DNA from: Alphaproteobacteria bacterium
GTDB taxonomy: Bacteria > Pseudomonadota > Alphaproteobacteria > JAVJVX01
Direction: 5' to 3'
Length of the DNA: 64,000 nucleotides
Assembly: GCA_040220875.1 (NCBI GenBank)
Contig: JAVJVX010000007.1
Coordinates: 1 to 64,000 of the forward strand
The notes below the pieces were generated by a model that saw nothing but the letters and a program-made list of their open reading frames with translations, did not search any database and was not told where the DNA came from. This document shows, piece after piece, positions 1-64,000 of the stretch (its first letter is position 1; every line of letters starts with the position of its first letter). The position numbers and the translations under genes were made by a program.

Positions 1-141
1 GAGATGGTGATGCCCGGGGACAACATCCAGATGGAGATCCAGCTGATTGCGCCGATCGCCATGGATGAAGGGCTGCGCTTCGCCATCCGCGAGGGTGGAC
101 GCACCGTCGGCGCAGGTGTCGTCGCTAAAATTATCGAGTAG
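1..141 (+). CDS. tuf: Elongation factor Tu, C-terminal end (partial)
   Basis: The first 46 codons and a TAG stop give the end of EF-Tu domain III, including the ending [14 protein letters not shown] and the MPGDN turn. EF-Tu is the GTPase that delivers aminoacyl-tRNA to the ribosomal A site. The start lies outside the window. It sits 54 nt before rpsJ, the usual str-to-S10 junction, so at least part of the S10 operon may be transcribed from promoters upstream of the window. Confidence 0.97.
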
Positions 142-195
142 TTCTGAAGATTACGGGGTACGGCAGCGTTTCGCCGCGGAAAACGGAAGCAAACA

Positions 196-504
196 ATGGA
201 TAACCAGAATATCCGCATTCGGTTGAAGGCGTTCGATCATCGGGTGCTTGACCAATCTGCGACGGAGATCGTCTCGACGGCCAAGCGGACCGGTGCTCAG
301 GTGCGCGGACCCATTCCGTTGCCGACCCGGATCGAGAAATTTACAGTGCTGCGCTCGCCCCATATCGACAAGAAGTCGCGGGAACAGTTTGAAATCCGGA
401 CCCATAAGCGCCTTCTCGACATTATTGACCCGACGCCGCAGACAGTGGACGCGCTGATGAAGCTCGACCTTGCTTCCGGTGTCGACGTCGAAATCAAACT
501 GTAG
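196..504 (+). CDS. rpsJ: 30S ribosomal protein S10
   Basis: At 102 residues this is the normal S10 length. It opens with [16 protein letters not shown], and the loop region [19 protein letters not shown] is typical. S10 binds the 3' domain of 16S rRNA in the head of the small subunit and also partners NusB in antitermination. It is the first gene of the S10 cluster, with only 6 nt before rplC. The 54-nt gap after tuf shows no terminator-like hairpin. Confidence 0.98.
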
Positions 505-510
505 GACGGA

Positions 511-1248
511 ATGATGCGAACCGGTTTGATCGCCAAAAAACTGGGCATGTCGCGAGTGTTTCTCGCCACCGGCCAGCATGTCCCCGTGACTGTCCTGCAG
601 CTCGAGGATTGTCAGGTGGTGGCCGTCAGAACCGCGGACAAGGACGGCTACGACGCCGTGCAGCTCGGTGTCGGGACGGCGAAAGTCAAGAACGTCAGCA
701 AGCCCATGCGGGGCCATTTCGCCAAGGCGAATGTGGCGCCCAAGCGGAAACTGGTGGAGTTCCGGATCGAGGATGAGACCCGCCTCAACGTCGGGGACGA
801 GTTGCTGGCGAGCCACTTCGTGGCCGGCCAGCGGGTCGACGTTTCAGGCACCAGTATCGGTAAAGGGTTCTCGGGCGCGATGAAGCGGCATAATTTTGCC
901 GGCCTCGAAGCGACCCACGGCGTATCCGTCTCCCACCGTTCGCACGGATCGACGGGTAACAGCCAGGATCCGGGCAAGGTGTTCAAGGGCAAGAAAATGG
1001 CCGGCCAGTACGGCAATGTTCGGCGCACGGTCCAGAATCTCGAGGTTGTGTCCACCGACGATGCCCGCGGTCTGATTTTGGTGAAGGGCGCCGTGCCGGG
1101 CAGCAAGGGTGGTTACGTGCTGATCCGCGACGCGCTCAAGCGTGCGCGGCCGGATGATGCGCCGATGCCGGCCGCCACGCGCGGTGGCAAGGCACCAGCG
1201 GTAAAAGAAGAGAGCGGCGAGGCGGCCGCCAGTGAACAGAAGGATTGA
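511..1248 (+). CDS. rplC: 50S ribosomal protein L3
   Basis: L3 is a primary 23S rRNA binding protein near the peptidyl-transferase centre. The start [14 protein letters not shown] and the central segment around [28 protein letters not shown] are diagnostic. The protein is 245 residues, longer than enterobacterial L3 because of an acidic, Ala- and Lys-rich tail after about residue 210. Two Met codons stand side by side (511 and 514). Family practice favours MRTG, so the true start may be 514. It is 6 nt from rplD. Confidence 0.97.
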
Positions 1249-1254
1249 TGCGCC

Positions 1255-1875
1255 ATGAAGTGCGCCGTGAAAACGATCGATAACAAGGCGGCCGGCGATA
1301 TCGAGCTTGCGGACGAAGTCTTCGGTCTGCCGGCCCGGCCCGACATCCTTGCGCGCGTGGTGCGCTGGCAGTTGGCCAAGCGGCGTGCCGGAACCCACAA
1401 GACCAAGGGTCGCAAGGAGGTTGCCGGTACCGGTTCCAAGGCCTACAGACAAAAGGGCACCGGCCGGGCACGTCGCGGTAATCTCAAGACGAACATCATG
1501 CGCGGCGGCGGCACGGTATTCGGCCCGGTGGTGCGCGACCACGGGTTCGACCTGCCGAAGAAAGTGCGGCGTCTGGGGTTGAAGGCGGCTCTTTCCGCCA
1601 AGCTCGCCGATGGCAAGCTGATCATCATCGACACGCTCAGGATAAAGACGCCGAAGACGGCTGAACTGGCGAAAAGCCTTGGCAAGCTGGGCGCGACCTC
1701 GGCGCTGATGATTGATGGCGAGGCGCTGGACGAGGGCTTCGAGCGGGCGGCGGCCAACCTCAAGCACATCAACCTGCTGCCGGCCCAGGGCGCAAACGTC
1801 TACGATATTTTGCGCTGCGACATGCTGGTGCTGAGCAAGGACGCGGTGGAACGGCTGGAGGCCCGGTTGAAATGA
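1255..1875 (+). CDS. rplD: 50S ribosomal protein L4
   Basis: L4 lines the polypeptide exit tunnel; in enterobacteria it also represses its own operon. The 206-residue product contains the basic loop [19 protein letters not shown] (about residues 59-77), which is the tunnel extension, and a C-terminal Rossmann-like half. Its stop overlaps the rplW start as ATGA, which suggests translational coupling. No S10-type leader attenuator could be recognised in the 54 nt upstream of rpsJ. Confidence 0.97.
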
Positions 1876-2195
1876 ACGCGCGACTGAAAAAACCGGTCCG
1901 GATCAGCGAAGGGCGGATGATGGAAATCGTGCGCAGCCCGCTGATCACGGAGAAAACCTCGCTGATGTCGGAACACAACCATGTTGCCTTCCGCGTGCCG
2001 CTGGATGCGACCAAGGGCGAGATCAAGGCGGCGGTGGAAACCCTGTTCAAGGTCAAGGTGGATGGTGTGAACACCATTCGGTCCAAGGGAAAGCGCAAGG
2101 TTTTTCGGGGTGAGCGCGGGCGCCGCCCCGATTGGAAAAAGGCAATGGTACGGCTCGCCGAAGGCGAGAGCATCGACGTGACGACGGGTCTCTAG
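1872..2195 (+). CDS. rplW: 50S ribosomal protein L23
   Basis: L23 sits at the tunnel exit and docks trigger factor and SRP. The core begins at [15 protein letters not shown], and the motif [16 protein letters not shown] follows the usual pattern. The start at 1872 overlaps the rplD stop by 4 nt and gives 107 residues with a 15-residue basic N-terminal extension. A start at 1917 or 1920 would give the more standard length of about 92. The ATGA coupling favours 1872, but this is not certain. Confidence 0.95.
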
Positions 2196-2197
2196 GC

Positions 2198-3025
2198 ATG
2201 GCACTGAAACAGTATAAGCCCACAACCCCCGGACAGCGCGGCCTGGTTCTTGTGAACCGCGCGGGCCTCTGGAAGGGTAAGCCGGTCAAGGCGTTGACCC
2301 AGGGCAGTCCGAAATCGGGCGGGCGCAACAATAACGGCCATATGACCGCGCGCCATCGCGGCGGCGGGCATAAGCGCAGCTATCGCTTGATCGATTTCAA
2401 GCGCGCCAAACGCGACATGCCGGGTGTGGTGGAGCGGATCGAATACGATCCCAACCGCTCGGCCCATATCGCTCTCGTCAAGTATGAAGACGGCGAGCTC
2501 GCCTATATCCTGGCGCCGCAGCGCCTGGCCGCCGGCGATCAAGTGGTGGCGGCCGAGCGGGCGGATATCAAGCCGGGCAACGCCATGCCGATGCGAAACA
2601 TGCCGGTCGGGACCATCGTGCATAACGTTGAAATGAAGCCGGGCGCTGGCGGCAAGCTGGCCCGGTCGGCTGGAGCCTACGCGCAGCTGATCGGACGGGA
2701 TGGCGGTTACGCCCAGCTTCGTCTGGGTTCGGGCGAGGTCCGCATGGTGCGCCAGGAATGCGTGGCGACCGTGGGGGCCGTCAGCAACGCCGATCACCAG
2801 AACCAGAAATTCGCCAAGGCCGGGCGCTCGCGGTGGAAAGGCAAGCGTCCCCACGTGCGTGGCGTCGCCATGAACCCGGTGGATCATCCCCATGGTGGCG
2901 GCGAAGGCCGGACATCGGGTGGCCGGCACCCCGTGAGTCCGTGGGGTGTGCAGACCAAGGGCAAGAAGACGCGTCGGAACAAGTCGTCGGATCGACTGAT
3001 CATCCGACGCCAGAAGAAGAAATAG
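2198..3025 (+). CDS. rplB: 50S ribosomal protein L2
   Basis: L2 is needed for subunit association and peptidyl-transferase activity. The product is 275 residues. It starts [15 protein letters not shown] and carries the highly conserved C-terminal segment [20 protein letters not shown] with the essential histidine. The start at 2198 lies 2 nt after rplW. An upstream in-frame extension to 2132 would run inside rplW and is rejected. Confidence 0.98.
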
Positions 3026-3034
3026 AGGTTCGCT

Positions 3035-3313
3035 GTGGCACGCTCTGTTTGGAAAGGTCCCTTCGTCGACGGGTACCTGCTGAAAAAGGTCGATAAGGCA
3101 CGCGAGTCGGGCCGAAACGACGTCATTCGTATCTGGTCCCGCCGGTCAACCATCCTGCCGCAGTTCGTGGGCCTGACTTTTGGCGTCTACAACGGCAACA
3201 AGCATATTCCGGTCCTCGTGACCGAAAACATGGTGGGGCACAAATTCGGCGAATTTTCGCCGACCCGGACCTATGTCGGCCACGCGGCCGACAAGAAGGC
3301 GAAACGAGGCTAG
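3035..3313 (+). CDS. rpsS: 30S ribosomal protein S19
   Basis: S19 forms a complex with S13 in the 30S head. The 92-residue product reads [17 protein letters not shown] at the start and has [20 protein letters not shown] near the end. The start is GTG at 3035, preceded by GAGG. It is spaced 9 nt from rplB and 2 nt from rplV, as expected in the S10 operon. Confidence 0.98.
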
Positions 3314-3315
3314 TC

Positions 3316-3696
3316 ATGGGTAAACCGTCCCATCCGCGCCGCCTCAAGGATAATGAGGCAATGGCCATGATCCGCCGGCTTCGGGTGAGCCCGCGGAAAC
3401 TGAACCTGCTGGCCGGCCAGATCCGCGGCAAAAAGGTCGAGCGGGCTTTGGCTGAGTTGGAATTCTCGCGCCGGCGCATCGCCAGCGACGTACGCAAATG
3501 CCTGCAATCGGCAGTTGCGAATGCGGAGAACAACCACCAGCTGGACGTGGACCGGCTGTACGTATCCGAAGCCTGGGTCGGCAAGTCGCTGGTGATGCGC
3601 CGGTTCCGGCCGCGCGCGCGCGGCCGCGCGTCGAAGATCATGAAGCCGTTCAGCAACCTCACGGTTGTCGTGCGCGAAGCTGAGGAGAGTGCCTGA
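3316..3696 (+). CDS. rplV: 50S ribosomal protein L22
   Basis: L22 binds all six 23S rRNA domains and lines the exit tunnel with L4. The 126-residue product has the typical segment [23 protein letters not shown] and the beta-hairpin end [22 protein letters not shown]. The hairpin tip carries ARGRA. Its TGA stop shares one base with the rpsC start (TGATG), which is consistent with coupled translation. Confidence 0.97.
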
Positions 3697-4400
3697 TGGG
3701 CCAAAAGGTAAACCCGATCGGGCTCCGGCTCGGCATCAACCGCACCTGGGATTCCCGCTGGTATGCGGAAAAGAACTACGCGGATCTGCTGCACGAGGAT
3801 CTTCGCATGCGCCGTGACCTGGAAAAGCGCCTGGATCAGGCCGGGGTCAGCCGCATCGTGATCGAACGCCCGGCCAAGCGGGCCCGGGTCACGATCCACA
3901 CCGCCCGTCCCGGCGTCGTGATCGGCAAGAAGGGCGCCGATATCGAGAAGCTCCGCGGGGATCTCGGCAAAATGACCAACGGCGATGTCAGCCTGAACAT
4001 CGTCGAGGTGCGCAAGCCCGAACTCGAGGCCGCGCTCGTGGCGCAGAACATCGCGCAGCAGCTCGAACGGCGTGTTGCCTTTCGCCGGGCCATGAAGCGG
4101 GCGGTGCAGTCCGCCATCCGGTTGGGGGCCGACGGGATCAGAATCAACTGCTCCGGTCGCCTGGGTGGGGCCGAGATCGCGCGCATGGAATGGTATCGCG
4201 AAGGACGCGTGCCGCTGCATACGCTGCGGGCAGACGTCGATTATGGCGTGGCCACCGCCAAGACCACCTACGGCACTTGCGGGGTCAAGGTATGGATCTT
4301 CCGGGGCGAAATCCTGGAACACGACCCCATGGCACAGGATCGCCGGGCGGCCAAGGGGGCCGAACGGACGGGCCGGCCCGGCGGGGGCGGCCGGCCGTAG
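3696..4400 (+). CDS. rpsC: 30S ribosomal protein S3
   Basis: S3 lies at the mRNA entry channel. The 234-residue product starts [13 protein letters not shown], has a type II KH domain with the GxxG loop in [13 protein letters not shown] (about residues 70-82), and a C-terminal domain with [13 protein letters not shown]. The tail is rich in Gly and Arg (GRPGGGGRP). An 87-nt gap before rplP is the largest inside the S10 cluster; no promoter was recognised there. Confidence 0.98.
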
Positions 4401-4487
4401 TCCCGAGCCAGCCGGCAAGATCTAGCTTGGAGACGGCACCGACCCGAGACCGGCATCCGGTCAGGGATCACGAATTAGGAAACAACG

Positions 4488-4907
4488 ATGTTAAGTCCGA
4501 AACGCACAAAGTACCGCAAGGCCCACAAGGGACGGATTCACGGCTTCGCCAAGGGCGGGACCGACCTGAATTTCGGCGCCTTCGGCCTGAAGGCGACGCA
4601 GCCGGGCCGGGTGACGGCGCGCCAGATCGAGGCCGCCCGGCGGGCCATGACCCGGCATATGCGCCGGACGGGGCGGGTCTGGATCCGGATTTTCCCGGAC
4701 GTGCCGGTCACGAAGAAGCCGGCGGAAGTCCGCCAGGGCAAGGGCAAGGGCTCGGTCGAGTTCTGGGCATGCCGGGTGAAGCCGGGCCGGATCATGTTCG
4801 AGATCGACGGCGTTTCACGAGCCATGGCGGAAGAGGCATTCTCGCTCGCCGCGGCCAAGCTGCCGATCTCGGCACGTTTCGTCACCCGCCTGGGCGAAGG
4901 GAACTAG
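4488..4907 (+). CDS. rplP: 50S ribosomal protein L16
   Basis: L16 organises the A-site side of the large subunit near the peptidyl-transferase centre. The 139-residue product begins [19 protein letters not shown] and includes [17 protein letters not shown] and the segment [17 protein letters not shown]. Length and motifs are standard. It is 3 nt from rpmC. Confidence 0.98.
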
Positions 4908-4910
4908 GGC

Positions 4911-5132
4911 ATGAAGATCGCGGAAGTCAGGGCAAAGTCGGTCGACGAGCTCGAGAAGCAACTGGGCGACTTGCGCAAGGAATCGCTGAACCTGCGGTTT
5001 CAGAAGGCGAGTGGGCAGTTGGAAAACACGGCACGGGCGCGCCAGGTGCGCCGCGATATCGCGCGGATCAAGACCATCTTGCACGAGCGCGCCGAGAACA
5101 GTGAGGCGGCTGCGTCCGCCGGTCGGTCCTAG
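4911..5132 (+). CDS. rpmC: 50S ribosomal protein L29
   Basis: L29 is a small helical protein next to L23 at the tunnel exit. The 73 residues contain the canonical [20 protein letters not shown] and the segment [20 protein letters not shown] short Ala/Ser-rich tail follows. The position between rplP and rpsQ is invariant in bacteria. Confidence 0.97.
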
Positions 5133-5143
5133 GAGTTTAGACG

Positions 5144-5389
5144 ATGCCGAAGCGTGTCCTTCAGGGAACGGTAGTGAGTAACGGGGCCGACAAGACCGTC
5201 GTCGTACGGGTCGAGCGGCGCATCAAGCACCCGATCTACGCCAAGTTCGTGACGAAATCTAAGAAGTTTGCCGCCCACGATTCCGGGAATGCCTGCGAGG
5301 TCGGGGATACGGTCCGGATTCAGGAATGCAGGCCGATCTCGAAGCGCAAGCGTTTCGAGGTGGTCCAGAACGTAAGCCGGACGAGCTAG
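5144..5389 (+). CDS. rpsQ: 30S ribosomal protein S17
   Basis: S17 is an OB-fold primary 16S rRNA binder needed for early 30S assembly. The 81-residue product has [20 protein letters not shown] and later [20 protein letters not shown], both signature regions. It is spaced 11 nt from rpmC and 15 nt from rplN, with an AGGAG-like site before the ATG. Confidence 0.97.
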
Positions 5390-5404
5390 GACTGGAATGA
5401 CGCA

Positions 5405-5773
5405 ATGATCCAGATGCAAACCAACCTGGAAGTGGCGGATAATTCGGGCGCGCGCCGTGTCCAGTGCATCAAGGTGCTTGGAGGCTCGAAGCGCAAATAC
5501 GCTTCGGTCGGCGATGTGATCGTCGTTTCCGTGAAAGACGCGATCCCCCGGGGACGCGTCAAGAAGGGCGACGTGCACCGAGCCGTGGTGGTGCGCACAG
5601 CGAGCCCCATCAAGCGGGACGACGGGTCGATCATCCGGTTTGACCGTAATGCGGCTGTGCTGATCAGCAAGCAGGGTGAGCCCATCGGGACCCGTATCTT
5701 CGGTCCGGTGGTCCGTGAGCTGCGGTCGCGCAAATATCTGAAAATCATTTCGCTTGCGCCTGAGGTTCTGTGA
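5405..5773 (+). CDS. rplN: 50S ribosomal protein L14
   Basis: L14 takes part in subunit bridges with 16S rRNA. The 122-residue product starts [19 protein letters not shown], with CIKVLGG and [17 protein letters not shown] following. It is the first gene of the classical spc segment, although here it simply continues the superoperon. The TGA stop shares a base with the rplX ATG. Confidence 0.98.
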
Positions 5774-6096
5774 TGGCCGAGAAATTCAAGATTAAGAAGG
5801 GCGACAAGGTGATTGTCCGCACCGGCCGCGACAAAGGCCGCTCCGGTGAGGTCCTGCGGGTCCTGCGCAAGGAGGACCGCGTGCTGGTGCAAGGCGTGAA
5901 TATGGTCAAACGCCACCAGGCGCCCAGCATGCAGGGCTCGGGCGGGATCATCCAGAAAGAGGCGTCGATCCACATTTCCAACGTCGCCCTGATCGACCCC
6001 AAGACCGAAAGGCCGGTTCGCGCGGGCATCAAGACGCTCGACGACGGCCGTAAGGTGCGCTTCGCCCGGGGATCGGGCGAAGTCATCGACCGCTAG
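5773..6096 (+). CDS. rplX: 50S ribosomal protein L24
   Basis: L24 initiates 50S assembly by binding the 5' end of 23S rRNA. The product is 107 residues from the ATG at 5773. The KOW motif [20 protein letters not shown] lies near residues 8-27. A GTG at 5770 in the same frame would add one residue and overlap rplN by 4 nt; the ATG is preferred. Confidence 0.97.
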
Positions 6097-6107
6097 AGGA
6101 ACGAAGA

Positions 6108-6647
6108 ATGACGCGTTTGCGCGATCACTATAACGAGGTGGTGAAGCCGAGCCTGGTTGAGAAGTTCGGCTACAAGAACCCCATGGAAGTCCCCCGGCTC
6201 GACAAGATCGTCCTGAATATGGGCGTCGGCGAGGCGGCACAGGACAGCAAGAAGCTCGACAGCGCCGTGGAAGAACTGACCCTGATCGCAGGGCAGAAAG
6301 CGGTCATCACGCGTGCCCGCAAGTCCGAGGCGGTTTTCAAGGTCCGCGAGGGCATGGGGCTGGGCTGTAAGGTAACGCTTCGCGCGGCACGCATGTATGA
6401 GTTCCTCGACCGGCTGGTCAACATCGCGCTGCCGCGGGTGCGTGACTTCCGTGGGCTGTCGCCGAAGAGTTTTGATGGCCGGGGGAACTACGCGCTCGGC
6501 GTCCGCGAACAGATCGTGTTCCCGGAAATCAATTACGACAGAGTCCAGGACATTCGTGGTCTGGACGTCATCCTGTGCACCACCGCCCAGACGAATGAAG
6601 AGGCACGCGCCCTTCTGGACGGGTTCAACTTTCCCTTTCGCGCCTAA
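6108..6647 (+). CDS. rplE: 50S ribosomal protein L5
   Basis: L5 binds 5S rRNA and contacts the P-site tRNA. The 179 residues show [15 protein letters not shown], then [20 protein letters not shown] and the end FNFPFRA. Length and motifs are standard for bacteria. It is 11 nt after rplX and 16 nt before rpsN. Confidence 0.98.
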
Positions 6648-6663
6648 TTGAGACGGTAGAGAC

Positions 6664-6969
6664 ATGGCGAAGAAAAGCGCAATCGAGAAAAACAGCCGCC
6701 GGGCCAAAATGGCAAAGAGCCAGAAGTCCAAGCGGGCGGCCCTGAAGGCCCTCGCCAGGGACAGCTCGCTGACGCCGGAAGAGCGCTTCCGCGCCCGGTT
6801 GAAGCTGGCCGAGATGCCGCGGAATGGTGCGCCCACACGGGTACGCAACCGCTGTGAGCTATCGGGTCGTCCGCGGGCTTATTACAGAAAATTCCGCATG
6901 TCGCGGATCGCACTGCGTGAGCTAGCGTCGTCCGGGCAGATCCCGGGTGTCGTGAAATCGAGCTGGTAG
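6664..6969 (+). CDS. rpsN: 30S ribosomal protein S14 (zinc-independent form)
   Basis: S14 assembles late in the 30S head. At 101 residues this is the long form without the CxxC-CxxC zinc ribbon; the only cysteine is in [11 protein letters not shown]. The end [20 protein letters not shown] is typical. This form is usual for Proteobacteria. It sits 11 nt before rpsH. Confidence 0.97.
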
Positions 6970-6980
6970 GGGGTTTCGGA

Positions 6981-7379
6981 ATGTCTATGACTGATCCCAT
7001 CGGGGATATGCTGACCCGGATCCGCAACGGACAGCGGGTCGGACAGCGGACCGTTTCGAGCCCGTCCTCGAAGATCCGATGCAACGTGCTCGAGGTGCTG
7101 AAGCGCGAAGGCTACATCCGCGACTTTCAGGAGACCGAGATCAAGGCCGGACATCGCGAGATCACGATCGAGCTCAAGTATCACGAGGGCGCGCCCGTCA
7201 TTCGCAAGATTGCCCGCGTTTCCAAGCCAGGCCGGCGGGTCTACTCCAAGATCAGCGAGTTGCCGCGCCAGTATGACGGACTCGGGATTGCAATTCTGTC
7301 GACGCCCCGCGGCGTAATGTCGGATAACGATGCGCGCGAGGCCAATGTGGGCGGCGAAGTTATCTGCCGCGTGTTTTAG
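6981..7379 (+). CDS. rpsH: 30S ribosomal protein S8
   Basis: S8 binds the central domain of 16S rRNA and, in enterobacteria, represses the spc operon. The 132-residue product begins with [14 protein letters not shown] after two extra residues and ends [19 protein letters not shown]. No obvious S8 mRNA operator could be judged by eye around rplE. Confidence 0.98.
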
Positions 7380-7387
7380 AGGCTGCT

Positions 7388-7921
7388 ATGTCACGTGTTG
7401 GAAAAAACCCTGTCGCCGTGCCGGATGGCGTGACCGTCGAGATCAGCGAGAAATCGCTGACGGCCAAAGGCAAGCTTGGTGAACTCTCGATCGATCTCGT
7501 GGATGGAGTCGTCGCGAAGATGGCTGATGGCGAGGTGACCGTGTCGCCGGCCAACGATTCCGACCAGGCACGGACGATGTGGGGGACCTATCGCAGCCTC
7601 GTGGCCAATGTGGTCAAGGGCGTCAGCGAAGGCTTTACCATCAACCTTGAACTGGTGGGCGTGGGCTATCGCGCTCAGGTTCAGGGCAAGAGCCTGAATC
7701 TTCAGCTCGGGTTCAGCCATGACGTGATCTTCGCGATTCCGGACGGGATCACCATCAAATGTGAGCAGCCTACCAAGGTCGCGATTTCGGGGGCCGATCG
7801 CCAGAAGGTCGGGCAGCTGGCGGCAAACATCCGCGCGTTCCGGCCACCCGAGCCCTATAAGGGCAAGGGTGTCCGCTATGAAGGCGAGTACATCCTGCGG
7901 AAGGAAGGCAAGAAGAAGTAA
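7388..7921 (+). CDS. rplF: 50S ribosomal protein L6
   Basis: L6 lies near the factor-binding site. The 177-residue product has two homologous domains. It starts [19 protein letters not shown] and ends with the signature [20 protein letters not shown]. The final TAA overlaps the rplR ATG by one base. Confidence 0.98.
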
Positions 7922-8280
7922 TGGACGCAAAAGCACTCTTTATGCGCCGCAAGCGCCGGGCACGGGCGCAGCTGCAAAAGAAGTCCACCGGTCGGCCGCG
8001 CCTGTCGGTCTTCCGCTCGGGCCGTCACATCTATGCCCAGGTGATAGATGATACAACGGGACGGACCCTCGCGGCCGCGTCCAGCGTCGACCGCGATCTC
8101 AAGGGCAAGCTGAAGAGCGGCGCGGACGTTTCGGCGGCGAGCGAAGTCGGCAAGCTGGTAGCGGTGCGCGCCCAGAAGGCTGGCGTTGGGGCCGTGGTGT
8201 TCGACCGCGGTGGATACAAATTTCATGGCCGGGTCAAGGCTCTGGCCGACGCCGCCCGTGAGGGCGGCCTGTCCTTCTAG
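7921..8280 (+). CDS. rplR: 50S ribosomal protein L18
   Basis: L18 carries 5S rRNA into the large subunit with L5. The 119 residues include [31 protein letters not shown] and the C-terminal [20 protein letters not shown]. Standard length. The start is fixed by the 1-nt overlap with rplF and the conserved N-terminus. Confidence 0.97.
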
Positions 8281-8291
8281 AAGGGTGACGC

Positions 8292-8894
8292 ATGGCACGC
8301 GGTGAAAAAAGAGATCAGGGCCGGCGCGAAGAGAGCGAATTCGTCGAGAAGCTCGTCGGAATCAATCGCGTCGCCAAGGTTGTGAAGGGCGGCAAACGTT
8401 TCGGTTTTGCGGCACTTATGGTCGTGGGCGACGGCAAGGGCCGTGTCGGGTTTGGCTCGGGCAAGGCGCGCGAGGTGCCGGAAAGCATCCGAAAGGCGAC
8501 AGAACAGGCGAAACGCAACATGGTGCGGGTGCCGCTTCGCGAGGGACGGACGCTGCATCACGACATGCGTGGCGCCTTCGGCGCAGGCAAGGTCGTCCTG
8601 CGGGCGGCCCCGCCGGGGACCGGGATCATCGCCGGCGGCCCGATGCGCGCCGTATTCGAAGCTCTTGGCGTGCAGGACGTGGTGGCGAAATCAACCGGCA
8701 CGGCCAACCCGCACAATATGATCCGGGCGACCTTCAGCGCGCTGGAGCAGGTCCAGTCGCCCCGGGCTGTGGCGGCGCGCCGCGGCAAAAAGGTCAGCGA
8801 GATCGTGAGCCGTCGTTCGCCCCGCACCGCCTCGGCGGCGGAGGCGGCGGAGGCGGATGGCGAGGGCGATCTGGTGGAGGCGGAAAATGCCTAA
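8292..8894 (+). CDS. rpsE: 30S ribosomal protein S5
   Basis: S5 contributes to decoding fidelity at the mRNA entry site. The 200-residue product has the dsRNA-binding motif [20 protein letters not shown] and the segment [20 protein letters not shown]. An Ala/Glu-rich tail of about 25 residues is longer than in E. coli. The end overlaps rpmD by 8 nt. Confidence 0.97.
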
Positions 8895-9069
8895 AATCCG
8901 GGTCACTCAGACCGGCAGCCCGCTCGGCCGCCCCAAGGTTCAGCGCGAGACGCTGAAGGGGCTTGGTCTCAACAAGCGGGGCCGCAGCCGGGAGTTGGAG
9001 GACACGCCCGCCATCCGGGGCATGGTCCGCAAGGTCGGCCATCTTGTCGAAGTTGAAGAGATTAAATAG
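8887..9069 (+). CDS. rpmD: 50S ribosomal protein L30
   Basis: A 60-residue protein starting [15 protein letters not shown] with [21 protein letters not shown] inside, the full bacterial L30. The ATG at 8887 lies inside the end of rpsE (8-nt overlap). A longer in-frame reading from 8857 would only add rpsE-overlapping residues. It precedes rplO by 29 nt. Confidence 0.96.
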
Positions 9070-9098
9070 GGCGGTTTCGCCGCCGAAGGGCAAAGACG

Positions 9099-9593
9099 AT
9101 GAAACTCAATCAGATCCGCGATAATGCCGGGGCCACGCACGCCCGCAAACGGGTCGGCCGCGGAATCGGCTCCGGCCTGGGCAAGACATCGGGCAAGGGC
9201 CACAAGGGCCAGAAGGCCCGCTCGGGCGTCGCCATCAAGGGATTTGAGGGCGGCCAGATGCCCATTCACCGCCGCGTGCCCAAGCGGGGGTTCAACAATG
9301 TGTTCGCGAAATCCTACCAGATCGTCAATCTGGCCCAGCTCCAGGCGGCGGTCGAAGCGGGCCGGATCAAGGACGGCGAGACGGTGACCGCCAAATCACT
9401 TGCCGAAGCGGGCCTGATCCGGCGCACCAAGGACGGGATACGCGTGCTTGGCCGGGGCGAAATCAAGGCGAAGCTACAGATCGAGGCGGCCGGCGCCTCG
9501 AAATCAGCCATCGCGGCCATCGAAAAGGCAGGCGGCACCATAACCGTGCTGGCTCCCGCTCCGGTGGCCGACACTTCCAGTGAGAGTGCTTAA
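9099..9593 (+). CDS. rplO: 50S ribosomal protein L15
   Basis: L15 joins late in 50S assembly. The 164-residue product has the Gly-rich basic start [20 protein letters not shown] and later [19 protein letters not shown]. The Ala-rich tail after about residue 145 is mildly extended. The TAA stop shares a base with the secY ATG. Confidence 0.97.
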
Positions 9594-10936
9594 TGGCCTC
9601 TGCGGCCGACCAGTTTGCTGCCAATATCAATCTCGGCGCCTTCGGTAAGGCGACGGAGCTCAAGAAGCGGTTGTGGTTCACGCTGGGCGCCCTGATCATC
9701 TATCGCCTCGGCACGTATATTCCGCTGCCGGGCATCGACCCCAACATTCTGGCCGAGATCTACCAGCAGCAGGCAGGCGGCATCCTCGGCGTGTTCAACA
9801 TGTTCGCGGGCGGCGCGCTCGAGCGGATGACCTTGTTCGCCCTTTCGATCATGCCCTATATCTCGGCCTCCATCATCATGCAGCTGATGGCAGCCGTCTC
9901 GCCCAAGCTGGAAGCCCTCAAGAAAGAGGGGGAATCGGGGCGCAAAAAGCTTAATCAATACACCCGCTACGGCACCGTGCTACTGGCGGCGGTCCAGGCT
10001 TACGGCATTGCGGTCGGCCTTGAAGGCATGACCGGCAGCGCCGGCAGTGCCGTGATCGATCCGGGGGCATTCTTCCGGATCTCGACGGTGATTTCGCTTA
10101 CAGGCGGCACGATTTTCCTGATGTGGCTCGGCGAGCAGATCACGCAGCGCGGCGTGGGCAACGGTATTTCTCTCATCATCTTTACCGGCATCGTGGCCGA
10201 ATTGCCGGCGGCCTTCGCGCAGACCATGGACCTTGGCCGCACCGGCGAACTGCCGACGCTTCTCATTCTGGGCCTGATCGTGATGGTCGTGGGCGTCATC
10301 GGCTTCGTCGTATTCGTCGAGCGCGCCCAGCGCCGGATCATCGTCCAGTATCCCAAGCGCCAGCAGGGCAACCGGATGACTGGTGGCGAATCGTCCCACA
10401 TTCCGCTCAAGCTCAACACATCGGGCGTGATCCCGCCGATCTTCGCGTCGTCCCTCCTGCTCCTGCCACTGACAGTGGCTGGATTTTCGGCCGGACAGGG
10501 GCCCGACTGGCTGACGACCGCGACCGCCTATCTGGGCCATGGCCAGCCGCTCTATATTGTCTTCTATATCTCGCTCATCGTGTTCTTCTGCTTCTTTTAC
10601 ACGGCCATCGTCTTCAACCCGGTCGATACGGCCGATAACCTCAAGAAGTACGGCGGATTTATTCCCGGTATCCGGCCAGGCAAGAACACGGCCGATTATC
10701 TGGATTATGTGCTGACACGGTTGACCGTCATCGGCGCCGCGTATTTGGCGATCGTCTGCCTTCTGCCCGAACTCCTGATCTCGCGTTTCAACGTCCCGTT
10801 CTATTTCGGCGGCACCAGCCTGCTGATCGTGGTCAGCGTCACCATGGATACGGTGGCGCAGATTCAGTCCCACCTGCTGGCGCATCAGTACGAGGGGCTG
10901 ATTCGCAAGTCCAAGTTGCGGGGGCGGCGCGGCTGA
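9593..10936 (+). CDS. secY: Protein translocase channel subunit SecY
   Basis: SecY forms the membrane channel through which SecA-driven preproteins and SRP-targeted membrane proteins pass. The 447-residue product shows ten hydrophobic segments. The family landmarks are GIDPN in the plug region (about residues 44-48), LGEQITQRGVGNGISLIIF, and a C-terminal end with LLAHQYEGLIRKSKLRGRRG. Its start overlaps rplO by 1 nt and its stop overlaps adk by 1 nt, the usual placement at the end of the spc segment. Confidence 0.98.
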   Translation: MASAADQFAANINLGAFGKATELKKRLWFTLGALIIYRLGTYIPLPGIDPNILAEIYQQQAGGILGVFNMFAGGALERMTLFALSIMPYISASIIMQLMAAVSPKLEALKKEGESGRKKLNQYTRYGTVLLAAVQAYGIAVGLEGMTGSAGSAVIDPGAFFRISTVISLTGGTIFLMWLGEQITQRGVGNGISLIIFTGIVAELPAAFAQTMDLGRTGELPTLLILGLIVMVVGVIGFVVFVERAQRRIIVQYPKRQQGNRMTGGESSHIPLKLNTSGVIPPIFASSLLLLPLTVAGFSAGQGPDWLTTATAYLGHGQPLYIVFYISLIVFFCFFYTAIVFNPVDTADNLKKYGGFIPGIRPGKNTADYLDYVLTRLTVIGAAYLAIVCLLPELLISRFNVPFYFGGTSLLIVVSVTMDTVAQIQSHLLAHQYEGLIRKSKLRGRRG

Positions 10937-11589
10937 TGGCGATCAATCTCATCCTTCTCGGCGCGCCGGGGGCCGGCAAGGGAACCCAAGCCAAGCGGCT
11001 TGTCGATGAGCATGGCCTCGCCCAGTTATCAACCGGTGACATGCTGCGCGCCGCGGTTGCGAGCGGCAGCCAGCTTGGCCAGGAGGCCAAGGAAATCATG
11101 GAAAAGGGCGAACTGATGCCCGACGAGATCATGATCAAGATCATATCGTCCCGCCTTGACGAGGCCGATTGCGCCAATGGCGTGATTCTTGACGGTTTCC
11201 CGCGCACGGTGCCACAGGCCGAGGCGCTCGATGGGCTGCTCGCCGAAAAGGGCATGACACTGGATCATGTTATCGAGATCCGGGTCGACGACGATGTGCT
11301 GATCGCCCGGCTCGCGGGACGCTATAGCTGCGCCAAATGCGGGGCCGGCTATCATGATGAATTCATCCGGCCCGAAAAAGCGGGCGTGTGCGATGTTTGC
11401 GGGTCGACGGAGTTCAAGCGCCGGCCCGACGACCAGCCGGAGGTCGTCAAAAGCCGGCTCGAAGCCTATCATCGCCAGACGGCACCGATCCTGCCCTATT
11501 ACCGTGATCGAGGCGTTCTCGAGACGGTCGACGGCCAGGCGGCTCCCGAGGGGGTGGCAGGCCAGATTGAAGCGATAATTCGTCAATGA
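10936..11589 (+). CDS. adk: Adenylate kinase with a zinc-type LID domain
   Basis: Adenylate kinase interconverts ATP + AMP and 2 ADP. The 217-residue long form has the P-loop GAPGAGKGTQ at about residues 8-17 and the AMP-site segment LSTGDMLRAA. The LID has CAKC at about 133-136 and CDVC at about 153-156, a four-cysteine zinc site seen in Gram-positive and some proteobacterial enzymes; E. coli has no such cluster. Placement after secY is typical. Confidence 0.97.
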   Translation: MAINLILLGAPGAGKGTQAKRLVDEHGLAQLSTGDMLRAAVASGSQLGQEAKEIMEKGELMPDEIMIKIISSRLDEADCANGVILDGFPRTVPQAEALDGLLAEKGMTLDHVIEIRVDDDVLIARLAGRYSCAKCGAGYHDEFIRPEKAGVCDVCGSTEFKRRPDDQPEVVKSRLEAYHRQTAPILPYYRDRGVLETVDGQAAPEGVAGQIEAIIRQ

Positions 11590-11620
11590 TTACGGGGAAT
11601 TAGTACAAATTCCGGGTCGG

Positions 11621-11648
11621 TTGACTTGAGGGGCTGGCGGCCTATAAT
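11621..11648 (+). promoter_or_regulatory. Sigma-70 promoter before rpsM
   Basis: TTGACT at 11621-11626 and TATAAT at 11643-11648 are separated by 16 bp. Both boxes are near or at the consensus. They lie in the 126-nt gap between adk and rpsM, the largest gap in the superoperon, about 68 nt upstream of the rpsM GTG. This suggests independent transcription of rpsM-rpsK-rpoA-rplQ in addition to read-through. Confidence 0.75.
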
Positions 11649-11715
11649 CCGCTCCCCGAAGCGGCGGGTCAGGGCTGACGGCGGCTAATTCCGTAATAAT
11701 TCTGGAGACTTAGAC

Positions 11716-12084
11716 GTGGCACGTATTGCTGGCGTCAACATTCCCACGCAAAAGCGTGTAGAAGTGGCGCTGACCTATATTTTCGGCATCGGGCCGAGCA
11801 TGGCGAAGGAAATCTGCGCCAAGACGAGCGTATCGTCCGACCGCCGCGTGAGCGAGCTTACGGAAGATGAGATTTCGCGGATTCGCGAGGTTATCGACGG
11901 GGAGTACCAGGTCGAGGGCGACCTGCGCCGGGAAACCTCGATGAATATCAAGCGGCTCATGGACCTCAAGAGCTACCGTGGATTGCGCCACCGGCGCGGC
12001 CTGCCGGTCCGGGGCCAGCGGACCCATACCAACGCGCGCACCCGCAAGGGCAAGGCCCGGCCGATCGCCGGCAAGAAGAAGTAG
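11716..12084 (+). CDS. rpsM: 30S ribosomal protein S13
   Basis: S13 contacts the P-site tRNA and the 50S subunit. The 122 residues start [18 protein letters not shown] and end with the basic tail [15 protein letters not shown] and a Lys-rich finish. The start is GTG at 11716, preceded by TGGAGA. It heads the alpha segment behind its own promoter. Confidence 0.98.
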
Positions 12085-12093
12085 GAAAAAACG

Positions 12094-12486
12094 ATGGCGG
12101 CAAAAACCGGGGCACGCGTCAAACGGCGCGAGCGAAAAAACATCACTTCGGGCGTGGCCCATGTGAGCGCGACCTTCAATAACACGGTGATCACCATCAC
12201 CGATGCGCAGGGCAACGCCATTTCGGGCAGCTCTGCCGGCGCCATGGGGTTCAAGGGCTCACGCAAGTCCACGCCCTATGCGGCGCAGATGGCGGCGGAA
12301 GATGCCGGGCGCAAGGCGCAGGATCACGGCATGAAAACGCTGGAGGTCGAAGTCAAGGGTCCGGGCAGCGGCCGTGAATCGGCTCTCCGGGCGCTGCAGA
12401 CGGTTGGCTTCACCATCACGTCGATTCGCGACGTGACACCGGTCCCCCATAACGGGTGCCGGCCGCCGAAACGCCGGCGGGTCTGA
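12094..12486 (+). CDS. rpsK: 30S ribosomal protein S11
   Basis: S11 forms part of the platform near the E site. The 130 residues contain [18 protein letters not shown] and [16 protein letters not shown], and end [12 protein letters not shown]. It is 9 nt from rpsM and 101 nt from rpoA. That longer gap shows no clear terminator. Confidence 0.98.
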
Positions 12487-12587
12487 GCCCGGCGGCAGAG
12501 GACGTATTTTGAAATCCGGGGGCTGTCCCCGGGACGGGTCGGGGCGCATGCGAATCCGGCTCGCCGCATTACGAAGAGGTCATCGCC

Positions 12588-13604
12588 TTGATCAAGAAGA
12601 ATTGGCAAGAACTCATTAAGCCGCAGAAACTCGACATTGAAGCCGGGCGAGATGCGACGCGCATGGCGACGGTGGTGGCCCAGCCCCTGGAGCGGGGCTT
12701 CGGGTTCACGCTGGGAAATGCGCTTCGACGCGTGTTGCTGTCATCGCTGCAGGGTGCGGCGGTGACATCGATTCATATCGACGGCGTGCTTCACGAATTC
12801 TCCTCGATTCCCGGTGTCATCGAGGACGTGACCGATATCGTCCTCAACGTGAAGTCGCTCTGTGTGCGCTCGCACAGCGAGGGGCCGAAGCGCATGCATC
12901 TGCGCGCCACGGGCCCGGGTGCGGTAACGGCGGCGCAGATCGAGGCCGGGCACGATATCGAGATCCTCAATCCGGATTTGGTGATTTGCCACCTCGATGA
13001 CGGCGCCGAAATATCGATGGAACTGACGGTGCAGAACGGCAAGGGCTATGTCCCGGCCGCGCAGAACCGGCCCGAGGACGCCCCGATCGGCCTCATCCCG
13101 GTGGATGCGATTTTCAGCCCGGTGCGCAAGGTGACCTTCAAGGTCGACAACGCTCGTGTCGGGCAGGTCACGGACTACGACAAGCTGTCGCTCATGGTTG
13201 AAACCGACGGGGCAATCTCGCCGGAAGATGCGGTGGCACTGGCCGGACGCATTCTTCAGGATCAGCTTCAGCTCTTCATCAATTTCGAGGAGCCGACCCA
13301 GCGGCGCGAGGAAGAGGCCGATGAGGACCTCGAGTTCAACCGCAATCTGTTGCGCAAGGTGGATGAGCTCGAACTTTCGGTACGTTCGGCCAACTGCCTG
13401 AAGAACGACAATATTGTCTATATCGGCGATTTGGTGCAGAAGACCGAGGCCGAAATGCTGCGGACCCCGAACTTCGGGCGGAAATCTCTGAACGAGATCA
13501 AGGAGGTCCTGTCGCAGATGGGGCTGCGGCTCGGCATGAAGATCCCGGGCTGGCCGCCCGAGAATATCGAAGAAATGGCAAAACGCCTGGAAGAGCCTTA
13601 CTAG
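12588..13604 (+). CDS. rpoA: RNA polymerase alpha subunit
   Basis: Alpha dimerises to nucleate RNA polymerase assembly. The 338-residue product has the N-terminal assembly domain ([18 protein letters not shown] at about 33-50) and the C-terminal DNA- and activator-contact domain ([16 protein letters not shown], then [14 protein letters not shown]). The start is TTG at 12588, giving the conserved [15 protein letters not shown]-terminus; no ATG is available before the conserved region. TTG may lower initiation relative to neighbouring ribosomal genes. Confidence 0.97.
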
Positions 13605-13659
13605 GCCGGGCGAGAAGGACAGGCCGGGGCGGGAAACGTCCCGGCGGGAGTGAAAAGAG

Positions 13660-14088
13660 ATGCGCCATCGTCTGAGTGGCCGGAAACTCAACCGGACCAG
13701 CACGCACCGCAAGGCCATGTTTGCCAACATGGCCGCGGCCCTGATCAAGCACGAGCAGATCCGGACGACCCTGCCCAAGGCCAAGGAAATCAAGCCGGTG
13801 GTGGACCGCCTGATCACGCTGGGCAAACGGGGCACCCTCCACGCGCGCCGTCAGGCGATCAGCTTGCTGCAGGACGCCAGGTTGGCCGATAAGCTGTTCG
13901 ACACGCTGGCCGACCGGTACGCGGATCGGCCCGGCGGCTACACCCGGGTGCTGCGTGCCGGCTTCCGGTACGGCGACCAGGCGCCGATGGCGATCATCGA
14001 GCTGGTCGACCGCGACCCCGAGGCCAAAGGCCAGGATTCGGGTCCCGTGCAAACGGATGATGCCGAGGGCGACTCGGCCGCCGCCTAG
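13660..14088 (+). CDS. rplQ: 50S ribosomal protein L17
   Basis: L17 is found near the tunnel exit. The 142 residues start [20 protein letters not shown], the family signature, and include [18 protein letters not shown]. It is the last gene of the superoperon, 55 nt after rpoA. A strong hairpin follows at 14115. Confidence 0.98.
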
Positions 14089-14114
14089 CCCCTCAGGCCG
14101 GAGCCCGGACAGCG

Positions 14115-14145
14115 GAGGCAGCCTCGTGGCTGCCTCTTTGCATTT
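14115..14145 (+). terminator. Rho-independent terminator after rplQ
   Basis: GAGGCAGCC and GGCTGCCTC form a perfect 9-bp stem (14115-14123 with 14128-14136) around a TCGT loop, followed by TTTGCATTT. It lies 26 nt past rplQ and would end the ribosomal protein superoperon. Confidence 0.85.
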
Positions 14146-14224
14146 GGCCTTGTCCCGGCCGGACATGCTAGGCTCCTGGCGCGACAGGGGCGGCGATGTC
14201 TTCGAATATTAATATAGAAAAACA

Positions 14225-15717
<1,493 letters not shown>

Positions 15718-15721
<4 letters not shown>

Positions 15722-17031
15722 CGACCCTTTTCGATACCGGGGCGGACCGCCCTTTGGCCGACCGGCTGCGGCCGCGACGCCTCGAGGAGGTGATCGGGCA
15801 GGACCATCTCCTCGGGCCCGACGGGCCGCTTGGGCGCATGCTGGCAGCCGGCCGTGTGGTTTCAATGATCTTCTGGGGACCGCCCGGCACCGGCAAGACC
15901 ACGATCGCGCGGCTTCTGGCGGAACGGGTCAAGCTCAGCTTCGAGCCGCTCTCGGCCGTCTTTTCCGGCGTGGCTGATCTGCGCAAGGTTTTCGAGGCGG
16001 CCCGGAAGCGGCGCGAAATGGGGCAAGGGACGCTGCTGTTCGTGGATGAGATCCACCGCTTCAACCGCGCCCAGCAGGATGGTTTCCTCCCTTTTGTCGA
16101 GGACGGGACGGTGATCCTCGTGGGTGCGACGACGGAAAACCCGTCCTTCGAGCTCAACGGCGCGCTTTTGTCGCGCTGTCAGGTCTTCGTGCTCCGCCGT
16201 CTCGACGAAGCTTCGCTCGAAACATTGATCCGGCGGGCAGAGGAGCTGGAAAGCACCAACCTCGCCCTTGATCCGGACGCCCGCGAGTCATTGATTGCGA
16301 TGGCCGATGGCGACGGGCGCTATCTGCTCAACATGGTGGAGGAGCTTCTGGCGCTGGGCAGGGGCGGGACGGCGCCGGTGACACGGGCCGATCTTATGGC
16401 GGCCGTGCAAAAACGCGCCCCGCTCTATGACAAAAGCCGGGAAGAGCATTACAACCTGATCAGCGCGCTTCATAAATCCCTGCGCGGCTCCGATGCCGAT
16501 GCCGCCCTGTACTGGCTGGCGCGCATGCTGGCCGGCGGCGAGGATCCGCTTTATATCGCCCGGCGCCTGGTCCGTTTCGCGTCCGAGGATATCGGCCTGG
16601 CCGATCCCGAGGCCATTCATCAGGCCCAGGCTGGCTGGGACGTCTACGAGCGCCTCGGCTCACCCGAAGGCGAACTCGCAATCGCCCAGGCCGTCCTCTA
16701 TCTCGCGACCGCGCCCAAATCCAACGCCGCCTACAAGGCCTTCGGCCGGGCGATGAAGGCGGCGGGCGAAACCGGGTCCCTGGCGCCACCCAAGCATATT
16801 CTCAACGCGCCGACACGGCTCTTGAAGGATATCGGCTATGGCGCGGGCTATGCCTATGACCACGAGGCAGAGGAGGGGTTTTCCGGGCAGAATTACTTTC
16901 CCGACGGCCTGGCCCGCCAGCGTTTCTACAGCCCGGTCGAGCGCGGGTTCGAGCGGGAAATCCGCAAACGCCTCGATTATTGGGCGAAACTCCGGGAGAC
17001 TCGGCGGGACAAGGGGGAGGAGACGGAATGA
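15718..17031 (+). CDS. rarA: Replication-associated recombination protein A (AAA+ ATPase)
   Basis: RarA (MgsA) acts at stalled replication forks. The 437-residue product has RPRRLEEVIGQDHLLG, the Walker A GPPGTGKTT (about residues 55-63) and the Walker B LLFVDEIHRFN, then ATTENPSFELN (sensor 1) and a long C-terminal tetramerisation region with KSLRGSDADAALYWLARML. The GTG start overlaps the protease stop as GTGA, and its TGA overlaps crcB as ATGA, so three genes are probably co-translated. Confidence 0.96.
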
Positions 17032-17420
17032 CGGTGCAGTGGAGTCTGGTTCTCGCCATCGCCGCCGGGGGCGCTCTCGGGGCGGTGGCCCGGTTCCTCG
17101 CCATGAGCGCGGCCGGCCATTGGCTGGGCCATGGCTTTCCCTGGGGGACGCTTCTTGTGAATGTGGCCGGCTCTTTCGCTCTCGGAATCCTCGTCGAAAT
17201 AATGGCCCTCACCTGGCAGCCGGCGGCAGAAATCCGAGCTTTTCTCGTGGTCGGCCTTCTTGGAGCCTTCACCACCTTTTCCACCTTTTCGCTCGACGTC
17301 TTCGTCCTGGCCGAGGGTGGCGCGCGCAGCGCGGCGCTGGGGTATATCCTGGCTTCGGTCTGTCTCTCGGTGCTCGGGCTGTTTCTCGGCCTGCGGGCCG
17401 GGCGGCTGATGCTGGGCTAG
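17028..17420 (+). CDS. crcB: Fluoride channel CrcB/Fluc
   Basis: A 130-residue membrane protein with four hydrophobic helices, the size of a Fluc dual-topology subunit that exports fluoride. Family motifs are GGALGAVARFL, GTLLVNVAGSFALG and GLLGAFTTFSTFSLD, the last with the Phe/Thr residues lining the ion path. It starts within the rarA stop (ATGA), and only 1 nt separates it from the next gene. No fluoride riboswitch is present, so expression appears to follow rarA. Confidence 0.95.
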   Translation: MTVQWSLVLAIAAGGALGAVARFLAMSAAGHWLGHGFPWGTLLVNVAGSFALGILVEIMALTWQPAAEIRAFLVVGLLGAFTTFSTFSLDVFVLAEGGARSAALGYILASVCLSVLGLFLGLRAGRLMLG

Positions 17421-17421
17421 C

Positions 17422-18426
17422 ATGACCGGCGTCCGCCATCTTGAAGTCACCGAGGACGAGGCGGGCTTGCGCCTCGACCGCTGGTTCAAATCGCACTTCC
17501 CGCAGCTCGGCCACGGCCGGCTCGCCAAGATGCTGCGCACGGGGCAAATTCGACTGGACGGCAGGCGGGCCAAGGCGGGCGACCGGGTGGCAGCCGGCCA
17601 ATCGGTCCGCATTCCGCCCCTCGACAGCCCGGCGGACAGTCCCGCGCCAGCCTCCCGGAACATCCAATCCGGATTCTCAGATAAAGACATCAAGTTATTG
17701 GAAAATAACATTATTTATCAGGACAAAGACGTTCTGGTCCTGAACAAGCCAAGCGGTCTCGCGACCCAGGGAGGCAGCAAGACCACGCGTCATCTGGACG
17801 GGCTGCTTGCGGCCTGGGCACAGGCGCAGCGTCCCCCTCAGGCCAGGCCGAAGCTGGTCCACCGGCTCGACCGGGATACGTCGGGCGTCCTCGTCGCCGC
17901 GCGGACCGATTTGGCGGCGCGGCGGCTGACGGCGGCCTTTCGTGGCGGGACGGCGGAAAAGACCTACTGGGCCGTCACTCGGGGTGTTCCCGCCCCGGCC
18001 GAGGGGCGGGTGCACGACCGGCTGGCCAAGCGGCGGATCGGCGGGCAGGAGAAGATGGTGGCGGACGAGACCGGCAAGATGGCCGAGACCCTGTATCGCG
18101 TTCTTGCCCGCGTGGCGCGGCGGGCGGCACTGGTCGAATTTCGCCCGCTCACCGGTCGCACCCATCAAATCCGGGCCCATGCCCTGGCGCTCGGCACACC
18201 GATCCTCGGTGACGCCAGGTACAGCGACAGGGATCTCGATGCGCCACTCCTCCAGCGTGGCGGGGAGGCGCTGGCGCGCCCCCGGCTGCATCTTCACGCC
18301 CGGCGGCTGGTCATCTCCCATCCGCGCGGCGGCATGATCGATATTACGGCCCCGCTTCCCCCGCATATGACGGACACCTGCGCCTTCCTGGGATTGGACG
18401 CAAATCTGGCCGAGGCTGGCGTCTAG
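17422..18426 (+). CDS. RluC/RluD-family 23S rRNA pseudouridine synthase
   Basis: A 334-residue pseudouridine synthase. An S4 RNA-binding domain (about residues 14-70) precedes the catalytic domain with VHRLDRDTSGVLV; Asp150 is the catalytic residue. LVEFRPLTGRTHQIRAHALALG is the second signature. The linker at 17660-17740 (Lys/Asn/Ile codons) is notably AT-rich against the surroundings. The gene is convergent with the next, and the two stop codons share a CTAG. RluC is the likely subtype, but the target uridines cannot be told from sequence. Confidence 0.93.
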   Translation: MTGVRHLEVTEDEAGLRLDRWFKSHFPQLGHGRLAKMLRTGQIRLDGRRAKAGDRVAAGQSVRIPPLDSPADSPAPASRNIQSGFSDKDIKLLENNIIYQDKDVLVLNKPSGLATQGGSKTTRHLDGLLAAWAQAQRPPQARPKLVHRLDRDTSGVLVAARTDLAARRLTAAFRGGTAEKTYWAVTRGVPAPAEGRVHDRLAKRRIGGQEKMVADETGKMAETLYRVLARVARRAALVEFRPLTGRTHQIRAHALALGTPILGDARYSDRDLDAPLLQRGGEALARPRLHLHARRLVISHPRGGMIDITAPLPPHMTDTCAFLGLDANLAEAGV

Positions 18427-19985
18427 CCGTAAACCCAGCGGATCACGGTGACCGCCGCGAGCGAGATCACCAGAATGGCGATCAGGTTGATCCGGAACCC
18501 GGCGCGGGCCATCTCGGCCACGGTGATTCGGCCCGAGGAAAACACGATGGCATTGGGCGGGGTCCCGACCGGCAGCATGAAGGCGCAGCTTGCCGCCAGT
18601 GCGGCCGGGATCATCAACTCGGCTGGGCCGATTCCGGCGCTGACGGCGACGGCGCCGACGATGGGCAGGAATGTCGCGGTCGTCGCCGTATTACTCGTGA
18701 GTTCCGTGAGAAAGACGACGACGGCAACGAAGACGAGGGCGATCAGAACAAAAGGCAGGGCGGTTACCTCGTAAAGCGCGGTCCCGATCGCATCGGACAG
18801 GCCCGTGGCCGAAACGGCGGCTGCGAGGCTCAGTCCGCCGCCGAACAGCAGCAGCACGCCCCATGGGATCTGGCGGGCCGTTTCCCAGTCAAGCAGATAG
18901 ATACCCTTGCGGACGGAAACCGGCACCATGAACATCAGCGCTGCGCCGATGATCGCGATCCCCGCATCGCTCAGGGCCGGCAGGACCGGTTGAAGCTGCG
19001 GGCGCAGGATCCAGAGGGCCGCCGTCAGGGTGAAAACCAGGGCGACCCGCCGCTCTGCCGGGGAGGGCGGGCCGAGCGCCGCGATCTCCTCGGCCAGGAT
19101 CCGGGCTGCCTCCGGCAGCGGCCGGCGGTCGAGGCGAAAGACCAGACGGCAGAAGACCCACCAGCCGAGCACCAGCATGATCGCAAAGACCGGCACCCCC
19201 ACCAGCATCCAACGCGCGAAACCCAGTTCGATCCCGTAGGTCTCGCGCAGCATGCCCGCCATCAGTGCGTTCGGCGCGGTTCCGATGAGCGTGCCAAGCC
19301 CGCCCATGGTGGCGGCATAGGCGACACCAAGGAGCAGGGCCAGGGTGAGGCGCTTGCCCTGCATGAGCGGAGCGGCCGCGGGCGTCGCCTCGAGCAGGGT
19401 GATGACCGAAATCACGATGGGCAGCATCATCACGGTGGTCGCGGTGTTGGTAATCCACATGGAAAGGAGGGCTGCGGTGAGCATGAACCCGCCGACGAGG
19501 TCGCTCGGCCGGGTGCCGAAAAGACTCAGAATTCGGAGCGCGATGCGCTTGTGCAGACCCCATTTCTCGACCGCGGCAGCAATGATAAGCCCGCCCATGA
19601 ATAGAAAGGTGAGCGGATTGGCGTAAGGGGCTGCGGCCTCGTCGATCTCGGCCACGCCCGTGAGTGGAAAGAGCACCAGCGGCAAAAGCGAGGTCACGGC
19701 CACGGGCACGGCCTCGGTGATCCACCAGATGACCATGACGGCGGCGACGGCGGTGACCGTCCAGGCGTCCGCATCCAGCGCTGCCGGTGCGGGCAGCGCG
19801 TAAATCAGGGCAAAGGCGCCCAGCCCGGCCAGCAACCCGAGCGCCCGGCGCCAGGCGTCGCCGTTGCCGGAAGACGGCGGCGAGGGGATCGGGCCGGGCG
19901 GTGGCGTGGGCTGGCGCGTGGGCGGTGGCGTGGGCGATGGCATGGGCAGCGGTCCGGGAGAGTGCTGGCGGCAAGGCCCTGACAT
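18423..19985 (-). CDS. DASS/SLC13-family anion (dicarboxylate or sulfate) transporter
   Basis: A 520-residue multi-helix permease. It has the inverted-repeat hallmarks of DASS carriers: PYANPLTFLFMGGLIIAAA, WITNTATTVMMLPI, GTLIGTAPNALM, then TELTSNTATTATFLPI and PVGTPPNAIVFSSG. The two SNT-type motifs (TNTATT, SNTATT) bind Na+ and substrate carboxylates. The N-terminus is a Pro/Ser/Thr-rich tail made by a GGCGTGGGC-like repeat, so the true start may be the internal Met at 19943. It lies on the opposite strand between genes that read forward. Confidence 0.93.
   Translation of the reverse strand: MSGPCRQHSPGPLPMPSPTPPPTRQPTPPPGPIPSPPSSGNGDAWRRALGLLAGLGAFALIYALPAPAALDADAWTVTAVAAVMVIWWITEAVPVAVTSLLPLVLFPLTGVAEIDEAAAPYANPLTFLFMGGLIIAAAVEKWGLHKRIALRILSLFGTRPSDLVGGFMLTAALLSMWITNTATTVMMLPIVISVITLLEATPAAAPLMQGKRLTLALLLGVAYAATMGGLGTLIGTAPNALMAGMLRETYGIELGFARWMLVGVPVFAIMLVLGWWVFCRLVFRLDRRPLPEAARILAEEIAALGPPSPAERRVALVFTLTAALWILRPQLQPVLPALSDAGIAIIGAALMFMVPVSVRKGIYLLDWETARQIPWGVLLLFGGGLSLAAAVSATGLSDAIGTALYEVTALPFVLIALVFVAVVVFLTELTSNTATTATFLPIVGAVAVSAGIGPAELMIPAALAASCAFMLPVGTPPNAIVFSSGRITVAEMARAGFRINLIAILVISLAAVTVIRWVYG
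19905..19945. repeat. GGCGTGGGC-like low-complexity repeat at the DASS gene N-terminus
   Basis: Imperfect tandem copies of GGCGTGGGC/GGCATGGGC encode alternating Pro, Thr and Ser on the reverse strand ahead of the first helix. Such tracts vary in copy number by slippage and make the start codon uncertain. Confidence 0.6.
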
Positions 19986-20053
19986 AAGGCGGTTTGCCGA
20001 TCGGAAAAGGGGCGGATATAAACGCGGGCAGGGATCCGCATCTTGGGAAAGAA

Positions 20054-20788
20054 ATGGCAGAAATTCAATTAGTTGTGTTCGATTGCGACGGGACGCTGGT
20101 GGATAGCCAGGTGGCCATCGTTGGCGCCATGTGCGAGGCGAGCCGCCGCGCGGGCCTCGCTGTCCCGGCGGCTGAGCGGATCCGCCGCGTGGTCGGACTC
20201 AACCTCCATGAGGCCGTGCACAGACTTTTCCCGGAACTTGAGGAAGACGGGATAGAAACCGTTTCAAACCATTATAAAGATGAGTTTTTGTTGCTTCGTC
20301 AGAATCGGGATTTTGACGAGCCGCTGTATCCCGGCACGCGGGAATGTCTGACGGCCCTGGCCGAGTCGGGTGTGCTGCTGGCGGTGGCCACCGGCAAGTC
20401 ACGGCGTGGACTGGCGCGGACCCTGGCACATCACGGTCTGGCCGGAGCCTTCATCAGCTTGCAGACGGCCGATACCGGACCGGGCAAGCCTCATCCCGAA
20501 ATGTTGAGCCGCGCCATGGCGGAAGCCGGCGCCGAGCGCGCGACGACGATCATGGTGGGTGACACCACCTTCGATATGGAGATGGCGCGCAACGCCGGCA
20601 CGCTCGCCATAGGCGTGGGCTGGGGCTATCACGCGCCCGAGGAGTTGAGAGGGGCGGGAGCACGTGCCGTGCTCGACCGGTTTGCCGATCTGCCGCCAAT
20701 CGTTCCGAGGCTTTTCCTGTCTGAATCTGCGGCCGGCGCGCCCGCGACCCCACCCGCGACCCGGGACCGGGACACGGATCGTTTATGA
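20054..20788 (+). CDS. HAD-superfamily hydrolase, phosphoglycolate phosphatase-like
   Basis: A 244-residue class I HAD phosphatase. DCDGTLVDS supplies the nucleophile Asp10 and Asp12; ATGKSRRGL is motif II and MVGDTTFDMEMARNAG holds the motif IV acidic pair. The cap has a helical insert of the PGP/beta-PGM type (about residues 20-85). The start at 20054 is chosen from the hydrophobic strand right after the Met and an upstream GGGAAAGAA. It overlaps the ATP12 gene by 4 nt. Substrate unknown. Codons 66-88 are locally AT-rich. Confidence 0.92.
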   Translation: MAEIQLVVFDCDGTLVDSQVAIVGAMCEASRRAGLAVPAAERIRRVVGLNLHEAVHRLFPELEEDGIETVSNHYKDEFLLLRQNRDFDEPLYPGTRECLTALAESGVLLAVATGKSRRGLARTLAHHGLAGAFISLQTADTGPGKPHPEMLSRAMAEAGAERATTIMVGDTTFDMEMARNAGTLAIGVGWGYHAPEELRGAGARAVLDRFADLPPIVPRLFLSESAAGAPATPPATRDRDTDRL

Positions 20789-21489
20789 AACGGGTCTATA
20801 AGTCCGTCGGAATTGCCGAAACGGCAGATGGTTACGCGGTCGAACTCGATGGCCGGCCAATCCGGACCCCGGACGGCCGGGCGGTCATCGTTCCGACCCG
20901 GTCCCTCGCCAGGCTCATCGCCTCGGAATGGGCGGCGCAAGGGGCGGAGGTGAAGCCCGCCACCATGCCCGCGACACAACATGCCGTGACGGTGCTGGAC
21001 CGCGTGACGCCCCGCCGCGAGGCCGTGATCGAGGAGATCGCCGCATATGGCGCGACGGATCTCCTCTGCTACCGGGCGGCCGAGCCGCCCGAGTTGGTGA
21101 ACCGTCAGGATCATCTGTGGCAGCCCTATCTCGACTGGGCGCGAGAGGCGCTGGGGGCGGAATTGACGGTGAGTCACTCGATCATGCCGACCATGCAAAG
21201 CGGCGCCAGCCAGGCGGCGCTGGCGGCGGCCGTGCGGGACGAGAACGATCTTGCGCTTGGCCCGCTGCATCGCGCGGTCGCCCTGTCGGGTTCGCTTGTC
21301 CTGCCGCTCGCCGTGCTCCATGGCCACGCCACTATGGGCGAAGTGACGGCTGCCGCCCTCGTGGAAGATCGCCATCAGCTCGAGACCTGGGGGCATGACG
21401 ATCTGGCCGCGCAGCGTCTCAATTCGCTCGAGGCCGAACTGCGCACGATCGATGCGTTCTGGCGCGCGCTGGGCCGCATCGGGACCTGA
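20785..21489 (+). CDS. ATP12-family F1-ATPase assembly chaperone
   Basis: A 234-residue member of the ATP12 family, which in mitochondria chaperones the F1 alpha subunit; homologues are common in Alphaproteobacteria. Recognisable segments are KRVYKSVGIAE, YAVELDGRPIRTPDGRAV, ASEWAAQG, TMPATQHAVTVLDRV and ATDLLCYRA. The ATGA overlap with the HAD gene implies co-expression. The bacterial role is inferred from the eukaryotic family. Confidence 0.93.
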   Translation: MKRVYKSVGIAETADGYAVELDGRPIRTPDGRAVIVPTRSLARLIASEWAAQGAEVKPATMPATQHAVTVLDRVTPRREAVIEEIAAYGATDLLCYRAAEPPELVNRQDHLWQPYLDWAREALGAELTVSHSIMPTMQSGASQAALAAAVRDENDLALGPLHRAVALSGSLVLPLAVLHGHATMGEVTAAALVEDRHQLETWGHDDLAAQRLNSLEAELRTIDAFWRALGRIGT

Positions 21490-21512
21490 TTGCCTTGTGG
21501 TGAGATGAAAAT

Positions 21513-21546
21513 GCCTTTACCGCAAGGGATTAGGAAGCCTTTACCG
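21513..21546 (+). repeat. Direct repeat GCCTTTACCG, two copies, before pccB
   Basis: GCCTTTACCG occurs at 21513-21522 and at 21537-21546, 24 bp apart, in the 128-nt gap between the ATP12 gene and pccB. Spacing near two helical turns would suit a dimeric regulator of propionyl-CoA carboxylase, but there is no further support. Confidence 0.4.
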
Positions 21547-21617
21547 GGCAACCGCCGCTGGCAGCCCCGAAAAAGAGGTGCTATGAAGAAACCGAGCGGG
21601 TCAGAGCGGGGGAGGTA

Positions 21618-23150
<1,533 letters not shown>

Positions 23151-23160
23151 CGCAGCGTAA

Positions 23161-25146
23161 ATGATGTTCAAGAAAATCCTGATCGCTAACAGAGGCGAAA
23201 TCGCCTGCCGCATTATCCGGACCTGTCGCGAGATGGGGATCAGCACCGTCGCAATCTATGCCGAACCGGATGCGGATTCCCTTCATGTGCAAATGGCGGA
23301 CGAGGCGGTCCTTATCGGGCCGGCGGAGGCGAAACAGAGTTATCTGAATATTCGCAAGGTGGTAGCGGCCGCGAGAAAGACCAAGGCCGAGGCAGTTCAT
23401 CCGGGTTTCGGCTTTCTGGCCGAAAATACCGAGTTCGCCAAGGCGCTCGAGAAAGCGAAAATTACCTTCATTGGCCCTGGCCCCAAGGCGATTGCCGCCA
23501 TGGGCGACAAGATCGAATCGAAAAAACTTGCCAAGAAGGCCGGTGTCGACACGGTGCCAGGGTATGTGGGGGTGATCAAGAATGCCGATGAGGCGCTCCG
23601 CATAGCGGCCGATATCGGCTATCCGGTCATGATCAAGGCTTCGGCCGGCGGGGGCGGCAAGGGTATGCGGATCGCCCGGACCGACGAGGAGGTGCGCGAA
23701 GGATTTGTGTCGGCCGCGAACGAAGCCCGCGCCAGTTTCGGTGATGAGCGGGTTTTCATCGAAAAATTCATCGATCAGCCCCGGCATATCGAAATTCAGG
23801 TCCTGGCGGATCAGAGTGGCAACACGATCCATCTGGGTGAGCGCGAATGCTCCATTCAGCGCCGCCATCAGAAGGTGATCGAGGAAGCGCCGAGCATGGC
23901 GGTAGATGCGCGGTTGCGGCAGCGCATGGGCGCGCAGGCCATAGCCCTCGCCAAGGCGGTGAATTATGTCTCGGCCGGGACGGTCGAGTTCATCATGGGG
24001 CCCGACAAGGACTTCTATTTTCTTGAGATGAACACGCGCCTCCAGGTCGAGCATCCGGTTACCGAATTCGTGACCGGGGTCGATATCGTCGAGGAGATGA
24101 TCCGGATTGCGGCGGGCGAGAAGCTCCGTCATCGCCAGAGCGACGTGAGCTTCACGGGATGGGCGATGGAATCGCGGGTCTATGCCGAAGATCCGACACG
24201 CAACTTTCTGCCCTCCATCGGCCGGCTCAGTCACTACATTCCGCCCAATGGCGATAATGTGCGTGTCGATACCGGAGTGTCGGAAGGCTCTGAGATATCA
24301 ATGTTCTACGATCCGATGATTGCCAAGCTGGTGACTTATGGGGCAACCCGCAAAGAGGCAATCAAGGTCATGCGCCGGGCGCTCGACGAATATTACATCC
24401 GCGGTGTCGATCACAATTTGGGCTTCCTCGCCTCGGTCTTTGCCAACAAGCGCTTCGTCGCGGGCCGGCTCACGACCAACTTTATCGCGGAAGAGTATCC
24501 CGACGGGTTCTCTGCCGCCGATGTAGTGCCGGATGACGCGCGGGCCATTCCGGCGGTTGCGGCGGTGGTCCGGCTGATCCAGGCCGAGCGCGAGCGGACG
24601 ATTTCGGGGCAGAGTGACAAGATTTTGCCGATCCCCGCGGACTGGGTCGTTTTCGACAATGGCAACGAGGTGCCGCTCTCCATTCAGCGTCTCGATGCCC
24701 GATCCTTCGAGATTTCGGTGGGCGGCGAGACCCTGCGGCTGGTCACGGACTGGCACATCTGGGAGCCGATCTTCCGCGCCAGGCTGAACCGCGGGGATTT
24801 TTCGGCGCAACTGGACCTTGCGGGTATTCGCACCCGGATCACCGTGCAGGGACGGGCGGCGGAGACTCTGACGATTCCGGCCAACATGGCCGAAGCCTAT
24901 CGTCTGATGCCGGAGAAAGTGCCACCTGACATGACCCGATTCCTGCTGTCGCCAATGCCGGGACTCCTGGCTTCGCTGGCGGTGGAGGAGGGCCAGGCCG
25001 TCAAGGTGGGCGAGGTGCTGGCCGTGATCGAGGCCATGAAAATGGAAAACGTGTTGCGGGCCGAGCGGGACGGGGTGATTTCGGAGATCAAGGCCCGGCC
25101 CGGCGAGAATCTGATGGTGGACCAGCCGATCCTGGAATTCGATTAG
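23161..25146 (+). CDS. pccA: Propionyl-CoA carboxylase alpha subunit (biotin carboxylase + BCCP)
   Basis: A 661-residue biotin-dependent subunit. Order: biotin carboxylase N-domain (KKILIANRGEIACRIIRTC), ATP-grasp with KASAGGGGKGMR (about residues 160-171) and HIEIQVLADQSGN, ECSIQRRHQKVIEEAPS, and EMNTRLQVEHPVTE with the catalytic Glu/Arg. Then comes a BT linker and a C-terminal biotinyl domain with EAMKMEN (Lys627). Two Met codons start the frame; 23161 is taken. Ends 4 nt into lipB, which is convergent. Confidence 0.96.
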   Translation: MMFKKILIANRGEIACRIIRTCREMGISTVAIYAEPDADSLHVQMADEAVLIGPAEAKQSYLNIRKVVAAARKTKAEAVHPGFGFLAENTEFAKALEKAKITFIGPGPKAIAAMGDKIESKKLAKKAGVDTVPGYVGVIKNADEALRIAADIGYPVMIKASAGGGGKGMRIARTDEEVREGFVSAANEARASFGDERVFIEKFIDQPRHIEIQVLADQSGNTIHLGERECSIQRRHQKVIEEAPSMAVDARLRQRMGAQAIALAKAVNYVSAGTVEFIMGPDKDFYFLEMNTRLQVEHPVTEFVTGVDIVEEMIRIAAGEKLRHRQSDVSFTGWAMESRVYAEDPTRNFLPSIGRLSHYIPPNGDNVRVDTGVSEGSEISMFYDPMIAKLVTYGATRKEAIKVMRRALDEYYIRGVDHNLGFLASVFANKRFVAGRLTTNFIAEEYPDGFSAADVVPDDARAIPAVAAVVRLIQAERERTISGQSDKILPIPADWVVFDNGNEVPLSIQRLDARSFEISVGGETLRLVTDWHIWEPIFRARLNRGDFSAQLDLAGIRTRITVQGRAAETLTIPANMAEAYRLMPEKVPPDMTRFLLSPMPGLLASLAVEEGQAVKVGEVLAVIEAMKMENVLRAERDGVISEIKARPGENLMVDQPILEFD

Positions 25147-25925
25147 GTCTTGTCCGCGGCCTCGCCGGCGATCGGCCGGCCAAAGATTTCGGGGAAGGTG
25201 TCGCGCATGACCATGTCCACCTCCTCGAGACTGGCGGTGATGCCGAGTGCTTCGAGCGAGGTGACACCGTGCTCGCGGATGCCGCAGGGGATGATCCGCC
25301 GGAAATTCGAAAGATCCGGCGCCACGTTCAGCGCCAGTCCGTGATAAGCGACCCAGCGGCGCACCCGGACCCCGATGGCGCCGATCTTGGCCTCGCTGCC
25401 GGGCGCCCCGCCATGCGCTGCCAGATCGACCCATATTCCGATGCGCCCCGGGCGGCGTTCGCCCTTGACGTTGAAGGCGGCCAGTGTGGCGATCATCCAG
25501 TCCTCGAGGGCGCAGACATGGGCCCGGATATCCCCCGGCTGACCCTGACCTTGGCCTTGACCCTGGCCCGGCCCGCCCGACAGGCCCCGTTTGAGATCAA
25601 GCATGACATACGCCACGCGTTGCCCCGGCCCGTGATAGGTATAGCGTCCGCCGCGCCCGGTCCGGTGGACCGGAAGCCCACCCGCATTCAGCATCTCCGA
25701 CTCGTCTGCGCTGGTCCCGGCGGTAAAAAGCGGGGGGTGCTCGAGAAGCCAGACGAGTTCGGGCAGGGTACCGTCGCGAATGGCGGCTACCCGCTCCTCC
25801 ATGGTGGCGAGAGCCGTCTCGTAGGGCACCGGGGCCGACGCCACGCGCCACTCCACGCTCGCCCGTCTCGCGCCGCCCGTCCCGCCTGTCGTTCTAGATG
25901 TCTCAAATATCGCCATTTTTTTCAT
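25143..25925 (-). CDS. lipB: Octanoyl-[acyl-carrier-protein] transferase LipB
   Basis: LipB transfers octanoate from ACP to lipoyl domains, the first step of lipoate synthesis. The product is 260 residues from 25925 (or 257 from 25916). Motifs: TGRGGRYTYHGPGQRVAYVM (substrate loop), SEAKIGAIGVRVRRWVAYHG with the catalytic Lys, and IPCGIREHGVTSLEALG with the catalytic Cys. The insert PGQGQGQGQGQPG is unusual and comes from a hexanucleotide repeat. The start is placed after the upstream frame loses family similarity. Confidence 0.93.
   Translation of the reverse strand: MKKMAIFETSRTTGGTGGARRASVEWRVASAPVPYETALATMEERVAAIRDGTLPELVWLLEHPPLFTAGTSADESEMLNAGGLPVHRTGRGGRYTYHGPGQRVAYVMLDLKRGLSGGPGQGQGQGQGQPGDIRAHVCALEDWMIATLAAFNVKGERRPGRIGIWVDLAAHGGAPGSEAKIGAIGVRVRRWVAYHGLALNVAPDLSNFRRIIPCGIREHGVTSLEALGITASLEEVDMVMRDTFPEIFGRPIAGEAADKT
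25539..25568. repeat. Hexanucleotide repeat in lipB encoding a Gly-Gln run
   Basis: Five degenerate 6-nt units (GGCCAG/GGTCAG type on the reverse strand) encode consecutive Gly-Gln pairs in a loop of LipB. The DNA differs between units at the third positions, so the run is not a very recent slippage product. Confidence 0.65.
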
Positions 25926-26022
25926 TCCAGGGCCCTGCGGGCGCTGCTTGATCGGGGGCCCGGCATCTGGTATCCCCTCACGGCCATCATACGATAAAAC
26001 CTTCGGGAAATGGGCACTGGAT

Positions 26023-26109
26023 GCGGTCGTGGCGGAACTGGTAGACGCGCAGCGTTGAGGTCGCTGTGGGGGAGACCCCGTGGAAGTTCGAGTCTTCTCG
26101 ACCGCACCA
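26023..26109 (+). tRNA. tRNA-Leu, anticodon GAG
   Basis: An 87-nt class II tRNA. The acceptor stem GCGGTCG pairs with CGACCGC, discriminator A, CCA encoded. The anticodon stem CAGCG/CGCTG encloses TTGAGGT, giving anticodon GAG (reads CUC and CUU). A long variable arm (GGGGGAGACCCC) and a T-loop TTCGAGT are present. It lies between lipB and maeB. Confidence 0.95.
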
Positions 26110-26197
26110 ATCATTCCCGAGACCCGCGGCCCGGCCAGCGGGTCTCGGTCGTTCTGAAGGCGTCTTGGCCGATTCAGGGACCGGGTGAGCGTATCTC

Positions 26198-28516
26198 ATG
26201 GCCAACAACCTGCGCGATAACGCACTTTCCTATCATCGGCGGCCGAAGCCGGGGAAACTCGAAATCACAGCGACCAAGCCGCTGGGCAACCAGCGCGACC
26301 TGGCCCTGGCCTATTCGCCCGGCGTGGCCTTTGCCTCCGAGGCGATAGCCGCCAATCCCGATGACGCCGCGCTTTATACGGCGCGCGGAAACCTGGTCGC
26401 CGTAATCTCGAATGGGACCGCCGTTCTGGGGCTGGGACCGATCGGCCCGCTCGCCGCCAAGCCGGTGATGGAAGGCAAGGCGGTTTTGTTCAAGAAGTTC
26501 GCCGGGATCGACTGTTTCGATATCGAGGTCAACGAGACAGACCCGGATCGCTTTGTCGATGTCGTTGCGGCGCTCGAGCCAACCTTTGGCGCCATCAATC
26601 TCGAGGACATCAAGGCGCCGGAATGTTTCGAGATCGAGCAGAAGCTCCGCGAGCGGATGAGTATCCCGGTTTTCCACGACGATCAGCATGGGACAGCGAT
26701 CATCGTCGGTGCCGCGGTTCTCAACGGGCTCGAGATCATTGGCAAGAAAATCGGCGAGGCGCGCCTCGTGGCCTCGGGTGCCGGGGCGGCGGCTTTGGCC
26801 TGTCTCGACCTGCTCGTCGATCTCGGGCTCGATATGAATAACATCGTCGTGACCGACAAGCACGGCGTGGTCTATCCCGGCCGGAAGGAGGAGATGGACC
26901 CGCGCAAGGCGCGCTATGCCAAGGATATTCCGGGGCGCGGGCTCGACGACGTGATCGACGGCGCCGATATTTTCCTCGGCCTGTCGGCGCCCAACGTGCT
27001 GTCGGCCGACATGGTGCGGCGCATGGCCGACCGGCCGCTCATCCTCGCGCTGGCAAACCCGGTGCCGGAAATCATGCCCGATCTCGCGCGCGAGGCCAAA
27101 CCGGATGCGGTCATCGCCACCGGGCGCAGCGACTTTCCCAATCAGGTGAACAACGTTCTCTGTTTTCCCTTCATCTTCCGCGGGGCGCTGGATGTCGGGG
27201 CGGTGACGATCAACCGGCAGATGGAGATTGCCTGTGTCACGGCGCTGGCCGAGCTCGCCAAGGCGGAGTTCTCGGACGTTGCGGCCAAGGCCTACGGCGG
27301 CGTGGGCCAGACATTCGGGCCCGACTACATCATTCCGCGACCGTTCGATCCGCGCCTGATGCTGACCCTGGCGCCTGCCGTGGCTCGCGCGGCCATGGAC
27401 TCGGGCGTCGCGACACGTCCGATCAAGGATTTCGAGGCCTATCAGCAGCGCCTCAATCAGTCGGTGTTCCGCTCGGGACTCGTCATGAAGCCGGTATTTG
27501 ACAGGGCGCGCAGCGACCCCAAGCGCGTCGTCTATGCCGATGGCGAGGACGAACGGGTATTGCGCGCCGCACAAGCCGTGATCGACGACGGGATCGCCAC
27601 GCCGATCATCGTGGGACGCCGGCGCGTCGTGCTGTCGCGCCTCAAAAGGCTCGGACTCCGGATTCGACCGGACGAGGATTTTGAAGTGGTCGATCCCCAG
27701 GACGATCCCCGCTACGATGAATACTGGACCCATTACCACCGCATCATGGAACGCAAGGGTGTTTCCCCTGACGAGGCGCGCACGATCATGCGCACGCGCA
27801 ACGTCGCTATCGCCGCGCTGATGACGGTCCGGGGAGAGGCGGACGCCATGATCTGCGGGGTGGTGGGGCGCTTTCACCGCCATTTGCGCCACGTCCTCGA
27901 CATCATCGGCCGCGCGCCCGGCGTGAGCCGGGTTTCGACCATGAATCTGCTTTTATCGCAGCGCGGCACCCATTTCCTGTGTGATACCCAGGTGATCACC
28001 GACCCTACGGCCGAACAGATTGCCGAGATGGCCCTGCTGGCGGCCGCCGAAATGCGGCGGTTTGGCATCACACCGAAGGCAGCGCTTCTGTCGTATTCCA
28101 ATTTTGGCAGCAGTCCCGGTCCGTCGCCCGAAAAAATGCGCCGCGCGCGCGAGCTGATCGAGGAGAGTGACCCGCAGCTGCGGATCGAGGGCGAAATGCA
28201 TGCCGACGTCGCCCTGAATCCGGAGCTCGGTCATCGCCTGTTTCCCAATTCCCGTCTTGCCGAGGAAGCCAACCTGCTGATTTTCCCCAATCTCGACGCG
28301 GCCAATATCGCCTTCAACCTGGTCCGGGAAATGGCCGACGCCCTTTCCGTCGGTCCCATCCTGCTGGGCACGGCCTATCCCGCCCATGTGCTGACATCGG
28401 CGGTAACCACGCGCGGGATCATCAATATCAGCGCGCTTGCCGTTGTCGATGCGCAAGCGCAGCATGAGGCCAAACAGGCCACGCCATCCGCAATCGAGGA
28501 GCGGGCATCCGAATGA
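26198..28516 (+). CDS. maeB: NADP-type malic enzyme fused to a phosphotransacetylase-like domain
   Basis: A 772-residue MaeB. The malic enzyme part (about 1-420) has [11 protein letters not shown], the catalytic Lys in [25 protein letters not shown] for metal and substrate, and the nucleotide fold [16 protein letters not shown]. The C-terminal part (about 430-760) is a PTA_PTB domain, normally non-catalytic and linked to acetyl-CoA regulation. The enzyme turns malate into pyruvate + CO2 + NADPH. It overlaps mgtE by 4 nt. It can serve gluconeogenic growth fed by methylmalonyl-CoA from the nearby pccBA. Confidence 0.96.
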
Positions 28517-29919
28517 CCGAGCCAGCGGAAGATCCGCCGCCCTTCCTCGCGGAAGGGGAGAGACCCAACGCGGAAGACCTCTACGGTCTGAACCGCGAGA
28601 TCGTGGACGCGGTTATCGAGGCGCTGTCCACCGGTAACCGTATGCAGTTGCTGAGCGCGCTTCGGACCCAGCACCCGGCCGACATCGCGGATCTGATCGA
28701 ACGCCTGGCGCCGCAGCAGCGCCGCGCGCTGATGGGCCTGATCCGGCCGCGGCTCAATCCCGACGTGATTTCCGAGCTCAACGATACCGTCCGCGAGCAG
28801 GTATACGAAGAGCTCGGGGCGGACGGGCTCGCTTCGGTCGTGACCCGGCTGGATTCGGACGACGCGCTCGACCTGGTCGAGGATCTGGACGAGGATTTCC
28901 GCGAGAAGGTGCTGCGTTCGATTCCGGCCGAAATGCGCGCGCATCTGGCCGAAGGGCTGAGCTATCCGGAGGACAGTGCTGGCCGGCTCATGCAGCGCGA
29001 TCTGGTGAGCATGCCGGAATACTGGTCCGTCGGTGACGCGATCGACTTCTTTCGGGCTGCCCGTGACCTGCCCGATTACTTCTACGATATTTATGTCGTC
29101 GACCCGAAGCACAAGCCCGTGGGGATGATCGAGCTTAACCGGCTCGTTCGCGCCAAGCGCCGTGTACCGCTGACCGATATCATGGACTCGGAGCTGACGT
29201 CGCTGCCCTACAACATGGACCAGGAGGAAGTTGCCTTCCTGTTCCGCCAGCGCGATCTCGTCTCGGCACCGGTCGTCGACGCCGATGGCCGGCTCCTCGG
29301 CGTGGTCATGTCCGATGACGTCATGGACGTGATCGAAGAGGAGGCGCAGGAAGACATCATGGCCCTGGGCGGGGTCTCGGACGGCGATTTGCACATGGCG
29401 GTGCTGGATACGACGCGCTCGCGCTTTTCCTGGCTTTTTGTCAACCTGCTGACCGCGATCGCGGCCTCCGTCGTGATCGGCCTGTTCGAGGATACGCTCG
29501 AGAAAATCGTGGCGCTGGCGGTACTCATGCCGATTGTCGCCTCCATGGGCGGCAATGCCGGCACCCAGACGCTGACCGTCGCCGTCCGGGCGCTTGCCAT
29601 GAAAGAGCTCACGGCGACCAATGCACGCCGGGTCATCATGCGCGAGCTCGGTGTCGGCCTGCTCAACGGTTTGATGTTTGCGGTTCTGGCCGGCGTCGTC
29701 GCCTGGGTCTGGTTCGATCAGCCGCAAATTGGGCTCGTCATCGGGCTCGCGATGCTCGCAAACCTGCTGGTGGCCGGATTGTCGGGTGCCTCGATTCCGC
29801 TGGTGCTGGACCGTCTCGGGGTGGACCCGGCCGTGGCCTCGGCGGTCTTTCTGACGACCGTGACCGATATCGTCGGTTTCTTCGTCTTCCTGGCGCTGGG
29901 CGCCACCTTCCTGCTCTAG
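28513..29919 (+). CDS. mgtE: Magnesium transporter MgtE
   Basis: MgtE is a Mg2+-gated channel. The 468-residue product has the cytosolic N domain (HPADIADLIERLAPQQRRAL), two CBS domains (about 150-275, with LTSLPYNMDQEEVAFLF), and five membrane helices from about residue 295. The pore signature is MPIVASMGGNAGTQTLTV. The start overlaps the maeB stop. Pairing of a Mg2+/Mn2+-dependent malic enzyme with a Mg2+ channel is suggestive but may be chance. Confidence 0.96.
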   Translation: MTEPAEDPPPFLAEGERPNAEDLYGLNREIVDAVIEALSTGNRMQLLSALRTQHPADIADLIERLAPQQRRALMGLIRPRLNPDVISELNDTVREQVYEELGADGLASVVTRLDSDDALDLVEDLDEDFREKVLRSIPAEMRAHLAEGLSYPEDSAGRLMQRDLVSMPEYWSVGDAIDFFRAARDLPDYFYDIYVVDPKHKPVGMIELNRLVRAKRRVPLTDIMDSELTSLPYNMDQEEVAFLFRQRDLVSAPVVDADGRLLGVVMSDDVMDVIEEEAQEDIMALGGVSDGDLHMAVLDTTRSRFSWLFVNLLTAIAASVVIGLFEDTLEKIVALAVLMPIVASMGGNAGTQTLTVAVRALAMKELTATNARRVIMRELGVGLLNGLMFAVLAGVVAWVWFDQPQIGLVIGLAMLANLLVAGLSGASIPLVLDRLGVDPAVASAVFLTTVTDIVGFFVFLALGATFLL

Positions 29920-29923
29920 CCCT

Positions 29924-29955
29924 GCCCGTTAACGGGCTGTTAAGATCGGTATACT
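29924..29955 (+). promoter_or_regulatory. Short hairpin, CtrA-like TTAA-N7-TTAA site and possible -10 box
   Basis: A GCCCG-TTAA-CGGGC hairpin (29924-29937) lies just past mgtE. It overlaps TTAA at 29929 and TTAA at 29940, seven bases apart, matching the alphaproteobacterial CtrA box (TTAA-N7-TTAAC) except for the last base, which is G. TATACT at 29950-29955 could be a -10 element. The response regulator begins 80 nt downstream. Confidence 0.5.
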
Positions 29956-30034
29956 ACCTATAGTTGTAATCTGCGGCCGAAGTCCCCGGCCAGAGGCTCA
30001 GCTATGGTGGTTATCCGGACGATAGGCGGGTTGG

Positions 30035-30625
30035 ATGCAGGATTACAGCCTGGAACGTCTTCGCGCTCTGGTCGTGGAAGACAACAAGTACATGCAGGTT
30101 CTGCTGTCGACCATTCTCCACGGTCTCGGCATGAAGGACATCCGCCTGGCCAGCGACGGCGCGGATGCCTTCAAGCAGATCAAGATCGCGCTGCCTGACT
30201 TTATCATCTGCGATTGGGCGATGAGTCCGCTCGATGGATTTGACTTCGTGCGCCTGGTACGCATGGCCGATGACAGCCCGAATCCCTATATGCCGATTAT
30301 CATGCTGACGGGACACACCGAAGCGGGGCATGTGGTGGAAGCGCGTGATATCGGCGTGAATGAGTTCCTCGCCAAGCCGGTCTCGCCGAAATCGCTTTAC
30401 GAGCGGATCCAGGCGCTGATCGAGCAGCCCCGTCCCTTCGTCAGAACGGCAAAATATTTCGGCCCCTGTCGCCGCCGGCGGCGGGATGTGCATTATGCCG
30501 GAGAGGAACGCCGGCATGAAAACCTCCCGAGCGCGGACGAGAATACCGTCTTGCTGGAGTCCGAAAGCGGGGAGGAAGCGGGCGGGACGCTGTCCAATGC
30601 CGATATCGATGCAATGTTTGACTGA
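30035..30625 (+). CDS. Response regulator, CheY-like receiver with a charged C-terminal tail
   Basis: A 196-residue single-receiver protein. The acidic pocket is Glu15/Asp16 (VVEDN), the phosphoryl acceptor Asp60 (FIICDWAMSPLDG), with Thr92 and Lys114 (FLAKPVS) completing it. After about residue 130 comes a YFGPCRRRRR basic patch and an acidic disordered tail ending SNADIDAMFD. No DNA-binding or enzyme domain exists, so it must act through partners. It shares one base with the next gene. Confidence 0.93.
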   Translation: MQDYSLERLRALVVEDNKYMQVLLSTILHGLGMKDIRLASDGADAFKQIKIALPDFIICDWAMSPLDGFDFVRLVRMADDSPNPYMPIIMLTGHTEAGHVVEARDIGVNEFLAKPVSPKSLYERIQALIEQPRPFVRTAKYFGPCRRRRRDVHYAGEERRHENLPSADENTVLLESESGEEAGGTLSNADIDAMFD

Positions 30626-31137
30626 TGGACGAACCGTCGGGAGACAGAAAAGGCGCGCCACGCGGACAACTCCTCAATCCGCCGGATACGTTGCGCCGCA
30701 AGGCACCCCCGTCGCGGCTGTCGGCAATGGAGCGCGTCCGGAAAGCCGAAGCGGCAATCTCCGGGTTGCAGAAGGATCTGACGGGCTGGCTTGCAAGCGA
30801 TCTGGCCGAGATCGGGGAAATCGCACGCCGGATGGCAGCGGACGGCCGCAGTTGGACGGCCGAGGTCGATCGGCTGGGAAAATTGAGTTGGGATCTCAAG
30901 AATCAGGCCGCGTCCTTTGGTTTCCCGATGGTCGGACTGATCGCCGGTTCCCTTCACGGGTTCGTCGTTTCCCATCCGGAAGGGTCGGAAAAGACGCTCT
31001 CGACCACGATCGCCCACGCCAAGGCACTCAGGCTCGTATTCGAGAAAAACCTCCCGACGACGCATCCGATGGCGCAAACGCTCCTGCGGGAACTCAACGC
31101 GGTATCGGCTCGGCTGGAGAAGGCGCGCCGGCGCTGA
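30625..31137 (+). CDS. Hpt-like helical protein lacking the phospho-accepting histidine
   Basis: A 170-residue, mostly helical soluble protein. The segment WDLKNQAASFGFPMVGLIAG (residues 89-108) resembles the Hpt core HDIKGQGGSFGYPL found in alphaproteobacterial Hpt proteins, but Trp89 stands where His would be. It is translationally coupled to the response regulator (TGATG). By inference it may bind the receiver without phosphotransfer. The family assignment is by motif only. Confidence 0.6.
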   Translation: MDEPSGDRKGAPRGQLLNPPDTLRRKAPPSRLSAMERVRKAEAAISGLQKDLTGWLASDLAEIGEIARRMAADGRSWTAEVDRLGKLSWDLKNQAASFGFPMVGLIAGSLHGFVVSHPEGSEKTLSTTIAHAKALRLVFEKNLPTTHPMAQTLLRELNAVSARLEKARRR

Positions 31138-31187
31138 GCCGGGACGGGAGGGGCGCAATCCCGGCCGTCCTGGGCTATATATTACGC

Positions 31188-31631
31188 ATGACCGTTCATC
31201 TGAAAAAACTGGCGCCGGGCTGCCAGTCCCTGACCGAGTTGCGCGCCCGTCAGAAAAAATTCCTGAAGGTGGCGCGCGGTCCCGAAGGCCAGAAGGTTCT
31301 GAATTACGGGACCGGATTCATGCCCAAGCGGGCCGATGAGATCGTCGATGGCGGGTCCCTGTACTGGGTGGTGAAGGGATTTATCGTCGCCCGAAACCGC
31401 ATCGTCTTTCTTGGGCCGGAGACGGACGACAGTGGCCGCCGCTTCTGCCGTATCCAGATCGATCCCGCGCTGATTCCGACGGAGCCCATGCCGCACCGGC
31501 CCTTTCAGGGCTGGCGCTACCTCAAGCCCGAGGCCGCGCCGCCCGATCTGGTCGGGGCAGGCAGGGGCGGCAGGTCCGATGAGCTGCCGCCCGAGCTGAT
31601 GGCGGAATTGCGTGGGCTGGGCCTGATTTGA
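31188..31631 (+). CDS. DUF1489-family protein
   Basis: A 147-residue protein of a conserved but functionally unknown alphaproteobacterial family. The start MTVHLKKLAPGCQSLTELRA and the middle segment LYWVVKGFIVARNRIVFLG are typical. No signal peptide, cysteine cluster or nucleotide motif is seen. The start at 31188 is preferred over longer in-frame readings, which would run through the preceding gene. It converges on the methyltransferase gene. Confidence 0.85.
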   Translation: MTVHLKKLAPGCQSLTELRARQKKFLKVARGPEGQKVLNYGTGFMPKRADEIVDGGSLYWVVKGFIVARNRIVFLGPETDDSGRRFCRIQIDPALIPTEPMPHRPFQGWRYLKPEAAPPDLVGAGRGGRSDELPPELMAELRGLGLI

Positions 31632-31666
31632 AGAGGCCCTCGCGCCCGGCCGGCTGCTCTGCGGAT

Positions 31667-32578
31667 CTAGCAGCAGCGGCCGGCAGCGGCGGGGCGGCTT
31701 TCGCCATAGACGGGCACCTCGCCCGCGCCCCCGTCGGGTTTTTCGGCCAGGACGGTAACGGAACGGAACTCGATCCCGTCGATCACCTTCCAGGGCGCGT
31801 CGTCGCGCTTGTCGATCCGAATATTGCGGAACCCTGCATCGGCGAAGGCGACCAGAAAAGCCTGCTCCTCGAAAGCCCCCGAAAGGCAGCCCGACCATAA
31901 TTCGGGATCCCGGCGCAGGGCCTCGGGGACTTCACGGTCCGCCACGATATCCGAGATGGCCGCACGGCCGCCGGTCGCCAGTGTCCGGAACATCTCGTCA
32001 AACAGCATGCGGCGGTCGTCCATGTCGACCAGGTTCAACACGCAATTGGAGACGATGACATCGATCGAACCAGTCGCCACAAGCGGGGCCGTGGCGACCA
32101 GACGGTCGCGATGGCGCTCGAATTGCCTGAGCGTCTCCCAGTCCCGGACCGGATTTTCGCGGAGATAAGCGTCCAGCTTCCGGTAATCCGTTTTGAGATC
32201 CTGGATGCGGCCAAAACGGAAATCGACATTGTCCCAGCCGATAGCGCGGGCGATATCGGCCTGGTAGTGTTCTGCCAGCGCGATCATGGGCGGGTTGAAG
32301 TCAATGCCGATCACCGTGCCGGCCGGCCCTACGACCTGCGAGGCGATGTAGCAGATCTTGCCGCCCCCGCTGCCGAGATCGAGGACCACATCACCCTCGG
32401 CGACATATTGCGATGGATCGCCGCATCCGTAGTCCCGCTCCAGGATTTCATCCGGAATGACTTCGAGGTATTTCGGGTCGTAATCTACGGCGCAGCAGAG
32501 CGCCTCTTCCTTCTTCGCCGATGCACTGGCATATCGCTCCAGGACGGCCTGTTCTGTTTCCAGCGTTATTTCACTCAT
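31667..32578 (-). CDS. ArsM-like (arsenite) SAM methyltransferase
   Basis: A 303-residue class I methyltransferase; VLDLGSGGGKICYIAS (residues 65-80) is the SAM motif. Cys52 in YGCGDP, Cys179 in SNCVLNL and Cys231 in WSGCLSGA match the positions of the three As(III)-binding cysteines of ArsM enzymes. Additional pairs are Cys28-Cys29 and the C-terminal Cys302-Cys303. A region of about 30 residues (about 128-160) is inserted compared with classic ArsM. No arsR or ars genes are nearby, so arsenic as substrate is likely but unproven. Confidence 0.75.
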   Translation of the reverse strand: MSEITLETEQAVLERYASASAKKEEALCCAVDYDPKYLEVIPDEILERDYGCGDPSQYVAEGDVVLDLGSGGGKICYIASQVVGPAGTVIGIDFNPPMIALAEHYQADIARAIGWDNVDFRFGRIQDLKTDYRKLDAYLRENPVRDWETLRQFERHRDRLVATAPLVATGSIDVIVSNCVLNLVDMDDRRMLFDEMFRTLATGGRAAISDIVADREVPEALRRDPELWSGCLSGAFEEQAFLVAFADAGFRNIRIDKRDDAPWKVIDGIEFRSVTVLAEKPDGGAGEVPVYGESRPAAAGRCC

Positions 32579-32712
32579 AAATTTTTTGTCCGATTCCGCG
32601 TATGAACTGACCCCAGGTCCCTCGGCGCCATCGTATTCAAGGGCGGGTGCGGTGCCAATCACGATTTAGTGGGGAGAATTCTCGGAAAATTGTCCGGATT
32701 ACGCGATCGGAC

Positions 32713-32744
32713 GAAAAGAATGGGCCGCCCGGCGGGGCGGCCCA
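32713..32744 (-). terminator. Rho-independent terminator of the monooxygenase/hydrolase operon
   Basis: On the reverse strand TGGGCCGCCC and GGGCGGCCCA form a perfect 10-bp stem (32721-32730 with 32735-32744) with a 4-nt loop, followed by TTCTTTT. It lies 35 nt after the stop codon of the luciferase-like gene. Confidence 0.85.
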
Positions 32745-32778
32745 ATTTCCGTGCCATGTGATGAGGATCTGCGCCAGT

Positions 32779-34122
32779 CTATTCGGCGGCGATCTTCTTG
32801 CCCTTGGAGCGATCGATGACTTCGGGCACGTGGCTCGTTCGGTGATCGACCAGCTCGTCCAATCCGGTAATACGCGATTGCGCCGCGTGGTCCGGTTTGC
32901 CAAACCGTTTGGCAGCTTCCGCGCGGGTATAGGGCATAAGCCGTTCTTCGCGAAGGTAATCGGGTTTGCCGTCGGCTTCGCGAAACTCGGGGATGACCTC
33001 TTCTGCGCAGATCTGCATGTTCTTGCGCACCATCCAGTCGGGCATCGGTCCGAAGGCCGAACCGACGTTGAGGATTCCGCCGGCGCCCACATCGTCGCAG
33101 TATTCGCCAAGCCGGTTCTTCACAGTCTCCGGCGAGCCCACGATGATGTAGCCCTCCTTGAGCATCTCGTCATAGCTCAGCTTGTGCTGAGGCTTGACCT
33201 TGCCCTTGGCGAGCGCGCTCGTGAAGTTGCGGAAGGACTTGCGGCTCATATACCCCGGCGGGAAGAAGATCTGATCGGGGATCTTGAGGCCCGAGTTGAA
33301 GATCCAGCTGATATGGGCCTTGGCCTCGCGATGGGCCTGGGCATCCGTCTCCGCCACGTAGGTGGGGACGGCCGCGTTAAACATATTGGCCGGCGCCTCG
33401 TAGCCGAGCTTGCTGCATTCGTCGCGCAATCCGTCGAAGGCCATCTTGCAGAACCACTGCGGCGCATAAATCATCATATAAGTGTATTTATGCTTGGCGA
33501 CGAATTTGAGCGTCTCCAGCGAGCCCTGGCCCGGGATCCAGATCGGCGGATGCGGGTCCTGCATCGGAAGCGGGATCGGGTTCACATTGGGAATGTAGTA
33601 GTGGTCTCCCTGCCAGGTGAACGGTCCCTTTTCAGTCCATGCCTTGATGATCAGGTCGTGGGCCTCGTTGAACCTGTCGGCCGAATCGGCCGGAGTCACG
33701 TCGTTGTTGAAATATTCGCACCCGATCCCCCGGACGAAGCCCGAGATGATCCGGCCGCCCGAGATTACATCCAGCATCGCGATTTCCTCGGCGACCCGGA
33801 GCGGGTTGCCGTGAAGCGGTATCGCGTTGCCGATAATCCCGACGGGGATGTGAGATGTGCGCGAGACGACAAAGGAAGCGATCACGTCCGGTGACGGCAT
33901 GGTGCCGTAATAATTGGCGTGATGTTCGTTCACGATGGTCCCGTCAAAACCGAATTTTTCGGCCAGGACAAGCTGGTCAATGTATTCGTTATAGAGCTGA
34001 TGCCCCTTTTTTGGGTCGTAATACTCGTTCGACAGGGTGACCCAGCTCGAGTCCCATTCGTCCGCAGGCGGGATATAGGGATACGGCATCAGGTGAAAGA
34101 AGTAGAACCGAAGCTTGTTCAT
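32779..34122 (-). CDS. Luciferase-like (LLM class) flavin-dependent monooxygenase
   Basis: A 447-residue bacterial luciferase-type TIM barrel protein. FVRGIGCEYFNN, HPPIWIPGQGSLETLKFVAKH and YIIVGSPETVKNRLGEYCDDVGAGGILN match the LLM fold; VNEHHANYYG is the typical active-site segment. Such enzymes use reduced FMN and O2 to oxidise aldehydes, alkanes, sulfonates or related compounds; the substrate here is unknown. It overlaps the upstream hydrolase by 4 nt. The nearest flavin reductase gene is about 30 kb away. Confidence 0.88.
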   Translation of the reverse strand: MNKLRFYFFHLMPYPYIPPADEWDSSWVTLSNEYYDPKKGHQLYNEYIDQLVLAEKFGFDGTIVNEHHANYYGTMPSPDVIASFVVSRTSHIPVGIIGNAIPLHGNPLRVAEEIAMLDVISGGRIISGFVRGIGCEYFNNDVTPADSADRFNEAHDLIIKAWTEKGPFTWQGDHYYIPNVNPIPLPMQDPHPPIWIPGQGSLETLKFVAKHKYTYMMIYAPQWFCKMAFDGLRDECSKLGYEAPANMFNAAVPTYVAETDAQAHREAKAHISWIFNSGLKIPDQIFFPPGYMSRKSFRNFTSALAKGKVKPQHKLSYDEMLKEGYIIVGSPETVKNRLGEYCDDVGAGGILNVGSAFGPMPDWMVRKNMQICAEEVIPEFREADGKPDYLREERLMPYTRAEAAKRFGKPDHAAQSRITGLDELVDHRTSHVPEVIDRSKGKKIAAE

Positions 34123-34949
34123 CTTGCCGCTCCAGAAATCAGGTCAATGCAGGCCGTGGTGAGTTCTTCGGGGCGCTCCAGGCAGACCTCGTGGCCGGTG
34201 CCCTTTTTGCGCACCAGGTTGGCGCCCGGGATCACTTCGGCGAAGCGATCGGCCATCTCGTTCGGAATCAACCGGTCGTTTTCGGCGCCCACGATCAGTG
34301 TCGGGCACATGAGCCGCTGCAGCCGCCGTTCCAGCGCCAGGTTGTAGCGCGGCGCCCAGATCAGCCGCGCCATGGCCGCGGCCTCGGAATACATCTGGAT
34401 GCCTTCGTCAAAGTCGTCCAGGTCGACCATCCATTCTTCCTGCGCTTTCTTATCCTCGAACAGGCGGTCCATCAGCTCGCTCGGATTCAACTGGAACAGG
34501 TCAACCCCTGGGTTTTCCAGCAGGCGCAAGCCGATCGGGGTAATCAGGGTGAGGCTCTTAAGCCGTTTGGGATAAAAAGAGGCGAATTCCGCCGCTGCCC
34601 ATCCGCCCATGGAGAAGCCGATCAGGTGAACCTTGTCGAGGCCAAGCAGGTCCATGAACTCGTCGTAATGGATCGTCAGGTCATCGAAATTGCGGAACCA
34701 GCTTGGCGCCGGGGTTTCACCGAACCCGGGATGCTCCGGCGCGATGAAATCCACCTTCTTGGACATTTCCTCGTAGTAGGGGATCCAGCGCCGTGTATAG
34801 CCACCCCCGTGCAGGAAAACGACGGGCTCGCCCGATCCTTTGCGCCGGTAGGCGACCGGGATGCCGCCAACCTCGACCCAGTCGGGCTCGGTATACGCCT
34901 TGTCCGGTTTCGGGATGTCGATTTTATCGACGACTTCGACGTAACTCAT
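34119..34949 (-). CDS. Alpha/beta hydrolase
   Basis: A 276-residue alpha/beta hydrolase. The oxyanion/entry motif is VVFLHGGGYT, the nucleophile elbow GFSMGGW (Ser113), the acid is in VGAENDRLIPNE, and the His in GTGHEVCLERP. The first gene of a two-gene operon with the LLM monooxygenase. C-C bond hydrolase or lactone/ester hydrolase activity would fit as the step after oxygenation, by inference. ATG at 34949 with AGGCCT upstream. Confidence 0.88.
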   Translation of the reverse strand: MSYVEVVDKIDIPKPDKAYTEPDWVEVGGIPVAYRRKGSGEPVVFLHGGGYTRRWIPYYEEMSKKVDFIAPEHPGFGETPAPSWFRNFDDLTIHYDEFMDLLGLDKVHLIGFSMGGWAAAEFASFYPKRLKSLTLITPIGLRLLENPGVDLFQLNPSELMDRLFEDKKAQEEWMVDLDDFDEGIQMYSEAAAMARLIWAPRYNLALERRLQRLMCPTLIVGAENDRLIPNEMADRFAEVIPGANLVRKKGTGHEVCLERPEELTTACIDLISGAAR

Positions 34950-35126
34950 GCGAGGCCTCCCAAGCCACAGATGTTTGATGCGGCCGGCAGTCTAACAGCG
35001 CCGGGGCGGACAGGCGCACCTGTCAAACGGATGGTTTGCCCGTCGCGCGAGGAGGCCGCTCGCCGGTTCGGATAAAAAGGCGTAACCGTTTGATGATTAA
35101 GATGATTTTGGGAAACGGATGGGTGC

Positions 35127-37844
35127 CTAATGGCGGATGAAGCCGAGGCTCCGGGCTTTGTGCACCGCAGCAGAGCGACGATGGACGCCGAGTTTGCCGT
35201 AGATCTGCTGCAGGTACCATTTGACCGTGCCGTAGCCGAGGCCGAGTCGGTTGGCGATCTCCTGGTTTGCCAGTCCGGCATCGACCAGGCGCAGGATTTC
35301 CATTTCCCGTTCGCTCAAGGCCTCGACCGTCGCCGCCGTCTCATTCTCGATGGCCGACGGGTCCGGCACGCTGTCGCCCAGTTCGGTCATCAGCGTCCGG
35401 ATCAGCAGGGCGGTATTTCCGGACTCGGTCGCCAGCGTGCCGCCCGCAGCGTGATCCTCGAGCAACCGTGCCACGATCGGCCCCTCGTCGAGAAAGGTAC
35501 GCACAAATCCGGCATGGGCGCCGCGTGTCAGCGCCTGGTTAAAGGCGCGTTGCGCGCCCGTCCGGTCGCCTGCGACGAACAGCGCGCCCGCCAGTGCCAG
35601 GGCCGCCTGCACAACGGGCAGCGCCACTTCCCGCCTTTCAAGAAACCGGAGCCATTTCTGGAGACTGGCAATGGCGGCGGCGTTTTCCGGCGTATTGCGG
35701 ACGACCCGGGCCCAGGCGAGCGTGGCGGTCAAATCGGTGCTGACACATTTTTCGGCCGGATCGTGGCCGCGCCGGGCGAGGTAATCGAGAACCGGCTTCG
35801 CGGCCTGATGGATAAAGGATGCTTCGGCGCGTCCGCTCATCTGGCGCAGCCGCTCGGCCACGAGATTGATCTTGAGCCGTGGGAGATCCCTTTCATCCGC
35901 GATCTTTTCGCCCGTGAAGAGGATCTCGTCGGCCTCACTTTCCTTGCCCAGATGGAATTGGACGCGCGAGGCTGTAACGTATCCGCTGATAAGCTTGTCG
36001 ATAAGGCCGATGCCACCAGCGAAGGGCAGGTAGTGATCCACGCGCATGCGCGCACTTTCGATGTCATTGCGCTCGTAATCTATGCTGGCCTGAAGCAGGG
36101 AGGCCATGGCAGCCATGGCCGACTCCTTGCCATTAAGCTTGATCGCCACATCGAGTGCCTTGCGGTAACTTTCATCCGCGCGGTCGAGCTGCCCAAGCAT
36201 GACGTAAGTCGGCCCGGCGATACAGTCATGCCAGATGGCACCATAATCCGCGCCAGCCTGTATGTAGCCCTGCCGGACCCGGGCCTCACTTTCGATCAGC
36301 CCGCAATCGAATTGCTCGCGCCGGGCATAAATCAGGCACGACCGGGCGGCCGCCTCGAAATACGGGTCGGGGGTCTGGCACATTTCGAGCCATTTACGCG
36401 TCAGTTCCTCGGCCTTCGGCATGTCTTCGTGGAGAACGGCGGACATGAATTGCCGGTGCAGCAACTTCTCGTACAGACCCGGCTGGATCCCGCCGCTTTC
36501 GATGTCTGGCGCCAGATGGGCGGCCACGCGGCCGAGAATTTTATCGGCCCGCTCGAACTGCCACTGCAACTGCAGCGCCCAGACGCGGTCAAGTTGCAGG
36601 CTGGGAAATTTGTCAAGCACCTGGTCGGGCAGGCGGCGCGCGTACTGCATCGCCGTATTGACCTGACCGGTGGCGATCAGGGTTTCGCCTTCGGCGTTGA
36701 GTATCTCGCCGGCGAGATCAAAGGCCTCGGCCTGGATCGCGTAGTGGATTGCTTCCGAAACCTGATTGTTGTCGCGGCACCATTGCGAGGCGCGCAATGA
36801 CAGGCGCCGCGCCGCGTCGGGCCGCTCCTCGTCGAGTCGGCGTTTCAGGATTTCAGCGAACAGGTGATGGTAGCGATACCACGCCCGTTTCTCATCGAGC
36901 GGAAAGAGGAACATGCCTCGGCGCTCGACGTCCTCCAGCCGCCGGGCGCTGTCGCTGCGCTCGAGAACGTAGTCGCACAGCGGCGCCGACAGGCGGGTCA
37001 ATACCGACGTCTGGGTCAGAAAATCCCGTAACTCCGTCGGCAGCCGGCCGATCACGTCTTCCCAGAGAAAGTCCGCGACATGGCGATGGCCTTCGCTGAA
37101 CGACTTGACGAAGGCGGCGGGATCATCCTCGTCCCTGAGAATGATGAGGGCCAATTGGAGCGCCGCCGCCCAGCCCTCGGTGCTATCTCCCAGGGCCACC
37201 AGGTCCGCGCGCTCCAGTTCCAGCGAGGAATGATCGCGAAAGAGCGCCTCCACCTCCCATTGCGAGAATCGAAGATCTTTCGGTCCAAGTTCGAGCAGCT
37301 TACGCAGTTCACGCAAGCGAGCGACGGGCAGGGGTAATTGTCCTCGTCCGGCAATGATGAAGTGGACGGATTCGGTCGAGCGATGAACAAGCTGGTCCAG
37401 CGCTGCCAGAGTGTCCTCATCGGTGACGACGTGAAAATCGTCGAGGACGATGTAAATGTTGCGGTTAAGAAACGCCATCTCGTTTGCGAGCGTGGTGATC
37501 ACGCTATCGGCGGCGACGAGAAGATTCGTCCTGAGAAGTGTCATGGCCACCTCTCCGAAATTGGGCAGCGAGACCCGCAGGGCGGAGATGAGATAAGTGA
37601 GAAAGGTGGTGACGTCGTTATGGGCCTCGTCGAGGCTGAGCCAACCGACAATCTCACTCCGTCGCTTCAGCGCCTGATACCAGCTTGTCAGCAGCGTGGT
37701 TTTGCCGAACCCGGCCGGTGCATTGACGACCGTGAGCTTGTGTTGGCTGGCATCGTTGATGCGGTGGACCAGATGGGGGCGCATGATGAGCGCGTCCCCG
37801 GACATGGGCGGCGAGAGACTGGTGGTGATAATCGGCGTTTCCAT
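35127..37844 (-). CDS. MalT-type large ATP-binding LuxR-family transcriptional activator
   Basis: A 905-residue LAL regulator. The N-terminal NTPase has Walker A APAGFGKTT (residues 42-50) and Walker B IYIVLDDFHVV. A long helical-repeat (TPR-like) sensor region follows, and the C-terminal LuxR helix-turn-helix is LSEREMEILRLVDAGLANQE then TVKWYLQQIYGKLGVH. MalT-like proteins are activated by a small inducer plus ATP. It lies between the LLM/hydrolase operon and the divergent panE-like/nitrilase/acetamidase operon, so either may be its target. Confidence 0.92.
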   Translation of the reverse strand: METPIITTSLSPPMSGDALIMRPHLVHRINDASQHKLTVVNAPAGFGKTTLLTSWYQALKRRSEIVGWLSLDEAHNDVTTFLTYLISALRVSLPNFGEVAMTLLRTNLLVAADSVITTLANEMAFLNRNIYIVLDDFHVVTDEDTLAALDQLVHRSTESVHFIIAGRGQLPLPVARLRELRKLLELGPKDLRFSQWEVEALFRDHSSLELERADLVALGDSTEGWAAALQLALIILRDEDDPAAFVKSFSEGHRHVADFLWEDVIGRLPTELRDFLTQTSVLTRLSAPLCDYVLERSDSARRLEDVERRGMFLFPLDEKRAWYRYHHLFAEILKRRLDEERPDAARRLSLRASQWCRDNNQVSEAIHYAIQAEAFDLAGEILNAEGETLIATGQVNTAMQYARRLPDQVLDKFPSLQLDRVWALQLQWQFERADKILGRVAAHLAPDIESGGIQPGLYEKLLHRQFMSAVLHEDMPKAEELTRKWLEMCQTPDPYFEAAARSCLIYARREQFDCGLIESEARVRQGYIQAGADYGAIWHDCIAGPTYVMLGQLDRADESYRKALDVAIKLNGKESAMAAMASLLQASIDYERNDIESARMRVDHYLPFAGGIGLIDKLISGYVTASRVQFHLGKESEADEILFTGEKIADERDLPRLKINLVAERLRQMSGRAEASFIHQAAKPVLDYLARRGHDPAEKCVSTDLTATLAWARVVRNTPENAAAIASLQKWLRFLERREVALPVVQAALALAGALFVAGDRTGAQRAFNQALTRGAHAGFVRTFLDEGPIVARLLEDHAAGGTLATESGNTALLIRTLMTELGDSVPDPSAIENETAATVEALSEREMEILRLVDAGLANQEIANRLGLGYGTVKWYLQQIYGKLGVHRRSAAVHKARSLGFIRH

Positions 37845-38183
37845 GGGTGATTCCGGCCCGGGCCGGGCATCGGTGCGAGGGTTTTTTCCAGCGCCGGACT
37901 TTCGCAGCGTCGCCCTACGGTACTGTCCACCGACAACCAGTCAATCAGGAACTGTAGCGCGCCCATCGGCATCGAGCGGGCGCGGCAATGCGCCGCGGCG
38001 GAAAGGCATCGGCCCGACCGCTGGCTCCGCCGACCGGAATCGAGATGTCGTCAGGAGCTTAATGATGCATCATCCGGATAGCGCGGCCCGGGTCCGTGGG
38101 GCATTCTCGACCCGTCCGGCAGGCGGGTTCGCGGGGTCGGGGATGGCGGCAGAAAACATGATCCAGGCAGTGCGTGGGGGAAT
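37845..38183. other. Gene-free divergent region with a 12-bp palindrome
   Basis: 339 nt between the LAL regulator and the panE-like gene hold no convincing ORF. ATGATGCATCAT at 38062-38073 is a perfect 12-bp palindrome, 110 nt upstream of the panE-like ATG, and may be an operator. GGCCCGGGCC near 37857 is a second, GC-only palindrome. No clear -35/-10 pair was recognised. Confidence 0.5.
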
Positions 38184-39125
38184 ATGGGTGATCTGACGGT
38201 TGCAATTGTGGGTGCCGGTGCTACCGGCGGCTATCTCGCCGCCCGGCTCGCCCGGAGCGGCGTGGATGTCGCGCTTTACGCGCGCGGAGAAAGCCTCAGA
38301 ACGGTATCGGAACGGGGGCTGCATATCCGCGGTCCGGGCGACCTGGACATCAAGGTTCGGCCGGCGCGCGTGCTGTCGCTGGAAGATGCGGACACGCCGG
38401 CCGACCTCACCCTTTTCTGCGTCAAGGGGTACGATACCGGGGCCGTGGCGCCGGGAATCGGGCGGGTGATCGGCGAGACGGGGCGGATTCTCTGTCTGCA
38501 GAACGGTGTCCACAACGAAGACATTCTGTCCCGGCTTTTCGGTCGCGACCGCGTTCTGCCGGGTGTTCTCTATATCGGGGCGGAGCGCACGGGGCCGGGC
38601 GACATCACCTGCTCTTCGCCGCCGCGCGTGGTCTTCGGGACCCAGGGTATGGGGAGCGACGATCTCAGGGCGGCTATTCTGTCCATGTTCGAGTCGGCCG
38701 GGATCGAGTGCAGCTACGACGCGGAAATTCTCGCGTCGAAATGGCAGAAATTCATTTTCAATTGTGGCCTCAACCCGCTGACAACCCTGACCGCGCGCAG
38801 GCTGGGCTTCCTTCTCGCGCACGCCCAGGGAGAAAAGCTTTTCCTCGAGCTCGTCGACGAGGCGATCGCGGCGGGCCGGGCGGCCGGCGCGCCGTTACGG
38901 CCGGATGTGCGCGAGCGGGTTATCGAGGTGGGCCACCGGATGGATATCTCCTCTTCCATGGCTGAAGATCTGGCCGTCGGGAATGCGATCGAGAACGAGG
39001 CGTTCAGCGGGCATGTCTGCCGGCTGGGAGAGGCGCACAATGTGCCGACGCCCGTTACACGCGTGTTTTACGATATTCTGGCGATGGCGGACCCCGCCAT
39101 GAGCCCGCCCGAGGATCAGACGTAA
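38184..39125 (+). CDS. Ketopantoate reductase-family (ApbA/PanE) oxidoreductase
   Basis: A 313-residue NADPH-dependent 2-oxoacid reductase. The Rossmann start is VAIVGAGATGGYLAARLARSG, CVKGYDTG and LQNGVHNEDIL are typical, and the catalytic Lys is in SKWQKFIFNCGLNPLTTL. PanE makes pantoate, but family members also reduce other 2-oxo acids, and this copy is in an operon with nitrile and amide hydrolases, not with panB or panC. It is 17 nt from the nitrilase. panD lies about 14 kb away, so a pantothenate role is possible. Confidence 0.85.
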   Translation: MGDLTVAIVGAGATGGYLAARLARSGVDVALYARGESLRTVSERGLHIRGPGDLDIKVRPARVLSLEDADTPADLTLFCVKGYDTGAVAPGIGRVIGETGRILCLQNGVHNEDILSRLFGRDRVLPGVLYIGAERTGPGDITCSSPPRVVFGTQGMGSDDLRAAILSMFESAGIECSYDAEILASKWQKFIFNCGLNPLTTLTARRLGFLLAHAQGEKLFLELVDEAIAAGRAAGAPLRPDVRERVIEVGHRMDISSSMAEDLAVGNAIENEAFSGHVCRLGEAHNVPTPVTRVFYDILAMADPAMSPPEDQT

Positions 39126-39142
39126 CGCGAAAGGAACCGACC

Positions 39143-40120
39143 ATGACGACAGTACGGGCGGCAGTGGTGCAGGCGGCGCCTGTCATGTTCGATCCGGACG
39201 GCACGCTCGCGAGGCTGGCCGATCTGGCCGCCGATGCGGCGCGCCTCGGCGCCCGTATCGCCGTCTTTCCGGAAGCCTTCGTGTCCGCCTATCCGCGCGG
39301 CCTCGATTTCGGCGCTGTCATTGGCGCGCGCTCACCCGAGGGGCGCGATCAGTATCGCCGCTATTACGACAGCTCGGTCGATATCCCGGGGCCGCACATG
39401 GACCGTCTGGGCGAGATCGCGAAATCCACCGGGCTCTATCTCGTCGTTGGCGTGATCGAGCGCGACAACGGTACGCTGTACTGCACCGTCGTCTTTTTCG
39501 CGCCCGACGGCACCTATCTTGGCAAGCATCGCAAGCTGATGCCGACGGGAAGCGAGCGTCTTGTCTGGGGCTTCGGCGACGGGTCGACGATGCCGGTCAT
39601 CGAGACACCGTATGGCCGTCTCGGCGCCGTCATCTGCTGGGAAAATTACATGCCGCTGCTGCGGACGGCCATGTACGCGAAGGGAATCCAGATCTATTGC
39701 GCCCCGACAGCCGATACGCGCGATACGTGGCTGACCACCATGCGCCACGTCGCGCTGGAGGGGCGCTGCTTTGTTCTGTCGTGCTGCCAGTTCCAGCGCA
39801 AGTCGGACTTTCCCGCAGATTATCCCGCCTTCGCCGATGATCCGCCCGCGACCATCAAGAGCCGCGGCGGAAGCTGCATCATTTCGCCGGCGGGCGAGGT
39901 GCTGGCTGGCCCGGATTACGAGTCAGAGGTCATCCTGACCGCCGAGCTGGATCTCGATGATGTGGTTCGCGGGAAATACGATTTCGATCCGGTGGGTCAT
40001 TACGCGCGGCCGGACGTGTTTCAGCTTCAGGTGAATGATCGCCCGCAACAGGCGGCCCGCAATTTGAGCCGGGCCGAGGACGGGATGCGGTGGCCGGGCG
40101 GATCGGAGGCGGATCAGTGA
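39143..40120 (+). CDS. Nitrilase (carbon-nitrogen hydrolase, branch 1)
   Basis: A 325-residue nitrilase. The catalytic triad is Glu44 (FPEAFVSAYP), Lys131 (HRKLMPT) and Cys165 (CWENYMPLLR); CWENYMPL is typical for true nitrilases that convert nitriles to acid and ammonia. Also AVVQAAPV at the start. It overlaps the acetamidase by 4 nt (GTGA) and follows the panE-like gene. Aliphatic versus aromatic nitrile preference cannot be inferred. Confidence 0.92.
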   Translation: MTTVRAAVVQAAPVMFDPDGTLARLADLAADAARLGARIAVFPEAFVSAYPRGLDFGAVIGARSPEGRDQYRRYYDSSVDIPGPHMDRLGEIAKSTGLYLVVGVIERDNGTLYCTVVFFAPDGTYLGKHRKLMPTGSERLVWGFGDGSTMPVIETPYGRLGAVICWENYMPLLRTAMYAKGIQIYCAPTADTRDTWLTTMRHVALEGRCFVLSCCQFQRKSDFPADYPAFADDPPATIKSRGGSCIISPAGEVLAGPDYESEVILTAELDLDDVVRGKYDFDPVGHYARPDVFQLQVNDRPQQAARNLSRAEDGMRWPGGSEADQ

Positions 40121-41073
40121 GCGAGCACTATCTTCCGGCGACGCCCGAGACGGTCCGGTGGGGCAGTTTCTCGGCTGCCTATCCCGCCGTCCTGACTGTG
40201 CGCTCCGGCGACCGGGTCACGATGGATTGCGTCTCGGGCGCGCCCGAGGATTTTCCCGGTCCGCCCTTTCGCATTCTCGACGACCATCGTGAGATCACGG
40301 AGAAATGCCGGCGCGGGCCGGGGCCGCATTTCATGACCGGTCCCGTCTGGGTGGAGGGGGCGGAGCCGGGTGACGTTCTCGAGGTGCGGGTTATCGACAT
40401 TCGTCTGCGCACCAATTGGGGCTGGAACCTGATCCGCCCCCATCGGGGCGCGCTGCCCGCGGATTTCCCGTATCTCAAATGTGTCCATATCGAAATCGAC
40501 GAGACGATGATGACGGCGGCGCCGCCCTGGGGCGGGACGCTGCATCTGCGCCCGTTTTTCGGTGTTCTTGGTGTGGCACCGCCCGCGAGCTACGGTGAAA
40601 TCAGCTCCATTGAGCCGCGCGAGCACGGGGGGAATATCGATCTCAAGGATCTGACCGTCGGGACGACCCTTTATCTGCCAATCTGGAATAAGGGCGCGCT
40701 GTTTTCGGCCGGTGACGGGCATGGCATGCAGGGCGATGGCGAGGTTTGCCTGACCGCGCTCGAAACCTGCCTGAGCGGCACCTTCGAACTGCATCTCCGG
40801 AAAGACCTGTCGCTCGACCTGCCCGAGGCGGAGACACCGACCCATGTGATCACGCTGGCCTTCGATCCCGATCTCGATGACGCGGCAACCCGAGCCCTGC
40901 GCGACATGATAAAACTGATCACGGTGCGGACCGGATTGAGTGCCGAAGACGCCTATCGGCTGTGCAGCCTGGCGGCAGATCTCCGCGTGACACAGGTGGT
41001 GGACGGAAACAAGGGAATCCACTGCATGATCGAAAAGGCCATTCTCGACGATCTCATCGCCACACGACGCTGA
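40117..41073 (+). CDS. Acetamidase/formamidase (FmdA/AmdA family)
   Basis: A 318-residue amidohydrolase of the acetamidase/formamidase fold, releasing ammonia from short amides. Recognisable segments: HFMTGPVWVEGAEPGDVLEV, PFFGVLGVAP, REHGGNIDLKDLTVGTTLYL, GDGHGMQGDGEVCLTALE and the late ADLRVTQVVDGNKGIHCMI. GTG start at 40117, inside the nitrilase stop. With nitrilase it would allow use of both nitriles and amides as nitrogen or carbon source. Confidence 0.92.
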   Translation: MSEHYLPATPETVRWGSFSAAYPAVLTVRSGDRVTMDCVSGAPEDFPGPPFRILDDHREITEKCRRGPGPHFMTGPVWVEGAEPGDVLEVRVIDIRLRTNWGWNLIRPHRGALPADFPYLKCVHIEIDETMMTAAPPWGGTLHLRPFFGVLGVAPPASYGEISSIEPREHGGNIDLKDLTVGTTLYLPIWNKGALFSAGDGHGMQGDGEVCLTALETCLSGTFELHLRKDLSLDLPEAETPTHVITLAFDPDLDDAATRALRDMIKLITVRTGLSAEDAYRLCSLAADLRVTQVVDGNKGIHCMIEKAILDDLIATRR

Positions 41074-41082
41074 TTAGGCCGG

Positions 41083-41955
41083 TCAGCGCGCTGTCATCGT
41101 CGCCCGTATTGCTGTCAGGCCGTCGGGCCGCTCGGCGCGCAAGCGCGTCTCGCTTGCGAGACGGCTCCGGAAAAGCCGGATCGGCTGGCTGGCGAAGGCG
41201 GGAGCGGTGGCGCGAAAGCTGAAATGTGCAAACGCCACGCCGGCGACAGGCGGGTCCCCGCCCGCCGCACTGTTGCCACGCCAGGCGTCGTGGGCCAGAA
41301 GGGTGGCGAGCAAGGGGCCGTGAACGACGAGGCCGGGATAGGATTCGGTTCCGGTCGCATAGGGTGTGTCGTAATGGATGCGGTGCGCATTGAAGGTCAA
41401 CGCGGAATAACGGAACAGCAGAACTGGATCGGGCCACACGTCACGCGTGACTTCGCCCGGCTCGGCCTCCGAGAAGCCTGAGCCCGGGTCCGGCAAGGGA
41501 AAGGCCGCCCCACCGTCCCGGTAGAGGATCGTACGGATTTCGCTCAGGCAATGACGGTCTTCCTGAAAGACGTCGTATTTTATCCGTACCAGCACGATCG
41601 CGCCCCTGCGGCCAGATTTTTCCTCGATCCCGATAACTTCCCGGCGCCGGTGCATGGCCGGACCAAGATGCAGCGGGGCCAGGAAGGCGACGTCGCTGCC
41701 GCCGAACATGCGGTGAGAGAGATCGACGGGCGGCAGGAAATCGCCGCGCGGCGCGTGGCCGTCCTGGGCGAGGTCGGCCTCGGGCGTGTCGTCCAGGAAA
41801 TACAGCCAGTGCGCGAGAGGCGGCAGGGGATCACCGTGCGAGAGGCGGCACGGATCGTCGAGCGTGGCGAGGAGACGGTTGACTGGAGACGGGGTGGCGA
41901 TGTCGCGCTCCTCGATCGCCCGCGCCGTCCAGCCCTTGTAGTGCAATTCTGTCAT
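41083..41955 (-). CDS. MaoC/HTD2-like acyl-CoA hydratase (mesaconyl-C4-CoA hydratase type)
   Basis: A 290-residue double hotdog protein: a FAS1-like dehydratase half (HWLYFLDDTPEADLAQDGHA, RMFGGSDVAFLAPL) and a second half with FNAHRIHYDTPYATGTESYP and LVVHGPLLATLL, the catalytic His-Asp pattern. Such enzymes hydrate enoyl-CoAs such as mesaconyl-C4-CoA or itaconyl-CoA. The start at 41955 is chosen from family length and the position after a CAG/ATG pair. Convergent to the acetamidase with a 9-nt gap. Confidence 0.85.
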   Translation of the reverse strand: MTELHYKGWTARAIEERDIATPSPVNRLLATLDDPCRLSHGDPLPPLAHWLYFLDDTPEADLAQDGHAPRGDFLPPVDLSHRMFGGSDVAFLAPLHLGPAMHRRREVIGIEEKSGRRGAIVLVRIKYDVFQEDRHCLSEIRTILYRDGGAAFPLPDPGSGFSEAEPGEVTRDVWPDPVLLFRYSALTFNAHRIHYDTPYATGTESYPGLVVHGPLLATLLAHDAWRGNSAAGGDPPVAGVAFAHFSFRATAPAFASQPIRLFRSRLASETRLRAERPDGLTAIRATMTAR

Positions 41956-42556
41956 GACCGCTCTCCTGTCATGATCGCGCCGGGGCTTTTCCAGGGCGCG
42001 CGTGACGCCCCGGCCGACTCCCACGCACATGGCGCAAATTGCGGTCCGGGCGCCGGTCCCCGATCAGCCTCTTTTTCCTTGCGGCTCCTGTAATGGCTCA
42101 TCGCGACTTTCCTGCTTACCTGCGGGGACCGGTTATGTCCTTTTCGGGCGGGCGGGGGCGGGATGTACTGGCGGAAGTGGTCCACTGTCGCGCGGCGCGC
42201 GTCATCTTTGCCGGTGCCGCTTCGAAGGCTTCGATCTTGTTTCTACGGTCGTGCGCGCGTTGGCGGAAATACCTATATCGAACTTATTTCCCATTGTCGA
42301 ACCAACAGACCTGAGAGGCCCATGGCGTCAATCCTGGAGTGGCGCACGAACAGCGCTCGTGGCCGTGCCGGGCGCGCTGAACGTCTGCCGGCACGCCAGC
42401 CGCGACATCACGGGCGCCCTGGCGGATTTAATCGGCATTATCCCCGGCCGGCTTTTTTGCGCCACCGGAACCGATCTGTTAAATTTAAAGATGAGGTGAA
42501 GCAAAAGCGGCCGGACCAGAGGCGTTGCCGGTCGACAAAGCAGCAACGCAGGGATC
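41956..42556. other. 601-nt gene-free gap between the divergent MaoC-like and NSS genes
   Basis: Open frames here are short, have no recognised family motifs and overlap in several frames. TTAAATTTAA (42479-42488) is a palindrome 70 nt before the NSS start and may be part of its promoter. A CTTTTTT run at 42452 follows a GGCCGG repeat. The gap is long for this compact genome and may hold a decayed gene; no identity can be given. Confidence 0.4.
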
Positions 42557-43924
42557 TTGATCGGATACAGGCCAACTGACAGGCGGGGCCGAGAGGAGTC
42601 CGACGGCGCGGAGGCACCGAGAAGCGGGCGCCAGCGCGCGCAATGGTCGTCCGAGGCGGGGTTCGTCTTCTCCATGGCCGCCGCCGCGGTGGGACTCGGA
42701 AATCTGTGGCGCTTCCCTTACATGGTCGGGGAAAACGGCGGCGGCGCCTTTATCCTGGCTTATCTCTGCATGCTGGTCGTGGTTGCGCTGCCGATCATGA
42801 TGCTGGAGGTCGGCGCCGGTCACCTCGCTCATGGCAGCGTGGTCAGGACCTTTGGCCGGTTGCGCCACTGGGGGCGGCCTTACGGCTGGTTCATCGTTCT
42901 CCTGACGGTCCTTATCACAAGCTATTATCTCGTCATCACCGGCTGGACACTCGGCTATAGCGTTGCGGCGGTCGGGTTCTCGCTCGAGCCTTTCGATCGG
43001 TTCACGTCGGGATTCAAGTCCGTCTGGTATTTCCTGGCGGTGATATTTCTTGCGATGCTCGTGCTCATCCGGGGAGTCACAGCAATCGAAACCGTGTCCA
43101 AATTTTTGCTTCCCATGCTCGCCGCGATGGTGTGCGGGGTCGCGATTTTTGCCCAGACCCTCGACGGGCAGGCCGAGGCGTGGTCCTTCATGTTCGACGT
43201 GCGCTGGGCCGAATTGTCTCGGCCCGGCCTTTGGGTCCTGGCGCTTGGCCAGGCCTTTTACTCGCTGACCATCGGGCAGGGATACCTCATTACCTATGGC
43301 AGTTATATCCCCCCGACGGCGCGAGTGCCGCGCGCTTCTCTCGTCGTCGCCGGAAGCCAGGTGACGATCTCCCTTCTGGCGGCGCTGATGATTTTCCCCT
43401 TTGTATTCACTTTCGGCCATGACCCGGCCAGCGGCAGCCATCTGGCCTTTACGGTCCTGCCCGGTGTGTTTGCCGATCTGGCTGGCGGCAGTTGGCTCGC
43501 CATTGCTTTCTTCTTCATGTTCTTCGCGGCGGCCTTCAGCTCCTGCCTGGCGGGGCTCAAGGTGGTCATTTCCGCATTGTCCGACGAGCTGGGGCTGACT
43601 GACCGCCACGCGGTCTTTCTCACCTGCGGGTTGCTGGCGCTGCTCGGCCTGCCCTCGGCTCTTAGTTACAGCCCGGTCTCTCTCAGCGTCGGGGGTGTGC
43701 CCTTCCTTCAGTTTGTGGATCAGGTTGGCGGAACCAATGTGGTTATCGCCTCGGGCGCGATCGGGACTGCATTGTTCTGCTGGTTCGTACCGCGCGCCAG
43801 GCTGGCGAGCTGGCTGGGCCTGAGGGACCCCCGCCTGGCGCGGGTGATGGTGGCCCTTGGCCGTGGCCTGCCGCTCTTCATCGCCCTTCTTCTGACGGCG
43901 CGCACGCTGATGGCAGGCGGTTAG
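42557..43924 (+). CDS. Sodium-dependent NSS (SNF) family transporter
   Basis: A 455-residue LeuT-fold sodium symporter for amino acids or amines. TM1 has AAAVGLGNLWRFPYMVGENG with the Na+ and substrate site; LALGQAFYSLTIGQGYLITY is TM6 region, and AFSSCLAGLKVVISALSDEL is TM8-like. About 11-12 helices. The start is TTG at 42557, the only start codon before TM1 in this frame, preceded by AGGGATC. TTG and a poor ribosome site suggest weak expression. Substrate unknown. Confidence 0.9.
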   Translation: MIGYRPTDRRGREESDGAEAPRSGRQRAQWSSEAGFVFSMAAAAVGLGNLWRFPYMVGENGGGAFILAYLCMLVVVALPIMMLEVGAGHLAHGSVVRTFGRLRHWGRPYGWFIVLLTVLITSYYLVITGWTLGYSVAAVGFSLEPFDRFTSGFKSVWYFLAVIFLAMLVLIRGVTAIETVSKFLLPMLAAMVCGVAIFAQTLDGQAEAWSFMFDVRWAELSRPGLWVLALGQAFYSLTIGQGYLITYGSYIPPTARVPRASLVVAGSQVTISLLAALMIFPFVFTFGHDPASGSHLAFTVLPGVFADLAGGSWLAIAFFFMFFAAAFSSCLAGLKVVISALSDELGLTDRHAVFLTCGLLALLGLPSALSYSPVSLSVGGVPFLQFVDQVGGTNVVIASGAIGTALFCWFVPRARLASWLGLRDPRLARVMVALGRGLPLFIALLLTARTLMAGG

Positions 43925-43984
43925 GCTGTGGTCAGGCCTTCGCCGGCGGGCTAGAGTGGCGCAACAGCAAGGGAGATTTTAGCC

Positions 43985-44776
43985 GTGCTCGTGAAACAGA
44001 TCTGGACCGCTAATAAATACCGCAATTTCAACTATCTGATCGTCTGCCCGGAAACCGGGGAAGCGATGGCGGTCGACCCGCTCGATCATGAGAAATGTCT
44101 GAAAGCGGCTGAAGATAACGGGTGGACGATCACCACGCTCCTCAACACCCACGAGCATTTCGACCATATCGGCGGCAACGCCGATCTGCAGAAGGCGACC
44201 GGCGCCAGGATCATCGCGCATGAAAATGCGCGAAGCTCGATCCCCGATCTCGACCAGGGCCTCAAGGCCGGAGACGTGGTCCGGATCGGCAAGTCAGTGG
44301 AGCTGGAGGCGCTGGACACACCGGGCCACACCATGGCCCATGTCTGCCTGCTTTCCCATACGGACACGCCGGCGCTGTTTTGCGGCGACACACTGTTCAA
44401 TGCGGGGGCGGGGAACTGCCACAATGGCGGGCATCCGGAAGAGCTCTACGACACCTTTGCCCGCCAATTGAGTAAGCTGCCCGACGAGACGCTGGTCTAT
44501 CCGGGACACGATTACGTCGAGAACAACCTCAAATTCACCCTCGACCGCGAGCCCGACAACACCCGGGCCGCCGATGTTCTGGGAGGTGTCAGCGGACAGG
44601 ACCCGAACGCGCCGCTGGTCTCGACACTGGGCCTGGAGAAGGAAATCAACACCTTCTTCCGTCTGCAAAGCCCGTCGGTCATCCGTCAGTTGCAGGAGGC
44701 ATTTCCGGATCTGCCTGAAAACCCGGACCCCAAGACGGTATTTCTCAAGCTCCGGGAACTCCGCAACAAGTGGTAG
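43985..44776 (+). CDS. gloB: Hydroxyacylglutathione hydrolase (glyoxalase II)
   Basis: A 263-residue metallo-beta-lactamase fold enzyme that hydrolyses S-lactoylglutathione in methylglyoxal detoxification. The metal motif THEHFDHIGG (about residues 55-64), DTPGHTMAHVCL, CGDTLFNAGAGNC and VYPGHDYVENNLKF are diagnostic. The C-terminal domain ends KLRELRNKW. GTG start at 43985 is required by the strand MLVKQIW. Convergent with metK, 55 nt apart. Confidence 0.95.
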   Translation: MLVKQIWTANKYRNFNYLIVCPETGEAMAVDPLDHEKCLKAAEDNGWTITTLLNTHEHFDHIGGNADLQKATGARIIAHENARSSIPDLDQGLKAGDVVRIGKSVELEALDTPGHTMAHVCLLSHTDTPALFCGDTLFNAGAGNCHNGGHPEELYDTFARQLSKLPDETLVYPGHDYVENNLKFTLDREPDNTRAADVLGGVSGQDPNAPLVSTLGLEKEINTFFRLQSPSVIRQLQEAFPDLPENPDPKTVFLKLRELRNKW

Positions 44777-44831
44777 GCGGCGGGCTGTCCGGGCGCCCCC
44801 GGGCGAGGCGGAGCCGCTCTGACCGGCGGCC

Positions 44832-45998
44832 TTAAAAGGCGCCCTTGATGGCGTTCACCAGATCGGTCCGTTCCCACGAAAATCCACCATCGGGTTCGGG
44901 ATGGCGTCCGAAATGGCCGTACGCGGCGGTACGCGCGTAGATCGGCCGGCTCAGGGCGAGATGTTCGCGAATGCCGCGCGGGCTGAGGTCCATTACCTCG
45001 CCAAGCACCCGGCTGAGCTTCTCCTCGCCGACCCGCCCCGTGCCATGCAGATCGACATAGATCGAAAGCGGCTTGCTTACGCCGATCGCGTAGGCGAGCT
45101 GGATTGTGCATTTATCGGCGAGTTCAGCCGCGACCACGTTTTTCGCAAGATACCGGGCGGCATAGGCGGCCGACCGGTCGACCTTGGTCGGATCCTTGCC
45201 GGAAAACGCGCCGCCGCCATGGGGGGCCGCACCACCGTAGGTATCCACGATGATCTTGCGTCCGGTCAGCCCGGTATCGCCGTCCGGCCCGCCGATCACA
45301 AAACGGCCCGTCGGATTGACGTAAAAATTCTCTTCGTCGCACATCCAGCCTTCCGGCAGGCAGTTCTCCACATGCGGGCGGACGATCTCGCGCACATCGT
45401 CTTGCGTCAGATCTTCGTCGTGCTGGGTAGAGACCACCACCGTGGTCGCGCCCACGGGCTTGCCGTCGACATATTTGACCGTCACCTGGCTCTTCGAATC
45501 GGGCCCAAGCCCCGTCGCGGCGCCCGAATGGCGCGCCTCGGCCATGGATTTCAGGATGGCGTGAGAGAAATGCAGGGGGGCGGGCATCAGCGCCTCGGTT
45601 TCCCGGCAGGCATAGCCGAACATGATACCCTGGTCGCCGGCTCCCTCGTCCTTGTTGCCCAGCGCGTCCACGCCGACGGCGATATCGGCCGACTGGGCGT
45701 GGACATGGATCCGCACCTCGGCGTTCGACCAGTGGAAGCCATCCTGTTCGTAGCCAATATCCCTGACCGCATGCCGGGCGATTTCCTCGAGCTTTTCAGG
45801 GCTAACCTCCTGAGCGCTGCGGACTTCGCCGGCCAGGACAATGAGGTTGGTCGTGGTGAGTGTCTCGACTGCCACCCGGGAAGAGGGATCGCCGGTCAGG
45901 TACAGGTCCACCAGCGCATCGGAAATCCGGTCGCAGACCTTGTCGGGGTGTCCCTCGGAAACCGATTCGCTCGTAAAAACGTAATTCTTGGTGGCCAT
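44832..45998 (-). CDS. metK: S-adenosylmethionine synthase
   Basis: MetK makes SAM from methionine and ATP. The 388-residue product carries [18 protein letters not shown] (ATP site), [12 protein letters not shown] (P-loop-like region) and [19 protein letters not shown]. Standard length. No SAM-II or SAM/SAH riboswitch pattern was recognised in the 247-nt region to the divergent hydrolase. It would supply SAM to methyltransferases such as the ArsM-like enzyme. Confidence 0.97.
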
Positions 45999-46245
45999 GA
46001 AGTTCCTCTATTCGGATGGTGTTCTCGGGATTGGGCCGGCCGCCCGGGGTTTTGGCGGGCAGATCATACCGAATTGGGCCGTCGATAAAAGGGGAACCTT
46101 CGGGCGGCGGGATCGGGCCCGGGGCGCGAGCGCCCTGGTCCATCGCCGGCCGTCCCGCTTCTGCGCCGTGGCAGGCAACTGGAATCTTCTGGCCGGGCGC
46201 GCTAAGGATGGCACCGGTCTCAACAGTATCCGGACAGGGGGAAAG

Positions 46246-46971
46246 ATGGAAATCGTCCTAGTGCACGGCGCCTGGCACGAGGGGTCGAGCTGGTCGGAAG
46301 TGGCCGCACATTTGGAACAGGCCGGCCACTCGGCGCATATGCCGACGATCGCCGGGCATGGGCCGGGGGCGGATCGCGACGTGGATCATGCGGCCTGCAC
46401 GCGATCGATTGCAGAGTTCATCGTGGATGGTGACCTGCGGGACATCGTGCTCGTGGGGCACAGTTTTGGCGGCACGATCATATCCAAAGTGGCGGAGCAG
46501 ATTCCCGAGCGCATCCGACGGCTCGTGTTTCAGAACGGATTTGTCGTGCGGGACGGCAAGAGCCTGAGTGACGAGACACCGCCACATTTCCAGCGCCTGT
46601 TCCGCGATCTGGCCGGGCAGGCCGCCGACCACACGGTTATGCTGCCTTATCCGATATGGCGCGAGGCTTTCATCAATGACGGCGACGAGCCATTGGCCCG
46701 ATCCACTTACGAGTATCTGACTCCGGAGCCAGCTCAGCCGTTCTTCGACAAGCTCGATATGAAAAAATTCTACAGCCTCGATATTCCCAAGAGCTATATC
46801 AACTTCACCGAGGATCAGGCATTGCCCCAGGGCCCGGAGACAGGCTGGCATCCGCGTATGTCCAATCGGCTGGGGCTGTTCCGCCTGATCCAGAAACCGG
46901 GCAGCCACGAGGTGGTCTTTACGAACCCGGCTCTCCTGGCCGAGGCGATCATCGAAGCTGGGCGGGATTGA
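46246..46971 (+). CDS. Alpha/beta hydrolase (esterase-like)
   Basis: A 241-residue alpha/beta hydrolase of the short RutD/EstC-like type. The start VLVHGAWHEGSSW carries the oxyanion residues, the nucleophile is Ser73 in GHSFGG, and the late GSHEVVFTNPALLAEAI holds the catalytic His. This pattern is common in plant-type methyl esterase and bacterial homologues. The start at 46246 has GGGGGAAAG upstream. Substrate unknown. Confidence 0.88.
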   Translation: MEIVLVHGAWHEGSSWSEVAAHLEQAGHSAHMPTIAGHGPGADRDVDHAACTRSIAEFIVDGDLRDIVLVGHSFGGTIISKVAEQIPERIRRLVFQNGFVVRDGKSLSDETPPHFQRLFRDLAGQAADHTVMLPYPIWREAFINDGDEPLARSTYEYLTPEPAQPFFDKLDMKKFYSLDIPKSYINFTEDQALPQGPETGWHPRMSNRLGLFRLIQKPGSHEVVFTNPALLAEAIIEAGRD

Positions 46972-47038
46972 CGACTTGTCCGCGACCGGTGACCTCTTCA
47001 GGCGTTCTTCGGGTGGCCGGCTGTGCTAGGGTCGGCCC

Positions 47039-48526
47039 ATGAGACTTCCTGATCCCGACCCCGAAATCCTGAGCCGGCGCCGCGAGATCGTCGCCGATCT
47101 CCGGCGCCTTGTCGCCGCCGATGGCGTGATCGCGGATGAGACCAGCCTGCGTGCCTTCGAATGCGACGGGCTGACGGCCTACCGACAGTTGCCGATGGTG
47201 GTGGTTTTGCCAGAGACCACCGAACAGGTGGCGAGCGTCCTCAAATACTGCTTTGAGCACGAAATCAAGGTGGTCCCGCGCGGCGCCGGAACGTCGCTCT
47301 CAGGTGGTGCCCTGCCGCTTGGCGATGGCGTCCTTCTCGGCCTGTCGAAGCTGAACCGGATCCTGGATGTGGACTATGTGAACCGCACGGTAACTGCCCA
47401 GCCCGGTGTGACCAATCTTGCGATCACCGAAGAGGTGGCGGGCGAGGGCTTCTACTACGCGCCCGATCCGTCCAGCCAGATCGCCTGCACGATCGGCGGC
47501 AATATCGCGGAAAATTCGGGCGGCGTGCATTGCCTGAAATACGGGCTGACCACCAACAATCTCATGGGCCTCCGGATCGTGACCATCGAGGGCGAGATGC
47601 TCTCGCTCGGGGGCAAGCATCTCGACCAGCCGGGCTATGATCTGCTCGGACTTCTGACAGGTTCCGAAGGTCTGCTCGCCGTGGTCACGGAAGTAACGGT
47701 CCGAATCCTCGCGACGCCGGAAACGGCCCGCGCCGTCATGTTCGGCTTTCCGTCAAGCCAGGCGGCGGGCCGCTGCGTGGCCGAGATCATCGCAGCCGGC
47801 ATCGTGCCGGCGGGGCTTGAAATGATGGACGGGCCGGCTATCCGCGCGGCCGAATCCTTCGTCAAGGTTGGCTATCCCCTGGATTGCGAAGCGCTCTTGA
47901 TCGCCGAGCTCGATGGCCCGGCCGCGGAGGTTGATGACCTGATCGCTCGCGTGGTCGCCCTGGCAGAGGCAAGTGGCAGCACCTCCACGCGTGTCTCCGA
48001 CAGCGAGGAGGAGCGGCTTGCCATCTGGGCCGGTCGCAAGGCTGCGTTTCCGGCGATGGGCCAGTTGTCGCCGGATTATTACTGTATGGATGGCACGATC
48101 CCCCGCCGACGTCTGGCGGAGGTACTCGATGGCATCGCCCGGCTCTCGGAAGAGTTCGGCCTGCGCGTCGCCAATGTTTTCCATGCGGGAGACGGAAATC
48201 TGCATCCGCTTATCCTGTTCGATGCAAACGATCCGGACGAACTGCACCGGGCCGAGACGTTCGGTTCCGAAATTCTCAAGCTCTGCGTCGAGGTGGGCGG
48301 TGTACTGACGGGCGAGCATGGCGTGGGCGTCGAAAAGCGCGATCTGATGGAGGTCATGTTCTCCGAAATCGATCTCGCGCAGCAGCAGCGAGTCAAATGC
48401 GCGTTTGATGACAAGTCCCTGCTCAATCCGGGCAAGATGTTTCCGCGCCTGCATCGTTGTGCGGAGCTGGGCCAGGTTCATGTTCATGGCGGCCAGTTGC
48501 GTTATCCCCAGCTGCCGAGGTTCTAG
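47039..48526 (+). CDS. glcD: Glycolate oxidase subunit GlcD (FAD-linked)
   Basis: GlcD oxidises glycolate to glyoxylate with FAD and passes electrons to GlcF. The 495-residue product has the PCMH-type FAD domain: VVPRGAGTSLSGGALP, SSQIACTIGGNIAENSGG, LTGSEGLLAVVTEVTVRI; the C-terminal cap ends with HAGDGNLHPLILFD and GEHGVGVEKRDLM. It lies in order glcD-glcE-glcF with 5 nt to glcE. No GlcC regulator is adjacent. Confidence 0.95.
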   Translation: MRLPDPDPEILSRRREIVADLRRLVAADGVIADETSLRAFECDGLTAYRQLPMVVVLPETTEQVASVLKYCFEHEIKVVPRGAGTSLSGGALPLGDGVLLGLSKLNRILDVDYVNRTVTAQPGVTNLAITEEVAGEGFYYAPDPSSQIACTIGGNIAENSGGVHCLKYGLTTNNLMGLRIVTIEGEMLSLGGKHLDQPGYDLLGLLTGSEGLLAVVTEVTVRILATPETARAVMFGFPSSQAAGRCVAEIIAAGIVPAGLEMMDGPAIRAAESFVKVGYPLDCEALLIAELDGPAAEVDDLIARVVALAEASGSTSTRVSDSEEERLAIWAGRKAAFPAMGQLSPDYYCMDGTIPRRRLAEVLDGIARLSEEFGLRVANVFHAGDGNLHPLILFDANDPDELHRAETFGSEILKLCVEVGGVLTGEHGVGVEKRDLMEVMFSEIDLAQQQRVKCAFDDKSLLNPGKMFPRLHRCAELGQVHVHGGQLRYPQLPRF

Positions 48527-48531
48527 GGGCG

Positions 48532-49764
48532 ATGGTCGACGCGTTGAGCCCGTCAGGCGTACAAGACCTGGCAGAGATGGTGCAGGAGTGCTGCGCGAAC
48601 GCAACGACGCTCGAGATTGTCGCGGGCGCCACAAAATCGCGCCTCGGCCGGCCGATGGCCGCGGATCGACGGCTCAATCTGGGCGCCCTCAGTGGGATAG
48701 ATTTCTACGAGCCGGATGAGCTCGTGCTGCGGGCCGGGGCCGCGACGCCGCTTGGTGAAATCGAAGAGATGCTCGATGCGCACGCGCAAACCCTGGCGTT
48801 CGAGCCCCCCGACTGGCGCGGCCTCCTGGGCTCGGTGGGCACGGCGACGATCGGCGGAATCCTGGCCACCAATCTCTCGGGACCGCGAAGGTTTCGCGCC
48901 GGTGCGGCGCGCGATCATATCCTTGGCTTCGAGGGCGTGAACGGGCGCGGCGAGGTCTTTCGCTCGGGCGGCCGGGTCATGAAGAACGTCACCGGATATG
49001 ATCTCTCCAAACTCATGGCCGGGAGTTACGGCACGCTGGGCCTGCTGGCGGAGGTGACGGTCAAGGTGCTGCCGCGCGCGGAGAAGACGCGAACGCTTCT
49101 GCTGCTGGGGCTCGGGCCCCGGGAGGCGGTGGCCGCTATGGCCGGCGCGGCGGCACTCCCCGTGGATATCTCCGGCGCGGCCTATCTGCCGCCCCCGCTG
49201 GGGGCGGGTTCTCAGGTCGCTCAGGTCGCGGGAGTCCGCGGCGCGGTCACGGCATTGCGCCTCGAAGGCACGGCGGCCTCGGTCAAGGTACGTCTCGCAC
49301 GGCTTCGCGCCGCCTTTCCCGAGCGGGAAATGTTGGATTTGCACAGCCGCAATTCGCAGGTCTTCTGGCGGGAGGTGCGCGATGTGACGCCCCTCGCGGG
49401 ACAGTCGGACCGCGTGATCTGGCGCCTCTCGGTCGCGCCGGGAGACGCACCGGGGATTCTCGAAAGCATCCGTGCCGCGGTCGCCGGGGAATACTTCCTC
49501 GACTGGGCAGGCGGGCTGCTCTGGCTGGCGGTGCCCAGTCCTGATGCCGGCGGTGCGGAGGATGGTGGCGCCGGGCGTATCCGGGATGTCACGTCCCGGC
49601 ACGGCGGACACGCGACGCTGGTGGTGGCGCCGGTGCCGTTGCGCCGGGCGGTGGACCCGTTCCAGCCGCTTTCGCCCGGCCTGGCGGCGCTGACGGGGCG
49701 GATAAAGACGGCCTTCGATCCCAAGGGCATCCTGAACCCCGGCCGGTTGTACCGGGAGGTTTAG
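48532..49764 (+). CDS. glcE: Glycolate oxidase subunit GlcE
   Basis: The 410-residue FAD-binding second subunit. IVAGATKSRLGRPM is the start of the FAD motif, LLGSVGTATIGGILATNLSG and GRVMKNVTGYDLSKLMAGSY are the family hallmarks. A start at 48532 fits the usual length; an in-frame extension to 48457 lies inside glcD and is rejected. Only 2 nt separate it from glcF. Confidence 0.95.
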   Translation: MVDALSPSGVQDLAEMVQECCANATTLEIVAGATKSRLGRPMAADRRLNLGALSGIDFYEPDELVLRAGAATPLGEIEEMLDAHAQTLAFEPPDWRGLLGSVGTATIGGILATNLSGPRRFRAGAARDHILGFEGVNGRGEVFRSGGRVMKNVTGYDLSKLMAGSYGTLGLLAEVTVKVLPRAEKTRTLLLLGLGPREAVAAMAGAAALPVDISGAAYLPPPLGAGSQVAQVAGVRGAVTALRLEGTAASVKVRLARLRAAFPEREMLDLHSRNSQVFWREVRDVTPLAGQSDRVIWRLSVAPGDAPGILESIRAAVAGEYFLDWAGGLLWLAVPSPDAGGAEDGGAGRIRDVTSRHGGHATLVVAPVPLRRAVDPFQPLSPGLAALTGRIKTAFDPKGILNPGRLYREV

Positions 49765-49766
49765 GC

Positions 49767-51065
49767 ATGCAGACCCGGTTTACCGAGACACAGTTGAAGG
49801 ACCCGGTCTATCGGGAGGCGGACGCGATTCTCCGCTCCTGCGTTCATTGCGGTTTCTGCCTGTCCACTTGCCCGACCTACGTCTTGACGGGAGACGAGCT
49901 CGATAGTCCGCGCGGACGTATCTATCTCATCAAGGACATGCTCGAGCGAGACGTCGCTCCGGAAGACGCGACCGTCACCCACATCGATCGCTGTCTTTCC
50001 TGCTTGTCCTGCATGACCACTTGTCCGTCCTCCGTGGATTACATGCATCTGGCCGATATCGCCCGCGCAAGGATTGCGGCGCGCTACAAACGACCTCCGG
50101 TCGATCGTCTGTTCCGTGGCGTTCTGGCCCGGGTTCTGCCGTCGCCCCGTCTGTTCGCGCTGGCGATCGGTCTGGGACGCCCGCTGGCCGGCGGCCTGGC
50201 CCGTCTGCCCGGGCGTATCGGGACGCTTGGTCGCCTTATCCCGAAGAAAAGAGCGCCCGCGCAAGCTGCAAGGGCACGCGTTTTCGCTCCCGCTGAGGGC
50301 CCGCCGCGTCTCCGGGTGGCGCTCCTCGAGGGTTGTGTGCAGACCACGCTGGCGCCGGACATCAACGGCGCCACGATCCGGTTGCTGACCCGTCTTGGCG
50401 CCGAGGTTCACATTGTTCCTCGCATCGGCTGTTGTGGGGCGCTCGCACATCATCTCGCCGATCACAAGCGGGCCCGGCGCCAGGCGCGGCGCAACGTACG
50501 GCACTGGTCGCGAGCGTTGGATAGGCCGGGCCTCGATGCGGTCGTCGCCAATGCCGCCGGATGTGGCACGCTGATCAAGGATTACGGTCACCTTCTGGCT
50601 GGAGACCGGCGCTATGCCGACTCGGCCGCCCGGGTGGCCGCGTGCACTCTCGATGTGAGCGAAGTGGTAGAGCGGTTGATGAACGAAGTTCCATCGCCGA
50701 CGCTATCGCGCGGGCCGCGTCCGCGGATCGCCTATCATGGCGCCTGTTCCCTCCGGAACGGGCAGAAGATCGAGGCGCTTCCCAAGGCGCTGCTGCGCCG
50801 GATGGGCTTCGAGGTCGTCGATATTCCGGAAGGGCATCTCTGCTGCGGTTCGGCCGGAACCTATAATCTGCTGGAGCCGGGGTTCGCCGATATGCTGGGC
50901 CGGCGCAAGGCTGAGCGCATCGCGAGAACCGGTGCCGAAATGGTGGCCAGCGGCAATATCGGCTGCCAGATGCAGATCTCCGCCTATAGCGGACTGCCGG
51001 TGGTGCACACCGTGGCTCTGCTCGATTGGGCGACGGGCGGGCCCGACCCGCGGGCTGGCGTGTGA
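49767..51065 (+). CDS. glcF: Glycolate oxidase iron-sulfur subunit GlcF
   Basis: A 432-residue iron-sulfur protein carrying electrons from the GlcDE flavins to the quinone pool. Two 4Fe-4S motifs occur near the start: CVHCGFCLSTCPTY and CLSCLSCMTTCPSS. Two CCG domains follow, with GCCGALAHH and CCGSAGTYNLLEPGF. Complete family length. It ends 13 nt from the convergent PAS protein. Together with the HAD phosphatase (possible phosphoglycolate route) it would channel C2 units. Confidence 0.96.
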   Translation: MQTRFTETQLKDPVYREADAILRSCVHCGFCLSTCPTYVLTGDELDSPRGRIYLIKDMLERDVAPEDATVTHIDRCLSCLSCMTTCPSSVDYMHLADIARARIAARYKRPPVDRLFRGVLARVLPSPRLFALAIGLGRPLAGGLARLPGRIGTLGRLIPKKRAPAQAARARVFAPAEGPPRLRVALLEGCVQTTLAPDINGATIRLLTRLGAEVHIVPRIGCCGALAHHLADHKRARRQARRNVRHWSRALDRPGLDAVVANAAGCGTLIKDYGHLLAGDRRYADSAARVAACTLDVSEVVERLMNEVPSPTLSRGPRPRIAYHGACSLRNGQKIEALPKALLRRMGFEVVDIPEGHLCCGSAGTYNLLEPGFADMLGRRKAERIARTGAEMVASGNIGCQMQISAYSGLPVVHTVALLDWATGGPDPRAGV

Positions 51066-51078
51066 CCGGGGCCGCGCC

Positions 51079-52116
51079 TCAGCCCGTATTGCTGATGACT
51101 TCCCTCGGCCCGCCGATCTGGCGGCCCGTTCCCCGATAGCCGAGAAACCGGCCGTCGGGGCTGAAGATCGGCTTGCCGCTCAAGGCGACATAGGTCTTGT
51201 GGTCGGGTGGATGCTTGATCGAGCATACGAGGTCACGAAATGCGGCCCGCGCATCCACCATTTCCATGTAAGTGTGCCAGGCGTCGGCCGAATCCTCCCA
51301 ATCGATACTGGTTGCCTGGGTGCGGCCGATAAAATGGCTCGGCGGCAGCCCCAGGACATGGCGCACCTGATCGGAAAGATAGGTGAATCGCATATCAGGC
51401 CCGGTCTCCCAGAACCAGTCCCCGGACATTTCGGCAAAATCCCGGAACTGATCGAGAAGCGCTTCCCGCTCCAGCTCGAGAGTGACCATCTCGCGGATCG
51501 TCTCACCGAGATAGCGAGCGAATACGTACATGGCGGCCATGAAGATCACCATAAGGATGGCCAGCGTCGTGTGCATGACCGTGCCCATGCTCGCCACGCT
51601 GATGGTGATGAAGGGCATGCTGGCAAAAAAGAAGGCGTGGAAGGCCCGCATGTAATGGCTCGACACGACGAGCGCGCCCGCTCCCATGCCGCCGATCACG
51701 AGGATAAGGAAAACCTGGAGCGGCAAGGCATCCGGGGTGAACAGCAATATACCGGCCGCGCCCCAGGTCAGGCCCTGCAACCCGGCGCCGAGCAGATACA
51801 CATGGGACCAGAAGCGGATGTTCCGGCGATCGAGCGGCGTACGGTTGAACCGCCACCAGGCCAGCATGCGGAACCCCGCGACCAGCAGCACCGCCCCGGT
51901 CCAGGCGGCGAGCAGCCCCGATTCCGCCTCCAGTGTGAAGACCACCGCGACCAGAACGGCGTTGATTGAATTGATGATTGCGGCACCGGGAACGCCGCGA
52001 AAAACTCGCGGCACCAGGGCGAGGAGAAGGCGTTCCTTTTCGGTCGCCATGGCGATGGCCGCCGTGGGTCCGGGTTCGGACTCGGAAAAGCGACTGCTGG
52101 ACGCATCACGTGTCAT
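51079..52116 (-). CDS. Membrane PAS-domain protein without an output domain
   Basis: A 345-residue protein with about six or seven hydrophobic helices (about residues 40-200), then a PAS domain (about 215-340) with MSGDWFWETGPDMRFTYLS and FSPDGRFLGYRGTGRQI. In related proteins this input pair precedes a GGDEF, EAL or histidine kinase domain, but here the frame ends right after PAS. No fragment of an output domain follows downstream, where glcF ends 13 nt away. It could be a truncated sensor or a PAS-only adaptor. Confidence 0.8.
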   Translation of the reverse strand: MTRDASSSRFSESEPGPTAAIAMATEKERLLLALVPRVFRGVPGAAIINSINAVLVAVVFTLEAESGLLAAWTGAVLLVAGFRMLAWWRFNRTPLDRRNIRFWSHVYLLGAGLQGLTWGAAGILLFTPDALPLQVFLILVIGGMGAGALVVSSHYMRAFHAFFFASMPFITISVASMGTVMHTTLAILMVIFMAAMYVFARYLGETIREMVTLELEREALLDQFRDFAEMSGDWFWETGPDMRFTYLSDQVRHVLGLPPSHFIGRTQATSIDWEDSADAWHTYMEMVDARAAFRDLVCSIKHPPDHKTYVALSGKPIFSPDGRFLGYRGTGRQIGGPREVISNTG

Positions 52117-52341
52117 CGAGTGGCCCCCATTCTCGCGGGACGCGGAACTGCGGTCGCCTGGACCGTTCGAGGACGTTGGCGCGTCTTTCCCCGGCCGCCT
52201 GGCACTGGCACTGGCACTTTATGATCTTGTTCCAACCGGCGAAGCATACGGCAGCCCGGCCAATAGACAAATCGACTTGATCGCGATTTTGTGCATGAGG
52301 CGCGGCCGAGAGGGTGGGTGACCGGAAGATCCGCCGAAAGC

Positions 52342-53037
52342 TCAGTATTCGTCGATATAGGCGCGGCGCACCGGCCGCAGGCTATCGTCCAGCTCGTAAA
52401 CGAGCGGCCGGCCGGTCGGGATCTCGAAGCCCGGTATGTCAGCGTCCGAAATGCCGTCGATGTGCTTGACCAGGGCTCTGAGGCTGTTGCCGTGGGCTGC
52501 GACGAGTATTTCTTCGCCCGCTTCGAGCGTCGAAGTAATCTCGCTGTTCCAATAGGGCAGGACACGGGCGATCGTGTCCTTCAGGCTCTCGGTGTGGGGC
52601 AACTGATCGGGCGCGAGCGAGGTGTAGCGCGGGTCATCATCCGGAAGACGTGGATCGCCGCTTTCGAGGGCGGGAGGCGGCGTGTCGAAACTGCGACGCC
52701 ACGTGAAAACCTGCTCGTCGCCGTATTTTGCCGCTGTCTCGGCCTTGTCGAGCCCTTGCAGCGCGCCGTAATGGCGCTCGTTCAGACGCCAGGTCTTTTC
52801 GACCGGAATCCACATCCGGTCGAGCCGGTAGAGGGCAAGATCGAGGGTGCGGATGGCGCGCTTGAGATAAGAGGTATAGGCCCGGTCGAAACGGAAACCC
52901 GCCTCCCTGAGCGCTTCGCCGGCTTCCAGCGCCTCGGTCACGCCGGCCTCGGTCAGGTCCACATCCGTCCAGCCGGTGAAGCGGTTCTGGAGGTTCCATT
53001 CGCTTTGGCCGTGGCGCAGAAGAACGAGACGGGGCAT
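52342..53037 (-). CDS. gpmA: 2,3-bisphosphoglycerate-dependent phosphoglycerate mutase
   Basis: GpmA interconverts 3- and 2-phosphoglycerate in glycolysis and gluconeogenesis. The 231-residue product has [21 protein letters not shown] (His9 is phosphorylated), [17 protein letters not shown] and the second His in [17 protein letters not shown] family-length enzyme. It reads from the same strand as panD, with 28 nt between. Confidence 0.96.
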
Positions 53038-53065
53038 GGCGGATCAACCCGGTACCGGATCGGCG

Positions 53066-53446
53066 TTAGCCGTTCAGCGCAACGGCGTGCGGAGTCGCTC
53101 GGCGCGGGCGGTTATGGTCGTCCACGTAAACCAGACGCGGATGCCAACTGCGGGCCGCCTCGCGGCTGATATCGCAATAGGCGGCGATGATCAGCAAGTT
53201 CCCCTTGGTCGCGAGATGGGCGGCCGCGCCGTTGACCTGGACAACTCCCGAATCGGCCGGGCCCTCAATCACATAGGTCTCGAACCGGGCGCCGGTGGTG
53301 ACATTGTAAACCGCGATCTGCTGATAAGGGACGAGATCGGCGAGCGTCATCAGCGTCCAGTCGAGGGTGAGACTGCCCTCGTAGTGAAGATCGGCGTCGG
53401 TCACTGTCGCCCGGTGAATCTTGGACTGGAGAACCTTGATCTGCAT
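53066..53446 (-). CDS. panD: Aspartate 1-decarboxylase precursor PanD
   Basis: PanD makes beta-alanine for pantothenate. The 126-residue proenzyme starts MQIKVLQSKIHRATVTDADL and has HYEGSLTLD; cleavage between Gly24 and Ser25 generates the pyruvoyl cofactor. NGAAAHLATKGNLLIIAAY is typical. The start at 53446 is set by the conserved N-terminus; the longer frame is not supported. No panZ/panM was seen. Confidence 0.96.
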   Translation of the reverse strand: MQIKVLQSKIHRATVTDADLHYEGSLTLDWTLMTLADLVPYQQIAVYNVTTGARFETYVIEGPADSGVVQVNGAAAHLATKGNLLIIAAYCDISREAARSWHPRLVYVDDHNRPRRATPHAVALNG

Positions 53447-53582
53447 GGCAAAGCCCGCACGTTGGAAACCCAATTGCAACAAACGGCCGCTGTGTAGCAC
53501 AAAGCGCCATGTTGCGCTGCAAAAAAATGAGGCTTTCCGGCCCGTCTGTAAAGGGGGGAGCGGGCCTGTTCGGGCCTATTCG

Positions 53583-54095
53583 CTAGAGCGGTACGGCCAG
53601 CAGGTTTTGAATGGCGCCGGTATCCGCGATCACGCTACGCTCCTTGAACCGGGGTCCGTCACCATCCATCACGATGCGATCGAGATACCGGCCGACCGAG
53701 AAAATCCGCGTCTCGCCGTCCAGTGACGTCTGGGTCACCTGGTAGCTCGAATGGACGTGATAGACCTCGTTCTCCTCGGCCAGGACACGAATATTGGTGA
53801 CCAGATGGCGGGCGTAGTGCGGATTATAGATATTGGCTTCGCGCAAGGAGACCACACGATCGCGCAGCATGCCCTTGCTGTCGCAGAATACCACCGCCAT
53901 CGGGAGGTTCCCGTCATAGTTTTCGCGGCTCGTGATGCGATAGACGCAGTCATCGGTAAACAGGCCGACCCATTCCTCGAACTCCGAATCGTCGAGCAGG
54001 CGCGCCGCGTCGGCGATCAGCGTCTCGATCTGAAGCTGGCGCTCGGGAGAGACGTGGACCATCACCGGACGGATTTTGGTGGCCAGATCGCTCAT
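53583..54095 (-). CDS. Aromatic-ring-hydroxylating dioxygenase small (beta) subunit
   Basis: A 170-residue NTF2-like beta subunit. ARLLDDSEFEEWVGLFTDDC, RHLVTNIRVL and FSVGRYLDRIV follow the family pattern. It overlaps the large-subunit stop by 4 nt, giving a classical alpha3-beta3-type pair. No ferredoxin or reductase gene lies next to it. No clear terminator was found in the 136 nt before panD, although a T7 run (53521-53527, reverse strand) is present. Confidence 0.92.
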   Translation of the reverse strand: MSDLATKIRPVMVHVSPERQLQIETLIADAARLLDDSEFEEWVGLFTDDCVYRITSRENYDGNLPMAVVFCDSKGMLRDRVVSLREANIYNPHYARHLVTNIRVLAEENEVYHVHSSYQVTQTSLDGETRIFSVGRYLDRIVMDGDGPRFKERSVIADTGAIQNLLAVPL

Positions 54096-55399
54096 GCGCT
54101 GCCTCCCGCCGGGGCGTAGCCCATGAACCGCGCATACTCGCGCCACATGCCCCGGATCGGCACCTCGGTGACAAGGTGTGTCTGGGTTTCGATCGGGCCG
54201 TCCCCGCCCATGTCGAGAACGGACAGCTCGCGGCGGCCCTGTCCGGCCGCTTTTTGCACCAGCCGCGTGGCCTCGCCGTCCTCCATCGAGATGAATCCGG
54301 CCGGGCCGATCATGTTGGCCTGCTTGAGGCGGAACGAATCCATTTCCGCGTCATCGTCAGCATAGCCGAAATATGTCCAGTAAAGCTCGAACGCGTCGGG
54401 CCCCTTGGGAATGATTTTTCGAGTGGCCAGTGTGTTGGCGATTTGCTGGATGACGACGCTCGGGAACAAAAGAGTGATCAGGTTCGAAATGCCGTCCTCG
54501 AACTCGGGACGCCCCTTCATCAGGGACGGATCAGACAGTTTGAAGGCCGATTGATTCTCGCTGACGCCCTTGAAACTGGTCTCGTCATAGGCGTCTTTAA
54601 GCGTTGCCTTGTCGTCCGTCCCGGCCTTGGCGAACAGTGCCGAGTGGCGGCCCAGTTGGTCCAGCACGACGCCGCCCTTCTGGGTCGAGCGATAGGTTCC
54701 GAACGTTGCATGGAAAAGATGCAGCAGGCCCGCGTGATAGGGGTCCTTGGTGTTCTCGGCATAGAGTTTCCAGTTCGCCGGGATGGCCTGGCGCGCGTAG
54801 CCCAGCACCTTGAGGGGCTTGTAGAACACCCGGTCGACATAGGCGAGCACTTCCGGGCCGATGTAATCCGCGAACGGCTCGACCTCCTCGCTGAAGGTGC
54901 CGAAGATGCCCCCCTTGTGGCAGGCGACGCGGACGCGCTCGAGCCCGTGTTCCTTCAGATCGAAGCTCTTGGCCATTCCACCCTGGCCCTTGATCCCCCG
55001 CCGGTAGGGCACACCCTGAAGGTTGCCTTCCAGATCAAAGCTCCACTGATGATAGACACAGGTGTGCGTGTGGTCGTCCACGGTGCCGCGCAGCTTGCGG
55101 CACAGGACCGCGCCGCGATGGGTGCACTTGTTGAGAAACGCAGCGACCTCGCCGGCCTCGGTCCGGTTCACGATGATCGACGTATCGCCAATGAAGCTGA
55201 GGAAGAAATCCCCGGGATTGGGAATCTCGGCTTCGAGACCGATATAGGACCATGTGTGGCCCCGAAAGATCCGCGCTTGCTCGCGATCGTAAATTTCCTG
55301 GTCCGTGTAAACCCGATAAGGGACGCGGGAGTAGTCGCTTGCCGGCCAGACCAAATCAGCGCCGTGGACGCCGGTGGATGGCGTGGAATCGGGACACAT
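54092..55399 (-). CDS. Rieske dioxygenase large (alpha) subunit, salicylate/anthranilate type
   Basis: A 435-residue oxygenase. The Rieske 2Fe-2S ligands are Cys92/His94 (CTHRGAVLC) and Cys114/His117 (CVYHQW). The non-haem iron site uses His222 and His227, with bridging Asp219 (NTKDPYHAGLLH). The overall pattern resembles salicylate 5-hydroxylase and anthranilate dioxygenase alpha subunits. Start at 55399 is behind GGAGGAGG, a strong ribosome site; the upstream frame to 55447 is not needed. Substrate not assignable. Confidence 0.92.
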   Translation of the reverse strand: MCPDSTPSTGVHGADLVWPASDYSRVPYRVYTDQEIYDREQARIFRGHTWSYIGLEAEIPNPGDFFLSFIGDTSIIVNRTEAGEVAAFLNKCTHRGAVLCRKLRGTVDDHTHTCVYHQWSFDLEGNLQGVPYRRGIKGQGGMAKSFDLKEHGLERVRVACHKGGIFGTFSEEVEPFADYIGPEVLAYVDRVFYKPLKVLGYARQAIPANWKLYAENTKDPYHAGLLHLFHATFGTYRSTQKGGVVLDQLGRHSALFAKAGTDDKATLKDAYDETSFKGVSENQSAFKLSDPSLMKGRPEFEDGISNLITLLFPSVVIQQIANTLATRKIIPKGPDAFELYWTYFGYADDDAEMDSFRLKQANMIGPAGFISMEDGEATRLVQKAAGQGRRELSVLDMGGDGPIETQTHLVTEVPIRGMWREYARFMGYAPAGGSA

Positions 55400-55623
55400 T
55401 AGCTTTCCTCCTCCTTTTCGTGCCGTTACCCCGGCCCGGTCTGACATCTGCGAGGGGCCGTGGCCCGGTGGCCCAGCGTAACCCAGAATCCTTCCGTTGT
55501 CAGTCGCGCAACCGAAGTTCGCGCGACACCGGGCCGGCCCATTTGCCGGCGTACGGGACTCTTGGCGTCTCGGGCTGTTTTCCGCTAGGGTTTGGCCGCA
55601 TCAGGAGACAGACGGAGTTTGCC

Positions 55624-55866
55624 GTGCAGACCATTTTCGTATTGATCAAATGCGAACTGGGGAAGGCCTACGAGGTGGCCGACCAGACCGTGGAGAATGT
55701 GCCGGAGGTCTCCGAGGTGCACTCGGTCTCGGGCCAGTATGACCTGCTGGTGAAATGCGTCCTCGACAGCAAGGCCGATATCGGACATTTCGTCACCGAG
55801 AAGCTGCAGCCGCTGCCCGGAGTCAAGGACACGTTCACCATAATTGCCTTCAAGGCATTTACTTGA
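55624..55866 (+). CDS. Stand-alone Lrp/AsnC ligand-binding (RAM) domain protein
   Basis: An 80-residue protein consisting only of the Lrp/AsnC effector domain: LIKCELGKAYEVADQTVENV, VHSVSGQYDLLVKC and VKDTFTIIAFKAF. The DNA-binding helix-turn-helix of full Lrp proteins is absent. GTG start at 55624 gives exactly the domain. Such proteins form decamers or octamers that bind small effectors; here the partner is unknown. Its stop lies 8 nt inside the convergent TonB-like gene. Confidence 0.88.
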   Translation: MQTIFVLIKCELGKAYEVADQTVENVPEVSEVHSVSGQYDLLVKCVLDSKADIGHFVTEKLQPLPGVKDTFTIIAFKAFT

Positions 55867-56563
55867 GGCGAAAGACGACCGGAATCGAGACGCTCGCCGT
55901 CACCGGGACACCGTCGCGCCGACCGGGCAAGAACCGCCAATCCCTGACCGCTTCCATCGCCGCCTGATCGAGGGCGGCCACGCCGCTGCTCTGGACGATC
56001 TGCACGGCCGTGCTTGAACCGCTCGCCGTCACTTCAGCCTCCAGCACCACCCGGCCTTCCTGATTTCGGCGCCGCGCGCTCAGCGGATAATGGGGCTTGC
56101 GGTTATTGAGCTGCGCGGGCCGGTAGTCGGGCGCTGCGACAGCGGCCGCGCGTCCGGGGGAAACCCTGGCCGGCGGCACCGGCTCGCGTGGCTCGGCTCC
56201 CTGGGTCCCCGATGATACCGTGCCCGGCACTGGCGGCGGGGCGGGCGAGGGTACGGGTGGCCGGACGGTGGGCAAGGTTGCGAGTGAGGCTGTCGGACTC
56301 GCGAAAGGGGTGGCGCCGGCCCGCGCCGGATCGGCCGGGGGCTCGGCGTGCGACGGCGGCTGCGCCGGCTCGGCGCGCGACGCGGCGGGGGCAGGCAGAC
56401 CGGAGATTTCGACTTCGACCTGTCGGGTCTGGAATCGGGGCGCCTCGATTGCGCCCCATGCCAGCAGTCCCGCTACGGCAACGCTGTGGACGGCGAGTGA
56501 CCAGCCGCCGGCGGTAAGCCAGAGCGGGAGAGGGGGAGCAGCAGCGCGCGCCTTGTCGATCAT
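55859..56563 (-). CDS. TonB-family protein (energy transducer), B12 riboswitch-controlled
   Basis: A 234-residue protein: cytosolic Lys/Arg start, one membrane helix (about residues 16-36), a Pro/Ala-rich periplasmic linker (about 55-150) and a TonB C-terminal domain with NNRKPHYPLSARRRNQEGRV and SSGVAALDQAAMEAVRDWRF. The TonB box partner, exbB and exbD are not in the window. A cobalamin riboswitch lies upstream, so it probably energises a B12/cobinamide outer-membrane receptor encoded elsewhere. Confidence 0.88.
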   Translation of the reverse strand: MIDKARAAAPPLPLWLTAGGWSLAVHSVAVAGLLAWGAIEAPRFQTRQVEVEISGLPAPAASRAEPAQPPSHAEPPADPARAGATPFASPTASLATLPTVRPPVPSPAPPPVPGTVSSGTQGAEPREPVPPARVSPGRAAAVAAPDYRPAQLNNRKPHYPLSARRRNQEGRVVLEAEVTASGSSTAVQIVQSSGVAALDQAAMEAVRDWRFLPGRRDGVPVTASVSIPVVFRLK

Positions 56564-56633
56564 ACGTCCGCAATCCGGGGCCGGGTCTGGTCTGGCGTCA
56601 AGATCTCTCGACACCTTCGCGTGAGCCTGAACC

Positions 56634-56691
56634 GCGTCATCCGGACGGATGGACCGCACCCCGGACCGCCTCGCCCCGGAGTGGATGACGC
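56634..56691 (-). promoter_or_regulatory. Inverted repeat in the riboswitch expression platform
   Basis: GCGTCATCC (56634-56642) and GGATGACGC (56683-56691) form a perfect 9-bp stem around a 40-nt GC-rich loop in the RNA between aptamer and start codon. It starts 3 nt after the aptamer and could be the switching stem. There is no U tract, so simple intrinsic termination is unlikely. Confidence 0.5.
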
Positions 56692-56694
56692 TGT

Positions 56695-56901
56695 CGATGG
56701 CAGGTCTCCTGACTCCCGGGTCGCGGCCTCTGCACCCACCTTCCCAGGACGCTGCCGTCCCAGTGGCTTCATCGATGCGGCTCGCCGGTCACAGTTGCGA
56801 GGGCAGTCCCGGAATCTGCCGGCGCGGGTTGCCGCGCAGGCACCACCGGATTCCCTTTTCCCTACCGCGCGCCACGTCCGGCGTCTGGTAGAAGACCATC
56901 G
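56695..56901 (-). promoter_or_regulatory. Cobalamin (B12) riboswitch
   Basis: Read on the reverse strand, the conserved elements appear in order: GAAAAGGGAATCCGGTG (about 56845-56861), CTGCCCTCGCAACTGTGACC (56787-56806), GCCACTGG (56760-56767), CTGGGAAGG, and the B12 box GTCAGGAGACCTGCC (56699-56713). The ends CGATGG (56901-56896) and CCATCG (56700-56695) close as a P1 stem. It precedes the TonB-like gene by 131 nt and should lower expression when adenosylcobalamin or another cobalamin is abundant. Confidence 0.95.
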
Positions 56902-57097
56902 GCAGGCGAGAGCTTAATAAGGCCTTCGCCCGCGAACAAGCGCTCGTGTGTCGTCAGGCCCCTCCCGGCTCGGGCTTTTCCTTCCGGCGGGCAGAAGAGC
57001 TTGGCCTTCCGGCGGCCTGCTTGCTACAACTCACCGGAAATAAAGCTAGACGGCCGGTCGGGGGCGGCGGGCCGGCAGATCCCCGGGAGGTAATCGC

Positions 57098-57847
57098 ATG
57101 GCCAACAAGAAACGCGTCAAGATCATTTTCCCCGTGCCACTGAACGAACACACGCGGGGCATGGTCGAGCCGCAGATTCCGCCCGAAATGGTGCGGCCGG
57201 AATTCGAGATCGAGTTCGTCGGCTCAAAGGGCCTGATGTCTCTGGCCAGCAGCTACTACGATATGCTGATCATGGAGATGATCGTGTTCGAGGCCGGGCT
57301 TAAATCGGAAGAAGAAGGCTTTGATTGCGTGTGCATCAATACGGTCAGCGATTCCGCGCTGGCCGCCCTGCGTTCGCGCCTGACAATTCCCGTGATCGGC
57401 CCCGGCCAGTCCGCCTTCCACACGGCGGCGATGCTGGGCAAGAAGTTTTCGATCATCTCGATGTGGGATGAATGGTTCCCGATGTATCGAAAATCGCTGC
57501 GTGAGTACGGACTTGAGGACAAGGTCGCCTCGCTACGCTCGATCAATACGCGCCCGGACGTGCAGGAATTGCTGGCCGGCAAGGAGGAAATCGTTTTCGG
57601 CAAGCTCGAGGAGCAGGCGCGCAAGGCGATCGATGAGGATGGAGCCGACGTGATCGTGCTGGGCTCGACCACCATGCATCAGTCTCACAAATACCTGTCC
57701 GAGAAGCTGCCGGTGCCGGTCATCAATCCTGGCCAGATTGCCTACAAGCTCTGCGAGGTTTTCCTCGAGCTTGGGCTCTCGCATTCCAAGAAGGCGTTTC
57801 CGACGCCGGAAAAGCCGCAGGACGACCATATTTTTGCGCCGCGATAA
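57098..57847 (+). CDS. Aspartate/glutamate/hydantoin racemase-family protein
   Basis: A 249-residue Asp/Glu racemase fold protein. The first half has DCVCINTVSDSALAALRSRL, with Cys79 in the catalytic position. In the second half the usual LGCxG is replaced by LGSTTMHQ, so the second catalytic Cys is Ser190 and classic two-base racemisation is doubtful. ATG at 57098 has GGGAGGT upstream. It opens the forward cluster that holds SDR, Rieske and flavin reductase genes. Confidence 0.85.
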   Translation: MANKKRVKIIFPVPLNEHTRGMVEPQIPPEMVRPEFEIEFVGSKGLMSLASSYYDMLIMEMIVFEAGLKSEEEGFDCVCINTVSDSALAALRSRLTIPVIGPGQSAFHTAAMLGKKFSIISMWDEWFPMYRKSLREYGLEDKVASLRSINTRPDVQELLAGKEEIVFGKLEEQARKAIDEDGADVIVLGSTTMHQSHKYLSEKLPVPVINPGQIAYKLCEVFLELGLSHSKKAFPTPEKPQDDHIFAPR

Positions 57848-57928
57848 GGGCAGGGGGAGCGCCCGGGGGAACCGGGCCAGGGCTGCGCGAGTCCGCCATA
57901 CACAACATCGCACACGAGGGGCACGAAC

Positions 57929-58663
57929 ATGGAAATCAAGGGCGCGGTCGCGCTGGTCACCGGCGCGAATGGAGGATTGGGGACCGCTTTTGTCCGGGGC
58001 CTGCTGAAGGCGGGCGCGAAACACGTCTATGCAGCGGCGCGCGATCCCGGTGCGCTGTCGGGCCTCGCCTCGGAATTTGACGATCGCATCACGACCGTTC
58101 GCCTCGACATCAACGACCCGGCGCAGGCCGCCGGCGCCGCCAGTCAGTGTTCGGATCTGAGCCTGCTGGTGAACAACGCCGGCGCAAATCTGTATGCCGG
58201 GGTGCTCGCGGATAACGCCATCGACGCCGCCCGGACCGAGATCGAGACCAACTTTTTCGGGACGCTGAACATGTGCCGCACCTTCGCGCCGGTTCTCGCC
58301 GGCAACGGCGGCGGTGGCATCATCAACATCCTGAGCATCGCCGGAATCGGCAGTTTCCCGATGATGGGCACGTATTCAGCCTCGAAGGCGGCGCAGCTTT
58401 CGCTGACGCAAAGTGTGCGGGCCGACCTGAAGGGGCAGGGCACGCGGGTCTATGCCGTGCTGCCGGCCGCGATCGACACGCCGCTGACGGCAAATTACGA
58501 GGGACCGAAGGACCCGCCCGAGGGGGTGGTCGCCGATACCCTTGCAGGTGTGATGAAGGACGAAGCCTATATCTGGCCGGTGAGTGCAGCCCATTTCCGG
58601 GACGTCGTCGGCACCGGCGGCTGGGACCTTGCCGATCAACTCGCCGCCTTTTCCGAGCAGTGA
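57929..58663 (+). CDS. Short-chain dehydrogenase/reductase
   Basis: A 244-residue SDR. The cofactor motif TGANGGLG (residues 11-18), NNAGAN, and the catalytic Ser136 (NILSIAG), Tyr149 and Lys153 (YSASK) are all present. Such enzymes oxidise alcohols to ketones, or reduce them, with NAD(P)H. In context it may act on an alcohol or ketone intermediate made by the neighbouring Rieske oxygenases. Substrate not assignable. Confidence 0.92.
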   Translation: MEIKGAVALVTGANGGLGTAFVRGLLKAGAKHVYAAARDPGALSGLASEFDDRITTVRLDINDPAQAAGAASQCSDLSLLVNNAGANLYAGVLADNAIDAARTEIETNFFGTLNMCRTFAPVLAGNGGGGIINILSIAGIGSFPMMGTYSASKAAQLSLTQSVRADLKGQGTRVYAVLPAAIDTPLTANYEGPKDPPEGVVADTLAGVMKDEAYIWPVSAAHFRDVVGTGGWDLADQLAAFSEQ

Positions 58664-58965
58664 TCCGGCGCCCGGAGTCCCGGGCGTTTCCCGCACTTCC
58701 CGTGTGGCTTTTGGGCGCAACGGATAATCGCCTGATTCGGCTCTATTTAATTTAATCTATAAAATAAGCTTTACATTCAATTTTTATTCCCTGATCCTTT
58801 GCTCCAGGTGAGGGAAGAAGCCGGGCAGGCGTCGCGGCGCTTAGTGGTAGCGGCGGCAGGATTGCGCAGGCGTCTTCAAGCGCGCATAGCAACGTCGGAG
58901 ATCAACGCGCCACGTGGACGATCTCCGGACAGACCCTGGACGACAGCTCCTGAAGGAGGCCTCAG
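58664..58965. other. 302-nt gap with an AT-rich promoter-like block before the first Rieske module
   Basis: A weak GCCCGG-AGTC-CCGGGC hairpin (58670-58685) lies right after the SDR gene. An AT-rich block at 58738-58800 (for example TATAAAATAAGC) is unlike the rest of the window and is a likely promoter region for the Rieske operon. No ORF is supported. Confidence 0.5.
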
Positions 58966-60225
58966 ATGACCGACGTGAAAAATCCGTCCGTTGAAGAGAA
59001 ATCGTTACACAGGTGGCACGACAAGTTCCCGGAGACAGGCACGGGTCCGATCGACGCCAGCACCTGCAGCTCGCCGGAATATTTCGAGCTCGAGCGCAAG
59101 CACATCTTCGAGAAGGTCTGGTGGAAAGTCGGCCGGGTCGAGGAAATCCCCAAGCCGGGCGACTTCAAGGTCAAGAAAATTTACTGGGCCAATACCTCGA
59201 TCATCCTGGTTCGGGGCAAGGACGACCAGATCCGCGCCTTCTATAACGTTTGCGAGCACCGCGGAAACACCGTGATCTCGGAAATTCCGGGCCAGCACGA
59301 GTTTTACGGCCGCGCGCGCGGCCATGCCATGACGTGCCGGTTCCATGGCTGGGTGTACAGCACGAAGGGCGAGCTGCTTCACATCCCGGCCAAGGAAAAG
59401 TTCTTCGACAGCTTCGAGGAAGTGGCGAAGGAAGAAGGCCACGGCCTGGTGCCCTTGCCCTGCGAGACCTGGGAAGGCTTTATCTTCATCAACTTCATGG
59501 AAAAGCCGCTCTGGGATCTCGAAACATTTCTCGGCGGCTACGGCAAGTTCCTGTCGGGTTATGCGTATGGCGCGGCGACGCGGCAGTTCAAGTACTACAC
59601 GATGCTGGATGCGAACTGGAAAGTCTGCCTGGATGCCTTCCAGGAAGGCTATCACGTCGACACGATCCACGCCGGCTCGTTCCCGTGTGACTGGTGCGGG
59701 ATCGAGAACATCCAGCTCTTCGGACCGCATCGGACATCGTCCATCACCTTCAACATGGACTCGATCAGCCTCGGCCCCGTGCAGGCGATGAGTTTCCAGA
59801 AAAGTAACTCGTCAATCGTTGATGCGAGCCGCGGGCGCACGATGCTGCCGAAGCAGTTCAATCCCGATGACGATCCCGCCTGGGCGTTCGAGCTGGGCAC
59901 GATTTTCCCCTGCTTCATGCCCCACCCGGCGGAAGGCTTCTACTTCACCCACCAGTTCTGGCCCGTTGCCCATAACAAGTGCCTGTGGGAGGGCACGCAG
60001 TATATGGTGACGCCGGAAAAGAACAGCGAGCGGTGGTCGATGGAATACTCGCAGGTTCTGCAGCGCAACGCCTGGCTGGAAGACACTCAGACGATGGAGG
60101 ATACGCACCGCGCCATCGAAAGCGGCCGGCGCAAGTATCTTCACCTGCAGGATGACGAGATTCTCATCCGGCACGGCTACAAGGTGGTGCAGGACTGGAT
60201 CGACGGTAAAATCGAGCTTGGCTGA
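58966..60225 (+). CDS. Rieske oxygenase alpha subunit, module 1
   Basis: A 419-residue Rieske non-haem iron oxygenase. The 2Fe-2S ligands are Cys96/His98 (CEHRGN) and Cys124/His127 (CRFHGW). The iron site has His230 and His235 in QEGYHVDTIHAG, with Glu227 where the naphthalene dioxygenase bridging Asp stands. AAGGAGG precedes the ATG, a strong ribosome site. A 112-residue partner gene follows after 51 nt. No standard beta subunit, ferredoxin or reductase is adjacent. Substrate unknown. Confidence 0.93.
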   Translation: MTDVKNPSVEEKSLHRWHDKFPETGTGPIDASTCSSPEYFELERKHIFEKVWWKVGRVEEIPKPGDFKVKKIYWANTSIILVRGKDDQIRAFYNVCEHRGNTVISEIPGQHEFYGRARGHAMTCRFHGWVYSTKGELLHIPAKEKFFDSFEEVAKEEGHGLVPLPCETWEGFIFINFMEKPLWDLETFLGGYGKFLSGYAYGAATRQFKYYTMLDANWKVCLDAFQEGYHVDTIHAGSFPCDWCGIENIQLFGPHRTSSITFNMDSISLGPVQAMSFQKSNSSIVDASRGRTMLPKQFNPDDDPAWAFELGTIFPCFMPHPAEGFYFTHQFWPVAHNKCLWEGTQYMVTPEKNSERWSMEYSQVLQRNAWLEDTQTMEDTHRAIESGRRKYLHLQDDEILIRHGYKVVQDWIDGKIELG

Positions 60226-60276
60226 GCCGGTCCCGGCCAGACAACGGGACGATCATGCCACCAGAGGGAGGTTGAA

Positions 60277-60615
60277 ATGGCGAAGCTGCCAAAAGGTTTC
60301 GAGAAGCTTGAGCCCCTTTCCGAGAAATGGGCACTGGCAACGCAGAATGAGCGACAGAAGGTTCGCCGGGAATCGACGACAGAGGAATTGCAGGCATTTT
60401 ACGACGCCATGATGCCGCGGCTCGAAGACGCGCTCGACAAGGCGGACGAGTATCCGCTAGGCGAGATGCCCGAGGACGTGGAACAGCTGTTCTTCATGAC
60501 CCTGTCGCTCGCCGAGGTGGCGCCCCATATCGAACTTTATGGCGGCAATCCCGAGGTTCCCTACTCCTTCGAGGAAAGCCGGTTTGTCGCGGTACACGGC
60601 AACGACCGCGGCTGA
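60277..60615 (+). CDS. 112-residue Rieske-associated protein, copy 1 (unknown family)
   Basis: I do not recognise the family. It has no cysteine, no signal peptide and no membrane helix; it is acidic overall and looks mostly helical. FYDAMMPRLEDAL begins at residue 41 and AEVAPHIELYGG at 79-90, both shared with copy 2 at 62000. From residue 41 to the end the two copies share about 37 of 72 positions, ungapped, by my own count. GGGAGG ribosome site. It lies 51 nt after the Rieske alpha gene and before a terminator, so it is probably part of that oxygenase. Confidence 0.88.
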   Translation: MAKLPKGFEKLEPLSEKWALATQNERQKVRRESTTEELQAFYDAMMPRLEDALDKADEYPLGEMPEDVEQLFFMTLSLAEVAPHIELYGGNPEVPYSFEESRFVAVHGNDRG

Positions 60616-60637
60616 GCCTGCCGGACCCGAGTTGACG

Positions 60638-60672
60638 GCCCCGCCCGCTGCGGCGGGGCTGTCTGCATTTTA
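60638..60672 (+). terminator. Rho-independent terminator between the two Rieske modules
   Basis: GCCCCGCC (60638-60645) and GGCGGGGC (60652-60659) form a perfect 8-bp stem around a CGCTGC loop, followed by TGTCTGCATTTT. It lies 22 nt past the first small gene and 73 nt before the second Rieske gene, so the second module may have its own promoter. Confidence 0.75.
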
Positions 60673-60744
60673 AGCTCCCGTGACGAACGCGTTCGAGAGA
60701 GTTATCCTGACCCGGCCTGCGAGGATATCACCAAGGGGGGCGAG

Positions 60745-61989
60745 ATGACGTCAGAGACAGCCGCTGAGAACCGTCCCGGACACAAATGGACGAGCCGGTA
60801 CCCTGAACTCGGGACCGGACCCATTCCGGTGGAACCTCTCATCTCGGAAGAGCTTTTCGAGGAGGAGCGCGAAAAGATTTTCCGCCATGCCTGGCTGTAT
60901 ATGGGCCGGGTGGAGCAAATTCCCGAGCCGGGCGACTACAAACTCCGCCGGGTAGACGTTCTCAAGACTTCCCTGATCATCGTTCGGGACAAGGCCGGGA
61001 AGATCCGGGCCTTTCACAACATCTGCACCCATCGCGGCAACAAGGTGGTGCCCGAAAAAGGGGATTTCGAAAGTTTCGGGCGGGCACGCGGTAACGCGCT
61101 GACATGCCGGTTTCACGGCTGGGTCTTTGGTACCGACGGTGACCTTCGCCACGTGCCGAAAGAGGATCTGTTCCCCGACTTGGACAAGGCCTGCCGCGGC
61201 CTCAAAGAGGTCGCCTGCGAGACCTGGGAAGGCTTCATCTTCGTTAATCTGGAGGACAGGCCCAAACAGTCGCTCACCGAGTTTCTGGGCGGCATGGGAC
61301 ACCATTTCGCCGGGTATCCCTATGGCGAAGCAACCTGTTCCAAGCAGTATTATTCGGTGCTCCACTGCAACTGGAAAGTGTCACTCTACGCCTTTACCGA
61401 GGCCTATCACGTCCCCACCATCCATGCCGGCACTTTTCCCAGCCTGGCGCGAGTGGAACATGAGAATTTCCGGTTTTTTGGCCCGCACCGCACTTCGGCC
61501 ATTCATGTCCCACCGGTACCGGGGCTGGAGCCCACTCCGGTGACCGCTATTGCGGCCGGGATCCTGCACGCCAGCGACCGCCATCGCCCCCATCCCGAGC
61601 AATTGCCGAAATCGATCAACCCCGACCAGCGCGGAGACTTCCAGTTTGAATTGCCGGTGACTTTTCCGAACCTGGGAATTCACCTCGGCGCCGGAAACGG
61701 GTATCCGGGCATGGCCTTTTTTACGCACGAATTCTGGCCGATCGCTCATGACCGCACGCTCTGGATCGGCACCAATTATTTTCGAGAGCCGCGGACGGTA
61801 AGCGAAAAATTCGCCTTGCAGCACGTCAACGCCTTGCATCGCAATGCCTGGCTTGAAGACACCTGGACGATGGAAGACTCGCAGGACGCGATGAAATCAG
61901 GCGTGCTGGAAGAACTCGTGCTACAGGATGAGGAAATCATGATCCGTCACGCCAACAAGGTCTGGCATGACTATATGGGCCGTGGTTAG
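60745..61989 (+). CDS. Rieske oxygenase alpha subunit, module 2
   Basis: A 414-residue homologue of the module 1 subunit. Ligands are Cys94/His96 (CTHRGN), Cys121/His124 (CRFHGW), and His222/His227 in TEAYHVPTIHAG with Glu219 at the bridging position. It shares GRARG before the second Rieske cysteine, and TWEGFIF. The C-terminal part differs more, suggesting another substrate. GGGGG before the ATG; the 112-residue partner begins 10 nt after its stop. Confidence 0.93.
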   Translation: MTSETAAENRPGHKWTSRYPELGTGPIPVEPLISEELFEEEREKIFRHAWLYMGRVEQIPEPGDYKLRRVDVLKTSLIIVRDKAGKIRAFHNICTHRGNKVVPEKGDFESFGRARGNALTCRFHGWVFGTDGDLRHVPKEDLFPDLDKACRGLKEVACETWEGFIFVNLEDRPKQSLTEFLGGMGHHFAGYPYGEATCSKQYYSVLHCNWKVSLYAFTEAYHVPTIHAGTFPSLARVEHENFRFFGPHRTSAIHVPPVPGLEPTPVTAIAAGILHASDRHRPHPEQLPKSINPDQRGDFQFELPVTFPNLGIHLGAGNGYPGMAFFTHEFWPIAHDRTLWIGTNYFREPRTVSEKFALQHVNALHRNAWLEDTWTMEDSQDAMKSGVLEELVLQDEEIMIRHANKVWHDYMGRG

Positions 61990-61999
61990 GGAGGCGGGG

Positions 62000-62338
62000 A
62001 TGAGTGCGCTGCCGCCAGCTTACGACGATCTTGAGCCCTTCGTGCCGGTCTGGGCCCATCCGACGGAAAACGAACGCTCCCGCCGCCGCTGGGCCGCAGC
62101 GCCCGAGGATTTTCAGCAGTTTTATGACGCCATGCTGCCCCGGATCGAGGCGATCCTGACGGATCTCGACCGGCACGACCTGAACGACCTACCCGAATCT
62201 GCCCGACCACTCTATTACCTGGCCCTCGCCTTCGCCGAGGTCGCCCCCCATATCGAGCTCTACGGCGGAAGCGCCGAAGTGCCCAACAGCTTTCTCGCCA
62301 GCCGCGTCATCGCCGGTCACGGGGACCGCGAAGATTGA
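62000..62338 (+). CDS. 112-residue Rieske-associated protein, copy 2 (unknown family)
   Basis: Same length (112) as copy 1 at 60277 and clearly homologous: FYDAMLPRIEAIL at residue 41 and AEVAPHIELYGG at 79-90 are in identical positions, followed by EVPNSFLASR and the closing GHG. It has no cysteine. The ATG at 62000 has GGGAGGCGGGG upstream and fits copy 1 in length; an in-frame extension to 61967 would overlap the Rieske gene and is rejected. Confidence 0.87.
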   Translation: MSALPPAYDDLEPFVPVWAHPTENERSRRRWAAAPEDFQQFYDAMLPRIEAILTDLDRHDLNDLPESARPLYYLALAFAEVAPHIELYGGSAEVPNSFLASRVIAGHGDRED

Positions 62339-62501
62339 GGCAACGACCCTGAAAACGGGTCCGGCTGTTGGTCCGGAGTGGGTGGGGGCCTGTATTTTCC
62401 CGGCCATGCCGGATAGTCTCGAACCAGCGAGCGCCGCGCGGCGGTGGCCGGCGCCCGTCGCAAAACGCACCATTGTCACCGGGGATGAGGAAGGGGAAAC
62501 C

Positions 62502-62981
62502 ATGTCGGCCGATTTGGAAAAGCGGATCCAGCGCCTCGAGGATATCGAGGAAATCAAGAAAATGATCGCGCGCTACGCGCAGGCGGGGGACGATAAAAAT
62601 AATCCCGACATATTTGGACCGATGATTACCGAGGACGCGATCTGGGAAGCGGAGGGATTCGGCCAGCACAAGGGCCGCGACGTGATCACCAAGGTCCTTT
62701 CGGAAGTCGCGCAGGAAAAGATTCTATGGGCGCTACATTTCATGACCTCGCCCCTGATCGATATCGCCGAGGACGGCAAGACCGCGACGGCCATGTGGTA
62801 TCTTTGGGAGACCGCCATTGCCCGGGATGACAGGGAGGCCGAGGGAAAATCGACCTGGATCGGCGGCTGGTACGAAACCGATCTGCGCCGGGAAGCTGAT
62901 GGGAAATGGCGCTGGAACCATATCCGGCTGATGCTCAAGCTGTTCAGTCCCAATGAAAAGCCCGAATGGGACATTCTCTAA
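62502..62981 (+). CDS. SnoaL-like (NTF2-fold) protein
   Basis: A 159-residue NTF2-fold protein of the SnoaL_4 type: LEDIEEIKKMIARYAQAGDD starts the first helix, with ITEDAIWEAEGFGQHKGRDV and the closing WRWNHIRLMLKLFSP. This is the fold of the beta subunits of ring-hydroxylating dioxygenases, but the sequence is closer to stand-alone SnoaL members. It could be a beta-like partner, a hydratase or an isomerase. GGGGAAAC upstream of the ATG at 62502. Confidence 0.87.
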   Translation: MSADLEKRIQRLEDIEEIKKMIARYAQAGDDKNNPDIFGPMITEDAIWEAEGFGQHKGRDVITKVLSEVAQEKILWALHFMTSPLIDIAEDGKTATAMWYLWETAIARDDREAEGKSTWIGGWYETDLRREADGKWRWNHIRLMLKLFSPNEKPEWDIL

Positions 62982-62993
62982 AAACATTCTCTA
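62971..62993. repeat. 13-bp tandem duplication across the SnoaL-like gene stop
   Basis: ACATTCTCTA occurs at 62971-62980 and 62984-62993 with period 13, covering the TAA stop. It looks like a small slippage event that left the reading frame end intact. Confidence 0.6.
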
Positions 62994-63138
62994 GGTAACA
63001 GGTATATCCGCTCGTCGTCCCGGTGGGACCGCCGCATACCGGTGCCCCGTCGACCAACCGTATTCGAATGACACGCGCGCACCGGGCGTCCGCGCGACGC
63101 CGCAAACGATCAATCCGACTGGTTCAGGAGAAGAATGA

Positions 63139-63657
63139 ATGGCTGTTTTTGACGTTGAATGGAAGGAAGAGGACGGGCCGCTCAATTCGCGGGATTTAAG
63201 GCACGGTTTTGGTGCCTTCGCGACCGGTGTCACGATCGTCACGGCCCGCTCGGAAGATGGCGTGCCGGTTGGCTGCACGGCCAATTCCTTTAGTTCCGTG
63301 TCCGTAGACCCTCCCCTTCTTCTCTGGAACATCGCTGAAAGCGCGCAAAGCTATCAGGCCTATCGCGAGGCCCGGCATTTTGGCGTCAACATCCTGGCTC
63401 GGGACCAGATGGAGCTGGCCATGCGGTTCGCCACGCCGGAAGTGGATAAATTCGCCGACGGCACCTGGACTGACGGGCTGGCGGGTGTGCCGATCCTTGA
63501 CGGCGCCCTGGCGCATTTCGAGTGCTCGACCGAGGCGATCTACCCCGGGGGCGACCATGCGATCGTTCTGGGTCGCATTCACCGCTTCCGCTGGAGTGAC
63601 GGCCAGCCGCTCCTGTTCTATCGCGGCAAGTTCCCGCAATTGGCGACAGAAGATTGA
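63139..63657 (+). CDS. Flavin reductase family protein
   Basis: A 172-residue FMN-binding split-barrel flavin reductase: LRHGFGAFATGVTIVTA, GCTANSFSSVSVDPPLLLWN, and HFECSTEAIYPGGDHAIVLG are diagnostic. Such enzymes make reduced FMN with NAD(P)H for partner monooxygenases. In this cluster it might feed electrons to a flavin-using partner such as the LLM enzyme, or act independently. Rieske enzymes normally use ferredoxin or flavodoxin-type reductases, so direct support to the Rieske proteins is uncertain. Confidence 0.92.
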   Translation: MAVFDVEWKEEDGPLNSRDLRHGFGAFATGVTIVTARSEDGVPVGCTANSFSSVSVDPPLLLWNIAESAQSYQAYREARHFGVNILARDQMELAMRFATPEVDKFADGTWTDGLAGVPILDGALAHFECSTEAIYPGGDHAIVLGRIHRFRWSDGQPLLFYRGKFPQLATED

Positions 63658-63985
63658 TTCGCAGGAGCGCTGTCGCGTCACCCCGTCGCATTTTCCCCGG
63701 GCTCGAAAGCCCCTTGAAAAATAAGGGAAAACAGGCGGGATCGGGCTGGAAATCCGCGCCAAATCCGGGCTAGGAGTCCGATGTTGTTTCGGTTACAAAG
63801 GCCCCGCCAGCCCCGGGGCCGGCACCGCGCCGGGCGCCGGCGCGCCGACCTCGAGAGAAGGACCGCCGGGGAACGGTGGTCCCCCGGCCTCCCCGGATCA
63901 GGGGAAGACCGGGCTGGATGAAGCCCGGCCCCAACGGGCCGCCAAAAGGCCCCGGTGGGGCGCGACACGGAGTTTGGTGAGGATT
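63658..63985. other. 328-nt gap with four successive GC-rich hairpins
   Basis: No gene is supported here. Hairpins can be drawn at 63865-63888 (GCCGGGG/CCCCGGC), 63891-63904 (CCCC/GGGG), 63909-63928 (CCGGGCT/AGCCCGG) and 63949-63961 (GCCCC/GGGGC). They may form a structured 5' leader of the gene beginning at 63986, but hairpins are common by chance at this GC content. Confidence 0.4.
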
Positions 63986-64000
63986 ATGACAAAGATCGAA
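63986..64000 (+). CDS. Start of a gene cut by the window edge
   Basis: ATG ACA AAG ATC GAA (MTKIE) lies 3 nt after GGTGAGG, a plausible though close ribosome site. Only five codons are visible, so identity is unknown. It may belong to the same catabolic cluster. Confidence 0.35.

Follow-up and report, generated by a model that had tools for sequence, protein, structure and literature searches.

A candidate helical partner subunit encoded beside a branch of Rieske oxygenases

The window analysed here, a 64,000-nucleotide stretch of an alphaproteobacterial contig (JAVJVX010000007.1), carries two pairs of genes. The product of each pair is probably a single Rieske non-heme-iron oxygenase, in which a CntA-like alpha subunit is joined by a small subunit that is dedicated to it, stoichiometric, all-helical and non-redox, and that belongs to an undescribed family. 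We read the small protein as a dedicated, stoichiometric subunit because there is one small gene per alpha and because the two proteins have diverged to matching degrees. The oxygenases of this clade belong to catabolic clusters, among them those for pollutants and for indole/skatole, and are annotated there without their small partner. If the enzymes depend on this partner to fold or to act, attempts at expression with just alpha and electron donors would fail or give misleading results. A name for the small family would yield a genomic marker for the whole oxygenase clade, together with a directly testable subunit, and would add a third unrelated fold among Rieske oxygenase accessory proteins.

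Two gene pairs in the window

The sequence-only reading had described two Rieske alpha genes with a 112-residue protein encoded after each, and we confirmed this layout and its coordinates. All the window genes described here lie on the plus strand. The first pair consists of alpha1 (58966–60225, 419 aa; Pfam Rieske 1.3e-14, Ring_hydroxyl_A 1.2e-25) and small1 (60277–60615, 112 aa), the latter assigned by family profile, adjacency and an AlphaFold2 model, and preceded by a Shine-Dalgarno sequence, AGGGAGG (60265–60271), that reads 5 nt before the ATG. The second consists of alpha2 (60745–61989, 414 aa; Rieske 1.9e-17, Ring_hydroxyl_A 2e-23) and small2 (62000–62338, 112 aa), with an AGGGAGG at 61988–61994 that overlaps the alpha2 stop codon and again lies 5 nt before the ATG. 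A longer small2 frame, starting at an ATG at 61967 and overlapping alpha2, is disfavoured by the family alignment and by the Shine-Dalgarno spacing shared with small1, and we favour the start at 62000. Upstream of alpha1 are an Asp/Glu racemase-family gene (57098–57847; Pfam Asp_Glu_race 5e-32), the upstream member of a likely operon, and a short-chain dehydrogenase (SDR) gene (57929–58663; adh_short 7.4e-38). The racemase-family product matches at 54% its counterpart adjoining the small and alpha genes of Novosphingobium. Downstream of small2 are genes for a 160-aa SnoaL_4 (NTF2-fold) protein (62499–62981; SnoaL_4 2.7e-21) and for a flavin reductase-like protein (63139–63657; Flavin_Reduct 2.2e-43). 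Beyond the downstream edge of the window we found a Fer2/FAD/NAD reductase gene and a glyoxalase-family gene.

The two alphas share 46% identity across 417 alignment columns. BLASTP aligned the two small proteins without gaps, with 52/109 identities (48%, E 2e-38), in agreement with an earlier manual count of 37 identical residues out of 72. As had been noticed from the sequence, FYDAM at residue 41 and AEVAPHIELYGG at residues 79–90 occupy the same positions in small1 and small2.

Conservation among 98 alpha–small pairs assigns to alpha1 the Rieske ligands C96, H98, C124 and H127, the bridging glutamate E227 and the iron ligands H230, H235 and D373. C96, H98 and C124 are kept in 98/98 small-linked alphas and H127 in 97/98; H230 and D373 are kept in all 98, and H235 and E227 in 97 each. 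With both the Rieske motif and the 2-His-1-carboxylate site in place, the window alphas are, as judged by sequence, alpha subunits of Rieske non-heme iron oxygenases. Their closest described relatives are of the CntA and GbcA types, that is, carnitine and glycine-betaine monooxygenases. The best PDB sequence matches of the window alpha are 6y9c and 6y8j (E ~4e-27) and Foldseek retrieves 6zgp and 6y9d, which are CntA chains, although identity to CntA in the structural alignment is only ~22%. Likewise, GbcA is the best NCBIfam match of both window alphas, but their scores of 93.7 and 109.8 bits fall far below the equivalog cut-off of 670. In CntA, too, a glutamate occupies the bridging place. 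Neither CntA nor GbcA is known to have such a small partner.

Linkage and shared history of the two genes

The source genome (2.54 Mb in nine contigs) encodes 23 Rieske alphas and ten small genes. All ten of these adjoin a Rieske alpha, each one its own, while chance adjacency is ~0.015 per gene and ~1e-18 for ten by our own arithmetic (23 alphas in 2.54 Mb); hence this pairing is not the product of chance. Two further alphas of the genome, L128 and L129, fall in the clade of small-linked alphas and have no small gene beside them. The small gene was present in 1/57 genomes of the same class and in 1/396 other Pseudomonadota, so that ten copies in one genome are unusual.

We then scanned a genome collection with the small protein alone as query. 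The search, made with alignment A3 and biased to the AEVAPH subgroup, returned 68 loci, every one of which (68/68) had a same-strand Rieske alpha adjoining. This bears out the expectation that the small family would adjoin Rieske alphas across genomes: the outcome named beforehand as refuting it, matches lying mostly elsewhere, was absent. The loci come from Alpha-, Beta- and Gammaproteobacteria, Acidimicrobiia, Mycobacterium and other Actinomycetes, and from bacteria titled 'Deltaproteobacteria' (Myxococcota in our tree labels). Taking all sources together (105 pairs), the gap between both genes ranges from -8 to +167 nt with a median of 11; it lies between -8 and +30 nt in 97 pairs, and the genes overlap in 27. 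Both gene orders occur, alpha–small in 89 pairs and small–alpha in 16. The small gene is the sole constant neighbour of alpha, the pathway genes, ferredoxins and reductases around it being variable. A SnoaL_4 homologue was found at 40/68 related loci; as it is not a constant partner, we rejected it as a candidate for a true beta subunit.

A tblastn search matched 24 plasmid records. In the 17 that we viewed, the alpha beside the small gene is full-length or at least recognisable, save on two lin plasmids and one Cupriavidus plasmid. The lin plasmids, from gamma-HCH degraders, carry the small gene beside linC and an EthD gene, in a cluster broken by copies of IS6100 and with a partial alpha nearby. 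The Cupriavidus plasmid (C. necator) keeps the last 28 C-terminal residues of an alpha just upstream of the small gene, and was rejected for that reason as an example of an alpha-less small gene. The exceptions to adjacency are thus broken or displaced alphas. A candidate natural alpha–small fusion (L134) was rejected too: it is a degenerate remnant in which half of a small protein and ~55 Rieske-domain residues are joined to an unrelated protein. On plasmid pRSMS1, the alpha and small pair stands alone between two IS21 copies. Across many bacteria, the small protein occurs solely next to a single branch of Rieske alphas or to their broken remnants.

In the alpha tree, obtained by a quick search, the small-linked alphas form one clade (SH-aLRT 98) that holds 46 small-linked alphas among its 48 rows, the other two coming from the source genome and lacking a small gene beside them. 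Outside this clade fall four beta-type alphas, six other own-genome alphas and L032, an alpha adjoining a small gene that it shares with an alpha of the small-linked clade. Within the clade, alpha2 groups with Sphingomonadales alphas (SH-aLRT 100) and alpha1 with another own-genome alpha (SH-aLRT 98). As alpha1 and alpha2 are not sisters, the pairing dates from an old paralogy and has been maintained since. The proposal that the pair had been retained after duplication therefore holds for the pairing itself, but the two modules are ancient paralogues and not a recent tandem duplicate.

Alpha and small distances are correlated (r = 0.91 over 98 pairs), a mirror-tree signal that co-inherited linked genes yield to some extent without contact. 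The ten paralogous pairs of the source genome allow a comparison in which organism phylogeny plays no part, and here the correlation was r = 0.76, a value reached in 0/5000 permutations.

Fold of the small protein and predicted docking on alpha

AlphaFold2, run with 63 homologues, predicts for the small protein four helices (9–18, 23–32, 35–56 and 66–86) and an extended conserved tail, with a pLDDT of 92.6 and a pTM of 0.85. Throughout the 98 pairs, W18 and R26 are invariant and R30, F41, Y42, L71, E80 and E86 nearly so. Neither window copy contains cysteine, and 56/98 homologues lack it too; the family has no conserved cysteine or histidine and no conserved cofactor ligands, in keeping with the earlier view that these proteins are no ferredoxins. 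That they are no ordinary beta subunits holds as well: Pfam gave no Ring_hydroxyl_B/NTF2-like or SnoaL match, and the all-helical model is not NTF2-like. Profile searches of the individual proteins gave no Pfam or NCBIfam match, and those of the family gave only chance-level matches in Pfam, NCBIfam, PHROGs, PADLOC and the PDB. With Foldseek, nothing in the PDB or among viral structures matched the model below E = 1. No GST profile matched the family, and the best GST match by Foldseek had an E of 7 and a TM-score of 0.32. Public records label the small protein 'hypothetical protein'. Our search of the open-access literature, with subscription journals outside its scope, found no published account of an accessory helical protein for Rieske oxygenases. 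The small proteins thus appear to be a family undescribed so far and absent from curated libraries. The earlier term 'undescribed two-component Rieske system' stands in its first word, but 'two-component' is a misnomer, since the small protein is devoid of redox ligands and an ordinary Fer2/FAD/NAD reductase is encoded immediately beyond the downstream end of the window.

Alpha1 and small1 lie in the same reading frame, separated by just one stop codon, TGA. We folded the alpha1–linker–small1 read-through as one chain with AlphaFold2, that is, as an artificial fusion representing one protomer. The model, built on an alignment of 75 rows, nearly all unpaired, and without a negative control, had a pLDDT of 90.2 and a pTM of 0.89, with the linker (418–437) below 50 and disordered. 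By our own arithmetic (d0 ~8.3 Å, 549 residues), an undocked domain of 112 residues would limit pTM to ~0.7–0.8; the value obtained therefore indicates a small protein seated firmly on alpha within the model. Furthermore, the pLDDT of the small tail rises from 81–86 when folded alone to 90–95 in the read-through. In this artificial fusion, the small protein is thus predicted to dock on alpha.

Possible roles and relation to known systems

In the reading that we prefer, translation of both genes would be coupled and the small protein would then bind alpha, its conserved C-terminal tail taking on an ordered form against alpha. The bound protein may stabilise or shape the assembled oxygenase, and would thereby play the structural part that falls to the NTF2-like beta in alpha3beta3 enzymes or to NdmE in NdmC–NdmD–NdmE. 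Electrons would be supplied by ordinary reductases or ferredoxins. Substrates would vary from one copy to another; for those of the window, our guess from the genomic context is an aromatic or N-heterocyclic compound. The balance is even for a broader proposal, namely that these enzymes represent a third Rieske architecture, in which a CntA-like alpha ring would permanently carry a helical gamma-type subunit of unrelated fold that stands in structurally for beta, in a clade expanded in Proteobacteria, Myxococcota and Actinomycetota.

Two kinds of accessory protein offer a comparison. NTF2-like betas such as IadE and BphA2 are likewise small non-catalytic proteins encoded beside alpha. IadE, however, is a seven-stranded beta-sheet protein of the NTF2 type, thought to be a scaffold (PMC10374108), in contrast to an all-helical protein of ~112 aa, and we rejected the IadE of indole-3-acetate dioxygenase as a described relative on these grounds. 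NdmE is the GST-like structural subunit of the caffeine demethylase NdmC–NdmD–NdmE, a 3:3:3 complex (PMC10380055). Both NdmE and, if our reading is right, the small protein would be non-catalytic accessories that one Rieske-type oxygenase needs in order to be soluble and to assemble. Yet NdmE belongs to the GST superfamily, which the small family matches neither by profile nor by fold, and NdmC lacks the Rieske domain that small-linked alphas have.

The sequence-only reading had left the choice between a dedicated subunit and a chaperone. Linkage upholds a dedicated partner of one Rieske type, and the data fit both roles. As an assembly chaperone or maturation factor, the small protein would bind nascent alpha for folding or for Fe-S or Fe insertion and then depart, being absent from the mature enzyme. 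We consider this unlikely. It agrees with the small size, the tight translational coupling, the lack of cofactor ligands and the predicted binding to alpha, and NdmE itself has been termed a structural protein/chaperone, NdmC being insoluble without its partners (PMC10380055). On the other hand, ten paralogues that each have their own alpha and diverge in step with it fit a stoichiometric subunit better, though not decisively.

It is less probable still that the small protein is an electron-transfer docking adaptor, forming part of the binding site for a ferredoxin or reductase in the manner of the alpha–beta boundary of alpha3beta3 enzymes. The closest solved alpha is CntA, to our knowledge an enzyme without beta, so that such a boundary could be provided by another protein, and ferredoxin or reductase genes often adjoin the pairs. 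In alpha3beta3 enzymes the alpha–beta boundary is indeed the ferredoxin site (PMC9361823). Nevertheless, the adjoining donors vary from a Rieske ferredoxin to PDR/VanB-type and Fer2/FAD reductases while the small protein is constant. Most improbable of all is that the small protein acts on its own, as an enzyme or binding protein for the following step of the pathway, and is linked to alpha by co-regulation only: Rieske genes do sit in catabolic clusters and the lin plasmids place the small gene by pathway genes, but it is the one constant neighbour where pathway genes vary, it has no conserved catalytic-type residues, it is predicted to dock on alpha, and the lin case is an IS6100-interrupted cluster with alpha remains close by.

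A related cluster provides some context for the substrate. In Acinetobacter and relatives, the gene order is acetamidase/formamidase, alpha, small, SnoaL_4, styrene/indole monooxygenase, flavin reductase, SDR, Rieske ferredoxin and reductase, and the flavin reductase-like gene of the window has its counterpart there. In A. piscicola p38, a cluster comprising gene1684–1690 includes an alpha, gene1684, induced by indole and skatole, as well as a monooxygenase, gene1687, and a ferredoxin, gene1690, induced by skatole (PMC11434297). Counting from alpha as 0, the styrene/indole monooxygenase (+3), flavin reductase (+4) and ferredoxin (+6) of p38 match the order at locus L010, in which the small gene is at +1. 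The match is one of gene order and not of p38 sequence, and gene1685, in the small position, goes unmentioned in PMC11434297. By this order, the Acinetobacter orthologue of the small protein would sit in a skatole- and indole-induced cluster.

Rieske genes in the window's own genome

The Rieske repertoire of the genome to which the window belongs (2.54 Mb in 9 contigs) is unusually dense, with 23 Rieske alpha subunits and ten genes for the small partner protein. Among the genomes compared there were no near relatives of this lineage, only relatives at class level. One run in this genome is arranged alpha-small-alpha (L032:5793-8671, contig C5 at about 714.3-717.2 kb), and its alphas belong to different Rieske clades, one inside the small-linked clade, the tree clade formed by the alphas paired with small genes, and the other outside it. 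Two further alphas of the small-linked clade have no adjoining small gene, one at L128:4843-6117, where a PhyH-family gene comes next, and the other at L129:3660-5234. For both, the small protein may be supplied in trans, or none may be needed.

Plasmid-borne and decayed pairs

On pRSMS1 of Sphingobium sp. RSMS, alpha and small genes are flanked, with no other genes, by two copies of ISRsp3 (IS21), forming an apparent composite mobile unit (L118:299-6992). On the lin plasmids pISP4 (L012:4968-5327) and pMI1 (L119:4968-5330) of gamma-HCH degraders, linC and an EthD gene adjoin the small gene and IS6100 lies between it and a partial alpha; this small gene may be an orphan relic within the lin region. 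A locus first considered as a possible natural alpha-small fusion (L134:109-1740, minus strand) is a decayed small-alpha pair, its degenerate junction joining in a single frame the first half of the small protein and a segment of Rieske domain to an unrelated protein.

Elements upstream of the module

Some 3.5 kb upstream of the module, and separate from it, the opposite strand carries a conventional Rieske alpha/beta pair with a Ring_hydroxyl_B beta subunit (53583-55447, minus strand). Also on the minus strand, a cobalamin riboswitch (56682-56915; Rfam RF00174, 98.6 bits) stands directly upstream of an ORF (55859-56659) whose end, judged by eye, looks TonB-like.
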